Shown in pieces: positions 1 to 37,415 of a stretch of DNA of 37,415 bases; position 1 is the first letter of the stretch; each line of letters begins with the position of its first letter. This DNA is from Bacteroidota bacterium (GTDB lineage Bacteria; Bacteroidota; Bacteroidia; Palsa-965). The stretch lies in NCBI GenBank assembly GCA_006218065.1, contig VBWE01000034.1, forward strand, positions 31,502-68,916, read 5' to 3'. The notes beneath the pieces are model-generated. The model was not told where the DNA came from. It saw nothing but the letters and a program-made list of their open reading frames with translations, and did no database searches. The translations under genes and the position numbers were made by a program.

Positions 1-495
1 AAGGTATGTCGTGAATGTCGCCGCGCTGCTGATCGGCCACATATCCTGCTCCACGATGGTGTGGTTGGGAGCAATCAGGATATACGTCGGGAATGCGCTG
101 ATGCCATAGGCAGAAATAACCGCATCGCCGCCGCCGTCGGTTCCGCTCACAGTCGGGTACGGAGCAGGTCCGCCGAGGTACGTGTTTTCATACGCCTGTA
201 CCTGCGCCGTATTATCGCCCAGGTCGATGGCCATCATGACTACATCGTGCTGGTTGCATCCGAAATTCGTGAACGTTTGCTTGAAATACGGCGAAGTAGC
301 CTGGCAGGGTCCGCAGGTTGTGAAGAAAAAATCAAGGCATACATATTTGCCCGAGTTCAGGATCGTGAACAGGTTCTGAGACTGGCTGTTCAGATCGGTA
401 ACGGTGAAATCCACAGCCTGCGTAAGTGTTGTTTGTGCCTTAACGGTTCCGAAAGCGGTCACCAGCACGGTAAGCATAGTAAAGATTTTTTTCAT
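1..495 (-). CDS. Secreted thioredoxin-like (TlpA/ResA-type) protein, C-terminus cut by window edge
   Basis: Reading the minus strand from the ATG at 495 gives 165 open codons that run off the left edge, so the C-terminus is missing. Residues 1-20 form a signal peptide (MKK start, hydrophobic core, cleavage likely after VKA), which places the protein outside the cytoplasm. The mature part has a thioredoxin fold signature: a beta strand ending FFFTT, the redox motif C61-G-P-C64, and a cis-proline-type segment (SAFPTYIL) downstream. This matches peroxiredoxin/TlpA-like thiol-disulfide proteins of Bacteroidota. A catalytic role in thiol reduction or oxidation is a family inference; the substrate is unknown. 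Many such Bacteroidota proteins carry a C-terminal sorting domain, which cannot be seen here. A -7 element lies about 50 nt upstream. Confidence 0.85.
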   Translation of the reverse strand, partial: MKKIFTMLTVLVTAFGTVKAQTTLTQAVDFTVTDLNSQSQNLFTILNSGKYVCLDFFFTTCGPCQATSPYFKQTFTNFGCNQHDVVMMAIDLGDNTAQVQAYENTYLGGPAPYPTVSGTDGGGDAVISAYGISAFPTYILIAPNHTIVEQDMWPISSAATFTTYL

Positions 496-544
496 CTGCT
501 CGTTTTTTAGTTTAAGCTAAGATAGACTAAACCGCATACGAGCC

Positions 545-552
545 CAAAAGTA
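545..552 (-). promoter_or_regulatory. Bacteroidota -7 element for the thioredoxin-like gene
   Basis: The minus strand reads TACTTTTG, an exact match to TAnnTTTG, 49 nt upstream of the ATG at 495. No good TTG -33 box is present at the usual distance, so only the -7 element is supported. Confidence 0.45.
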
Positions 553-588
553 AATCGTACTGAAATCAGGTTTCAGCCGTTTACATGA

Positions 589-1311
589 TTACGTCAAAAG
601 GAACAAATCCGGTACGCCGGGACTGCGCTCCACGGTAAATCCTTCGCCGTACTTCACGCCTATTTCGCGCCCGGTGAGTATCATCCGCGCTTTTACCGCC
701 TCCATAAATTCGAGGCCGGAAATGGGGGTCGCCGGTTCTTTCGAATCCGGGTTGTAAAACTGGGAAGCAAATGCCCTGATCGCTTCCATTTTTTTCTCCG
801 CGAAATCGGTGATGTCCACCACGATATCCGGTTTGATATGCCGGTCCTGGATATAATGGTAAACCGCCTGCGGGCGCCAGCAGTCCTGCTTTACGCCGTT
901 GTGCACGGTCTCGATTTTCACCAGTCCCGAATAAAAACACGACTCGGAAACAAGTCCCGATGCGCGCCCGTGGTCCGGGTGGCGATCGTAAACGGCGTTG
1001 CAGAGTACGATTTTCGGCCGGTACTTCCGGATGATTTCAATAATGCGCAACTGGCTTTCGCGATCGTTCCTGAAAAACCCGTCGGGCAGATCCAGGTTCT
1101 CGCGGACGGCAACACCGAGAATTTCCGCAGCGCGCGCTGCTTCCTTTGCCCGTATTTCCGCACTGCCGCGCGTACCAAGCTCACCGCGGCTCAGGTCGAG
1201 GATACCACAGCGGTAGCCCTGCGCGATATGCCGCAGCAAAGTTCCGGAGCAGGCCAGTTCCACATCATCCGGGTGAACGCTGACAGCGAGTATGTCGAGA
1301 TTCGTATTCAT
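589..1311 (-). CDS. bshB1: BshB1-like N-acetylglucosaminyl-malate deacetylase (bacillithiol biosynthesis)
   Basis: The 240-residue protein is a LmbE/PIG-L family zinc hydrolase. Two metal-binding signatures are visible: H13-P-D-D-V-E near the N-terminus and H111-P-D-H-G in the middle. BshB1 proteins of Bacteroidota have this length and remove the acetyl group from GlcNAc-malate, the second step of bacillithiol synthesis, in the cytoplasm. The reading frame stays open upstream to 1482, but homology begins at MNTNLDILAV. The ATG at 1311 also sits only 6 nt after a perfect -7 promoter element (1318-1325), so the longer start is rejected and a near-leaderless mRNA is likely. bshA and bshC are not in the window. 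A PIG-L deacetylase for another substrate is the main alternative. Confidence 0.85.
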   Translation of the reverse strand: MNTNLDILAVSVHPDDVELACSGTLLRHIAQGYRCGILDLSRGELGTRGSAEIRAKEAARAAEILGVAVRENLDLPDGFFRNDRESQLRIIEIIRKYRPKIVLCNAVYDRHPDHGRASGLVSESCFYSGLVKIETVHNGVKQDCWRPQAVYHYIQDRHIKPDIVVDITDFAEKKMEAIRAFASQFYNPDSKEPATPISGLEFMEAVKARMILTGREIGVKYGEGFTVERSPGVPDLFLLT

Positions 1312-1317
1312 CGGAAG

Positions 1318-1325
1318 CAAAGGTA
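1318..1325 (-). promoter_or_regulatory. Bacteroidota -7 element for bshB1
   Basis: The minus strand reads TACCTTTG (exact TAnnTTTG) with CTTCCG between it and the ATG. Transcription would start at or within a few bases of the start codon. No clear -33 TTG is visible. Confidence 0.5.
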
Positions 1326-1500
1326 AAAAATGTGGCTTCACCGGCTTATCCGGAAATACGCTTGATTGGGGTTTATCAACAGATCCGGAACCGGTGTGAA
1401 TATTTTCGGGAAAGTTCCGGGAATGCGCTCCTGCTGCCGATCGCCTTGCCTTTCGGAGCGATACTTGATTCCGGCCATTCACATAAGGTGCAGAATCATT

Positions 1501-1529
1501 TTGCCGGGAACGAAATCCTTCTATTTTTG
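1501..1529 (+). promoter_or_regulatory. Complete Bacteroidota promoter (-33 TTG, -7 TATTTTTG)
   Basis: TTG at 1501-1503 and TATTTTTG at 1522-1529 are separated by 18 nt, close to the Bacteroidota consensus TTG-N(17-20)-TAnnTTTG. The ATG of the next gene follows 18 nt downstream at 1548. It is the best-formed promoter in the window. Confidence 0.65.
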
Positions 1530-1547
1530 CGCAGCCTTTAATTTAAT

Positions 1548-2300
1548 ATGAAGTTCCGTTTCAGCCTGCTCGTATGTACTTTGCCCGTGTTCCTGTTTGC
1601 CGGAGCCGGTACTGAACGCAGTATAATCAGCCAGGAAGTGGAACTGGTTCACCTGCTGAAAGCATATACCCAGTCTCCCTATTCCGATTTCCGCGACAGC
1701 CTGGCCCGTCAATTCCGCAACGAACTGACCGGGGTGCTGAGCAGTGAAAAAAGTCTCGGTTACAATTTCGACAGCCTGCGCAAGTACATGAGCATTGTCC
1801 GTTCAGCCGACGGCCGCCTGCGCACCTTCAGCTGGGATGAGCGCGACGGCGGAACCTGGCACAACATTACCAGTTATGCCCAGTTCCGCGGCGGCGACGG
1901 CCTGATGCACATCGAGCAGCTCGATACCGATTCGGAAGATGTGAGCGGCGCATTCAGCGATGTAAAAATTTACAGTGTGCATACCGTGGAGCGTAACGGC
2001 CGGACCGCCTACCTCCTGCTCGGCGCAGGCACGCACGGCGGAGGTTTGCACCACGCGCAGGCCCGGCTGTTCACTATCGGGCACCGCGGACTTGAATTGT
2101 GTTCGGATGCTTTCAACGGGACCAAAGAAGCCGTGGCGGAAATCCCGCGCACCTACCCGGTATCCATGAGTTACGATGAACAGAAGCAGGTACTGAGCTA
2201 TAACGATTATATCTGGAGCGACGCCTCCGCAGGAAAAACCCGCTGCTTAAGGAATGTGGAGCTGAAACTGGTGAACGGACGCTTCAGGAAAAGCGGGTAA
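1548..2300 (+). CDS. Exported protein of unknown function, 250 aa
   Basis: I do not recognise this family. The first 19 or so residues (MKFRFSLLVCTLPVFLFAGAG) look like a signal peptide, so the product is probably periplasmic or surface-exposed. The mature part is a mixed alpha/beta chain with an early helical, charged segment (residues about 30-70). A glycine-rich stretch, LLGAGTHGGGLHH, falls at roughly residues 157-169. There are no membrane segments after the signal and no lipobox cysteine. The gene is monocistronic: it has its own strong promoter upstream and is followed by a heptamer hairpin and the convergent glutathione peroxidase gene. No pathway can be assigned. Confidence 0.75.
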   Translation: MKFRFSLLVCTLPVFLFAGAGTERSIISQEVELVHLLKAYTQSPYSDFRDSLARQFRNELTGVLSSEKSLGYNFDSLRKYMSIVRSADGRLRTFSWDERDGGTWHNITSYAQFRGGDGLMHIEQLDTDSEDVSGAFSDVKIYSVHTVERNGRTAYLLLGAGTHGGGLHHAQARLFTIGHRGLELCSDAFNGTKEAVAEIPRTYPVSMSYDEQKQVLSYNDYIWSDASAGKTRCLRNVELKLVNGRFRKSG

Positions 2301-2314
2301 TTTTTCGGGGCTGG

Positions 2315-2404
2315 AATTTCAAATGCAAAATGATAAAGGCCAAATATAAAAGTGTAAATCGTCCAACTTTGACATTCTACATTTGTCATTTGAAATTTTG
2401 ACTT
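2315..2404. repeat. Heptad hairpin A: inverted repeat of tandem 7-mers
   Basis: The gap between two convergent genes is filled by consecutive 7-nt units. On the left arm, units starting at 2315, 2322, 2329, 2336, 2343, 2350 and 2357 all begin AAT or AAG (AATTTCA, AATGCAA, AATGATA and so on). On the right arm, units starting at 2363, 2370, 2377, 2384, 2391 and 2398 all end ATT or CTT. The arms are inverted copies in the same register, with an exact 11-bp pairing at 2315-2325 / 2387-2397. The site could terminate both flanking genes, but there is no GC-rich stem with a clean U-run. Confidence 0.85.
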
Positions 2405-2423
2405 CCCTTAAAAATCCAGAGAT

Positions 2424-2981
2424 CTATTTCCCTTCGATCCAGTTCACGATCTTCTCGTCGTTGGGAGCTACTTTGAAACTGTAATTCTCGACGTAGTTTC
2501 CTTTTTCATCAATAAGATACTTACAGAAATTCCAGAGGACATTGGTATCTTCTTTTCCGTTCAGCGCTTTCTGCGTGAGCCAGGCGTAAAGTGGGTGCTG
2601 CTTATCGCCTTTCACGTCGATTTTTTCCATCATCTGGAAGGTAACGCCGTAATTCTTCGTGCAAAAATCCTTGATCTGTGCCGCATCGCCGGGTTCCTGC
2701 TCGCCGAACTGGTTGCAGGGAAAACCGAGAATGGCCAGTTTGCCGGTTTTGCCGTATTTATCGTAAAGCTCCTGCAGTTCCTTGTACTGCGGCGTATATC
2801 CGCATTCCGAGGCAACATTTACAATAATCACTTTTTTGCCTTTCAGCGAACTGAAATCAAAGTCGGTTCCTTCAAGCGTTTTCGCTTTGAAATCGTAAAT
2901 CGTTTTGGTTGTTCCGTCGGTCATAGCTGTCGTGGAAAATAATACTGCAACAATGGAGGATGCAAGCAGAAGTCGTTTCAT
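2424..2981 (-). CDS. Exported glutathione peroxidase-family thiol peroxidase
   Basis: The 185-residue protein has a probable signal peptide (residues 1-19) and a full Gpx domain. The peroxidatic cysteine is C60 in NVASECGYTPQ. C89 lies in the conserved FPCNQFGEQEPG block with its active-site glutamine, and the WNF block is at 150-152. The last is slightly altered: WNFCKYL where the family usually has WNFEKFL, which adds C153. Family members reduce hydroperoxides, usually with thioredoxin rather than glutathione when non-selenium. The signal peptide implies action in the periplasm, where the electron donor would have to be a thioredoxin-like protein such as the one at 1-495. The gene is convergent with the preceding plus-strand gene and divergent from the ccm operon. 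Confidence 0.9.
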   Translation of the reverse strand: MKRLLLASSIVAVLFSTTAMTDGTTKTIYDFKAKTLEGTDFDFSSLKGKKVIIVNVASECGYTPQYKELQELYDKYGKTGKLAILGFPCNQFGEQEPGDAAQIKDFCTKNYGVTFQMMEKIDVKGDKQHPLYAWLTQKALNGKEDTNVLWNFCKYLIDEKGNYVENYSFKVAPNDEKIVNWIEGK

Positions 2982-2998
2982 GACTGTTGTTCTTTTTA

Positions 2999-3006
2999 CA
3001 AAAGTA
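2999..3006 (-). promoter_or_regulatory. Bacteroidota -7 element for the glutathione peroxidase gene
   Basis: The minus strand reads TACTTTTG, an exact TAnnTTTG, 17 nt upstream of the ATG at 2981. It lies back to back with the ccmB element at 3087-3094, making this a divergent promoter region. Confidence 0.5.
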
Positions 3007-3086
3007 CGAAGTAAATCTATTGAAGATTTTGCGGAACAAGTCTTCGCCGGTCGACGCCTGCGATTTCAACCAGCCACGATCTTGCG

Positions 3087-3094
3087 TATCTTTG
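3087..3094 (+). promoter_or_regulatory. Bacteroidota -7 element for the ccm operon
   Basis: TATCTTTG matches TAnnTTTG exactly and ends 7 nt before the ATG of ccmB, predicting an almost leaderless operon mRNA. A -33 TTG at standard spacing is not obvious. Confidence 0.5.
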
Positions 3095-3101
3095 TCGCCC
3101 T

Positions 3102-3764
3102 ATGAGCCTTGCCGCGCAGGTCGCACACTTATTCCGCCGGGAACTGATGCTGGAACAGCGGCAGAAATATGCATTCCAGGGCATCCTGCTGTACGTGATC
3201 AGCACCATTTTCATCTGCAAGTTCAGCTTCCGCGAGATCCAGGCGGTGCCTTCGTGGAACGCGCTGTTCTGGATCATCCTGCTTTTCGCAGCCGTAAACG
3301 CTGTCGCGAAGAGTTTTGTCCAGGAAAACCGCGGCCGCCTGCTCTACCTCTATACGCTCTGCGATCCGCGGGCTTTGCTCCTGGCCAAAATGCTGTACAA
3401 TGCCCTGCTCATGTTTTTCCTCGCCATGACCGGCCTCGGGATTTACCTGCTGCTGGTGGGCAATCCCGTGCAGGATTACGGACAGTTTTTGCTCGTTACT
3501 TTTCTCGGCAGCCTGGGATTCGCTACGGTTTTCACCATGATTTCCGCCATCGCCTCCAAAGCCGGCAATAATTTTACGTTGATGGCCATCCTCGGCTTCC
3601 CGGTGATGCTTCCCCTGCTGATCACGGTGATCCGCGCTTCGAAAAACGCCATTGACGGGCTCGACTGGTCCGTAAGCTGGAAATTCCACTTAGCTATCGC
3701 CGTGCTTAATGTACTGGTGGTGGCGCTTTCTTACCTCTTATTTCCGTACCTTTGGCGCGATTAA
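3102..3764 (+). CDS. ccmB: Heme exporter protein CcmB
   Basis: The 220-residue integral membrane protein has about six hydrophobic segments and the CcmB family hallmarks: a cytoplasmic N-terminal RRELMLEQRQKYAFQG, then FVQENRGRLLYLYTLCDPRALLLAKMLYN after the second membrane segment. In system I cytochrome c maturation, CcmB is the membrane partner of the ATPase CcmA and works with CcmC and CcmD to release holo-CcmE. The ccmA gene is not adjacent and must lie elsewhere. This is the first gene of the ccm run; ccmC follows after 16 bp. Confidence 0.93.
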   Translation: MSLAAQVAHLFRRELMLEQRQKYAFQGILLYVISTIFICKFSFREIQAVPSWNALFWIILLFAAVNAVAKSFVQENRGRLLYLYTLCDPRALLLAKMLYNALLMFFLAMTGLGIYLLLVGNPVQDYGQFLLVTFLGSLGFATVFTMISAIASKAGNNFTLMAILGFPVMLPLLITVIRASKNAIDGLDWSVSWKFHLAIAVLNVLVVALSYLLFPYLWRD

Positions 3765-3780
3765 AACGAGGGGTGTTTTA

Positions 3781-4446
3781 ATGAAAAACTATTGGTGGAA
3801 AATCCTGTGTGCGGGCCTGCTGTTTTACACGCTGGTCGCGGGATTTATTACCCCCGTTCCGCGCCTCGACATTCTCAACGAAAGTATCCGCAACCTGTAC
3901 TTCCACGTACCCATGTGGTTTGCCATGATGGCGCTGCTTACGGTTTCGCTGGTAGCCAGCATCCGGTACCTCGGCGGTTACAAAAGCCGTTTCGACCAGG
4001 TGGCGCTGCAGGCCGCAAACGTATCCATGCTTTTAGGCGTACTCGGCCTGCTTACCGGCATGCTCTGGGCCAATTTTACCTGGGGAAAACCGTGGACGAA
4101 CGATCCCAAGCTGAACGGCGTGGCTATCGGTATGCTTACCTATCTCGCGTATTTCGTGCTGCGCGGTTCCATCGAGGATCCGGCCAAACGGGCGCGGATT
4201 TCGGCGGTTTACAACATCTTCGCTTACGTCATGTTCATGGTCTTTATCAACGTGCTTCCGCGCCTGACCGCTTCGCTGCATCCCGGCAACGGCGGCAATC
4301 CCGGTTTCGACACGTACGACCTGGACAGCGATATGCGCCTGGTATTTTATCCCGCCGTGTTTGGCTGGATACTGCTCGGCGTATGGCTGATGTCGCAGCG
4401 GGTGCGTCTGGCAAGAATCTCGGAAAAACTTTCGGAAACCAACTGA
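3781..4446 (+). CDS. ccmC: Heme-handling protein CcmC
   Basis: The 221-residue membrane protein has six predicted helices. It belongs to the HemeHandling (CcmC/CcmF/CcsA) family. Likely axial heme histidines are H42 in YFHVPMW and H167 in SLHPGN, flanking a divergent tryptophan-rich loop WGKPWTNDPK at 101-110. The protein presents heme at the outer membrane face for covalent attachment to CcmE. The start at the ATG of 3781 (MKNYWWK) is preferred over an open upstream stretch that overlaps ccmB, because homology begins there. ccmD follows after 3 bp, so translation is probably coupled. Confidence 0.93.
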   Translation: MKNYWWKILCAGLLFYTLVAGFITPVPRLDILNESIRNLYFHVPMWFAMMALLTVSLVASIRYLGGYKSRFDQVALQAANVSMLLGVLGLLTGMLWANFTWGKPWTNDPKLNGVAIGMLTYLAYFVLRGSIEDPAKRARISAVYNIFAYVMFMVFINVLPRLTASLHPGNGGNPGFDTYDLDSDMRLVFYPAVFGWILLGVWLMSQRVRLARISEKLSETN

Positions 4447-4449
4447 ACT

Positions 4450-4686
4450 ATGAAATTCAATTCTTATAAACTTTTTGCGCTGCTGTCGGTTCTGCTCAGC
4501 GGGATCGTGCTGCAGGCGCAGGAAACACAACCGGACATGGCCGACGGTATGCGCAGCTCCGGGAAAATCTGGGTGGTCGTCGGCGTAGTCGGCATTATTC
4601 TCGCAGGCGTTTTCGTATATTTAATTATGACCGACCGCAAGATCAGCAAGCTGGAAAAAGAAATCGAATCGAATACGAAATCATGA
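4450..4686 (+). CDS. CcmD-like small membrane protein
   Basis: The 78-residue protein has a probable signal sequence (1-23), a short polar periplasmic stretch, one hydrophobic helix (about 40-60) and a charged coil-forming tail (DRKISKLEKEIES). Position and topology match CcmD, which stabilises the CcmABC-CcmE complex, although Bacteroidota versions carry an extra N-terminal signal-like segment. It overlaps ccmE by 4 bp (ATGA). Sequence alone is too short for a firm family call; the context carries most of the weight. Confidence 0.75.
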   Translation: MKFNSYKLFALLSVLLSGIVLQAQETQPDMADGMRSSGKIWVVVGVVGIILAGVFVYLIMTDRKISKLEKEIESNTKS

Positions 4687-5075
4687 AAAAGAGACATATC
4701 ATCGGGATCATCATTATTGCCGTGGCCATCGGCAGTATGATCGGGTTGCTGAACGACAGCAGCACCTATTCCGATTTCACGGAGGCGGCGGCGCTCAAAG
4801 GCGGGGAAGTTCACGTAGTGGGCAAACTGAGCAAGGACAAACCGCTGGAATACCAGCCGGAAGTAAATGCCAACCGTTTTTCGTTTTACATGACCGATAA
4901 CAAAGGAATCGAACGCCGCGTGCTCCTGCTCAAAGGCAAACCGCAGGATTTCGAACGCTCGGAACAGATCGTGGTCATCGGCAGCCTCAACGGCGGATCG
5001 TTCATCGCCAGCGACATCCTGATGAAATGCCCGTCGAAATACAACGATGGAAAGCAGAATGTTGCAGCGCAATGA
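4683..5075 (+). CDS. ccmE: Heme chaperone CcmE, CxxxY variant
   Basis: The 130-residue protein has an N-terminal membrane anchor (about residues 5-22) and a single periplasmic OB-fold domain. The classical heme-binding histidine motif (HDENY) is absent. In its place is C116-P-S-K-Y120, the CxxxY arrangement known from system Ia CcmE of archaea and some deltaproteobacteria, where cysteine replaces histidine as the heme attachment residue. The protein accepts heme from CcmC and passes it to CcmF. It overlaps ccmD by 4 bp and is separated from ccmF by a 203-bp gap containing heptad hairpin B. Confidence 0.9.
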   Translation: MKKRHIIGIIIIAVAIGSMIGLLNDSSTYSDFTEAAALKGGEVHVVGKLSKDKPLEYQPEVNANRFSFYMTDNKGIERRVLLLKGKPQDFERSEQIVVIGSLNGGSFIASDILMKCPSKYNDGKQNVAAQ

Positions 5076-5149
5076 ACTGTTTAAAATTCCTCAGCGTCAT
5101 TAATCCACTAAAGTCCGCCATGCTTTCGGAATGTAACCCGGACTATTTT

Positions 5150-5224
5150 CGATTTACGATTGCCGATTTGCGATTTACACGCTGCAAATCGCAAATCAAA
5201 AATCGGCAGTCGCCAATCGGGAAT
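5150..5224. repeat. Heptad hairpin B: inverted repeat of tandem 7-mers inside the ccm operon
   Basis: The left arm has four heptads, CGATTTA at 5150, CGATTGC at 5157, CGATTTG at 5164 and CGATTTA at 5171. A short loop (5178-5182) follows. The right arm has six heptads starting at 5183, 5190, 5197, 5204, 5211 and 5218, five of them ending AAT (TGCAAAT, CGCAAAT, CAAAAAT, CGCCAAT, CGGGAAT) and one AGT. The arms are complementary in register. The element fills most of the 203-bp ccmE-ccmF gap; the rest shows no gene or clear promoter. Confidence 0.85.
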
Positions 5225-5278
5225 GATATGCATTGCACCAGTTACTAAACATTTCCCCGAACATAATTTTAAACAATC

Positions 5279-8188
5279 ATGGAATACATCGGCGAAGAAG
5301 CATGGATCGGGTTTGTCGGGAAACTGCTGGTGTATATCGCGTTCATCGCCGCTATCCAGTCCGGCATTTCCTATTTCTTCGCAGCGAAACGTAACGATGA
5401 CGGCTGGCGGAAGATGGGCCGCTTCTTTTTCCGCATCCATGCGGCTTCCGTAGCCGGCATTTTCATCACGCTGCTTTCCATGCTCATCGCGCACAAGTTC
5501 CAGTACCAGTACGTGTGGCAGCATTCGAGCCTGAACATGGAAATGAATTACATCCTCGCCTGCATGTGGGAAGGCCAGGAAGGCAGTTTCCTGCTCTGGA
5601 TGTTCTGGCATGCCATGATCGGTTTGTTCCTGCTGCGCCGTTCCGGGAAATTCGAAGCGCCGGTGATGGCCATTTTTGCGCTGGTGCAGATATTTCTTGT
5701 TTCCATGCTGCTCGGCATTTATATCGGCGACCTGCATATCGGCAGCAGCCCGTTCCTGCTCGTGCGCGAAGTGCCGGACAATATCGGGCTGCCCTGGACG
5801 AAAGTCGGGGACTACCTGACCAATCCGCAAACCAAAAACTTCTTCGCCGACGGCCGCGGACTGAACCCGCTGCTGCAGAATTATTGGATGACGATCCATC
5901 CGCCCACGCTTTTCCTCGGTTTTGCGCTCACGCTGGTGCCTTTTGCTTTCGCCATCGCCGCGCTCTGGAAAAAAGAATATTTCGACTGGCAGAAAATCGC
6001 TTTGCCGTGGACGTATGTCGGCATCGCCGTGCTTGGCACCGGTATCCTGATGGGCGGAGCCTGGGCGTATGAAGCGCTGAGCTTTGGCGGTTTCTGGGCC
6101 TGGGACCCGGTGGAAAATGCCTCGCTCGTACCGTGGCTTACGCTGGTGGGCGCGGGACACGTGATGCTCATTTACAAAATCAAAGGACGCTCGCTGTTCA
6201 CGGGATTTTTCCTGAGCATCATTTCATTCCTGCTCATCCTCTACTCTACTTTCCTCACGCGAAGCGGCATCCTCGGCGAAACGTCCGTGCATGCGTTTAC
6301 CGATCTCGGCATGTCGGGGCAACTGGTTTTATATCTCGCCTTTTTCGTCTGGCTCGCCGTGATGCTCCTGGCCGGGAATGTTTTCCTGCGCTGGGCGTAT
6401 AATGTTCTTGCGCTGATTTTCCTCGCCGGCGCCATTTTCGGATCGGTGAGTGCTTCCACTTTCGGTTTCCTGCTCGTTTCGCTCGGCGTGCTGCTGCTCG
6501 GGTACCTCAAATTTTTTCCGAAGGAAGAAAAAGAAGAAGCCTTGTGGTCGCGCGAATTCTGGATGTTCACCGGGGCTATTGTGCTGCTGGTTTCCGCCTG
6601 CCAGATCAGTTTTTTCACGTCCATCCCGGTCGTCAACAAATTCCTGAAGATCGAAAGCATTCACAACGCCGCGCTTTGGCTTTTCCAGGAATTTCCCGGC
6701 GGATTTACGCAGAAGCTCGCCAGCGCCAACCTCGCCCCGGGCGGCGACATGGTTTATTTTTACAATAAATGGCAGATTCCTTTTGCCGTGATTATTTGTT
6801 TCCTGATCGGCGCGGGACAGTTCTTCAAATACAAACAAACCTCGCTGCGCGAATTCACCGGCAAAACGATCACCACCTTTCTCATCAGTCTCGTGGTGGC
6901 CATCATCGGCGCTGTTTTCGTTTATTTCAACCGCAAGTTCCAGTTGGAAGCGGCCGACCTGCGCGACGATTTCACCCGGAACCTCTGGTTCGGCATCATC
7001 CTGATCCCGGTTGCGCTGGGCATGATCATGTTCAGCGGTGTGGCGCTTCGCAAGATGTCGGCCTCACTGGAACGTTTGCCCGCACAATTGTTTTCGCTGA
7101 CTTATGTGCTGGTGATTCCCCTGCTGATTTACGGCTGCTATTTCTATTTCGATAAAGCCACGGACCAGCTTACCGAAGACAGCGCCAAAGGATTCGTACT
7201 GGCCGTCTGGTGTCCCCTGCTTTTGTTTGCGGCCACCTTCGCCGTGCTGGCCAACGCCGATTATATCCTCGCGGTACTCAAAGGGAAAATACGTTCGGCA
7301 GGCGCTTCGCTGGCGCATATCGGTTTCGGCCTGCTCCTGCTCGGCGCGCTCGTTTCCACTTCACGCATGCAGGTCATTTCGCGCAACGTGAGCGACCGTG
7401 ATCTCCGCGCGATTGACAGCACGCTGACCAACGAATCGAATATCCTGATCACGCAGGGCGATACGCTGCCGATGGGTGATTATTTCGTCGCTTACCAGGG
7501 ACGCGAGAAAGAAGGGCGGAATATTTATTACAACGTGGATTATTACGAAAAAAGTAAAACGTCGAAAAAACTGGAATTCTCTTTCCGCCTCCGGCCATTC
7601 ATACAACTGAACGAACGCATGGGCAACGCAGCGGAACCCGATACGCGGCATTACCTGCACAAGGACGTGTACACGCATATTGTCCAGGCCGATGTTTCCG
7701 ATCCGAAAGCGAAGAAAACGAACAGCGAGGACTGGACCGAACCGAAAAACACACACCTCAAAAAAGGCGATACCATTGCCCTGAACAGCGCCGTGATCGT
7801 GCTGGATTCGATTACGTCCGACATCACGAAAGCCCCGGAAGAACTTACCGTCGGCGGAGTTTTCAGCGTGTACGACCGTGATTTTGCAAAGCATACCATG
7901 CACACGAGTTTCACGGTGAAAGGCAACCAGACCATCCCGAAAGAAGCGCGCAACGATTCGGTCGGTTTAAAACTCACGCTCTGGAAAGTGTACCCGGAAG
8001 ACGGCAGTTTTGACGTGTACGTTTCCGAAAAAATGTCGAAGCGCAGGGAATCGATCGTCATGAAAGCCGTGATCTTCCCGGGCATCAACGTATTGTGGCT
8101 TGGCTGCGTGCTGATGGTAATCGGAACGGTGATCGCCATTATAAACCGGGTTCGTCTTTCCAGGAGAAAAACTGCCGATGAAGCGTAA
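5279..8188 (+). CDS. ccmF: Cytochrome c heme lyase subunit CcmF (long Bacteroidota form)
   Basis: The 969-residue polytopic membrane protein contains the CcmF/CcsA core. WEGQEGSFLLW is at 97-107, the GLNPLLQNYWMTIHPPTLFLG block at about 194-214 (H207 is a likely heme ligand), and the tryptophan-rich WWD-type motif GFWAWDPVENASLVPWL at 271-287. It ends with a large soluble periplasmic domain and one last membrane helix near residues 935-955. At about 970 residues it is much longer than the roughly 650-residue proteobacterial protein, as is usual in Bacteroidota. CcmF ligates heme from CcmE to apocytochrome CXXCH motifs. The downstream DUF2520 gene starts 11 bp inside its end. Confidence 0.95.
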   Translation: MEYIGEEAWIGFVGKLLVYIAFIAAIQSGISYFFAAKRNDDGWRKMGRFFFRIHAASVAGIFITLLSMLIAHKFQYQYVWQHSSLNMEMNYILACMWEGQEGSFLLWMFWHAMIGLFLLRRSGKFEAPVMAIFALVQIFLVSMLLGIYIGDLHIGSSPFLLVREVPDNIGLPWTKVGDYLTNPQTKNFFADGRGLNPLLQNYWMTIHPPTLFLGFALTLVPFAFAIAALWKKEYFDWQKIALPWTYVGIAVLGTGILMGGAWAYEALSFGGFWAWDPVENASLVPWLTLVGAGHVMLIYKIKGRSLFTGFFLSIISFLLILYSTFLTRSGILGETSVHAFTDLGMSGQLVLYLAFFVWLAVMLLAGNVFLRWAYNVLALIFLAGAIFGSVSASTFGFLLVSLGVLLLGYLKFFPKEEKEEALWSREFWMFTGAIVLLVSACQISFFTSIPVVNKFLKIESIHNAALWLFQEFPGGFTQKLASANLAPGGDMVYFYNKWQIPFAVIICFLIGAGQFFKYKQTSLREFTGKTITTFLISLVVAIIGAVFVYFNRKFQLEAADLRDDFTRNLWFGIILIPVALGMIMFSGVALRKMSASLERLPAQLFSLTYVLVIPLLIYGCYFYFDKATDQLTEDSAKGFVLAVWCPLLLFAATFAVLANADYILAVLKGKIRSAGASLAHIGFGLLLLGALVSTSRMQVISRNVSDRDLRAIDSTLTNESNILITQGDTLPMGDYFVAYQGREKEGRNIYYNVDYYEKSKTSKKLEFSFRLRPFIQLNERMGNAAEPDTRHYLHKDVYTHIVQADVSDPKAKKTNSEDWTEPKNTHLKKGDTIALNSAVIVLDSITSDITKAPEELTVGGVFSVYDRDFAKHTMHTSFTVKGNQTIPKEARNDSVGLKLTLWKVYPEDGSFDVYVSEKMSKRRESIVMKAVIFPGINVLWLGCVLMVIGTVIAIINRVRLSRRKTADEA

Positions 8189-8966
8189 TCATTTACCCAC
8201 CCAGATCGTGGTGATCGGCGCCGGGAACGTGGCTACGCAACTGGCCCGGGCCCTGCATGAAAAAGGCGTGACCATCGTGCAGGTATACAGCCGCAACATC
8301 CTGCGCGCACGCAAACTTGCAAAATCAGTTTCTGCAGAAGCGATAAACTCGCTGCAAAAGATCAGCCCGCATGCCGGTTTCTGCCTGCTCGCCGTAAGCG
8401 ACGACGCACTGCCGGGAATCGCGAAAAAAATAAAAATGAAAAACGGTATCGTGCTGCATACTTCCGGAACCGTGGATATGAGCGTGCTGGAAAAATCCGG
8501 GAAACGCTTCGGTGTGCTGTATCCTTTGCAGACGCTTTCGGTGAACCGTAAAACCGATCTCGGCCAGGTGCCGTTTTCCATCGAAGCATCCGACGCGAAA
8601 ACCGCGAAAGAAATCCGGGCGCTCGCTTTGCGGATTTCGCCCAAAGTCATCGCACTTCGCTCGGAACAGCGTCGCGCAGCTCACCTCGCCGCCGTTTTCG
8701 CCTGCAATTTTGCAAATCATTTTTACCGCATCGCCGGCGAGCTGCTGGAAGAAAACAAACTTTCGTTCGACCTGCTTCGCCCGCTGATCAGTGAAACGGC
8801 AGCCAAAGTACAAACCTTGTCCCCGGCTGAAGCGCAAACCGGTCCCGCACGGCGCGGCGATACCCGGACGATGAAAAAACACCTCGCTTTGCTTAAAAAG
8901 CACCCGGCATGGGCCGCGCTGTACCGCAGCATCAGCAAGGATATCCGCAAGGGCACAAAAAAATAA
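8178..8966 (+). CDS. Rossmann-fold DUF2520 dehydrogenase-like protein
   Basis: The 262-residue protein opens with a dinucleotide-binding motif, IGAGNVATQLARAL at about residues 13-26. It follows the DUF2520 layout: an N-terminal NADP-binding half resembling ProC/F420 oxidoreductases, then a helical half with AHLAAVFACNFANHFYRIA near 168-186. Function is unknown in this family; an NAD(P)-dependent dehydrogenase is inferred. It overlaps ccmF by 11 bp and is followed after 5 bp by the KdsC-like gene. The DUF2520, KdsC-like, UbiA, Maf order recurs in Bacteroidota. Confidence 0.85.
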   Translation: MKRNHLPTQIVVIGAGNVATQLARALHEKGVTIVQVYSRNILRARKLAKSVSAEAINSLQKISPHAGFCLLAVSDDALPGIAKKIKMKNGIVLHTSGTVDMSVLEKSGKRFGVLYPLQTLSVNRKTDLGQVPFSIEASDAKTAKEIRALALRISPKVIALRSEQRRAAHLAAVFACNFANHFYRIAGELLEENKLSFDLLRPLISETAAKVQTLSPAEAQTGPARRGDTRTMKKHLALLKKHPAWAALYRSISKDIRKGTKK

Positions 8967-8971
8967 CCGGC

Positions 8972-9475
8972 ATGGAGAAGAATTTCAAACAGCTGATGCG
9001 GGAAATCAAAGCGCTTGTTTTTGACATCGACGGCGTGCTGACCGACGGCTCGCTCATGCTGTTTGAGAACGGCGAACTGGGCCGCAGCTTCAATACCAAG
9101 GATACCTACGCGATCCGCCGGGCTTCGGATGCAGGACTGATTACGGCCGTGATCAGCTACGCCAGTACGGACAATCTCCGCGGCCGGCTGCAATCCGTAG
9201 GCATGAAAGAAGTGTACCTGCATTGCACGGACAAAAAAGAAAAGCTCGGTGAATTTTGCCTCGCTTACGATCTCGATCCGTCCACGGTACTTTTCATGGG
9301 CGACGATCTGCCCGACCTGCAGGCCATGCTCAGCTGCGGATTACCTGTTTGCCCGGCCGACGCCGCGCATGAAATTAAAGCGATTTGCCCGTATGTTTCA
9401 CCTTATCCCGGCGGCCGGGCCTGCGTGCGCGATGTGATTGAGCAGGTGCTGCGTGTGCAGGGAAAGTGGGAATAG
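8972..9475 (+). CDS. KdsC-like HAD phosphatase (3-deoxy-octulosonate-8-phosphate phosphatase family)
   Basis: The 167-residue protein is a cap-less HAD hydrolase of the KdsC type. Motif I is D18-I-D20-G-V-L-T-D-G, with nucleophile D18 and acid D20. The lysine motif is CTDKKEKL (84-91) and the acidic motif IV is MGDDLPD (108-114). In true KdsC the strand-2 motif usually reads I-T/S-G-R/K; here it is ISYAS (60-64), so the substrate may not be Kdo-8-phosphate. The ATG at 8972 is chosen because the open frame upstream lies inside the DUF2520 gene. It is the last gene before heptad hairpin C. Confidence 0.8.
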   Translation: MEKNFKQLMREIKALVFDIDGVLTDGSLMLFENGELGRSFNTKDTYAIRRASDAGLITAVISYASTDNLRGRLQSVGMKEVYLHCTDKKEKLGEFCLAYDLDPSTVLFMGDDLPDLQAMLSCGLPVCPADAAHEIKAICPYVSPYPGGRACVRDVIEQVLRVQGKWE

Positions 9476-9485
9476 CAAAAAAAGT

Positions 9486-9553
9486 GCGAATTGCGAATGC
9501 CAAATACCGAATGAATTGATCATTCGCCCTTCGGAATTCGCAATTCGGCATTT
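9486..9553. repeat. Heptad hairpin C: inverted repeat of tandem 7-mers
   Basis: The left-arm heptads are GCGAATT (9486), GCGAATG (9493), CCAAATA (9500) and CCGAATG (9507). A 7-nt loop AATTGAT (9514-9520) is itself one period long. The right-arm heptads are CATTCGC (9521), CCTTCGG (9528), AATTCGC (9535), AATTCGG (9542) and the partial CATTT (9549). The element begins 10 bp after the KdsC-like stop codon and lies upstream of the UbiA promoter. The remainder of the 171-bp gap has no other feature apart from that promoter. Confidence 0.85.
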
Positions 9554-9630
9554 AAAAACGTTTCTATTCCGAAAGCATACTCACTTTCATAAATGCCCGT
9601 CACCTGAAGGAATTTTAAACCGTTCTTCCG

Positions 9631-9638
9631 TATCTTAG
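9631..9638 (+). promoter_or_regulatory. Near-consensus -7 element for the UbiA gene
   Basis: TATCTTAG differs from TAnnTTTG at one position and ends 8 nt before the ATG at 9647. No -33 TTG is seen, so the call is tentative. Confidence 0.3.
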
Positions 9639-9646
9639 CCCTCCGT

Positions 9647-10654
9647 ATGCTGGCTTTTTTCAAGCTCATTCGTCTCCCGAACCTGCTCATCATGGCTTTC
9701 ACGATGTGCATGGTGCGTTATTTCCTGGTCAGGCCGATTCTCGATCTGCAGAACTGCGCCGCGGAAAGGGATATGTATCATTCGCAGGTTTCGCCGCTTT
9801 ATTTTTACCTGCTCGTGCTGGCCGTGGTGCTGATCGGTGCCGCGGGATATATCATCAACGATTATTTCGATGTGCGCATCGACAAACTGAACCGCCCGGA
9901 CACCAACGTGATCGACCGCGGGATTAAGCGTCGCTGGGCCATTATGCTGCATACGGTGTTCAACGTTACCGGCGTACTGCTAGGCATTTTTATTTCCTGG
10001 AAAAGCCAGTTGCTTACATTGGGACTGATGCTTTTCATCGGCGCTCCCACCCTGCTCTGGTTTTATTCCACCGACTTTAAAACACGGATGCTCATCGGCA
10101 ATGTTGTGATCGCACTGCTGTCGGGCATGGTGCCGCTGCTCGTCGCTTTATTCGAAGTGCGCGCGCTGAACATGTATTACGGGCAGGACGTCGCCGACAT
10201 CAGCCCGCAGATCGCCGTGATGAGCAGTTACTTCGCGCTGTTCGCTTTCCTCATTTCACTCATGCGTGAAATAATCAAGGACACGGAAGATTACGAAGGC
10301 GACCGCACCTACGGCTGCCGCACGCTGCCTATCGTGGCGGGAATTGCCCGGGCCAAATGGGTGGTGGCGATAATCTGTTTCGTAATGATCGCGCTGATCG
10401 GATTTTTCGAGTACCGGATTTTCGCATCGAGTGAAGAACCGCAGTTTATTTCCTGGGCCTGGAAAACATTCGCCTGGTTTATGCTGCTGGTGCAGGTTCC
10501 GCTGCTTTTCCTTTCCTGGAAAATCGGGAAAGCAACGGGCAAAAAAGATTACCGGTTCGCCAGCCTGCTCACCAAAATTATCATGCTCGGCGGAATATCC
10601 TACCTGTTCCTGTTCTCCTACATCCTGCATGAATGGTGTTCCCTGATCAACTGA
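9647..10654 (+). CDS. UbiA-family prenyltransferase
   Basis: The 335-residue protein has about eight or nine membrane helices and both aspartate-rich motifs of UbiA enzymes: N71-D-Y-F-D-V-R-I-D79 in the first half and D212-x-x-D215-x-x-x-D219 (DTEDYEGDRTYG) in the second. These bind Mg2+ and prenyl diphosphate. Close Bacteroidota relatives are often labelled geranylgeranylglycerol-phosphate geranylgeranyltransferase, but the acceptor is not proven, and no aromatic-quinone pathway genes are nearby. It works in the cytoplasmic membrane. Its 3' end overlaps the Maf gene by 22 bp. Confidence 0.9.
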   Translation: MLAFFKLIRLPNLLIMAFTMCMVRYFLVRPILDLQNCAAERDMYHSQVSPLYFYLLVLAVVLIGAAGYIINDYFDVRIDKLNRPDTNVIDRGIKRRWAIMLHTVFNVTGVLLGIFISWKSQLLTLGLMLFIGAPTLLWFYSTDFKTRMLIGNVVIALLSGMVPLLVALFEVRALNMYYGQDVADISPQIAVMSSYFALFAFLISLMREIIKDTEDYEGDRTYGCRTLPIVAGIARAKWVVAIICFVMIALIGFFEYRIFASSEEPQFISWAWKTFAWFMLLVQVPLLFLSWKIGKATGKKDYRFASLLTKIIMLGGISYLFLFSYILHEWCSLIN

Positions 10655-11217
10655 AAAAATACCGCTTCATCCTCGCCTCCAAATCCCCGCGGCGGCAATA
10701 CCTGCTGAAAGAACTCGGCATTCCTTTCGAACTTCGCACCAAAGAAGTGGATGAACATTTTCCTGCAGAACTGAAACGAGAAGAAATCCCGCTTTACCTG
10801 AGCAAACTGAAAGCCGATGCGTTTGAAGGCGAACTGGACGAAAACACGATAGTCATTACGGCGGATACGATCGTCTGGATCAACGACCATGTGCTGAACA
10901 AACCGGCGGATCATGCCGAAGCGGTACAGATGCTACGCGAGCTTTCCGGGAACCGGCATGAAGTGTACACGGGCGTTTGTCTCAAATCCAAAAACAAGGA
11001 AGTCTGCTTTCACGCCCGCACGGATGTATATTTCAAAAAACTATCCGATGCCGAAATCGATTTCTACATAAACACCTGCCAGCCTTTCGATAAAGCAGGC
11101 GCTTACGGTGCGCAGGAATGGGTGGGCTACGTGGGTATCGAGAAAATAGAAGGAACCTATTTCAACGTCATGGGTTTACCATTATATGAATTGTACAGGG
11201 AGTTGGTGAAATTCTGA
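10633..11217 (+). CDS. Maf-family nucleoside triphosphate pyrophosphatase
   Basis: The 194-residue protein matches the Maf/YhdE family. The phosphate-binding ILASKSPRRQYLL sits at 13-25, the catalytic region VITADTIVW lies at about 73-81, and the conserved DKAGAYGAQEW is at about 152-162. Maf enzymes hydrolyse dTTP, UTP or modified nucleotides to monophosphates, a house-cleaning role in the cytoplasm. The start overlaps ubiA by 22 bp; MVFPDQLKKYRFILAS has the normal N-terminal length of Bacteroidota Maf proteins, which supports it. The next gene begins 6 bp after its stop codon. Confidence 0.92.
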   Translation: MVFPDQLKKYRFILASKSPRRQYLLKELGIPFELRTKEVDEHFPAELKREEIPLYLSKLKADAFEGELDENTIVITADTIVWINDHVLNKPADHAEAVQMLRELSGNRHEVYTGVCLKSKNKEVCFHARTDVYFKKLSDAEIDFYINTCQPFDKAGAYGAQEWVGYVGIEKIEGTYFNVMGLPLYELYRELVKF

Positions 11218-11223
11218 AAGCGT

Positions 11224-12291
11224 ATGAAAAATCATTTGTTCACGTTTCTTTTTTTCCTGTCCGCTCTTTCCGTTTCTGCGCAGGAATATCCGCGGCACAG
11301 CAAGCATTACCGTTCCTTGTCGTCGCCGGTATTTTCTCCCGCAGATACCCTGCTGCTTGCAACGGTCGAAGTAAAACTCTGGAAAAAACTGGACAGCTGG
11401 TCAAAATCCAAAACTACGGATTCGCTTTTCACACCGCGGCATGGCCATTATGGCCAGGTGCTCGACAAGCAGGATGCGGCTACGCTGGTACTCTCGAATA
11501 AAAAGAAGCCGGCGACGCCTACCGGTGTATATCGTTTATCGGTAACCTGGGACAGGGACGCAAAAAATGCGGAACTGACTGATTTTGCCGAGCTGTTTAA
11601 AACAACGCACCACGATGAAAAAACCAGGGAACCGGTTTCCGATTCCACGGCTTTAATCAACATCCCGCTTTTTCAATACGCGTATTTCCTTGATCCGAAA
11701 GAATTCACGGACCTGGTCAGCCTGGTGCGCCGGCAGTTCGCGATGGCCATGATGCCCATAGCCGAGCCGGAAAAGGAGACGTTTCTGACGAACAGTATTT
11801 TATACAAAGATTCTGATACCCTGCTTCCGCAATCGGGCATAGAAGATCTTGGGTACGAGTTGCTGGATGCCGCGAGGTGGGGAAAAATCCCGGGATTTGA
11901 AAACCGGGGAACGAACAGCATACTGCGCCGGACGTATATTGATTCTGTTTATACGTACTGGGACAGTACAAACCTGGTAGAAGATCCGAACAATCCCGGA
12001 ACATATATTATGGTGCCCATCAAACTGGAGCCGGCGCCTGACCGTGTGCTTTGTGTTTATGCATGGGAACCTTATGCAAAGAAGTCGGAATATAAATGGG
12101 AAAAGGGCAAGATCATTTACGGGTATCGCCGCGAAACAAACTGGTTTGTGCTCGAGTTCAACGACAAACCTGCTATATGGATACAGGCGTATGATGCGCT
12201 TTCATACATGGAAAAAGATAATTTTCCATATCTCGTTTACCGGGAGCTTTTCCTCGCCGCACTTTACCGGCAGGCTGGGATCGGGAGATAA
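11224..12291 (+). CDS. Exported protein of unknown function, 355 aa
   Basis: I cannot assign this protein to a family with confidence. It has a signal peptide ending near residue 20 (SALSVSAQEY), so it is exported. The mature chain is rich in charged and aromatic residues, with no transmembrane segment and no lipobox. Segments of note are VEVKLWKKLDSW (about 42-53), NSILRRTYIDSVYTYWDS (about 236-253) and a C-terminal block IWIQAYDALSYMEKDNFPYLVYRELFLAALYR (about 318-349). The general plan, an exported protein with paired W/Y-rich blocks, faintly recalls GldN/PorN, but the diagnostic GldN segments are not evident. The gene ends exactly where the convergent pirin gene ends. Confidence 0.75.
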   Translation: MKNHLFTFLFFLSALSVSAQEYPRHSKHYRSLSSPVFSPADTLLLATVEVKLWKKLDSWSKSKTTDSLFTPRHGHYGQVLDKQDAATLVLSNKKKPATPTGVYRLSVTWDRDAKNAELTDFAELFKTTHHDEKTREPVSDSTALINIPLFQYAYFLDPKEFTDLVSLVRRQFAMAMMPIAEPEKETFLTNSILYKDSDTLLPQSGIEDLGYELLDAARWGKIPGFENRGTNSILRRTYIDSVYTYWDSTNLVEDPNNPGTYIMVPIKLEPAPDRVLCVYAWEPYAKKSEYKWEKGKIIYGYRRETNWFVLEFNDKPAIWIQAYDALSYMEKDNFPYLVYRELFLAALYRQAGIGR

Positions 12292-13002
12292 TCAATTCAT
12301 CGGCACTTCAATCACCAGTACCTGCGTACCGGCCTGCAGTTTTGCCGTGAACGATTCCGTATCATACACACCGATCGCATCCCGGCGTCCTAAAAGTTTT
12401 CCGTCGATCGCCGCCCCGCCTTCCACAACCATCACGAAAGCGCCGTTGCCTTTACGTTTCATCGTATAGTTCAATTCTTCTTCCCGGTCGAATTTGCCCA
12501 TGGAGAAAAAAGCATCCTGGTTGATCCAGAGCGCATTGTCCGCAGCATCCGGCGAAACCAGCACTTTCAGGTTGTTCTTCAAAGCATCTTCACCGAACTC
12601 GCGCTGATCGTAACGCGGTTTGATATTTTTCTCTTTCGGGAAAACCCAGACCTGGAACAGTTTCAGTTCCTCGTGGTTCGACCCGTTGAATTCCGAATGT
12701 TCGATGCCCGAGCCCGCACTCATGATCTGCACTTCGCCCGCTTTTATTTCACCGGCTCCGCCGGTAGAGTCGGCATGCTTGATCACGCCGGATAAAGGGA
12801 TCGTCACGATTTCCATATTATCGTGTGGGTGCTTCCCGAAACCCATACCGGCCGCAATCGTATCGTCGTTCAGCACACGCAGCAGCCCGAAATGCATTTT
12901 CGCCGGGTTGTACCAGGACGCGAAACTAAAACTGTGGTGCGCATCAAGCCAGCCGTGATTGGCATGGCCGCGTTCGCCTGCAGGATGGAGAATGGTTTTC
13001 AT
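12292..13002 (-). CDS. Pirin-family cupin protein
   Basis: The 236-residue protein is a two-domain cupin of the pirin family. The N-terminal metal site is intact: H58 and H60 in GKHPHDNMEI, with H102 and E104 in GSGIEHSEFN. Bacterial pirins bind Fe or other metals; some act as quercetin 2,3-dioxygenases and others modulate metabolic enzymes. The exact role here is unknown. The open frame extends upstream to 13146 through the repeat nest, but homology starts at MKTILHPAGERGHANHGW, preceded by AAAGGAAC, so 13002 is the start. Its stop codon abuts the stop of the convergent 355-aa gene with no spacer. Confidence 0.92.
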   Translation of the reverse strand: MKTILHPAGERGHANHGWLDAHHSFSFASWYNPAKMHFGLLRVLNDDTIAAGMGFGKHPHDNMEIVTIPLSGVIKHADSTGGAGEIKAGEVQIMSAGSGIEHSEFNGSNHEELKLFQVWVFPKEKNIKPRYDQREFGEDALKNNLKVLVSPDAADNALWINQDAFFSMGKFDREEELNYTMKRKGNGAFVMVVEGGAAIDGKLLGRRDAIGVYDTESFTAKLQAGTQVLVIEVPMN

Positions 13003-13069
13003 AAAATGTTCCTTTCTGTTTGATTGGTATAAAGAAACAAAGAAAACAGGGAAATGTTTGTGGTCCGGG

Positions 13070-13260
13070 GACTCACCCCCTGGCCCCCTCTCTCCATCTT
13101 CGATAGATGTGCTGAAAAAGGAGATTTGTTTGCATCGAAGATGCAAAGAGGGGGAACCAAAACGTAAGTTCAGGTTCCCCCTCTTTGCGCCTTTGGCGCA
13201 ACATTACTTTTGATTTACACTGACCTCCAAAGGCGGAGAGAGGGGGCCAGGGGGTGAGTC
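13070..13260. repeat. Nested GC-rich inverted-repeat element, two tandem hairpin modules in a 26-bp outer repeat
   Basis: The outer arms 13070-13095 and 13235-13260 are a perfect 26-bp inverted repeat. Inside are two modules. Module 1 pairs CCCCCTCT plus a 9-10-bp inner arm (13095-13104) with its complement at 13134-13143 and AGAGGGGG. Module 2 pairs CCCCCTCT plus CGCCTTTGG (13189-13197) with CCAAAGGCG (13227-13235) and AGAGGGGG. A 16-bp perfect inverted repeat (13143-13158 / 13173-13188) joins the modules back to back. Small hairpins with GAA and TTT loops sit at 13129-13147 and 13185-13201. The element fills most of the 267-bp gap between yceI and pirin. Confidence 0.85.
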
Positions 13261-13269
13261 ATGAACTAC

Positions 13270-13818
13270 TTACTTTTTCACCGGCACTTCGATCGTGATC
13301 TTCACTTTATCCTTGCCGGACTTGCTTTTCTTATTGACTCCGAAATCGCCGTAGAAAATTTCCATGTGTCCTTTGAATACGCCTTCGTTATCCCCTTTCG
13401 GTTCGAATGTGAACGGAATATCCACGGTTTTTACGGAATCTTTGATCGTCAGTTTGCCGGTAGCTATAAAGCCTGCGGCAGTAGCCGTTACTTTTTCGGA
13501 AACGAAACGGATGGTGGGATATTTAGCCACGTCAAAAAAGTCGGCGCTTTTAATATGCGTGTCTTTCCCTTCCACGCCGGTATTGATCGTGGATGGATCA
13601 ACCGTTGCTTCAATTTTCGATTCGGCAGGATTGGCGGGATTGAAACTGATCGTGGTTTTTAACCCGCCGAGCGTTCCCGCAGTGCCTTCATTCGGCATTT
13701 CGAAACTCACTTTGGCCTGGTCCGTTACCGGCGTCCAGTCGTTGCTGAATAAGGTAAATGCCGTGGCGCCTGCAAGGAGGCCGGCCGATGCGGCGAGAAT
13801 GAACAGTGACTTTTTCAT
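13270..13818 (-). CDS. YceI-family lipid-binding protein, exported
   Basis: The 182-residue protein has a signal peptide (about residues 1-21) followed by a YceI lipocalin-like beta barrel. Family features are DWTPVTDQAKVSFEM near 28-42, the TINTGVEGKDTHIKSADFFDVAKYPTIRF region, and an extended C-terminal strand series. Members bind isoprenoid or other hydrophobic molecules in the periplasm. The start MKKSLFIL is preferred over an open extension to 13884. A promoter at 13882-13913 overlaps the end of the upstream glycosyltransferase gene, so yceI is probably transcribed separately from the polysaccharide cluster. Confidence 0.9.
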   Translation of the reverse strand: MKKSLFILAASAGLLAGATAFTLFSNDWTPVTDQAKVSFEMPNEGTAGTLGGLKTTISFNPANPAESKIEATVDPSTINTGVEGKDTHIKSADFFDVAKYPTIRFVSEKVTATAAGFIATGKLTIKDSVKTVDIPFTFEPKGDNEGVFKGHMEIFYGDFGVNKKSKSGKDKVKITIEVPVKK

Positions 13819-13881
13819 AAGCGTTGCTTGTTTGGAACAAACCCGGAACAACAGGAACCGGGCCACAATTATTTCATGGAA

Positions 13882-13913
13882 CAAAGTTACAAGGTTCCGT
13901 CCCTTTTGTCCAA
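13882..13913 (-). promoter_or_regulatory. Bacteroidota promoter of yceI, built on a stop codon
   Basis: On the minus strand, TAACTTTG (13889-13882) is an exact -7 element. Its first three bases are the TAA stop codon of the upstream glycosyltransferase gene. A TTG (13913-13911) lies 21 nt further upstream, slightly long for a -33 box. The predicted 5' leader is about 60 nt. Confidence 0.5.
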
Positions 13914-15056
13914 TCGCGTTAGGATTTCATTAACAATTAAAGCAGCTATCCTATCCCAGAGAAATTTTTCCCTGACAAATTGTACCGCGCGCGTTCTTTT
14001 TTCATCCAGTGCAGCGGGTGAAATCCGCAGGGCTTCTTCCAGCGCTTTTACCAGTTCATCCTGGTTTTTCGGGCTGATCAGCCAGCCGTTCCCGGTATTC
14101 ACCATCAGGTTAACGGCGCCCACGTCGGTTGCGATCACGGCGCAGCCCGAAGCCAGGCCTTCCATGATCACATTCGGCATGCCTTCGGAAAAACTGGGGC
14201 AGACGAGTACTTCTGAATCGAGCAGCAGTTTTTTCATTTTAGCCGGGTCGTCAACCTGGCCATGATAAGTCACGTGTTTGTTTTTCACCTGCTTATTCGC
14301 CGGAACCGGTCCTGCGAAATGGAATTCGAAATCCGCACCGGTGTTTTCCGAAATTTTTTCAATGGCCTGCTGAAGTTCTTTTATTCCTTTTCTTCTTTCG
14401 TAACGGCCGATGAAAATGAATTTCCGTTTCGGGCCGGAGGACTCGGGATGATCATTCAGCCAGGACGCTTCGATTCCCGTGGGCACTTCGATTATTTTTT
14501 CACCCGGCATTCCTGCGCTGCGGATCACATCGCTGATTTTTCCGCCGTATGAGAAAAGATAATCGGCGTTTTTCATCTGGAAAAGCGCGGTAGGCTTCAG
14601 CAGGAAACGGTTCTGCAACCCGGCGATAAAAGACGCGGGCGGCTGGAACATTTCAAATCCGTGCAGGTTGACGCCTACCGGGGGGCAATCAAAACCTTTC
14701 ATTTTTTGATTCAGCAATTCCCATCCGGTGAAACCTTTGGCATAAATAAAATCAACCCCGTTGCTGTTTTCACGGAACAATTTGAAAACACGGCAGGAAT
14801 ATTCATACGATTCACGGATATAATGACCGGGCGAGCGGCCCATCTGCGGAAATTTTACCACGAAAGAACGGATAAGCAGTTTTTCCTGTTCCGTAAAAAA
14901 CTCCAGTTTGCTTATATCGTACCGGCTTTGATTGGTATGATAGAGATCGACATGATGCCCGGCGGCGGCGAGGTATTTCGCGAGGTAATACGAATGCTTC
15001 TGCATTCCGCCGATGACATACGGATAGATTCCGTCGGTAAGTAAAGCGATTTTCAT
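13887..15056 (-). CDS. Glycosyltransferase family 4 (GT-B)
   Basis: The 389-residue protein is a retaining GT-B transferase. The N-terminal glycine-rich acceptor loop is DGIYPYVIGGMQKHSYYLAKYL (8-29). The donor domain opens with KFIFIGRYERRKGI (about 212-225) and carries the E-x7-E type signature CPSFSEGMPNVIMEGLASG (about 291-309). It transfers a sugar from a nucleotide donor during surface glycan assembly on the cytoplasmic membrane face. It is the last gene of the polysaccharide run, and its ATG overlaps the preceding gene by 4 bp. Donor and linkage cannot be told from sequence. Confidence 0.9.
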   Translation of the reverse strand: MKIALLTDGIYPYVIGGMQKHSYYLAKYLAAAGHHVDLYHTNQSRYDISKLEFFTEQEKLLIRSFVVKFPQMGRSPGHYIRESYEYSCRVFKLFRENSNGVDFIYAKGFTGWELLNQKMKGFDCPPVGVNLHGFEMFQPPASFIAGLQNRFLLKPTALFQMKNADYLFSYGGKISDVIRSAGMPGEKIIEVPTGIEASWLNDHPESSGPKRKFIFIGRYERRKGIKELQQAIEKISENTGADFEFHFAGPVPANKQVKNKHVTYHGQVDDPAKMKKLLLDSEVLVCPSFSEGMPNVIMEGLASGCAVIATDVGAVNLMVNTGNGWLISPKNQDELVKALEEALRISPAALDEKRTRAVQFVREKFLWDRIAALIVNEILTRLDKRDGTL

Positions 15057-16180
15057 ATCAGCAGCGATTCGTAAGCTTTCCTGTAAGCAGATTTTACAAA
15101 AAGTTCCCCGGCCAGTTGCCGTGATTTTTCCCGTTGCTCAGCCGGAACAGGCTGCAGGCCGGGAATATCATTTCCGGCGATCACATAACCGATTTGTTCT
15201 TTAGCGACCAGTTCGGAATAATCGCCGAGGTTTTCGGAAATGAGTACCTGCAGGCCGGCGGCAAGGTATTCCGCAAACTTCACAGGAGAAGCGACCCGGT
15301 TTGTGACCGATTGCTCCCGCACCAGCCAGCCGTAATCAGCGGCCTGGAGCCATTCCCCTACCCGTTCCGCATTCACCCAAACCTGTTTTACGCGATCGGG
15401 AAACTGGGTTGCCGGTGCAAAATTTTCCGGGAGGCGCGGAATCATCAGCAATATTTTCAACGCGGGCTGGGCCTGCATGCGCGGAAGCACATGCTTTCCG
15501 AAATCTTCCAGCGATTGCCAGCCCGAAGAAGAGCCGGAATACGCCAGTACGATATCTCCCGGTGAAAAACCAACCTGCTGCCGCGCTTTGCTTCGCTCCT
15601 CTTCCGTTTGCTGCGCAAAGCGCGTGTCGCTGTTCAGCGTGCACGGAATAACCACGTGTGTTTGCCCGGCGTAATCATATTCCTTTTTCCAGTAATCCGC
15701 CAGCGCCTGCGAAACCACGAGCTGCCTGTCGGAACCGTGAATCACCTCGCGCTCGATATTTTTGATTTCCTGTTTCACCTGCGCATCCTGGACCACGTCG
15801 TATTCATTCAGTTCGGCAAAATACGCACCACGCGCATCGAAAATCACTTTACGGAAAACGCCTTTCTTTTTCAGCTTCAAGGCCAGCGCCGTTGCGAAAG
15901 GTCCGCGCGCCATGATCTCGCGCTCACCGGTAAAAAAACGCACTACGCGCAAAGTAAAACTGTTTTTCCGCCAGTTGCGCGGTTTCGGAAACATGGGCAG
16001 TACGATCGATCGCGGGTACTGTGCTTTTATTTTCGCGCGGTTTTTCCAATAGGAACGCAGGGAAATAAGCGCGAGCAGCCTGACCGGTTTGCCTGAAATT
16101 CCGGAGAGATACCTGCACACATCAACGACCTGCCCGGAATAGATTCCGGATGGCGCGTCGTTGAACGTAAAATAAAGCAT
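15053..16180 (-). CDS. Putative GT-B glycosyltransferase
   Basis: The 375-residue protein has a GT-B layout with a weaker N-terminal domain (MLYFTFNDAPSGIYSGQVVDVCRYL) and a recognisable C-terminal donor domain: DIVLAYSGSSSGWQ (about 209-222) and ADYGWLVREQSVTNRVASPVKFAEYLAAGLQVL (about 282-314), where PVKFAEYLAAG is typical of GT4-like enzymes. The acceptor domain includes FDARGAYFAEL (about 118-128). It overlaps the next gene by 4 bp (ATGA), so the two are translationally coupled. The specific sugar is unknown. Confidence 0.8.
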   Translation of the reverse strand: MLYFTFNDAPSGIYSGQVVDVCRYLSGISGKPVRLLALISLRSYWKNRAKIKAQYPRSIVLPMFPKPRNWRKNSFTLRVVRFFTGEREIMARGPFATALALKLKKKGVFRKVIFDARGAYFAELNEYDVVQDAQVKQEIKNIEREVIHGSDRQLVVSQALADYWKKEYDYAGQTHVVIPCTLNSDTRFAQQTEEERSKARQQVGFSPGDIVLAYSGSSSGWQSLEDFGKHVLPRMQAQPALKILLMIPRLPENFAPATQFPDRVKQVWVNAERVGEWLQAADYGWLVREQSVTNRVASPVKFAEYLAAGLQVLISENLGDYSELVAKEQIGYVIAGNDIPGLQPVPAEQREKSRQLAGELFVKSAYRKAYESLLI

Positions 16181-16188
16181 AGCAGGCT

Positions 16189-17280
16189 TCAGATAGATTT
16201 GGATAGAACCTCAAAGATACGTTCGGTGGCTTTACCGTCCCAAAGCGGCGGCACCTGCCCTTTTTTGAAGGTTCCGTTTTCAATCGCCGCGATGCGGTCC
16301 GTGATTGTTTCGAGATCGAAAGGCAGCAGTTCGTTGGTACCCAGCGTAACGGTGACCGGCCGTTCGGTATTGGCGCGCAGCGTGAGGCAGGGCACCTGCA
16401 GGAATGTCGATTCTTCCTGTATCCCGCCGCTGTCGGTAAGTACAAAGCGACAGGATTTGACTAATTTCTGGAAAGCGAAATAATCCAGCGGCTCGGTCAG
16501 GTGCAGGCGGCTGATGTTTACAAACTCCTGCTCCAGGCCGAATTGCTGCATGTTTTTTACTGTGCGCGGATGAACCGGGAAAACGATATCGTATTTCGCT
16601 GCGACCACACGCACCAGTTCCAGCAAGTGAAGCAAACCTTCTTTCGAATCCACCGTGGCCGGGCGGTGCATGGTCATCAGCACGAATTTTCCTGGTGCAA
16701 GGTGCATCGCCTCCAGCACCGGTGACTGGTCGATCTGCGGAGCAAAAGCCACCATGGTATCGATCATGGTATTGCCGACAAAATGGATACGCTCTGTTTG
16801 TTTTTCTTCCAGGTCGAGATTATCAAGCCCGCTCTGCTCGGTTACAAAAAGCAGGTCGGCCAGTTCATCGGTTTGTATGCGGTTGAATTCTTCGGGCATG
16901 GTGCGGTCGAAACTGCGGAGCCCGCTTTCCACGTGCGCGAGTTTAATGCCCATTTTGTTGGCGGTAAGCGCGGCGGCCAGTGTGCTGTTTACATCACCGA
17001 CGACGACGAGCAGGTCGGGGCTGTACTCCCCGATCGTTTTTTCGAGCCGGAGCATGATTTCCGCCATCTGCTGGTTGGCTGATCCGGGCGGGACGTTCAG
17101 GAAAAAATCAGGCGTTAAACCGAACTGTTCGAAAAAAACGTCGGCCATTTTACCGTCGTAATGCTGACCGGTATGCACCAGTTTTACATCCAGTTGCGGA
17201 TAACGGGCCGCCACACGCCTGAATTGCGTGACTTTGATGAAGTTGGGACGGGTTCCTACTACGACGAGAATGCGTTTCAT
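16189..17280 (-). CDS. wecB: UDP-N-acetylglucosamine 2-epimerase (non-hydrolysing, WecB type)
   Basis: The 363-residue protein matches WecB/MnaA. It has GTRPNFIKV at the N-terminus (8-16), VVVGDVNST (about 92-100), the catalytic block LAHVESGLRSFDRTMPEEFNR (about 115-135), MTMHRPATVDS (about 210-220) and the UDP-binding DSGGIQEES (about 285-293). Such enzymes interconvert UDP-GlcNAc and UDP-ManNAc in the cytoplasm. The hydrolysing NeuC, which makes free ManNAc for sialic acid synthesis, is related, but the length and motifs favour the non-hydrolysing class. ManNAc or a derivative is therefore a probable building block of this glycan. The call does not exclude a close UDP-sugar epimerase with another substrate. 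Confidence 0.87.
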   Translation of the reverse strand: MKRILVVVGTRPNFIKVTQFRRVAARYPQLDVKLVHTGQHYDGKMADVFFEQFGLTPDFFLNVPPGSANQQMAEIMLRLEKTIGEYSPDLLVVVGDVNSTLAAALTANKMGIKLAHVESGLRSFDRTMPEEFNRIQTDELADLLFVTEQSGLDNLDLEEKQTERIHFVGNTMIDTMVAFAPQIDQSPVLEAMHLAPGKFVLMTMHRPATVDSKEGLLHLLELVRVVAAKYDIVFPVHPRTVKNMQQFGLEQEFVNISRLHLTEPLDYFAFQKLVKSCRFVLTDSGGIQEESTFLQVPCLTLRANTERPVTVTLGTNELLPFDLETITDRIAAIENGTFKKGQVPPLWDGKATERIFEVLSKSI

Positions 17281-17300
17281 AACAGCCGGAGCAAAGGTAG

Positions 17301-18545
17301 TTAACCTAAAAGAGTTTCCAGTTTGTCCGTCATATTTTCGCAGGAATACGCAGAAGTATCTATACGGTATCCGAATTCGTTTCTTCCGCCTGCCGAAATA
17401 AAATCTAGCAGCTTTTGTTCCCCGTCAGCGCCGGTAAACGCTTCACCGAGGTCGGATGAACGAATCTGTTCCGAGACGCGTCCTTCGGGCCCGATATAGA
17501 TCAGCGGCATGCGCAGGTAAAAAAACTCCCAGAATTTCGTGCTCAGGTAATCTTTGTATTGCTCCGTGAACAGGATAAGTGCAAACCGGTATCGCTTCAG
17601 TTCCGCGAAAAGCAGGCGCGGCGGCCGCGGAGGGAAGAACTGAACGGCTTCGGGCAAGTCTTTGAAAATGACAGCATGCCGGCTATCGTTCGTGTAAAAA
17701 TCGATCCGGATTTTGGCGTAAAGCGCAGGCTGTTCCAGTTTCAGTTTCCGAAGGAGCGCAGCCAGTTTATCCAGCCGGTTTTCCAAACCTTTGTATATGG
17801 TTCCCGCAAAAGCAAATGAAAAAATTTCGGGCGGAAATGCGGGTTGTGCGGATGCCGCGGAAAAATCTTCCGAATCAAATGCATGCGGCAGGTGCATGAA
17901 TTTATGCGCGTGCCCGTACCGCTTTTCCAGGTCGTCCAAAATTTCCGTTGCAGGAGCCAGCACGGCATCCGCTCGTTCAACGACTTCTTTTTCCAGTTGC
18001 TCTTCCACGGCCCGGTCTTCCGCGGTCATATTGTCAAAACCGTAACTGCGGCCTGATGTCCAGGGATCACGAAAATCCGCAATGACTTTCAGTGAAGGAA
18101 ATTCTTCTTTCAGGTTTACTGCATAATGCAGCACACGAAAAGGTGCGCCTGTGGAAATCACATGCCGGATATCGTGCTTCCTGATCAACGGGAACGCGGC
18201 CCGGTACAATTCTTCTTTCCATTCGAGGGAACGGTCGTAAATGCTGCCGCGGTGTTTTTTCTTCAGCCTGTTTATCCATATCCTGTACCTCACTTTATCG
18301 GCTATGCTGAGTTTGCTTTTCAGCAGCACGGCCGGGTAATGCGGCGGAATTTCATGGACATGGATTCCTTCCTGCTTTACATCATCCGTCCAGAGCGAAT
18401 TTTCTTCGAATGGATTTGCAGCCGTGATCACGTGAACAGCGTAGCCTTTTTTCGCCAGGTACTTCGCCATTTTTGCCCAGCGCCTGCCGCCGATACCCGG
18501 GTATGGCGGAAAAACATAAGCGATCAGCAGGATGTTTTTTTTCAT
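17301..18545 (-). CDS. Glycosyltransferase family 4-like protein
   Basis: The 414-residue protein begins with the GT4 acceptor-domain pattern AYVFPPYPGIGGRRWAKMAKYLAKKGYAVHVITA (9-42). It continues with ADFRDPW (about 156-162), typical of WbuB-like transferases. The donor half has FAFAGTIYKGLENR (about 247-260) and a C-terminal STKFWEFFYLRMPLIYIGPEG (about 345-365). These features fit a cytoplasmic GT-B enzyme in surface glycan assembly. Its ATG overlaps the upstream aminotransferase stop by 4 bp (18542-18545). Donor unknown. Confidence 0.83.
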   Translation of the reverse strand: MKKNILLIAYVFPPYPGIGGRRWAKMAKYLAKKGYAVHVITAANPFEENSLWTDDVKQEGIHVHEIPPHYPAVLLKSKLSIADKVRYRIWINRLKKKHRGSIYDRSLEWKEELYRAAFPLIRKHDIRHVISTGAPFRVLHYAVNLKEEFPSLKVIADFRDPWTSGRSYGFDNMTAEDRAVEEQLEKEVVERADAVLAPATEILDDLEKRYGHAHKFMHLPHAFDSEDFSAASAQPAFPPEIFSFAFAGTIYKGLENRLDKLAALLRKLKLEQPALYAKIRIDFYTNDSRHAVIFKDLPEAVQFFPPRPPRLLFAELKRYRFALILFTEQYKDYLSTKFWEFFYLRMPLIYIGPEGRVSEQIRSSDLGEAFTGADGEQKLLDFISAGGRNEFGYRIDTSAYSCENMTDKLETLLG

Positions 18546-19678
18546 TGAAAGAATTCTTCAACCGCGGCTGCGATATTGTCCGCGTATTCGAGCGGCAATT
18601 CATAAAAAAGCGGCAACCTCAAAAGGCAATCTGAAAAACGGATCGTATTCGGCAAAGGCCTGCCGTCGTGCTGCTCCCGGAAAAACGGGCTGTTATGCAA
18701 AGGCTGGTAATGAAAAACAGCCTGTATTCTCTTTTTGCGCAGGTGCTGCTGCAAAGCGGTACGTTGTTCAATGCTTTCACAAACAAGGTAAAACAGGTGG
18801 CCGTTGCATTCCGCATAACCCGGGATAACCGGCAAGCGGATCGCTCCGCAGGTTTCCAGTTTTTTTAACCGTTCGTAATACCTGTTCCAGATAGCTATAC
18901 GGTGTACCTGTATCTTTTCCATATATTCCAGTTGCGCAAACAGGAAAGCGGCCGTCAGCTCGGAAGGAAGAAAAGATGATCCGACATCGACCCATTCGTA
19001 CTTCGCAATTTCGCCCCGGAAAAAAGCGGCGCGGTTGGTTCCTTTTTCGCGGATGATTTCCGCACGTTTTACCAGGCGCGGGTCATTCAGCACGAGCATG
19101 CCGCCTTCACCGGAAATGATATTTTTTGTTTCGTGAAAAGAGAACGTGCTCAGTTGTCCGATCTTTCCCAGCGGCGTGCCTTTGTATTTTGCGTCGATGG
19201 CGTGGGCTGCATCTTCCACCACAAGCAAACCGTTTTTTTCAGCCAGGCGCATCAGCGGATCCATATCACAGGCCACGCCGGCATAATGAACCGGGATGAC
19301 CACTTTTGTTTTCGAGCTGATGAGCGATTCGACCTGCGCAATATCCAGGTTCGGCATACCCGGCAGGCAATCGGCAAAAACGATTTTTGCGCCGCGAAGT
19401 ATACACGCATTTGCCGTGGAAACGAATGTAAAGGAAGGAACGATAACTTCATCGCCCGGTCCGATTTCCGCAAGCAGGGCCGCCATTTCAAGTGCATCGG
19501 TGCAGGAAGTGGTGAGCAATGCTTTTCCGAAACCGTACCGCTGTTCAAAAAACTGCTGGGATTTCCTGGTGAATATACCGTCGCCGCTGATATGCCCCTG
19601 CCGGACAGCCTCCAGGATGTAATTCACCTCGTTACCGATGGTGAACGGTTTGTTGAACGGAATATCGGGCATTTGCAC
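18542..19678 (-). CDS. DegT/DnrJ/EryC1/StrS aminotransferase, WecE/RffA-like
   Basis: The 378-residue PLP enzyme follows WecE (dTDP-4-amino-4,6-dideoxygalactose transaminase) closely: IPFNKPFTIGNEVNYI (6-21), GHISGDGIFTRKSQQFFE (28-45), LLTTSCTDALEMAALL (54-69) and PSFTFVSTANA (81-91). PLP is held by the lysine K185 in FHETKN, with D156 in VEDAAH. It would aminate C4 of a nucleotide 4-keto-6-deoxy sugar, giving an amino-sugar donor. The dehydratase that makes the keto substrate is not in the window. Two start codons two residues apart are possible (MQMP). Confidence 0.87.
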   Translation of the reverse strand: MQMPDIPFNKPFTIGNEVNYILEAVRQGHISGDGIFTRKSQQFFEQRYGFGKALLTTSCTDALEMAALLAEIGPGDEVIVPSFTFVSTANACILRGAKIVFADCLPGMPNLDIAQVESLISSKTKVVIPVHYAGVACDMDPLMRLAEKNGLLVVEDAAHAIDAKYKGTPLGKIGQLSTFSFHETKNIISGEGGMLVLNDPRLVKRAEIIREKGTNRAAFFRGEIAKYEWVDVGSSFLPSELTAAFLFAQLEYMEKIQVHRIAIWNRYYERLKKLETCGAIRLPVIPGYAECNGHLFYLVCESIEQRTALQQHLRKKRIQAVFHYQPLHNSPFFREQHDGRPLPNTIRFSDCLLRLPLFYELPLEYADNIAAAVEEFFQ

Positions 19679-19719
19679 AGGCTCTAATATAGCAGAGTTT
19701 GGAACGAATACGAAACGGT

Positions 19720-21129
19720 TTACACCGCTTCCAGCAACTGCACTATTTTCTCCGGGGAAGATTCCATCGGGGAATAATAATACGCCGCCGGGTGCAGGGC
19801 AGGATTTCCTGTTTCCGGGTAGTCCAGCGGAGTCTCTTCCGGGCCGAGCAATTTTGCTACGCCGGATGCGATCACGGATTCAAGATAATCCTTATATTTT
19901 TCGGTATCGAGTGCGAAACTGCGCAGCCCGTAACGCAGCGCGTCGTAATGCGTAGTGGAACATATCGATAAGTGCGCATCGGCTACCGGGAATAATGCAC
20001 CGAGCGAAGCCTGCACCAGTTTCACATTCTCCAGTTGCGCCAGGGAAGCATACTTGCTCAAAGGTTCGTGCGGATGCGGTTTTACCAGGATGCAGGCCTG
20101 CGCCCCGCTTTTTGCAAGCAGTGAAGAAATACGCATAACGTGTGCGCAATACTCATCATCCATGTACGTCTGCGTACAAACCAGCCATACTTTTTTGTTC
20201 CTGGTAAAGTCTTGAATATCGGCAGGAAGCTGCGCCGGATCAGTTACGGGTTCATAATGGTAGTAACCGATAATCCGGATCTGTTCTTCCGCGTATTCCC
20301 CTCCCTGCAGCAAACGGTCTTTCCAGAACTGGCCGTAAACGAGTATCCTGTCTGCAAAAAGCGCGCGGCTGCTGACGGCGGAAACGGATTTCGGCATCAT
20401 GTAAAAAATATCTTCCGGTGCGATCAGGCCGTGCTGCAGTTCCGTTATTTTGATTCCCTTCCGGCGCAGGGCCAGCAGCAAACCTTCGTGGTGATAGTGC
20501 ATGATCAAAACCACGTGCAGCGGTTTGGCCAGCTCCAGTATTTTTTTCCATCCCCGGTACTGGTCGAAAAAAAGCTGCAGGGCAATCCGGATGTCTTTCC
20601 GTTCTGTTCCGTTCAGCAAACCGGCGGCCGCCAGTTTTTTTTCAAAAGTCCGCAGCGCGTTCCGCATCCGGGTATCTTCTTCATCAAACGGAAGCAGGGC
20701 CATGGCGCCGGGCAATCCTTCGAAAGAAAAATCAGCAGGAAAATATCCCGGGCCTGTTTTACCGCTCAGCAGGACCATATCACCGGCTCCTGCAAGTCCG
20801 CGGATGCGCTCAAAAAAAACGGATTTGCCGTCCATCGTTCTTCCGCCGAAATCCATAGCCCAGAACCGTTTTTGGTCTATGCTTTTCAGCCGGCCGGTTT
20901 GTGCAGGATCGATGGGATTCCGCCGCCGCTGCAGGTTAAGCCAGATTTTATGTGCCGGCAGCGGCCAGAACAAAGGCGTGCGGATATGTCCTTTGGAGGA
21001 ATAGCGGACTTTTAGCCCGTCGAGCACGACCTTCAGCAGGTTGTATTCTTCGCAATCGAAAATACTGCAGTCGGGAAAACGGCTGTAGAAGGATTTTTTT
21101 AAACTGCTGAAGATACTTTCGTTGCTCAT
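19720..21129 (-). CDS. Putative GT-B surface-carbohydrate transferase
   Basis: The 469-residue protein is not firmly assigned. Two features point to a GT-B enzyme of the capsule or teichoic type: a KITELQHGLIAPED segment near residue 240, where LQHG is shared by several capsule and sialyl/glycerophosphate transferases, and VKPHPHEPLSK near 350, a nucleotide-binding KPHP. A late SICSTTHYDALRYG (about 387-400) resembles the donor-phosphate loop. The frame opens at a GTG (21159) that would overlap the previous gene by 8 bp; the ATG at 21129 (MSNESIF) is preferred. CDP-glycerol transferases and polysialyltransferase-like proteins are the alternatives. Confidence 0.65.
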   Translation of the reverse strand: MSNESIFSSLKKSFYSRFPDCSIFDCEEYNLLKVVLDGLKVRYSSKGHIRTPLFWPLPAHKIWLNLQRRRNPIDPAQTGRLKSIDQKRFWAMDFGGRTMDGKSVFFERIRGLAGAGDMVLLSGKTGPGYFPADFSFEGLPGAMALLPFDEEDTRMRNALRTFEKKLAAAGLLNGTERKDIRIALQLFFDQYRGWKKILELAKPLHVVLIMHYHHEGLLLALRRKGIKITELQHGLIAPEDIFYMMPKSVSAVSSRALFADRILVYGQFWKDRLLQGGEYAEEQIRIIGYYHYEPVTDPAQLPADIQDFTRNKKVWLVCTQTYMDDEYCAHVMRISSLLAKSGAQACILVKPHPHEPLSKYASLAQLENVKLVQASLGALFPVADAHLSICSTTHYDALRYGLRSFALDTEKYKDYLESVIASGVAKLLGPEETPLDYPETGNPALHPAAYYYSPMESSPEKIVQLLEAV

Positions 21130-21151
21130 ACTGTGTTCGCGGGTTACCGGA

Positions 21152-22426
21152 TCAGTCACGAATCAATTTATGTTCGCGGCAGGTTTGTACCACGGACGCA
21201 AATTCCGTAATGGAACAACCGAAACGGGCGGCGGCATCCAGGAGCCATGTTTCACCGTCGGCATGACTGATGAAGTGAAGCAGCTTCCGCGTTTCACCGG
21301 CAAGTTTTACGATATCGCCTTCGGTAGCATACAAACCGCGCTTGCCGAGCTGCGGTTCGCCGAAAGGAACCGTTGTTTGATAGCGATCGTCCAGTTCGAG
21401 CGCGCGCGCGATATCGTAATACAGGTTTACGGTTTCCGCAAGCGCTGAAAAAGAAAGCACGGATTTATTATCGAACGAAGTATGATACTCCGGGTATTTC
21501 TTGTACGGCGTGCGCATGAGTGAACCGACCGGTAAACTGTAGCCGGGCGAACAGTATTGCCTTTCATCGCTTCCGCCGACGGCAAAGTTGATTATTTCAT
21601 GCGCTTTCGTACTGTACTGCAGCACATGCTCCGCGATACGATCGGCGCGCGTGGGCGATTTGCGCGAACGTTTGTACGTAAAACTTCCTTTGTCGCCGCA
21701 GCAGGTAAGCACGTACCCGGCGTCGAGTTTTTCCCGCAGGTGCATCCCGGAACGGGAAAGAAAAGCAATAACACCGATGGTTTCCGGTGCAAAAACAAAA
21801 CGGTATGTGTACTTCCGGTTTTTGATCGCGGCAATTTGTTTATACAGGAATGCCGTTGCAAGCGGACCGGACAGTTCGTTGTTCGCCATACTCGGATGGC
21901 AGACGTAGGTCGAAAAAAGTATTTCCCGGTCCGAACTGCCTTTCAGCACGGCTTCGCCGTAAGTCAGGCTTCCTTTTTTGTGACCGGCATCGATAAAAAC
22001 TTTGTAATTCCCTTCACGCGGAAGTGCATCGAACTCGTTTTTGGAAATGCAGAATCCCCAGCGGCGTTTGTAGTACGACGTAATGTACGGCACAGCGCCC
22101 GGCAAGTCTGCGTAATGATGCAAATGCTGCGCAAGTTCTTCGAAACGCACCGTTTTGTCGACGCCTTCGGAATAGTTGACCACGTGCAGGTTGTTCTCGC
22201 TGAAGTTGCAGATCTTTTTTCCTTCCGGCGTTTCTATCCAGCCCGCTTTGATCCACCACTCATCCGGAATTTCCCAGTCGAGTACGGCCGTTCCGCTCGG
22301 TACTTCATGCAATTCCAACGGCACGATTTCGCTGAGTATGCGTAACGACTCGCGAAGCCCGTCGCCGGTGATGCTCCTGCACAAAGGCCAAAGCCTGTCG
22401 AAATATTGTTCTAGCTCTTTTTCCAT
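21152..22426 (-). CDS. DUF4910 aminopeptidase-like zinc protein of polysaccharide loci
   Basis: The 424-residue protein has the DUF4910 (M28-like) peptidase domain. Candidate zinc-site residues are visible in order: H in STYVCHPSMANNELSGP, E in FAPETIGV, D in VGGSDERQY and H in EYHTSFDNKS. A short winged-helix-like tail follows (from about residue 360). M28 relatives remove N-terminal amino acids or deacylate, but DUF4910 members turn up repeatedly in bacterial polysaccharide clusters, where their substrate is unknown. It overlaps the upstream GT2 gene by 16 bp, so it is part of the operon rather than a chance neighbour. A glycan or glycan-linked amino acyl group is a plausible substrate, by inference only. 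Confidence 0.8.
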   Translation of the reverse strand: MEKELEQYFDRLWPLCRSITGDGLRESLRILSEIVPLELHEVPSGTAVLDWEIPDEWWIKAGWIETPEGKKICNFSENNLHVVNYSEGVDKTVRFEELAQHLHHYADLPGAVPYITSYYKRRWGFCISKNEFDALPREGNYKVFIDAGHKKGSLTYGEAVLKGSSDREILFSTYVCHPSMANNELSGPLATAFLYKQIAAIKNRKYTYRFVFAPETIGVIAFLSRSGMHLREKLDAGYVLTCCGDKGSFTYKRSRKSPTRADRIAEHVLQYSTKAHEIINFAVGGSDERQYCSPGYSLPVGSLMRTPYKKYPEYHTSFDNKSVLSFSALAETVNLYYDIARALELDDRYQTTVPFGEPQLGKRGLYATEGDIVKLAGETRKLLHFISHADGETWLLDAAARFGCSITEFASVVQTCREHKLIRD

Positions 22427-23256
22427 AAACTCCTGATCCGGTCGCTTACACGGTCTGCAAAACCGGTTCCCGGAACGGGCATTTGTTTTTGTCCTGAAAA
22501 TTTTTCCCAGGCTCCGGACAGCAGCGGCTTGTATACATCAAAACCGTTTACCGCGGCCGGTTTCCAGTAACCGAAGGTTTTAAGATAGGCATAATATCTA
22601 TCGAAAGCCACATCACGGAATGTTTCCGGCGCAGCATTACCGGTTGACGAGGTGATGGACGAAGGCGAAAGCACGCGGAGATAAACGGGATACGCAGGAT
22701 CGGCAATTTGTTTCTTCTTCCCGGCATAATACGTATGCCACGCTTTGCTGTGATCGGAATACAAGAGATTTTCCAGCGGCGAAGCGCCCGGACCGGTGTA
22801 CCTATCAAAAGCACACACTTTCCGGTGAATGCAGGTGCTGGCGATCCAGGGCCTCTGCTGCTGCGTGATTATGCCGCTGCTGATATCGTAAAACGTATGC
22901 TGTTCATCGTAATAGCAATCGAAATCAAACTGCGCCGCTTTTTCCAGGATGCCCGGCGAAATAATATCGTCGTCATCCAGCTTGATGATATAATCGGCTG
23001 CAGAAATCAGTTCACGCACATCGGGGCGCGCATAAATCCGGCGCAACTGCTCAAATCCTTCTTCGCGGGTACCTGCAGTCGTTTGAACTTCAACAAAATT
23101 TCCCGATCGTTTTTCCTCTTCCCCGATCTGCAGAACCTGCCAGTGCGGATAAGATTGCGCAAGAAGCGCTTTTTCATAAATACCGATGAGCGACTGGCGG
23201 AGCGGTGTCCGTTTAGCGCGTGGAGTAAGATGTGTTATGAACAGGAATCGCTTCAT
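22411..23256 (-). CDS. Glycosyltransferase family 2-like protein
   Basis: The 281-residue protein has a GT-A core reduced to its donor-binding half. An N-terminal strand-helix unit (MKRFLFITHLT) is followed by ISAADYIIKLDDDDIISPGILEKA (about 84-107), where the DDDD run supplies the metal-binding DxD. The rest resembles small capsular GT2-like proteins. The nucleotide-binding N-terminus is less canonical than in the GT2 at 32817-33470. It overlaps the DUF4910 gene by 16 bp, and the methyltransferase gene lies 3 bp upstream. Sugar specificity unknown. Confidence 0.75.
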   Translation of the reverse strand: MKRFLFITHLTPRAKRTPLRQSLIGIYEKALLAQSYPHWQVLQIGEEEKRSGNFVEVQTTAGTREEGFEQLRRIYARPDVRELISAADYIIKLDDDDIISPGILEKAAQFDFDCYYDEQHTFYDISSGIITQQQRPWIASTCIHRKVCAFDRYTGPGASPLENLLYSDHSKAWHTYYAGKKKQIADPAYPVYLRVLSPSSITSSTGNAAPETFRDVAFDRYYAYLKTFGYWKPAAVNGFDVYKPLLSGAWEKFSGQKQMPVPGTGFADRVSDRIRSLWKKS

Positions 23257-23259
23257 GTA

Positions 23260-23958
23260 TTATTTCATCCGGATGAGCCCGATCCCAAAACATTTCTGGT
23301 TCCAGTCTTTTACAAACTCCCTGTATTCGTAACCGGTTTTCAGTTCATTCCAGAGTTTGTAAACATTCGTACTTTCATCGGGATGCGTTACAATGTCATG
23401 AAATACAATGATACCGCCCGGCCTGACAAGAGGCGAATACATTTCGAAATCCTGTTTCACACCCGCATACGAATGATCGCCGTCGATAAACAGGTAGTCA
23501 ATCGGTTTTCCGCCGAGCGATTTTTTCAGGTTTTCAAAAGTATGTGCGGCATGCGAGTCGTCGCGGACCAGTTCGATCTTTTGTTTGCGCCGGGAAAAAC
23601 TGTTGTACACGGGTACTTTCCACTCCGGGTAACCGCCGCCGTACGGGCCTTGCGGCAGGTCGATGGAAATAAGCAGGGCATCATCCGCTGCTACGCGGCT
23701 GGCCATAAAAAGCGTTCCCCCGTTGGCCGTCCCGATTTCCACGACAACCTGCGGGCGAAGTTTCTCCAGTTCATCCGCCAGTTGCTCCATCTCCTCGCGG
23801 AATTGCCAGGGCGTGATCAGTTCAGCCGGTTTGGAAAACAGGAAATCCATGGTACGCTTTGCCGGCCAGTCTTCGTTGCGCGTTTTGTCCATAACTGCAC
23901 GAAGCCTGCTGAATCCGCGGCGAATCAGGATGTTCGAAATGAATGCGGGGACTTTCAA
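23260..23958 (-). CDS. Class I SAM methyltransferase, CmcI-like
   Basis: The 232-residue protein has the SAM-binding motif VVVEIGTANGGTLFMAS (about 71-87). A second block, YLFIDGDHSYAGVKQDFEMY (about 154-173), is the hallmark of CmcI/rhamnosyl O-methyltransferase-like proteins, which O-methylate sugars or hydroxylated substrates. The N-terminal residues MKVPAFISNILIRRGFSR look genuine, but the only start in frame there is TTG (23958); the first in-frame ATG is M23 at 23892. A promoter-like TATTTTTG 23 nt upstream supports the TTG. O-methylation of a glycan residue is the likely role. Confidence 0.8.
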   Translation of the reverse strand: MKVPAFISNILIRRGFSRLRAVMDKTRNEDWPAKRTMDFLFSKPAELITPWQFREEMEQLADELEKLRPQVVVEIGTANGGTLFMASRVAADDALLISIDLPQGPYGGGYPEWKVPVYNSFSRRKQKIELVRDDSHAAHTFENLKKSLGGKPIDYLFIDGDHSYAGVKQDFEMYSPLVRPGGIIVFHDIVTHPDESTNVYKLWNELKTGYEYREFVKDWNQKCFGIGLIRMK

Positions 23959-23981
23959 TGGGCCTGTTTAATGGTTATGGA

Positions 23982-23994
23982 CAAAAATAGTCAA
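23982..23994 (-). promoter_or_regulatory. Internal -7 promoter element, shared 13-mer
   Basis: The minus strand reads TTGACTATTTTTG, containing TATTTTTG, an exact TAnnTTTG. The identical 13 bases occur upstream of neuB at 26090-26102. It lies in the 55-bp gap between two methyltransferase genes and would start transcription about 20 nt before the TTG codon at 23958. Confidence 0.45.
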
Positions 23995-24013
23995 GTTTTC
24001 CAGCGAACGCAGG

Positions 24014-25018
24014 TTACCGGCTTGCGATTATGACGTGGTTTTTATTGGCCACGGGTTTCGGCTTTCGCTTATCCCAGCCGATCGCTTTCTTGACTGTTTT
24101 TTTGATCGCGGCTTTTGCACCGGTATCGATGATCATCGGCTGTTCATCCACCAGTTGAAGTTCGTTACAGGGAATCCAGCCCAGCCCGTAAACGAATCCT
24201 CTGCCGTTACTCACAAAAGCAACCCGTTCAGGCACGGCGCCGGCGGTTTTTTCATACGGATTTTCAGTCCACGGCGAGCGGAAAAGCGATGTTCCGGCAG
24301 GCACGATGATTTTCGGAAAATGCCTGATCCGGTGATTCATCAGTTCGATTTCATCCACTTCATGAAATTCGATGGCGGAAAAACCTTCTTCACGCAGTAT
24401 TTTTTCGAAAAACGCTTTATTCGGATTGAACTGGCAGGTCGGTTTTCCCGTTTTATCCCCGATATACTGCAGCAGCGGCGGTCCGTCGATTGCAGAAATA
24501 TCATCGCGGATATGGAGCGTTTTTATGCTGACTGCGGCAAGTTTGCGGATTGCAGTCGCCGGGTCGGTAAGCCAGGACAGTACATTTCCGCAATACACAT
24601 AGTCGAATTTTTCCTGCGGCGCATCGATTTCCATGATGGAGCGCGACCAGATTTCAACAGGAGCATTCAAATAGGCTTTCACTGTTTTCACGGGCCATAC
24701 CGGCCAGCCAGCGGTCATGTTGTGCCAGTCTTCGTTTTTTTCCGCGTAAATATCCGAAGCCACTACCCGCCTCGCCCCACGTTTCCAGGCTTCAAAAGAA
24801 TTCAACCCGTCGTTTGCGCCGACATCGAGAAAGGATAAACCGTCGAGCTTTGCGGGCATGCGGCAGAAATTCCAGTCGGCAGCCGTACGGGTTCCGGGCG
24901 TAAACGCTTTCCCGCCGATATCGACCTGGTGCCTCCAGCCGTGATAGGATAACAGTTCTTCCAGTTTCTCGCTACGGTTCAGCGGAACTTCCAGCTGTTT
25001 CCATTTGTCATTGCTCAT
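24014..25018 (-). CDS. SAM-dependent methyltransferase, CmoB/DUF1698-like
   Basis: The 334-residue protein has the class I SAM motif LSFLDVGANDGLNSFEAWKRGA (about 61-82) and ends motif II with VASDIY. The order of motifs and the FDYVYCGNVLSWLTDPATAIRKLA block (about 139-162) resemble the CmoB/DUF1698 methyltransferase superfamily. Its place in a polysaccharide locus suggests a sugar, not a tRNA, as substrate. The C-terminal third (from about 230) is a separate, unassigned domain that ends in a basic tail. It begins 12 bp after the neuB stop codon. Confidence 0.75.
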   Translation of the reverse strand: MSNDKWKQLEVPLNRSEKLEELLSYHGWRHQVDIGGKAFTPGTRTAADWNFCRMPAKLDGLSFLDVGANDGLNSFEAWKRGARRVVASDIYAEKNEDWHNMTAGWPVWPVKTVKAYLNAPVEIWSRSIMEIDAPQEKFDYVYCGNVLSWLTDPATAIRKLAAVSIKTLHIRDDISAIDGPPLLQYIGDKTGKPTCQFNPNKAFFEKILREEGFSAIEFHEVDEIELMNHRIRHFPKIIVPAGTSLFRSPWTENPYEKTAGAVPERVAFVSNGRGFVYGLGWIPCNELQLVDEQPMIIDTGAKAAIKKTVKKAIGWDKRKPKPVANKNHVIIASR

Positions 25019-25030
25019 GATCGCTCCTGC

Positions 25031-26083
25031 TTAGCTAAACATATTCCATTTCAGCACTTCATCTTCGGCAATATCGCGGAGCGCTTTTTTACCGATGAGC
25101 TGATCGATGTCTTTCGGGCTGATGCCGCTGGCGGGACGTTTCCAGGTGAGTTTTTCAAACGTTACCGTTTCACCTGCCGCAATGCCTGCTTTGGCTACGA
25201 GGCTGCGCCGCGCGTTGGCGCGTGATTTTTCTTCGGAAGCCAGGGGCGCTTTGCTGAAACTGCCCAGGACTTTAAACGTAAAGTCCATTTCACGCCGGAA
25301 ATGTTTCAGGTCTTCCTTGTCCATTGCATGGTAATGATCGTTCCCGGGCAGGGTTTTATCATGTGTAAAATGTTTTTCCAGCACCGCGGCGCCCAGCAGC
25401 GTAGCGATTTTCAGCACGTCCATTTTCCCGGGAAGCGTATGATCAGAGTAACCGGGAACGGTATCCGGAAAATGTTTTCTCTGGTCGAGGATCATGCCGA
25501 GGTTCGCGTTTTCATCGGCTGTCGGGTAGTTCAGGATGCAGTGCAGCAGCACGACTTCGTTTTCGTATTTCGCGATGGTATCGAGCGCCTGCCGGATTTC
25601 CCAGAGGTAAGAAGAACCGGTGGAAAGAATAACCGGCTTGCCGAAACGGCAGATATGCTCAATGAAAGGCAGGTTGGTAATATCGCTCGACGAAATTTTA
25701 AACACGGGCATCAGGTCGTTCAGGAAATCCGCCGACTCCACGTCGAACGGCGTGCTCATGAACTCGATACCGGCCTGGCCGCAGTGGTGATGTAACTGTT
25801 CGTATTCTTTCTTCCAGAACTTATCGTATTTTTTGAAAAGCTCGAACTGGCTTCGCGTCGGTTCTTTCGAGATGTCCCAGTAATACGGACTGTCTTTGCT
25901 GGCGATGGTTTCCGCTTTGTAGGTCTGGAATTTGATCGCGTCCGCACCGCCTTCCGCCGCCTCGTCAATCAGCCGTTTGGCCAGGTCCATTGAACCTTCG
26001 TGGTTGACTCCCGCCTCGGCGATGATGTAAGGACGGCTTAGCCTGGTGGGATCGTATGAATGAATAAAATCGAGAATCCGCAT
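25031..26083 (-). CDS. neuB: NeuB-family nonulosonic acid synthase (sialic/legionaminic/pseudaminic type)
   Basis: The 350-residue protein has both NeuB domains. The TIM barrel carries AEAGVNHEG (22-30), DAIKFQTYKAE (48-58), STPFDVESADFL and the late metal-site region EKHFTHDKTLPGNDHYHAMD. A C-terminal SAF (antifreeze-like) domain from about residue 285 begins ARRSLVAKAGIAAG. The family condenses phosphoenolpyruvate with a free hexosamine derivative to give a nine-carbon sugar acid. The exact hexosamine cannot be read from sequence; SpsE is the related annotation. The ATG at 26083 is used instead of an upstream TTG because it follows a perfect -7 element by 6 nt. Confidence 0.9.
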   Translation of the reverse strand: MRILDFIHSYDPTRLSRPYIIAEAGVNHEGSMDLAKRLIDEAAEGGADAIKFQTYKAETIASKDSPYYWDISKEPTRSQFELFKKYDKFWKKEYEQLHHHCGQAGIEFMSTPFDVESADFLNDLMPVFKISSSDITNLPFIEHICRFGKPVILSTGSSYLWEIRQALDTIAKYENEVVLLHCILNYPTADENANLGMILDQRKHFPDTVPGYSDHTLPGKMDVLKIATLLGAAVLEKHFTHDKTLPGNDHYHAMDKEDLKHFRREMDFTFKVLGSFSKAPLASEEKSRANARRSLVAKAGIAAGETVTFEKLTWKRPASGISPKDIDQLIGKKALRDIAEDEVLKWNMFS

Positions 26084-26089
26084 AGGCCC

Positions 26090-26102
26090 CAAAAATAGTC
26101 AA
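26090..26102 (-). promoter_or_regulatory. -7 promoter element of neuB, shared 13-mer
   Basis: The minus strand reads TTGACTATTTTTG; TATTTTTG is an exact TAnnTTTG ending 6 nt before the ATG at 26083. The transcript would be leaderless or nearly so. It lets neuB be transcribed independently of the PAS/PP2C gene upstream. Confidence 0.5.
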
Positions 26103-26126
26103 TTTAGCGGCTATGTGCAGCCGGGT

Positions 26127-27326
26127 TCACCGGCTTCCCGGCAGAAGCACCCCGCTGATACTTATATCATCCAGTTGATCCTGGTTGCCCATCCATTTTT
26201 CCATCGTGTCCTGCAGGAATAGTTTCTGTTCGTGCATGGGGAGATGACTTATCGAGATCACTGTATTTTTCAGGCGCTGCCGCATGAATTTTTTTCCATT
26301 GATCCCGCCGAACTGATCGGCAAAACCATCGGAAAACATATACAGGACAGTATCGTCATCAATATCCCTGGAAAGTCCTTCGTATATACAATCTGGCTCC
26401 ATCCCGATGGCAAGACGATCGCCTTTGATCTCTTCCAGTTCACCTTTGCGGACAAGCCATACAGCGCCGCCGGCTCCTGCATATTCCAGCCGGCCCGAAA
26501 GGTAATCGTAACTGATCAGCGAAATTTCCATACCGTCCTTGATCACTTTTACACTGTGCTTTTTATCCAATGTTTTGCAGATAAGTTTGTTCAGTTCCGT
26601 GAGCAAAACGGCCGGATGTTCATCCGGGTTGGCGGTAACAACCGTATTCAGGTAAGTAACGCCCATGATGGAAAGCAGCGCGCCGGGTACGCCGTGGCCG
26701 GTACAATCGGTGCAGGCCATGAACACTTTTCCGTTATTCACCCTGTCGAACCAGAAAAAATCGCCGGAGACGATATCCTTGGACTGCGAATAAATAAACG
26801 AATCGGGAAACACGTGTGATATGAAATCGTAATCCGGGAAAATGGCGTCCTGCAGCATACGCGCATAACGCAGGCCTTCGTTTTTCTGATCGATGAGATC
26901 ATGCAGGTTTTCTGCGTATTCGATAATTCTTTTTTCCGATTCTTTTTGCCGCGAAATATCCCGGGCAATGGCATAGATACGGTTTTCCTCCGCCACAGCC
27001 ACCGAACGCCAGGCCAGCCAGCGGAGACTTCCATCCTTGCACTTGTAGCGGTTTTCGAAATGAGAACTGATATTCCCTTTGGTCAGCGCATCATATTCCC
27101 GGGCTGTTTTGTCCCGGTCTTCTTCAGCCACAAAATTACCGAACCGGTTGCCGAGCAGTTCGGCTTCCGTATAGCCCAGCGTTTTCTCGAATGATTTGCT
27201 TGACAACTCGAACAAACGTTCCTGGATGCTTTGCTGCGCGGAAGAACGCACAATCCCGATCAGCTTTTCAATCTGGGTAATATCCCTGGCATCTCTCAGC
27301 TCTTCTGCAATCCGTCGGGTATCCAT
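26127..27326 (-). CDS. PAS domain - SpoIIE/PP2C-type serine phosphatase
   Basis: The 399-residue cytoplasmic protein has a PAS/PAC sensor (about 38-127, with FEKTLGYTEAELLGN and ARDISRQKESEKR), a coiled linker (about 128-165) and a SpoIIE phosphatase domain. Metal-binding acids are visible: D189 in VSGDFFWF, D207 in TDCTGHGVPGA, D333 in SDGFADQFGG and D386/D387 in DDISISG. Such proteins dephosphorylate an anti-sigma-factor antagonist or similar phosphoserine partner. The start of the PAS domain looks shortened: LSS-KSFEKTLGYTE lacks the roughly 18 residues usually found between the first helix and the FEKTLGY core. No kinase or antagonist partner is adjacent. Confidence 0.88.
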   Translation of the reverse strand: MDTRRIAEELRDARDITQIEKLIGIVRSSAQQSIQERLFELSSKSFEKTLGYTEAELLGNRFGNFVAEEDRDKTAREYDALTKGNISSHFENRYKCKDGSLRWLAWRSVAVAEENRIYAIARDISRQKESEKRIIEYAENLHDLIDQKNEGLRYARMLQDAIFPDYDFISHVFPDSFIYSQSKDIVSGDFFWFDRVNNGKVFMACTDCTGHGVPGALLSIMGVTYLNTVVTANPDEHPAVLLTELNKLICKTLDKKHSVKVIKDGMEISLISYDYLSGRLEYAGAGGAVWLVRKGELEEIKGDRLAIGMEPDCIYEGLSRDIDDDTVLYMFSDGFADQFGGINGKKFMRQRLKNTVISISHLPMHEQKLFLQDTMEKWMGNQDQLDDISISGVLLPGSR

Positions 27327-27349
27327 CAGGGATTATTCATTTATAAAAA

Positions 27350-27388
27350 CAAATTAATACTATAAAAATGTAATAAACAAGTTTATTA
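27350..27388 (-). promoter_or_regulatory. Promoter with palindromic operator-like site upstream of the PAS/PP2C gene
   Basis: On the minus strand a TTG (27380-27378) and TTAATTTG (27357-27350, one base off TAnnTTTG) are 20 nt apart. The TTG lies in the centre of an 8-bp perfect inverted repeat, TAATAAAC-AA-GTTTATTA (27371-27388). An operator overlapping the -33 box is therefore possible. The surrounding 80 bp are distinctly AT-rich. Confidence 0.4.
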
Positions 27389-27476
27389 ATATTCCTATGC
27401 TATTTCATTAACTATCCTATCCGGCATGCGTTGCCTGGTTTTCAGAAATTTGTTTCTGCCATACGGAACAAACGGT

Positions 27477-27484
27477 TATACTTG
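27477..27484 (+). promoter_or_regulatory. Near-consensus -7 element of the lipoprotein gene
   Basis: TATACTTG differs from TAnnTTTG at one position and ends 18 nt before the ATG at 27503. The TTG upstream is 24 nt away, longer than usual. Confidence 0.3.
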
Positions 27485-27502
27485 CAGGAAGAAACTCATC
27501 GT

Positions 27503-28075
27503 ATGAAAAAAATAGCCGCCCTCCTCGTACTTGCCATCGCCGTTTTCATTTCCTCCTGCGGCGGAAAACAAGGCCCGCCGCCTGAAAAGATGCAGAAACT
27601 GGCGAAGCTCAGCGATACGCTCTTCCCCGCTTACCAGAAATTACGTGATCTGCAGGTGATGCAACTGCAGGCGGAACAAACGGCAGATGCCTGGACGATC
27701 AATAAATACGAAACCGGGTCCAAACAGACTTTGCGCGATATTGTAGCGACCGGTTACCCGGCCCTGAAGTCGGCGCTTACCGGCCTTTCGGCCGGTTGGA
27801 ATACGAGCCGGAAAAACCAGCTGAACACCTTGCTCCTGACGCAGGACTCTTGTATGACTACATTCGGCGATATTATGGCGGCGCTGCCCGATTCAGGATC
27901 GTATGATGATTCCGACCTGCGTTTCCAGGTGCGCATGGTGATGGCGGATGACAACAGCGAACAAAACCGGCGTTTCGACCGGGCTTCCGCCCAGCTGAAA
28001 AAACTGCTTGCGGAAATCGAACCGGAACTGATGAATACGTTTTCGGAACTGAAACCGGGGAAAAGGCCGGAGTAG
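27503..28075 (+). CDS. Small lipoprotein of unknown function, 190 aa
   Basis: The N-terminus MKKIAALLVLAIAVFISSC19 is a lipoprotein signal with lipobox ISSC, so the protein is probably anchored to a membrane through Cys19. The mature part (GGKQGPPPEKM onward) is mostly predicted helix, with many glutamines and leucines, and no known domain. It is the only plus-strand gene inside the polysaccharide locus and is divergent from the PAS/PP2C gene. The open frame upstream to 27431 is rejected because the signal peptide begins at 27503. Function unknown. Confidence 0.75.
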   Translation: MKKIAALLVLAIAVFISSCGGKQGPPPEKMQKLAKLSDTLFPAYQKLRDLQVMQLQAEQTADAWTINKYETGSKQTLRDIVATGYPALKSALTGLSAGWNTSRKNQLNTLLLTQDSCMTTFGDIMAALPDSGSYDDSDLRFQVRMVMADDNSEQNRRFDRASAQLKKLLAEIEPELMNTFSELKPGKRPE

Positions 28076-28114
28076 GTTTTTCAGCAATTGGTTTCCAAAA
28101 TACTATTAAACAAA

Positions 28115-28146
28115 ACGTCACCCCTCCACTGCGTTCGGGGTGACGT
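28115..28146. terminator. Hairpin terminator between convergent genes
   Basis: ACGTCACCCC (28115-28124) and GGGGTGACGT (28137-28146) form a 10-bp stem with a 12-nt loop. On the minus strand the stem is followed by TTTTGTTTAAT, a fair U-tract, so it best terminates the SDR-end transcript. It also lies 39 bp after the lipoprotein stop codon. Confidence 0.6.
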
Positions 28147-28179
28147 CATTATAATGTTGTTATTTGAATACCTGGTTTT

Positions 28180-29001
28180 CTACCACGCCGTCCAGCCGCC
28201 TTCCACGAGCATGTTGTGCCCGGTAACGTAACTGGAAGCATCGGAAAGCAGGTAAACCGCTGCTCCGGCTACTTCGTGGTTATAGCTCATCCGCTGCAGC
28301 GGGCTGAAATTCGCAAAATTTTTCTCGAACTGTTCTTCGTGATTATTCCATACGCCGTGGGGCGTGATCTGGTTCACCCGCACACCGCGCGCCGCCCAGT
28401 AAGTAGCGAGATACTGCGAAAGCGCTTCTACGCCGCCCTTGGAAGCCGAATACGCGGCCGGGCAACCGAGGCTGGTTCCTTTGTATAAATTCTGGTTCGG
28501 CGCCACCACGCTGTACGTGGACGGAATATTGATGATGCTTCCCCTGCCCTGTTCCGCCATGTACGACCCGATCACCTGGCAGGTCAGGAAAGTGCCTTTC
28601 AGGTTCGTTTCCACCACGGCATCCCAGTTGTCCTCGCCGTATTCCTCGAACTTCTGGAAAAAATTATTCGTTTTATTCTGGTGCCCGTTGATCAGCCCGT
28701 CGATGCGGCCGAATTTTTCCAGCGTTTTTTCTTTGAGCGTATTGACGGAATCTTTTTTCGCTACGTCCACTGTCATACCGAGCATCGGCCGCTTGTGGCG
28801 CGCTTCCAGCTCTTTCGCTTTACCCGCCGGGTCGGCCGCTTCAATATCCGCCAGTACGATGTTCGCGCCGTATTGCGCGCAGGCTTCCGCAAAAGCCCGC
28901 CCGATGAGGCCGCAGCCGCCGGTGATGATAATGACTTTGCCGCTGAGATCGAATTTCGCTTTGAAATCGATCTGCGTGGGATCCGTTGTTCTCTCGTTCA
29001 T
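28180..29001 (-). CDS. Short-chain dehydrogenase/reductase (SDR)
   Basis: The 273-residue protein is a classical SDR. The cofactor motif is TGGCGLIGRA (27-36), a variant of TGxxxGIG, with D51/D80-type acidic positions following. The usual NAG block is replaced by INGHQNKT (104-111). The active-site residues are present: N133 in ETNLKG, S161 or S164 in NIPSTYS, Y184 and K188 in AAYSASKGG. It overlaps the class III aminotransferase by 4 bp. SDR plus aminotransferase suggests oxidation of a sugar hydroxyl to a ketone followed by amination; related SDRs (PtmA-like) accompany nonulosonic-acid pathways. The substrate is inferred, not shown. Confidence 0.85.
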   Translation of the reverse strand: MNERTTDPTQIDFKAKFDLSGKVIIITGGCGLIGRAFAEACAQYGANIVLADIEAADPAGKAKELEARHKRPMLGMTVDVAKKDSVNTLKEKTLEKFGRIDGLINGHQNKTNNFFQKFEEYGEDNWDAVVETNLKGTFLTCQVIGSYMAEQGRGSIINIPSTYSVVAPNQNLYKGTSLGCPAAYSASKGGVEALSQYLATYWAARGVRVNQITPHGVWNNHEEQFEKNFANFSPLQRMSYNHEVAGAAVYLLSDASSYVTGHNMLVEGGWTAW

Positions 29002-30329
29002 ATCGTTTTTCTGAAAACCGGTTTAATCACATCGCCTGCAAGATATTTTTGGTACCCGTCGCCGAGCGCTTTTTTGTAAATCTCCATCGCTTCATCAAAA
29101 GCCCAGAGGATATGCGCCACATCTTCTTCCGTATGACTGAAGCACGGGCAAAAAATTCCCTGGAAAAGTACGCCGCGTTTGATCACTTCCTGGTTGAATA
29201 AAGTCCGCATGCCGAAACAGGCTTCCTTTTTCGCATCGCGAAAGCCCATGCCCGCGTGCCAGTTGAATTGCAGCTGATCGATATACTCCGTGAGCCCGTG
29301 CTTTTCGAGCAGGTTTTTCGTGCCGCTGATGTACAGGTCGCCCACCCGGTGGTTGTGACCGATCACGTCTTTCGTTTTGAACTCGTTAATCGTGGCCAGC
29401 CCGGCTGCGATGGACGATGTTTCACCGCCGTGCGTAGTGGAAACGAGAAAAAGTTTTCGATCTCCTTTCCGGCGGATGCCGCCGGCTTCCATCACTTCTT
29501 TTTTCCCGGTCATGGCGCAGAACGAAAAACCGTTCGCGATTCCTTTTCCCCAGGTGGCCATGTCGGGTACTGCGCCGTATTTCCAGCAGGAGCCGGGGAA
29601 ATGTGTGCGGAAACCGGTTATCATTTCATCCGCGATATACAGCGCGCCGTGCTTGTGCGCAAGATCGATCGCATTTTTCAAATAATCCTTTTCAAGCACA
29701 TTTTGCTTTTCCGGTTCCGAGATCACGCAGGCGATCTGCCCGGGATATTTTTCAAAAACTTCGCGCAGCGAATCGAGGTTGTCCGCTTTGTACATCACGG
29801 TCATGTCGATATACGGCTGCGGAATACCGTAGCTCGCATCCGTTGAACCGATAAACCAATCGTCATAAGAATAAAACGGGTGCTCCGCAGGCCTTGCCAC
29901 CAGCGTACGCCCGGTAATCGCGCGGGCGATTTTAACTGCGGCAGTAGTAACGACGGATCCGTTTTTCGCAAACTTGATCATGTCGTGCCCCGGGATAAGC
30001 GAGAGAAAGGTTTCCGCCATCTCGCGCTCGATAACCGAAGGGCGGGAAAAATTATTTCCTTTTTCGAGTTCTGCCGCTACCCGGCGGATGACCGGTTCAT
30101 AAGCATGCCCGAGGCTTACTGAAGCCAGGCCGAGCAAACATTCAATGTATTCGTTTCCGTCGGCATCCCATACGTGACTGCCTTTCCCGCGCACGATAGC
30201 CGCAGGCGAATGAACCGGGAACTGGTCGTCGCCTTTGGAATACGTATGCGCCCCGCCCGGGATCAGGTCGTGGATCACCGCACGGTATTCGTCGGATTTT
30301 TTGAAGTTGGTGATGTATTTGCGTTCCAT
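28998..30329 (-). CDS. Class III PLP aminotransferase, glutamate-1-semialdehyde-aminomutase-like
   Basis: The 443-residue protein has the GSA-aminotransferase fold. LIPGGAHTYSKGDDQFP is at 22-38, the PLP-phosphate block FAKNGSVVTTAAVKIARA at 120-137, D234 in IADEMITGFR contacts the pyridine, and K262 in TWGKGIANGFSF forms the aldimine. Relatives usually have KNGSDVTTAAV, so V126 replaces an aspartate here. It is not a heme-pathway GSA aminomutase: the HTYSKGDDQFP subfamily is found beside SpsF-like nucleotidyltransferases in glycan clusters. It probably adds an amino group to a keto-sugar. It is translationally coupled to the SDR gene. Confidence 0.85.
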   Translation of the reverse strand: MERKYITNFKKSDEYRAVIHDLIPGGAHTYSKGDDQFPVHSPAAIVRGKGSHVWDADGNEYIECLLGLASVSLGHAYEPVIRRVAAELEKGNNFSRPSVIEREMAETFLSLIPGHDMIKFAKNGSVVTTAAVKIARAITGRTLVARPAEHPFYSYDDWFIGSTDASYGIPQPYIDMTVMYKADNLDSLREVFEKYPGQIACVISEPEKQNVLEKDYLKNAIDLAHKHGALYIADEMITGFRTHFPGSCWKYGAVPDMATWGKGIANGFSFCAMTGKKEVMEAGGIRRKGDRKLFLVSTTHGGETSSIAAGLATINEFKTKDVIGHNHRVGDLYISGTKNLLEKHGLTEYIDQLQFNWHAGMGFRDAKKEACFGMRTLFNQEVIKRGVLFQGIFCPCFSHTEEDVAHILWAFDEAMEIYKKALGDGYQKYLAGDVIKPVFRKTI

Positions 30330-30368
30330 TTTTTTCTGAGTACTGCTTTACAGCGACGTATTTGGACC

Positions 30369-30473
30369 AGATTTGAGATGTGAGACTTGAGATTTGAGAC
30401 TCCAGCACTGGACTGGCTACTTGTCAGGTATTATCAGTACAATCTCATATCTCAAGTCTCACATCTCATATCT
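30369..30473. repeat. Heptad hairpin D: inverted repeat of tandem 7-mers
   Basis: The left-arm heptads are AGATTTG (30369), AGATGTG (30376), AGACTTG (30383), AGATTTG (30390) and AGACTCC (30397). A 37-nt loop (30404-30440) follows. The right-arm heptads are CATATCT (30446), CAAGTCT (30453), CACATCT (30460) and CATATCT (30467), plus a partial unit at 30441. Four to five heptads pair in register, two of them perfectly (AGATGTG/CACATCT and AGACTTG/CAAGTCT). The element fills the 159-bp gap between the SpsF stop and the aminotransferase start; nothing else is seen there. Confidence 0.9.
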
Positions 30474-30488
30474 GAAAAAGTTACTTTG

Positions 30489-31250
30489 CTATTCCACTTT
30501 CCTATCCTCGCGTAATGATTTTGAATAACCGGCATTGATCACACTGCTTTTATTGGCTTCCAGCAGATCCGGGCGCTTTTGCAGCAAATCAACCACATCC
30601 GTAATTGTAAAATCCGTTTTCGGCGCGAGCGCTTCAAAAATTCCTTCCACGGCGGCATGATCCTCGGGCGTATCGACGGAGAGTTTGTATTTGTAACGGC
30701 TGTCGTATTTTTTGTACCCGCAGAGGAAAAGCCCGGAATCTTTGATGAACGGTGTTACATGCTCGCGCTGCGAAAGCAGTTTCGCTTCTTTCCGGGCACG
30801 CTCCAGCACATCGAAACGGAATACTTCCGTATCGCATCCGTCCTCGTAATGCGGCGCAAAAGAATTAGAGAAATAATCCAGCTCGTGCCGTTCAAATTCA
30901 TCCAGTGCAAAGCGGACAACGTCTTCGTGATGCAGCGGGCAATCCGAAGTAACCCGGATAACGGGCGTGCCGGCCGATGCTCCCGCGCTTTTTGCCGCGC
31001 GGTAATAGCGGTCGAGTACATCGTGTTCGCTGCCGCGGAAACATTTCACTTCCTGTTCGGCGCAAAATTGTTCCAGCACATCGTCTGCGGGATGATCTGT
31101 GGTGGCGATAATGACGCTGCCTGAGCCGGTAAAACGCCCCAGCCGGTCCAGCAGGTGCTGCAGTTGCGGTTTCCCGGCAAGCAGTTTCAGTACTTTTCCC
31201 GGGAGGCGCGACGAGCCCATGCGGGCCTGGATAATGACGATCGGGTTCAT
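30489..31250 (-). CDS. SpsF-type cytidylyltransferase family protein
   Basis: The 253-residue protein opens with the nucleotidyltransferase loop IIQARMGSSRLPGKVL (6-21), which is characteristic of SpsF and CMP-Kdo/CMP-NeuAc synthetase-like enzymes. VIRVTSDCPLHH (about 97-108) holds a metal-binding aspartate, and LSVDTPEDHAAVEGIF (about 192-207) is the C-terminal signature. It should activate the sugar acid or a related sugar as a nucleotide (CMP in sialic-acid-type systems). With NeuB, the aminotransferase and SDR it makes up an activation pathway. Upstream, it overlaps the acyltransferase-like gene by 4 bp. Confidence 0.87.
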   Translation of the reverse strand: MNPIVIIQARMGSSRLPGKVLKLLAGKPQLQHLLDRLGRFTGSGSVIIATTDHPADDVLEQFCAEQEVKCFRGSEHDVLDRYYRAAKSAGASAGTPVIRVTSDCPLHHEDVVRFALDEFERHELDYFSNSFAPHYEDGCDTEVFRFDVLERARKEAKLLSQREHVTPFIKDSGLFLCGYKKYDSRYKYKLSVDTPEDHAAVEGIFEALAPKTDFTITDVVDLLQKRPDLLEANKSSVINAGYSKSLREDRKVE

Positions 31251-32257
31251 GCTTTCGTATGATCAGCCGGAGCTGCGGTTTGAACAAGGTAGCTGGTATG
31301 CGCCAGCAACGTTTTGGAAAATCCTTTTTTGAACATGGAAATGCTGTCGGCTTTTTCATCCGTGCCCAGGATATCCACATCATTCATATTGAATTTTTTC
31401 AGCCCGATTTTTTTTGCGTGAAGAATCGCGGCGAGTAAAGGATAATGAGAAACCGGGTGCTTTTCCATCAGTTCCCGGTCGTTGATGCCGACCCCGTAAA
31501 AAGCTTCCGCACTGCCATGAAGCACAAGGGCTGCCGAAGCCATCTGTTCTCCGAAAAAAGCCGTTACCAGGTATCCTTCTCCCGCTGCAATGGATGCATA
31601 ATGTTTTTGCCAGGAAGCATCGCTCCGTGTTTTACGTCCCGCAACGCGGAAATGAAACTGTTTCACCTGTTCATACAGTTCCGGATCGGCATTGGATGAA
31701 TCCATCACCGCAGTCCGCAGTTCCCTGCTTCCCCAGTTGATGAGCGATTTGTAGCTTTTCCGCACGTTTCCCTTGATCTGCTCCTCGCCAAGTTCCAGGT
31801 CGACGATGCAACTGTGCTTTACGGAAACCTGGGACATCTTTCCGAAATAGGCGGAAACCAAATATGGATCGTATTCAAATTCAAATGCGGAAACCCGGTC
31901 GCGCTTCACGATGTTTTCCAGTTCACCGAGTAATTGCCTGTAGGCTTCGTTGATCGCTTCTGCGGATGCCGGCGCGGCCGTTATTTCGGCGGGAAGATGG
32001 AAATAACCCAGCCGTCCTGCTTTGCACAATCCCCAGAAAGCCAGTAAAGGTTCATCGCCGCAGTAAACGAAAAAAACACGATCGGCGTATTCGCCCTGGT
32101 GATATTCACTGTAATAATCGAATGTAAGCGGAAGGAAAAGATATCTTTTCGCGATTTCGGTCCACAGCCGCGATTTCCGCAAGGCCGACAGTTCATCGCC
32201 TGTCATGCGCCCGCGGTAACGGATCGAGCATACTTTTTTTTCGGGCTGATTGGTCAT
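31247..32257 (-). CDS. FemAB/BioF2-like GNAT-fold acyltransferase
   Basis: The 336-residue protein resembles the FemAB-like or BioF2-like GNAT proteins common in polysaccharide loci. An N-terminal domain (about 1-130, with FVYCGDEPLLAFWGLCKAGRLGYF) is followed by a conserved core: NVRKSYKSLINWGSRELR near 163-180, YLVTAFFGEQMASAALVLHGSAEAFYGVGIN, and a C-terminal KKIGLKKFNMNDVDI. Such proteins usually transfer an acyl or aminoacyl group. No signal peptide or membrane segment is visible, so it acts in the cytoplasm on a sugar intermediate, by inference. Confidence 0.75.
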   Translation of the reverse strand: MTNQPEKKVCSIRYRGRMTGDELSALRKSRLWTEIAKRYLFLPLTFDYYSEYHQGEYADRVFFVYCGDEPLLAFWGLCKAGRLGYFHLPAEITAAPASAEAINEAYRQLLGELENIVKRDRVSAFEFEYDPYLVSAYFGKMSQVSVKHSCIVDLELGEEQIKGNVRKSYKSLINWGSRELRTAVMDSSNADPELYEQVKQFHFRVAGRKTRSDASWQKHYASIAAGEGYLVTAFFGEQMASAALVLHGSAEAFYGVGINDRELMEKHPVSHYPLLAAILHAKKIGLKKFNMNDVDILGTDEKADSISMFKKGFSKTLLAHTSYLVQTAAPADHTKA

Positions 32258-32269
32258 GCGGTTTTATGT

Positions 32270-32815
32270 TCAGTCCGTTTTAGCCCCGGAGCCGGGATTA
32301 AAAATGGCCATCAGGTAAGTATCCACATAAGTTCCTTCCGAGAAAACCTGTTCTTTCTGGCAGCCTTCGCGCACAAAACCGGCTTTTTCGTAGATAGCCT
32401 GCGCGGCGGGATTATTGGCGTAAACAATGAGCCACACTTTATGCAGGTTGAGTTTTTCAAAAGCGTAATTCACCAGCAGGCTGCAGGCTTCTTTTCCGAA
32501 GCCTTTCCCCCACGACGGTTTATCGCCGATGATGATGCCGAACTGCGAATTGCGGTTCACCCAGTTGATATTGGCCAGCTTGCAGTTACCGATATGTTTC
32601 CCGTTCGCTTTGTCGATGATGGCGAACATGAGGTCGCTTTTGCTTTTACTCACGGCTTCAAGGTACGCTTCCAGCGCAGCCGGCGTGGTCGGGAAAAGGC
32701 CGGTTTCGATGCCGCGTGTAACTTCGGGATCGTTGAGCCAGGAAAGATATTCGGGACTTGCATCATCGGCTGTAAGCGGGCGCAAACCGATACGCTCAGT
32801 TTCGAGAAAGTACAT
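32270..32815 (-). CDS. GNAT acetyltransferase, RimJ/PseH-like
   Basis: The 181-residue protein has the RimJ/RimL-type GNAT fold. ETERIGLRPLTADDASPEYLSWLNDPEV (5-32) begins the domain, GIIIGDKPSWGKGFGKEA (about 92-109) is the acetyl-CoA pyrophosphate loop, and IYANNPAAQAIYEKAGF-like motif B follows (about 131-147). Acetyltransferases of this class N-acetylate amino-sugars in pseudaminic and legionaminic acid pathways. Its neighbours (aminotransferases, NeuB, SpsF) make a nucleotide-amino-sugar the likeliest acceptor. The GT2 gene is 1 bp upstream. Confidence 0.87.
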   Translation of the reverse strand: MYFLETERIGLRPLTADDASPEYLSWLNDPEVTRGIETGLFPTTPAALEAYLEAVSKSKSDLMFAIIDKANGKHIGNCKLANINWVNRNSQFGIIIGDKPSWGKGFGKEACSLLVNYAFEKLNLHKVWLIVYANNPAAQAIYEKAGFVREGCQKEQVFSEGTYVDTYLMAIFNPGSGAKTD

Positions 32816-32816
32816 A

Positions 32817-33470
32817 TCAGCTGTTTGAACCGTTGTGTTTTTCGTCCAGTTTCTGCCGGTATTTTTCCATTTCCGATTCGTTGCTGGTCAGGTTGCTGTC
32901 GTGCCTGCGGTACCGGTAAAGCGGCAGAATGATATTGTAGATATTGTAATTTTTGAGAAAACGGATGCGGAAATCTTCATCTTCCCGGGCACGGAAACTG
33001 TTGTCGTAAAGTCCCGTATCGAACAAACGGTCTTTCCGGAACATGATCCCGCAGGCAATCGGTTTTTCAGCCGCATCTACCCATTCGATATGATCGCCGA
33101 ATTCGTTTACAAGATAGTAATCGACCGCCACGGCATCGAGACGGTTGTTCTCCGTCAGAAATACGGATTGCATCTTGAGCATGTCGTGCTGGATGTAATC
33201 GTCGGCGTCGAGAAAAACAACGTACTGTCCTTTGGCCTTGCGGATACCGAAGTTCCGTGATTCTGAAAGCCCTGCATTCTTTTCCATCCGGAAAGCGCGG
33301 ATCGTGTCCGCATAATTATCCAGGATATGCGGTGTTTCGTCGGTGCTGGCATCGTCAACAACAATAATTTCGTACTGCGACCTGTCGAGCGACTGACTTT
33401 CGCAGCTTCGGATGCAGCGTTCGAGATAACGACCGTAATTATAAGCTGTAATGATGACGGATACGAGCAT
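32817..33470 (-). CDS. Glycosyltransferase family 2
   Basis: The 217-residue protein is a compact GT-A enzyme. VSVIITAYNYGRYLERCIRSCESQS (about 3-27) opens it, IVVDDASTDETPHIL (about 35-49) binds the nucleotide, and VVFLDADDYIQHDML (about 87-101) holds the DxD metal site. There is no membrane anchor. It transfers one sugar in repeat-unit assembly. A near-consensus -7 element (TATCTTTA at 33489-33496, minus strand) precedes it, so a secondary promoter is possible. The 65-bp gap upstream of it holds nothing else. Confidence 0.87.
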   Translation of the reverse strand: MLVSVIITAYNYGRYLERCIRSCESQSLDRSQYEIIVVDDASTDETPHILDNYADTIRAFRMEKNAGLSESRNFGIRKAKGQYVVFLDADDYIQHDMLKMQSVFLTENNRLDAVAVDYYLVNEFGDHIEWVDAAEKPIACGIMFRKDRLFDTGLYDNSFRAREDEDFRIRFLKNYNIYNIILPLYRYRRHDSNLTSNESEMEKYRQKLDEKHNGSNS

Positions 33471-33535
33471 AGTTTCCGGGAACTCCTGTAAAGATACGAT
33501 TTGTAGCTTATTGCCCGTTCAGCATGGAATGCCGC

Positions 33536-34309
33536 TTATCTCCGCTTCGAGTACACGAAAGCGACCAGGTGTCCCAATCCTTCGAAGTCAGGGTACTCCC
33601 GGGCAATCAGTTCCGCAATTTCGTTCAGTTTATGGCTGTACGACGGTTTTTCAGGCGCAACAAGCAAAGGCTGAACAACGCGGGTGAGGAAATAATACAT
33701 GCCGAAACGCTTCGTGTTCTCGTGAACAAAATACGGTTTGCAGAATTCGGCGAGTTGTTTCTCCTCGAACTTCAATGTGATCACGATCGGTTCGAGACCG
33801 AATTTTCCCCTCATGTCGTTGAGCCGTTCCAGCCCGTCGAATGTTCCTTCCATCAGCACGAGCACGCCTCCCGGTTTTAAAACCCGGTGAATTTCGGTGA
33901 GCGCTTTCTTTTGCAGTTCCCAGTCCAGCAGGGCCATCAGGCAGCGGGAGCTGGTTACTACGTCGAAACTGTTGTCGGCATACGGAATTTCCGCAACCGA
34001 ACCTTCCACCAGGTGAACGCTTCCTTTCAGCGGCGGATTATTTTTTGCGAGCAGTTCTTTCCCGACTTTGATCATGTTGCCGGCGTAGTCCAGTCCGTGT
34101 ACTTCGGACTTAAACCGCGAAGCATACTGGATCGCGGCATACCCCAGGCCGCAACCCACATCCAGTACTTTACATCCGTCGTAGATGTATTCCGATGCCG
34201 TGCCGATTTCGAGTTCTCTCAAACGGAAATCGGATGCCGTGGTAGTGTAATCTGCGGACAGCGCAAATTCTTCGTATCGTTTTTTCAGCAGTTGCGGATC
34301 GTTGCTCAT
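33536..34309 (-). CDS. SAM-dependent methyltransferase (Methyltransf_11)
   Basis: The 257-residue protein has motif I VLDVGCGLGYAAIQYA (about 48-63), motif II VHGLDYAGNMIKVG (about 70-83), and VVTSSRCLMALLDWELQKKALTEIHRVLKPGGVLVLMEG (about 118-156) as the last SAM-binding strand and post-motif. It fits a small-molecule or sugar methyltransferase. The C-terminal part (from about 180) is unique. No catalytic base can be singled out from sequence. It lies in the polysaccharide operon, 18 bp from the WbmS-like gene, so a carbohydrate substrate is inferred. Confidence 0.83.
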   Translation of the reverse strand: MSNDPQLLKKRYEEFALSADYTTTASDFRLRELEIGTASEYIYDGCKVLDVGCGLGYAAIQYASRFKSEVHGLDYAGNMIKVGKELLAKNNPPLKGSVHLVEGSVAEIPYADNSFDVVTSSRCLMALLDWELQKKALTEIHRVLKPGGVLVLMEGTFDGLERLNDMRGKFGLEPIVITLKFEEKQLAEFCKPYFVHENTKRFGMYYFLTRVVQPLLVAPEKPSYSHKLNEIAELIAREYPDFEGLGHLVAFVYSKRR

Positions 34310-34327
34310 GTCAGGAAGTTTTGTGTG

Positions 34328-35014
34328 TTAGTTATTCCGGTAGTTGTTATTAACATCGATCATCCGGGATGTTGGCAGGTTTTTATTTTTTACGTACTCC
34401 AGTATTTCCACCAGGTAATCTTTACTGCCTTTGTGTTTTACATTCCGGTGTTTGACCAGTTTTTCGGGCTCGTGGTAATATTTTTTCGCGTCCGCGTATT
34501 CATTCATGGATGCGGTATTCAGGAAGAGATGAATCGGGTGAAAGTTGATGACCTTCAGGCCGGGAGATTCCAGGTTCAGCTGATCCACACGGTATGCAGG
34601 ATATTCTCCTTCCATTTCGATGCAGAAATTATCCATCCAGTACAGCGGTATCTCGATCGTGGTCGGCGAAATGTAAAAAGGATTGATCCCAACCTGTTTA
34701 TACATCATGGAATTACTCTGGTACTCGATTTTATATTTTGCAAATATCGGCCTGAATCTCTCCGTAAAAAAAAGCGAGTGCGACCGGCATCCCTTGGCAT
34801 CGGGAAAATCATCGAGACGCTCCGCAATGTGTTTTTCAAATTCAAGCGACACAAAATTCGGATGGATGGCGATTTCATGCTTTTCATTAATCCTGGCCCC
34901 TGTTTTGTTCGTCATGAATAACGTAATGGCCATGTTATATTCCTGGAAAACAGCTAAGGCATACTCGAGGATCTCATCACAGGCCCAGTCCGTATCCATA
35001 GTAAAAACGATCAT
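34328..35014 (-). CDS. WbmS-like polysaccharide deacetylase-family protein
   Basis: The 228-residue protein has the NodB/polysaccharide-deacetylase plan in the form seen in WbmS-like proteins of O-antigen loci: MIVFTMDTDWACDEILEYAL at the N-terminus (the DxDxA-type metal strand), ITLFMTN, HEIAIHPNF, CRSHSL and LKVINFHPIHLFLN near the C-terminus. The open frame reaches back to a TTG at 35083, but the first ATG in frame is at 35014, where homologous proteins begin, and a -7 element (35050-35057) lies 35 nt upstream. It probably deacetylates an N-acetyl sugar. A catalytically altered relative is possible. Confidence 0.75.
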   Translation of the reverse strand: MIVFTMDTDWACDEILEYALAVFQEYNMAITLFMTNKTGARINEKHEIAIHPNFVSLEFEKHIAERLDDFPDAKGCRSHSLFFTERFRPIFAKYKIEYQSNSMMYKQVGINPFYISPTTIEIPLYWMDNFCIEMEGEYPAYRVDQLNLESPGLKVINFHPIHLFLNTASMNEYADAKKYYHEPEKLVKHRNVKHKGSKDYLVEILEYVKNKNLPTSRMIDVNNNYRNN

Positions 35015-35049
35015 GAAATCAATATTTGGTGGTGCAATTTTAGTACCGG

Positions 35050-35057
35050 CAAAGATA
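35050..35057 (-). promoter_or_regulatory. Bacteroidota -7 element upstream of the WbmS-like gene
   Basis: The minus strand reads TATCTTTG, an exact TAnnTTTG, 35 nt upstream of the ATG at 35014 and inside the extended TTG frame. It would give a transcript that cannot include the longer start. No -33 TTG at normal spacing. Confidence 0.35.
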
Positions 35058-35088
35058 TTATTTCCCGTTTCAATATGAAACAAACGTG

Positions 35089-36273
35089 CTACGATCCGCT
35101 TCGCAGCGATTGCCAGAATGCTTCGATTTCTTCAATGAATGCGGCCGTGGTATGCACCTGCTCGGTCATGCAGCGGCTGTTCCGCTGAAGCGTTTCGTGT
35201 TTTCCGGGCTCGGAGAAATACAGGGCCAGCGCATCGGCCAGCGCGTCGGGCGTTTCGGCTTTCGCCAGGTAACCGTTCCATCCTTCGCGCACGTAGCTAT
35301 CCGTCTGACCTACATTCAGCGATACGATCGCATTTCCCGCCGAGAGCGCTTCGTTCATGGAAAGCGAAGTGAAATTTTCGAAAAGCTGGGTCGATACGAA
35401 ACATTTCGAGCGGCTGAAAATTTCCGACATATCGTATATGTCGGTGCGCAGCTCGACCAGCGTGTTCAATTTGTATTCCTCCAGCTTTTCCCGCAGGTTC
35501 TGCTCCAGCGCACCGTTGCCGCAGATCATGACTTTCCAGTCTGCCGGCCAGCTCCTGCCGCTGCTGCGCAGGCGATGCAGGGCTTCGACAAAAAGCAACG
35601 GGTTCTTCTGCGTATCGAAACGGGCGGCCCAGACCAGGATATTTTCTTTTTTCTCCGCAGGAAAATATTTCGTGGCGTCGCAGCAATAGGTTTTGATCGG
35701 GTGAATGACTGGCGGCGAACGGAACAGTTTTTTTTCCTCCACGTATGTCTTGAAAAGCGTGTACCAGGAATACACCCCGTCAAGGCGGATATCGTGGAAA
35801 AGCGGGTCGAAGCGATCGTGCCATTCCCGGTAAAGCGGGTGATTCGCGTCACCGTATTCATAAGGAAAATTGCAATGGATAAAATTGATGACGAGTTTGG
35901 GCCTGATGAACCCGGGCAAACGCTGCAGAAATTTCAGGCGCCGGTAATGCGAAACGTGATAATACTGGCAGATATGCACCACGCGGATACGGTACCGGGT
36001 GATTTTCCAAAGCCAGTCGAGGTTTTCAACGAGGTTATTAAAACGGTTCCTGGGAGAACGCATGCCGTGTACATACGCGGAGCAATGACCGAACTCCGGT
36101 TTCTGCGCCAGCAACTGCGCCGACTTGCGGTCGGTAAAAAAGTGCAAACGGAATGCGCGGTTTTTATCGCGGTGGTACTGCGAAAAAATATCGACGAAAA
36201 AACGGCGCGCCCCACCACCCGGCGAAAGGTCGCCTACATCGGCCTGGACAAACGCGACACCGGCTTTACTCAT
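35089..36273 (-). CDS. Glycosyltransferase family 4 (GT-B)
   Basis: The 394-residue protein begins MSKAGVAFVQADVGDLSPGGGARRFF, a glycine-rich acceptor loop. Its donor domain starts ENILVWAARFDTQKNPLLFVEAL (about 232-254), then VMICGNGALEQNLREKL, and the EX7E-type region FENFTSLSMNEALSAGNAIVSLNVG (about 328-352). This is a standard retaining GT4. The frame stays open to 36384, but the first 37 residues would lie inside the upstream epimerase gene, so the ATG at 36273, which overlaps the epimerase stop by 4 bp, is the start. Substrate unknown. Confidence 0.87.
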   Translation of the reverse strand: MSKAGVAFVQADVGDLSPGGGARRFFVDIFSQYHRDKNRAFRLHFFTDRKSAQLLAQKPEFGHCSAYVHGMRSPRNRFNNLVENLDWLWKITRYRIRVVHICQYYHVSHYRRLKFLQRLPGFIRPKLVINFIHCNFPYEYGDANHPLYREWHDRFDPLFHDIRLDGVYSWYTLFKTYVEEKKLFRSPPVIHPIKTYCCDATKYFPAEKKENILVWAARFDTQKNPLLFVEALHRLRSSGRSWPADWKVMICGNGALEQNLREKLEEYKLNTLVELRTDIYDMSEIFSRSKCFVSTQLFENFTSLSMNEALSAGNAIVSLNVGQTDSYVREGWNGYLAKAETPDALADALALYFSEPGKHETLQRNSRCMTEQVHTTAAFIEEIEAFWQSLRSGS

Positions 36274-37247
36274 TGTTTTGACAGTTGCGAACGGTACCAA
36301 TCCACCGTGATCCGGATGCCTTCTTTCCAGGTCATTTCCGGCCGGTAACCGAGATATTCCGCCGCATGTGAAATATCCGCCCAACTGTTCCGGATATCTC
36401 CTGCCCGCTCCGGTTTGAAATCCGGGCTGTGCGGAAAATCCATCAGGCGTGCAATTTCGGCATAAAGGTCCAGGAGCGCGATCGTTTCGCCGCAGGCTAC
36501 GTTAAATACAAATCCACCGTTGCCGGTTTTTTCCGACAGCACGGCTTTGATGTTCGCCTGCACTACGTTTTTCACGAATGTGAAATCCCGCGTATTCTTC
36601 CCGTCGCCGAAAATTTCCGGCCGCACACCCGACAGCATTTTCGTGATGAAAATGGGAATGACCGCTGCGTATGGTCCGTGAATATTCTGGTACGGTCCGA
36701 AGACGTTGAAATAGCGAAGTCCCACGGTCGGCATGCCGTAAACCCGCGAAAAAACGTTGGCGTATGCTTCGTTCATCACCTTCGTTACTGCGTAAGGCGA
36801 TAATGGGTTGCCGGTGCGTTCTTCTTTTTTGGGCATGGACGGATCATCGCCGTAAACAGAAGACGAAGACGCGTAAACAAACCGTTTTATTCCCGACAGG
36901 CGCGCCGCATCCAGCATATTGAAAAAACCGTCGGCATTGACCTGGTGTGTACTCCCGGGATCGGTGATGCTCCGGCTGACAGACCCGAGCGCGGCGTTGT
37001 GCAAAACGAAATCCATATCGCTGCAGGCTTTCCGGCAGGTTTCCGGGTCGCGGATATCTCCTTCGATAAATTCGAAACCGGCGGAAGGAAGCAGTTCTTT
37101 TATATTATCGCGATAACCGGTGGACAGGTTATCGAGCACGCGTACATGCTTTGCGCCGGATTCCAGCAATGTTGCGGAAATGTGTGAGCCGATAAAACCG
37201 GCTCCGCCGGTAACCAGGAAAGAAGACTGCCGGATACGCTCATTCAT
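36270..37247 (-). CDS. UDP-N-acetylglucosamine 4-epimerase (WbpP/TviC-like)
   Basis: The 325-residue SDR has the extended-SDR plan: TGGAGFIGSHI (13-23) binds NAD, HNAALGSVSRSITDP is the loop typical of WbpP/TviC, and YASSSSVYGDDP plus SPYAVTKVMNE supply the catalytic Ser, Tyr and Lys (YxxxK). WbpP/TviC-type enzymes convert UDP-GlcNAc to UDP-GalNAc, or the uronic acid forms. Its product could feed the glycosyltransferases, alongside WecB's ManNAc. The ATG at 37247 (MNERIRQ) is used because the upstream neighbour ends at 37252. GalE-like activity is an alternative. Confidence 0.85.
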   Translation of the reverse strand: MNERIRQSSFLVTGGAGFIGSHISATLLESGAKHVRVLDNLSTGYRDNIKELLPSAGFEFIEGDIRDPETCRKACSDMDFVLHNAALGSVSRSITDPGSTHQVNADGFFNMLDAARLSGIKRFVYASSSSVYGDDPSMPKKEERTGNPLSPYAVTKVMNEAYANVFSRVYGMPTVGLRYFNVFGPYQNIHGPYAAVIPIFITKMLSGVRPEIFGDGKNTRDFTFVKNVVQANIKAVLSEKTGNGGFVFNVACGETIALLDLYAEIARLMDFPHSPDFKPERAGDIRNSWADISHAAEYLGYRPEMTWKEGIRITVDWYRSQLSKQ

Positions 37248-37251
37248 ACAC

Positions 37252-37415
37252 TTATACAAGTTGTTTAACGCCTTCTTCAAAGGTCAGCGCAGGTTCTCCG
37301 AGCAAACGTTTCATTTTCCCGATATCGCCGAACAGGTGTTTGGGTTCGGTCTTTTCATCGATCGTAAACACGGGCGTTTTGCCGACTATACGGCCGATGA
37401 TTTCACAGATTTCGC
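37252..37415 (-). CDS. C-terminal end of an NAD-dependent epimerase, cut by window edge
   Basis: The frame reading off the right edge (54 codons and the TAA stop) gives TIDEKTEPKHLFGDIGKMKR, then LLGEPALTFEEGVKQLV. GDI-KMKRLLGEP followed by FEEGVKQL is the usual ending of extended-SDR sugar-nucleotide epimerases or dehydratases. Only the tail is visible, so the exact enzyme cannot be named. It ends 4 bp before the next epimerase start, showing the operon continues upstream, and any main promoter lies outside the window. Confidence 0.65.
   Translation of the reverse strand, partial: EICEIIGRIVGKTPVFTIDEKTEPKHLFGDIGKMKRLLGEPALTFEEGVKQLV

Follow-up and report, generated by a model that had tools for sequence, protein, structure and literature searches.

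The four heptad-built hairpins of the window, i.e., the whole stretch of 37,415 nucleotides analyzed here (contig C57:31502-68916 of a 5.26-Mb draft genome in 81 contigs), are members of several dispersed families of one design. This design combines a period of 7 nt, multi-copy families, an intergenic position near stop codons, a fixed orientation of the core, and arms that change in concert. We read the hairpins as REP-like extragenic palindromes, in several families, whose arms are degenerate tandem heptamers and which would result from slippage, template switching from arm to arm, and dispersal. We give this reading as a whole a probability of about one half. The pattern is real and widespread, and it is under-described in the open-licence full texts that formed the scope of our literature search. 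It lies where REP-like palindromes meet bacterial heptamer repeats.

The period of seven in the window and the host genome

An earlier note on this DNA, made from the sequence alone, had described inverted repeats built of heptads in four gaps between genes, and our analysis confirms them (Table 1). Lag 7 is the best lag at each site, with a mean arm identity of 0.67 for hairpin A, 0.71 for B, 0.69 for C, and 0.78 for D, against 0.28-0.46 for the second-best lag (lags 4-12). None of 2000 dinucleotide shuffles matched the lag-7 value at any of the four sites. Relative to shuffles, hairpins B, C, and D are exceptional as folds (z of -6.2, -4.6, and -9.1), whereas A is not and is the weakest of the four (z of -1.0). 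The 13 units that had been attributed to hairpin A include a poorly periodic loop. All four hairpins lie within gaps between called genes. Hairpin A is found between convergent genes that end at 2300 and 2424, B and C are in co-directional gaps of the + strand, and D is in a co-directional gap of the - strand. The gene upstream of hairpin C is hydrolase-like, and the right arm of D lies 14 nt past the end (30489) of a leftward-transcribed cytidylyltransferase-like gene. The search of the window against Rfam gave 0 matches above the gathering score. The window also has, at 13070-13260, a GC-rich compound inverted repeat (GACTCACCCCCTGGCCCCCTCTCTCC followed by its complement) with inner hairpins, and copies resembling it occur at G000 C19:149782 and C41:139993.

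Table 1. Arms of the four heptad hairpins, in window positions.
Feature	Positions	Strand	Description
Hairpin A, 5' arm	2315..2344	+	AAATGNN-type heptads (AATTTCAAATGCAAAATGATAAAGGCCAAA)
Hairpin A, 3' arm	2368..2397	-	77% complementary; weakest fold of the four
Hairpin B, 5' arm	5145..5179	+	CGATTNN heptads; CcmE (end 5075) upstream, CcmF (start 5279) downstream
Hairpin B, 3' arm	5183..5217	-	74% complementary in that register; alternative register 5193-5224
Hairpin C, 5' arm	9487..9514	+	CGAATNN heptads; gene end at 9475, 11 nt away
Hairpin C, 3' arm	9520..9547	-	82% complementary
Hairpin D, left arm	30368..30399	+	TGAGANN heptads, units TT-TG-CT-TT; arms 94% complementary
Hairpin D, right arm	30443..30474	-	units TA-TG-CT-TA

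The same period dominates the stretches of the host genome that we scanned for hairpins and heptads, 1.18 Mb in total. They contain 66 heptad-built inverted repeats, as compared with at most 8 at any other lag, and by extrapolation the genome would have around 290. When the arms of 131 inverted repeats were scanned at lags 4-12, lag 7 was the best lag in 73, and an identity of at least 0.7 was reached by 41 at lag 7, 3 at lag 8, and none at lags 6 and 9. A separate scan of 150 kb of host intergenic DNA for degenerate arrays (lags 4-13), irrespective of hairpins, found 24 at lag 7. None of the other lags had more than one, and shuffled sequence had none. The comparison with lags 6, 8, and 9 that had been proposed as a check thus came out clearly in favor of lag 7 (41 vs 0, 3, and 0 for inverted repeats, 24 vs 0-1 for intergenic arrays). 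The typical unit is a core of 4-5 nt with 2-3 variable positions, and the lag-7 identity is typically 0.65-0.8.

The host genome has at least six core families: TGAGANN, CGATTNN, CGAATNN, CGTTTNN/AGTTTNN, AAATGNN, and GCAAANN. In the 1.18 Mb, these account for 143 runs of at least three units (TGAGA 23, [CG]GATT 36, CGAA[TC] 27, [CA]GTTT 16, AAA[TA]G 22, GCAAA 19). Longer words are common to the arms of different loci (e.g., CGATTTTGGATTGGCGATT; AATTTCAAATGNAAAATG), and hairpin A has family members elsewhere, such as AATTTCAAATGTAAAATGTCAAAG at C41:49320. A conserved order of the TGAGANN units is no more than suggested, with 23 top transitions vs 18.4 in shuffles (maximum 24). As each hairpin of the window belongs to a multi-copy family, the four sites provide no argument against dispersed copies. 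The opposite had been claimed, and this is contradicted by the tens of runs that the family of every site has elsewhere, by the shared words, and by the homologous loops of several clusters (see below). The accompanying claim, that the 7-nt period is constant while the sequence is not conserved, agrees with the six or more cores of the host and with the other cores found in other Bacteroidia.

Chance or an assembly artefact in draft intergenic DNA could be invoked, given a genome in 81 contigs. This explanation is already refuted by the 0 of 2000 shuffles at each site, by the lack of arrays in shuffled intergenic DNA, by the recurrence of the pattern in independent genomes, and by the 95 genome-wide matches of three consecutive TGAGANN units (TGAGANNTGAGANNTGAGA), for which the reversed-pattern control gives 0.

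Placement relative to genes

Almost all heptad hairpins are intergenic (65 of 66). Among gaps of at least 100 bp, the share that bears a hairpin is 17% for convergent, 13-16% for co-directional, and 8% for divergent gaps, although the latter nonetheless contain 9 heptad hairpins. Within co-directional gaps, the hairpins tend towards the upstream stop, at a relative position of 0.275 on average (KS p 2e-7). Once the hairpin is subtracted, the median length of these gaps is 65 nt, vs 62 nt over all co-directional gaps. Since the residual gap has about the ordinary length, the element resembles an insertion. The hairpins look like insertions of around 110 nt just 3' of stop codons, with the seating typical of REPs. 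In our favored reading, the elements would have been dispersed as copies and would persist where they are least harmful, i.e., in 3' flanks and away from promoters. There, they may serve as ordinary 3'-end RNA hairpins.

The comparison of orthologous gaps proposed in the earlier note was made with family members at 55-61% CcmF identity; the relatives searched included no second species of the genus. In these family members, the gap that separates CcmE from CcmF, where hairpin B is located, is short and has no heptad hairpin where it could be delimited. For about half of them, a simple ORF rule gave no clear upstream gene. In a more distant Bacteroidia genome (L125), the CcmE-CcmF gap has a direct heptad run of other words, GGAATTG/GGATTCG, right after the stop codon and upstream of 10001.

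The placement could also reflect selection on RNA structure, with the hairpins acting as 3'-end terminators or exonuclease barriers, compensatory mutations keeping the pairing, and the heptads being a by-product. The proximity to stop codons, the rarity in divergent gaps, and the folds of B, C, and D, far better than those of shuffles, are all consistent with it. Yet, the same placement is equally expected from insertions that are tolerated away from promoters, 9 hairpins do lie in divergent gaps, and the period of 7 is left unexplained. The mismatches of the sense strand go in the direction expected for RNA, with 25 G.U vs 13 A.C, but this excess is weak (p about 0.07, a rough estimate) and most mismatches are of neither type. 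Finally, a U-tract is lacking, as at least 6 T in 12 nt were found at only 15 of 69 flanks. Intrinsic terminators, in which a U-tract comes directly behind a GC-rich hairpin, were rejected on this ground. Overall, we consider selection on RNA structure a possible explanation of the hairpins, if an improbable one.

Concerted arms, nesting, and polarity

Part of the hairpin counts came from a search that required complementary arms, a requirement from which only the pairing test of opposite-strand runs is free. In this test, heptad runs of the same family were paired whenever they lay on opposite strands and at most 250 nt apart, and complementarity was not a criterion. The arm score within loci was 36.4, vs 33.5±0.71 for permuted same-family loci (0 of 1000 permutations). 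Homologous loops were found in five clusters with a total of 22 elements, and for most other elements none was found. In a cluster of six elements the loops are 80-92% identical (e.g., ...GACGACATCCCTGTAATACCAAAAC), whereas the arms are either CAGTTTG-type or CGTTTAC-type, always of the same type on both sides. In a cluster of seven, an octad inner hairpin is enclosed by GATTNNC arms (six elements) or GAATGCC arms (one element). Homologous loops surrounded by different yet mutually matching arms, together with the permutation test, support the conclusion that the arms of one locus evolve in concert. The earlier note had named arm-to-arm copying as one possibility.

The occurrence of different arm types around homologous loops or inner hairpins also means that heptad hairpins are nested and modular. 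Some arms of the GCAAA type enclose a palindrome that is also found 3' of a RAYT-like gene, or a CGTC-bearing palindrome. An octad-like periodic family (GCGTCTTTGCGCCTTCGCGG / CCGCTAAGACGCGAAGGCGCTAAC) forms inner hairpins within the loops of heptad hairpins (G000 C19:221177, C41:70266, C57:22087, C12:280593, and others).

The hairpins have a fixed polarity: core(+) precedes core(-) in all 50 opposite-strand pairs. Over eleven sequence sets, G exceeds C in the 5' arm of 70 heptad hairpins and is exceeded by it in 13. To allow for the dependence among members of one family, we also counted genome-by-family clusters, of which 13 of 15 have the G-richer 5' arm (p 0.007) and 2 show the opposite. 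Where G-C pairs outnumber C-G pairs in stems, Monttinen and Loytynoja see the cause in intrastrand template switching (PMC8794818), so the G-richer 5' arm is a hint of this process. The same authors also expect U-A to exceed A-U (PMC8794818). The sense strand shows the opposite, with 361 A-U and 315 U-A, which counts against template switching.

These observations can be accommodated by the mechanism that we favor, whose steps we infer from published processes. Replication slippage, with a preferred step of 7 nt, would create the heptad runs and lengthen or shorten them, an idea that PMC4679880 credits to Mrazek et al. (2007). Template switching between the arms (quasipalindrome correction) would then be the main upkeep of their likeness: it copies one arm onto the other, and both arms could thereby gain or lose a unit together. 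Several points limit this account. Slippage alone is silent on why a core of 4-5 nt is fixed while the other positions vary, which argues against it as the full explanation. The loops reach around 190 nt, which is long for intrastrand switching and speaks against it. Most loops lack a homologue, and the copying of whole elements is thus shown only for some clusters. A local generating process had been suggested for the four sites. Its arm-to-arm part is supported, heptad slippage would be a plausible addition, and the multi-copy families are at odds with unique local products. A bolder version can be conceived, in which the Bacteroidia share a mutational or enzymatic process that creates and alters intergenic DNA by steps of 7 nt and copies a run onto its inverted partner, with the G-richer arm first. 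We regard it as speculative and rather unlikely. If true, the words of the heptad hairpins would differ from lineage to lineage, but their spacing, polarity, and position would not.

Known repeats and other Bacteroidia

The closest precedents are the (GGGANTN)n repeats of Xanthomonas and the REPs. The former are degenerate heptads, around 90% intergenic, located near the upstream stop and few in divergent gaps (Rehm et al. 2015, PMC4692102), with 70-75 cases per genome of two convergent runs that make an inverted repeat (PMC4692102). The host hairpins share with them the degenerate heptads, the conserved core, the intergenic and near-stop position, and the inverted pairs. However, Xanthomonas has one family, capable of forming G-quadruplexes, whereas the host has at least six, mostly non-G-rich, and here the arms are matched unit by unit and further palindromes are nested in the loops. 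REPs lie next to 3' ends, prefer unidirectional and convergent gaps, and come in several families per genome (PMC3733652). The hairpins, too, are short, dispersed palindromes with many extragenic copies (66 in 1.18 Mb, 65 of them intergenic), in several families, at 3' ends, and preferentially in convergent and unidirectional gaps. Unlike the GTAG- or CGTC-tagged REPs and REPINs, the heptad arms are periodic and have many sequences, and we noticed no tag and found no dedicated transposase. Inspection by eye of the ends of the 66 elements brought no common GTAG or CGTC to notice, while other host hairpins include a CGTC-bearing family.

This comparison raises the question of whether the hairpins are non-autonomous elements of the REPIN or MITE kind, moved by a RAYT or another single-strand transposase that would recognize the heptad arms as ends. 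Some families have partly common outer ends (CAGATNTGAG; AATTTCAAATG), and the clustered homologous loops, the insertion-like gap lengths, and the fixed polarity would fit. The genome also has two Y1_Tnp genes, but both matches are weak (27-28 bits) and neither gene is flanked by a heptad hairpin, i.e., neither is a linked RAYT between copies of the same repeat. Furthermore, we noticed no GTAG tag when inspecting the heptad hairpins, and the RAYT-like gene has beside it a REP with another palindrome (GCTAGTCGACGACT, L251), present inside some heptad-hairpin loops. We therefore find transposase-driven movement of the hairpins quite unlikely. RAYT was rejected as their carrier, since the palindrome that comes after the RAYT-like gene is not of the heptad kind, and no dedicated enzyme for heptad hairpins was found. 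In L251 (~1500-2200), both the palindrome GCTAGTCGACGACT and tandem units of ~28 nt (AACGAAGACCCTTTTCCACGGACTCGTGT) come after the RAYT-like (Y1_Tnp) gene.

The STRR heptamers of heterocystous cyanobacteria are tandem 7-nt repeats in intergenic DNA. Unlike the host hairpins, they are direct and have few fixed sequences. Direct TAACTGA heptamers occur in Beggiatoaceae, Cyanobacteria, and five Bacteroidetes, alongside "other heptamer direct repeats" (PMC4679880), and in most genomes no class of long SSRs is more common than the heptanucleotides (Mrazek et al. 2007, as reported in PMC4679880). The 7-nt unit, the intergenic location, and the presence in Bacteroidota are common to these repeats and to ours, and so is the excess of 7-nt tandem units over other lengths. 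Yet, TAACTGA repeats are perfect or near-perfect direct copies, in Beggiatoaceae mostly upstream of starts, and do not form hairpins, whereas the host units share a core and differ elsewhere. The BrickBuilt MITE of Porphyromonas gingivalis is intergenic and has tandem repeats and inverted ends, with a unit of 23 nt (PMC4596501). It resembles the hairpins as an intergenic element of Bacteroidota that joins tandem repeats with inverted ends, but its units are not heptads and its inverted ends are short. The earlier note, made without searches, named no described Bacteroidota system, but heptamers had been reported from five Bacteroidetes (PMC4679880), and inverted degenerate pairs from Xanthomonas (PMC4692102). 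In their behavior, the hairpins resemble a further variety of dispersed palindromes and heptamer repeats that are already known, rather than an entirely new kind of system.

The 7-nt period is class-wide in Bacteroidia. We searched 396 of their genomes for the core CGAWT and found it at spacing 7 in 114, at spacing 8 in 43, and at spacing 6 in 62. Genomes with at least 10 matches number 24, 1, and 0, respectively (counted by eye). In G000, there are 149 matches at spacing 7, 0 at spacing 8, and 1 at spacing 6. The reversed core TWAGC, nominally a control, has at least 10 matches at spacing 7 in 14 genomes, which shows that the spacing recurs with unrelated words. In samples selected for heptads, lag-7 arrays number 21 in G366, 8 in G306, 8 in G388, and 5 each in G012, G009, and G016, with 0-2 at other lags. 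In 1.3 Mb of CcmF flanks from other Bacteroidia, taken without heptad selection, there are 26 arrays at lag 7, 15 at lag 8, and at most 4 elsewhere. Heptad hairpins with matching arms are found in G306 (44-nt identical arms), G366 (86-nt arms), G012, G009, and G016. The 21 arrays of G366 lie within 80 kb (C1:160001-240000, L265-L268), and its 86-nt inverted arms switch from GATGACN to GATGTTG at the same place in both arms.

The cores of other Bacteroidia (AGAGAGC, GATGACN, GTTCAAN, GTTTCGN) bear on the possibility that the heptads are binding arrays, each core being the site of one protein and the spacing being kept for cooperative binding. Binding of a cold-shock-domain protein to heptamer repeats, with one molecule on each heptamer, has been reported (PMC4679880), and constant spacing, a conserved core, and variable linker positions are what such arrays would have. 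However, one genome has many unrelated cores, other genomes have others, and the mutual complementarity of the arms is unneeded for single-strand binding, which makes this explanation very unlikely.

Heptamers have been noted since 2007 as the commonest long repeat unit of bacteria, with no generally agreed reason, according to the work cited in PMC4679880 and PMC4692102. Here, the period is seen apart from any single sequence, with many cores in many genomes at constant spacing. As the arms stay matched while the words change, pairs of strains from heptad-rich species could separate slippage, template switching, and compensatory selection. In the genus g12 (G125, G174, G020, G097), chosen in search of orthologous heptad loci, the comparison of flanks between species gave a single weak match of 71% (L204/L221) and otherwise no orthologous heptad gaps that could be used. 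The heptad runs of this genus (L201-L230) are mostly direct, and the period can thus occur without a hairpin. Single gaps of g12 have consecutive runs of different words: GGACGAG heptads, CGATTNN heptads, CTCTGCGT octads, and AACCTT heptads.
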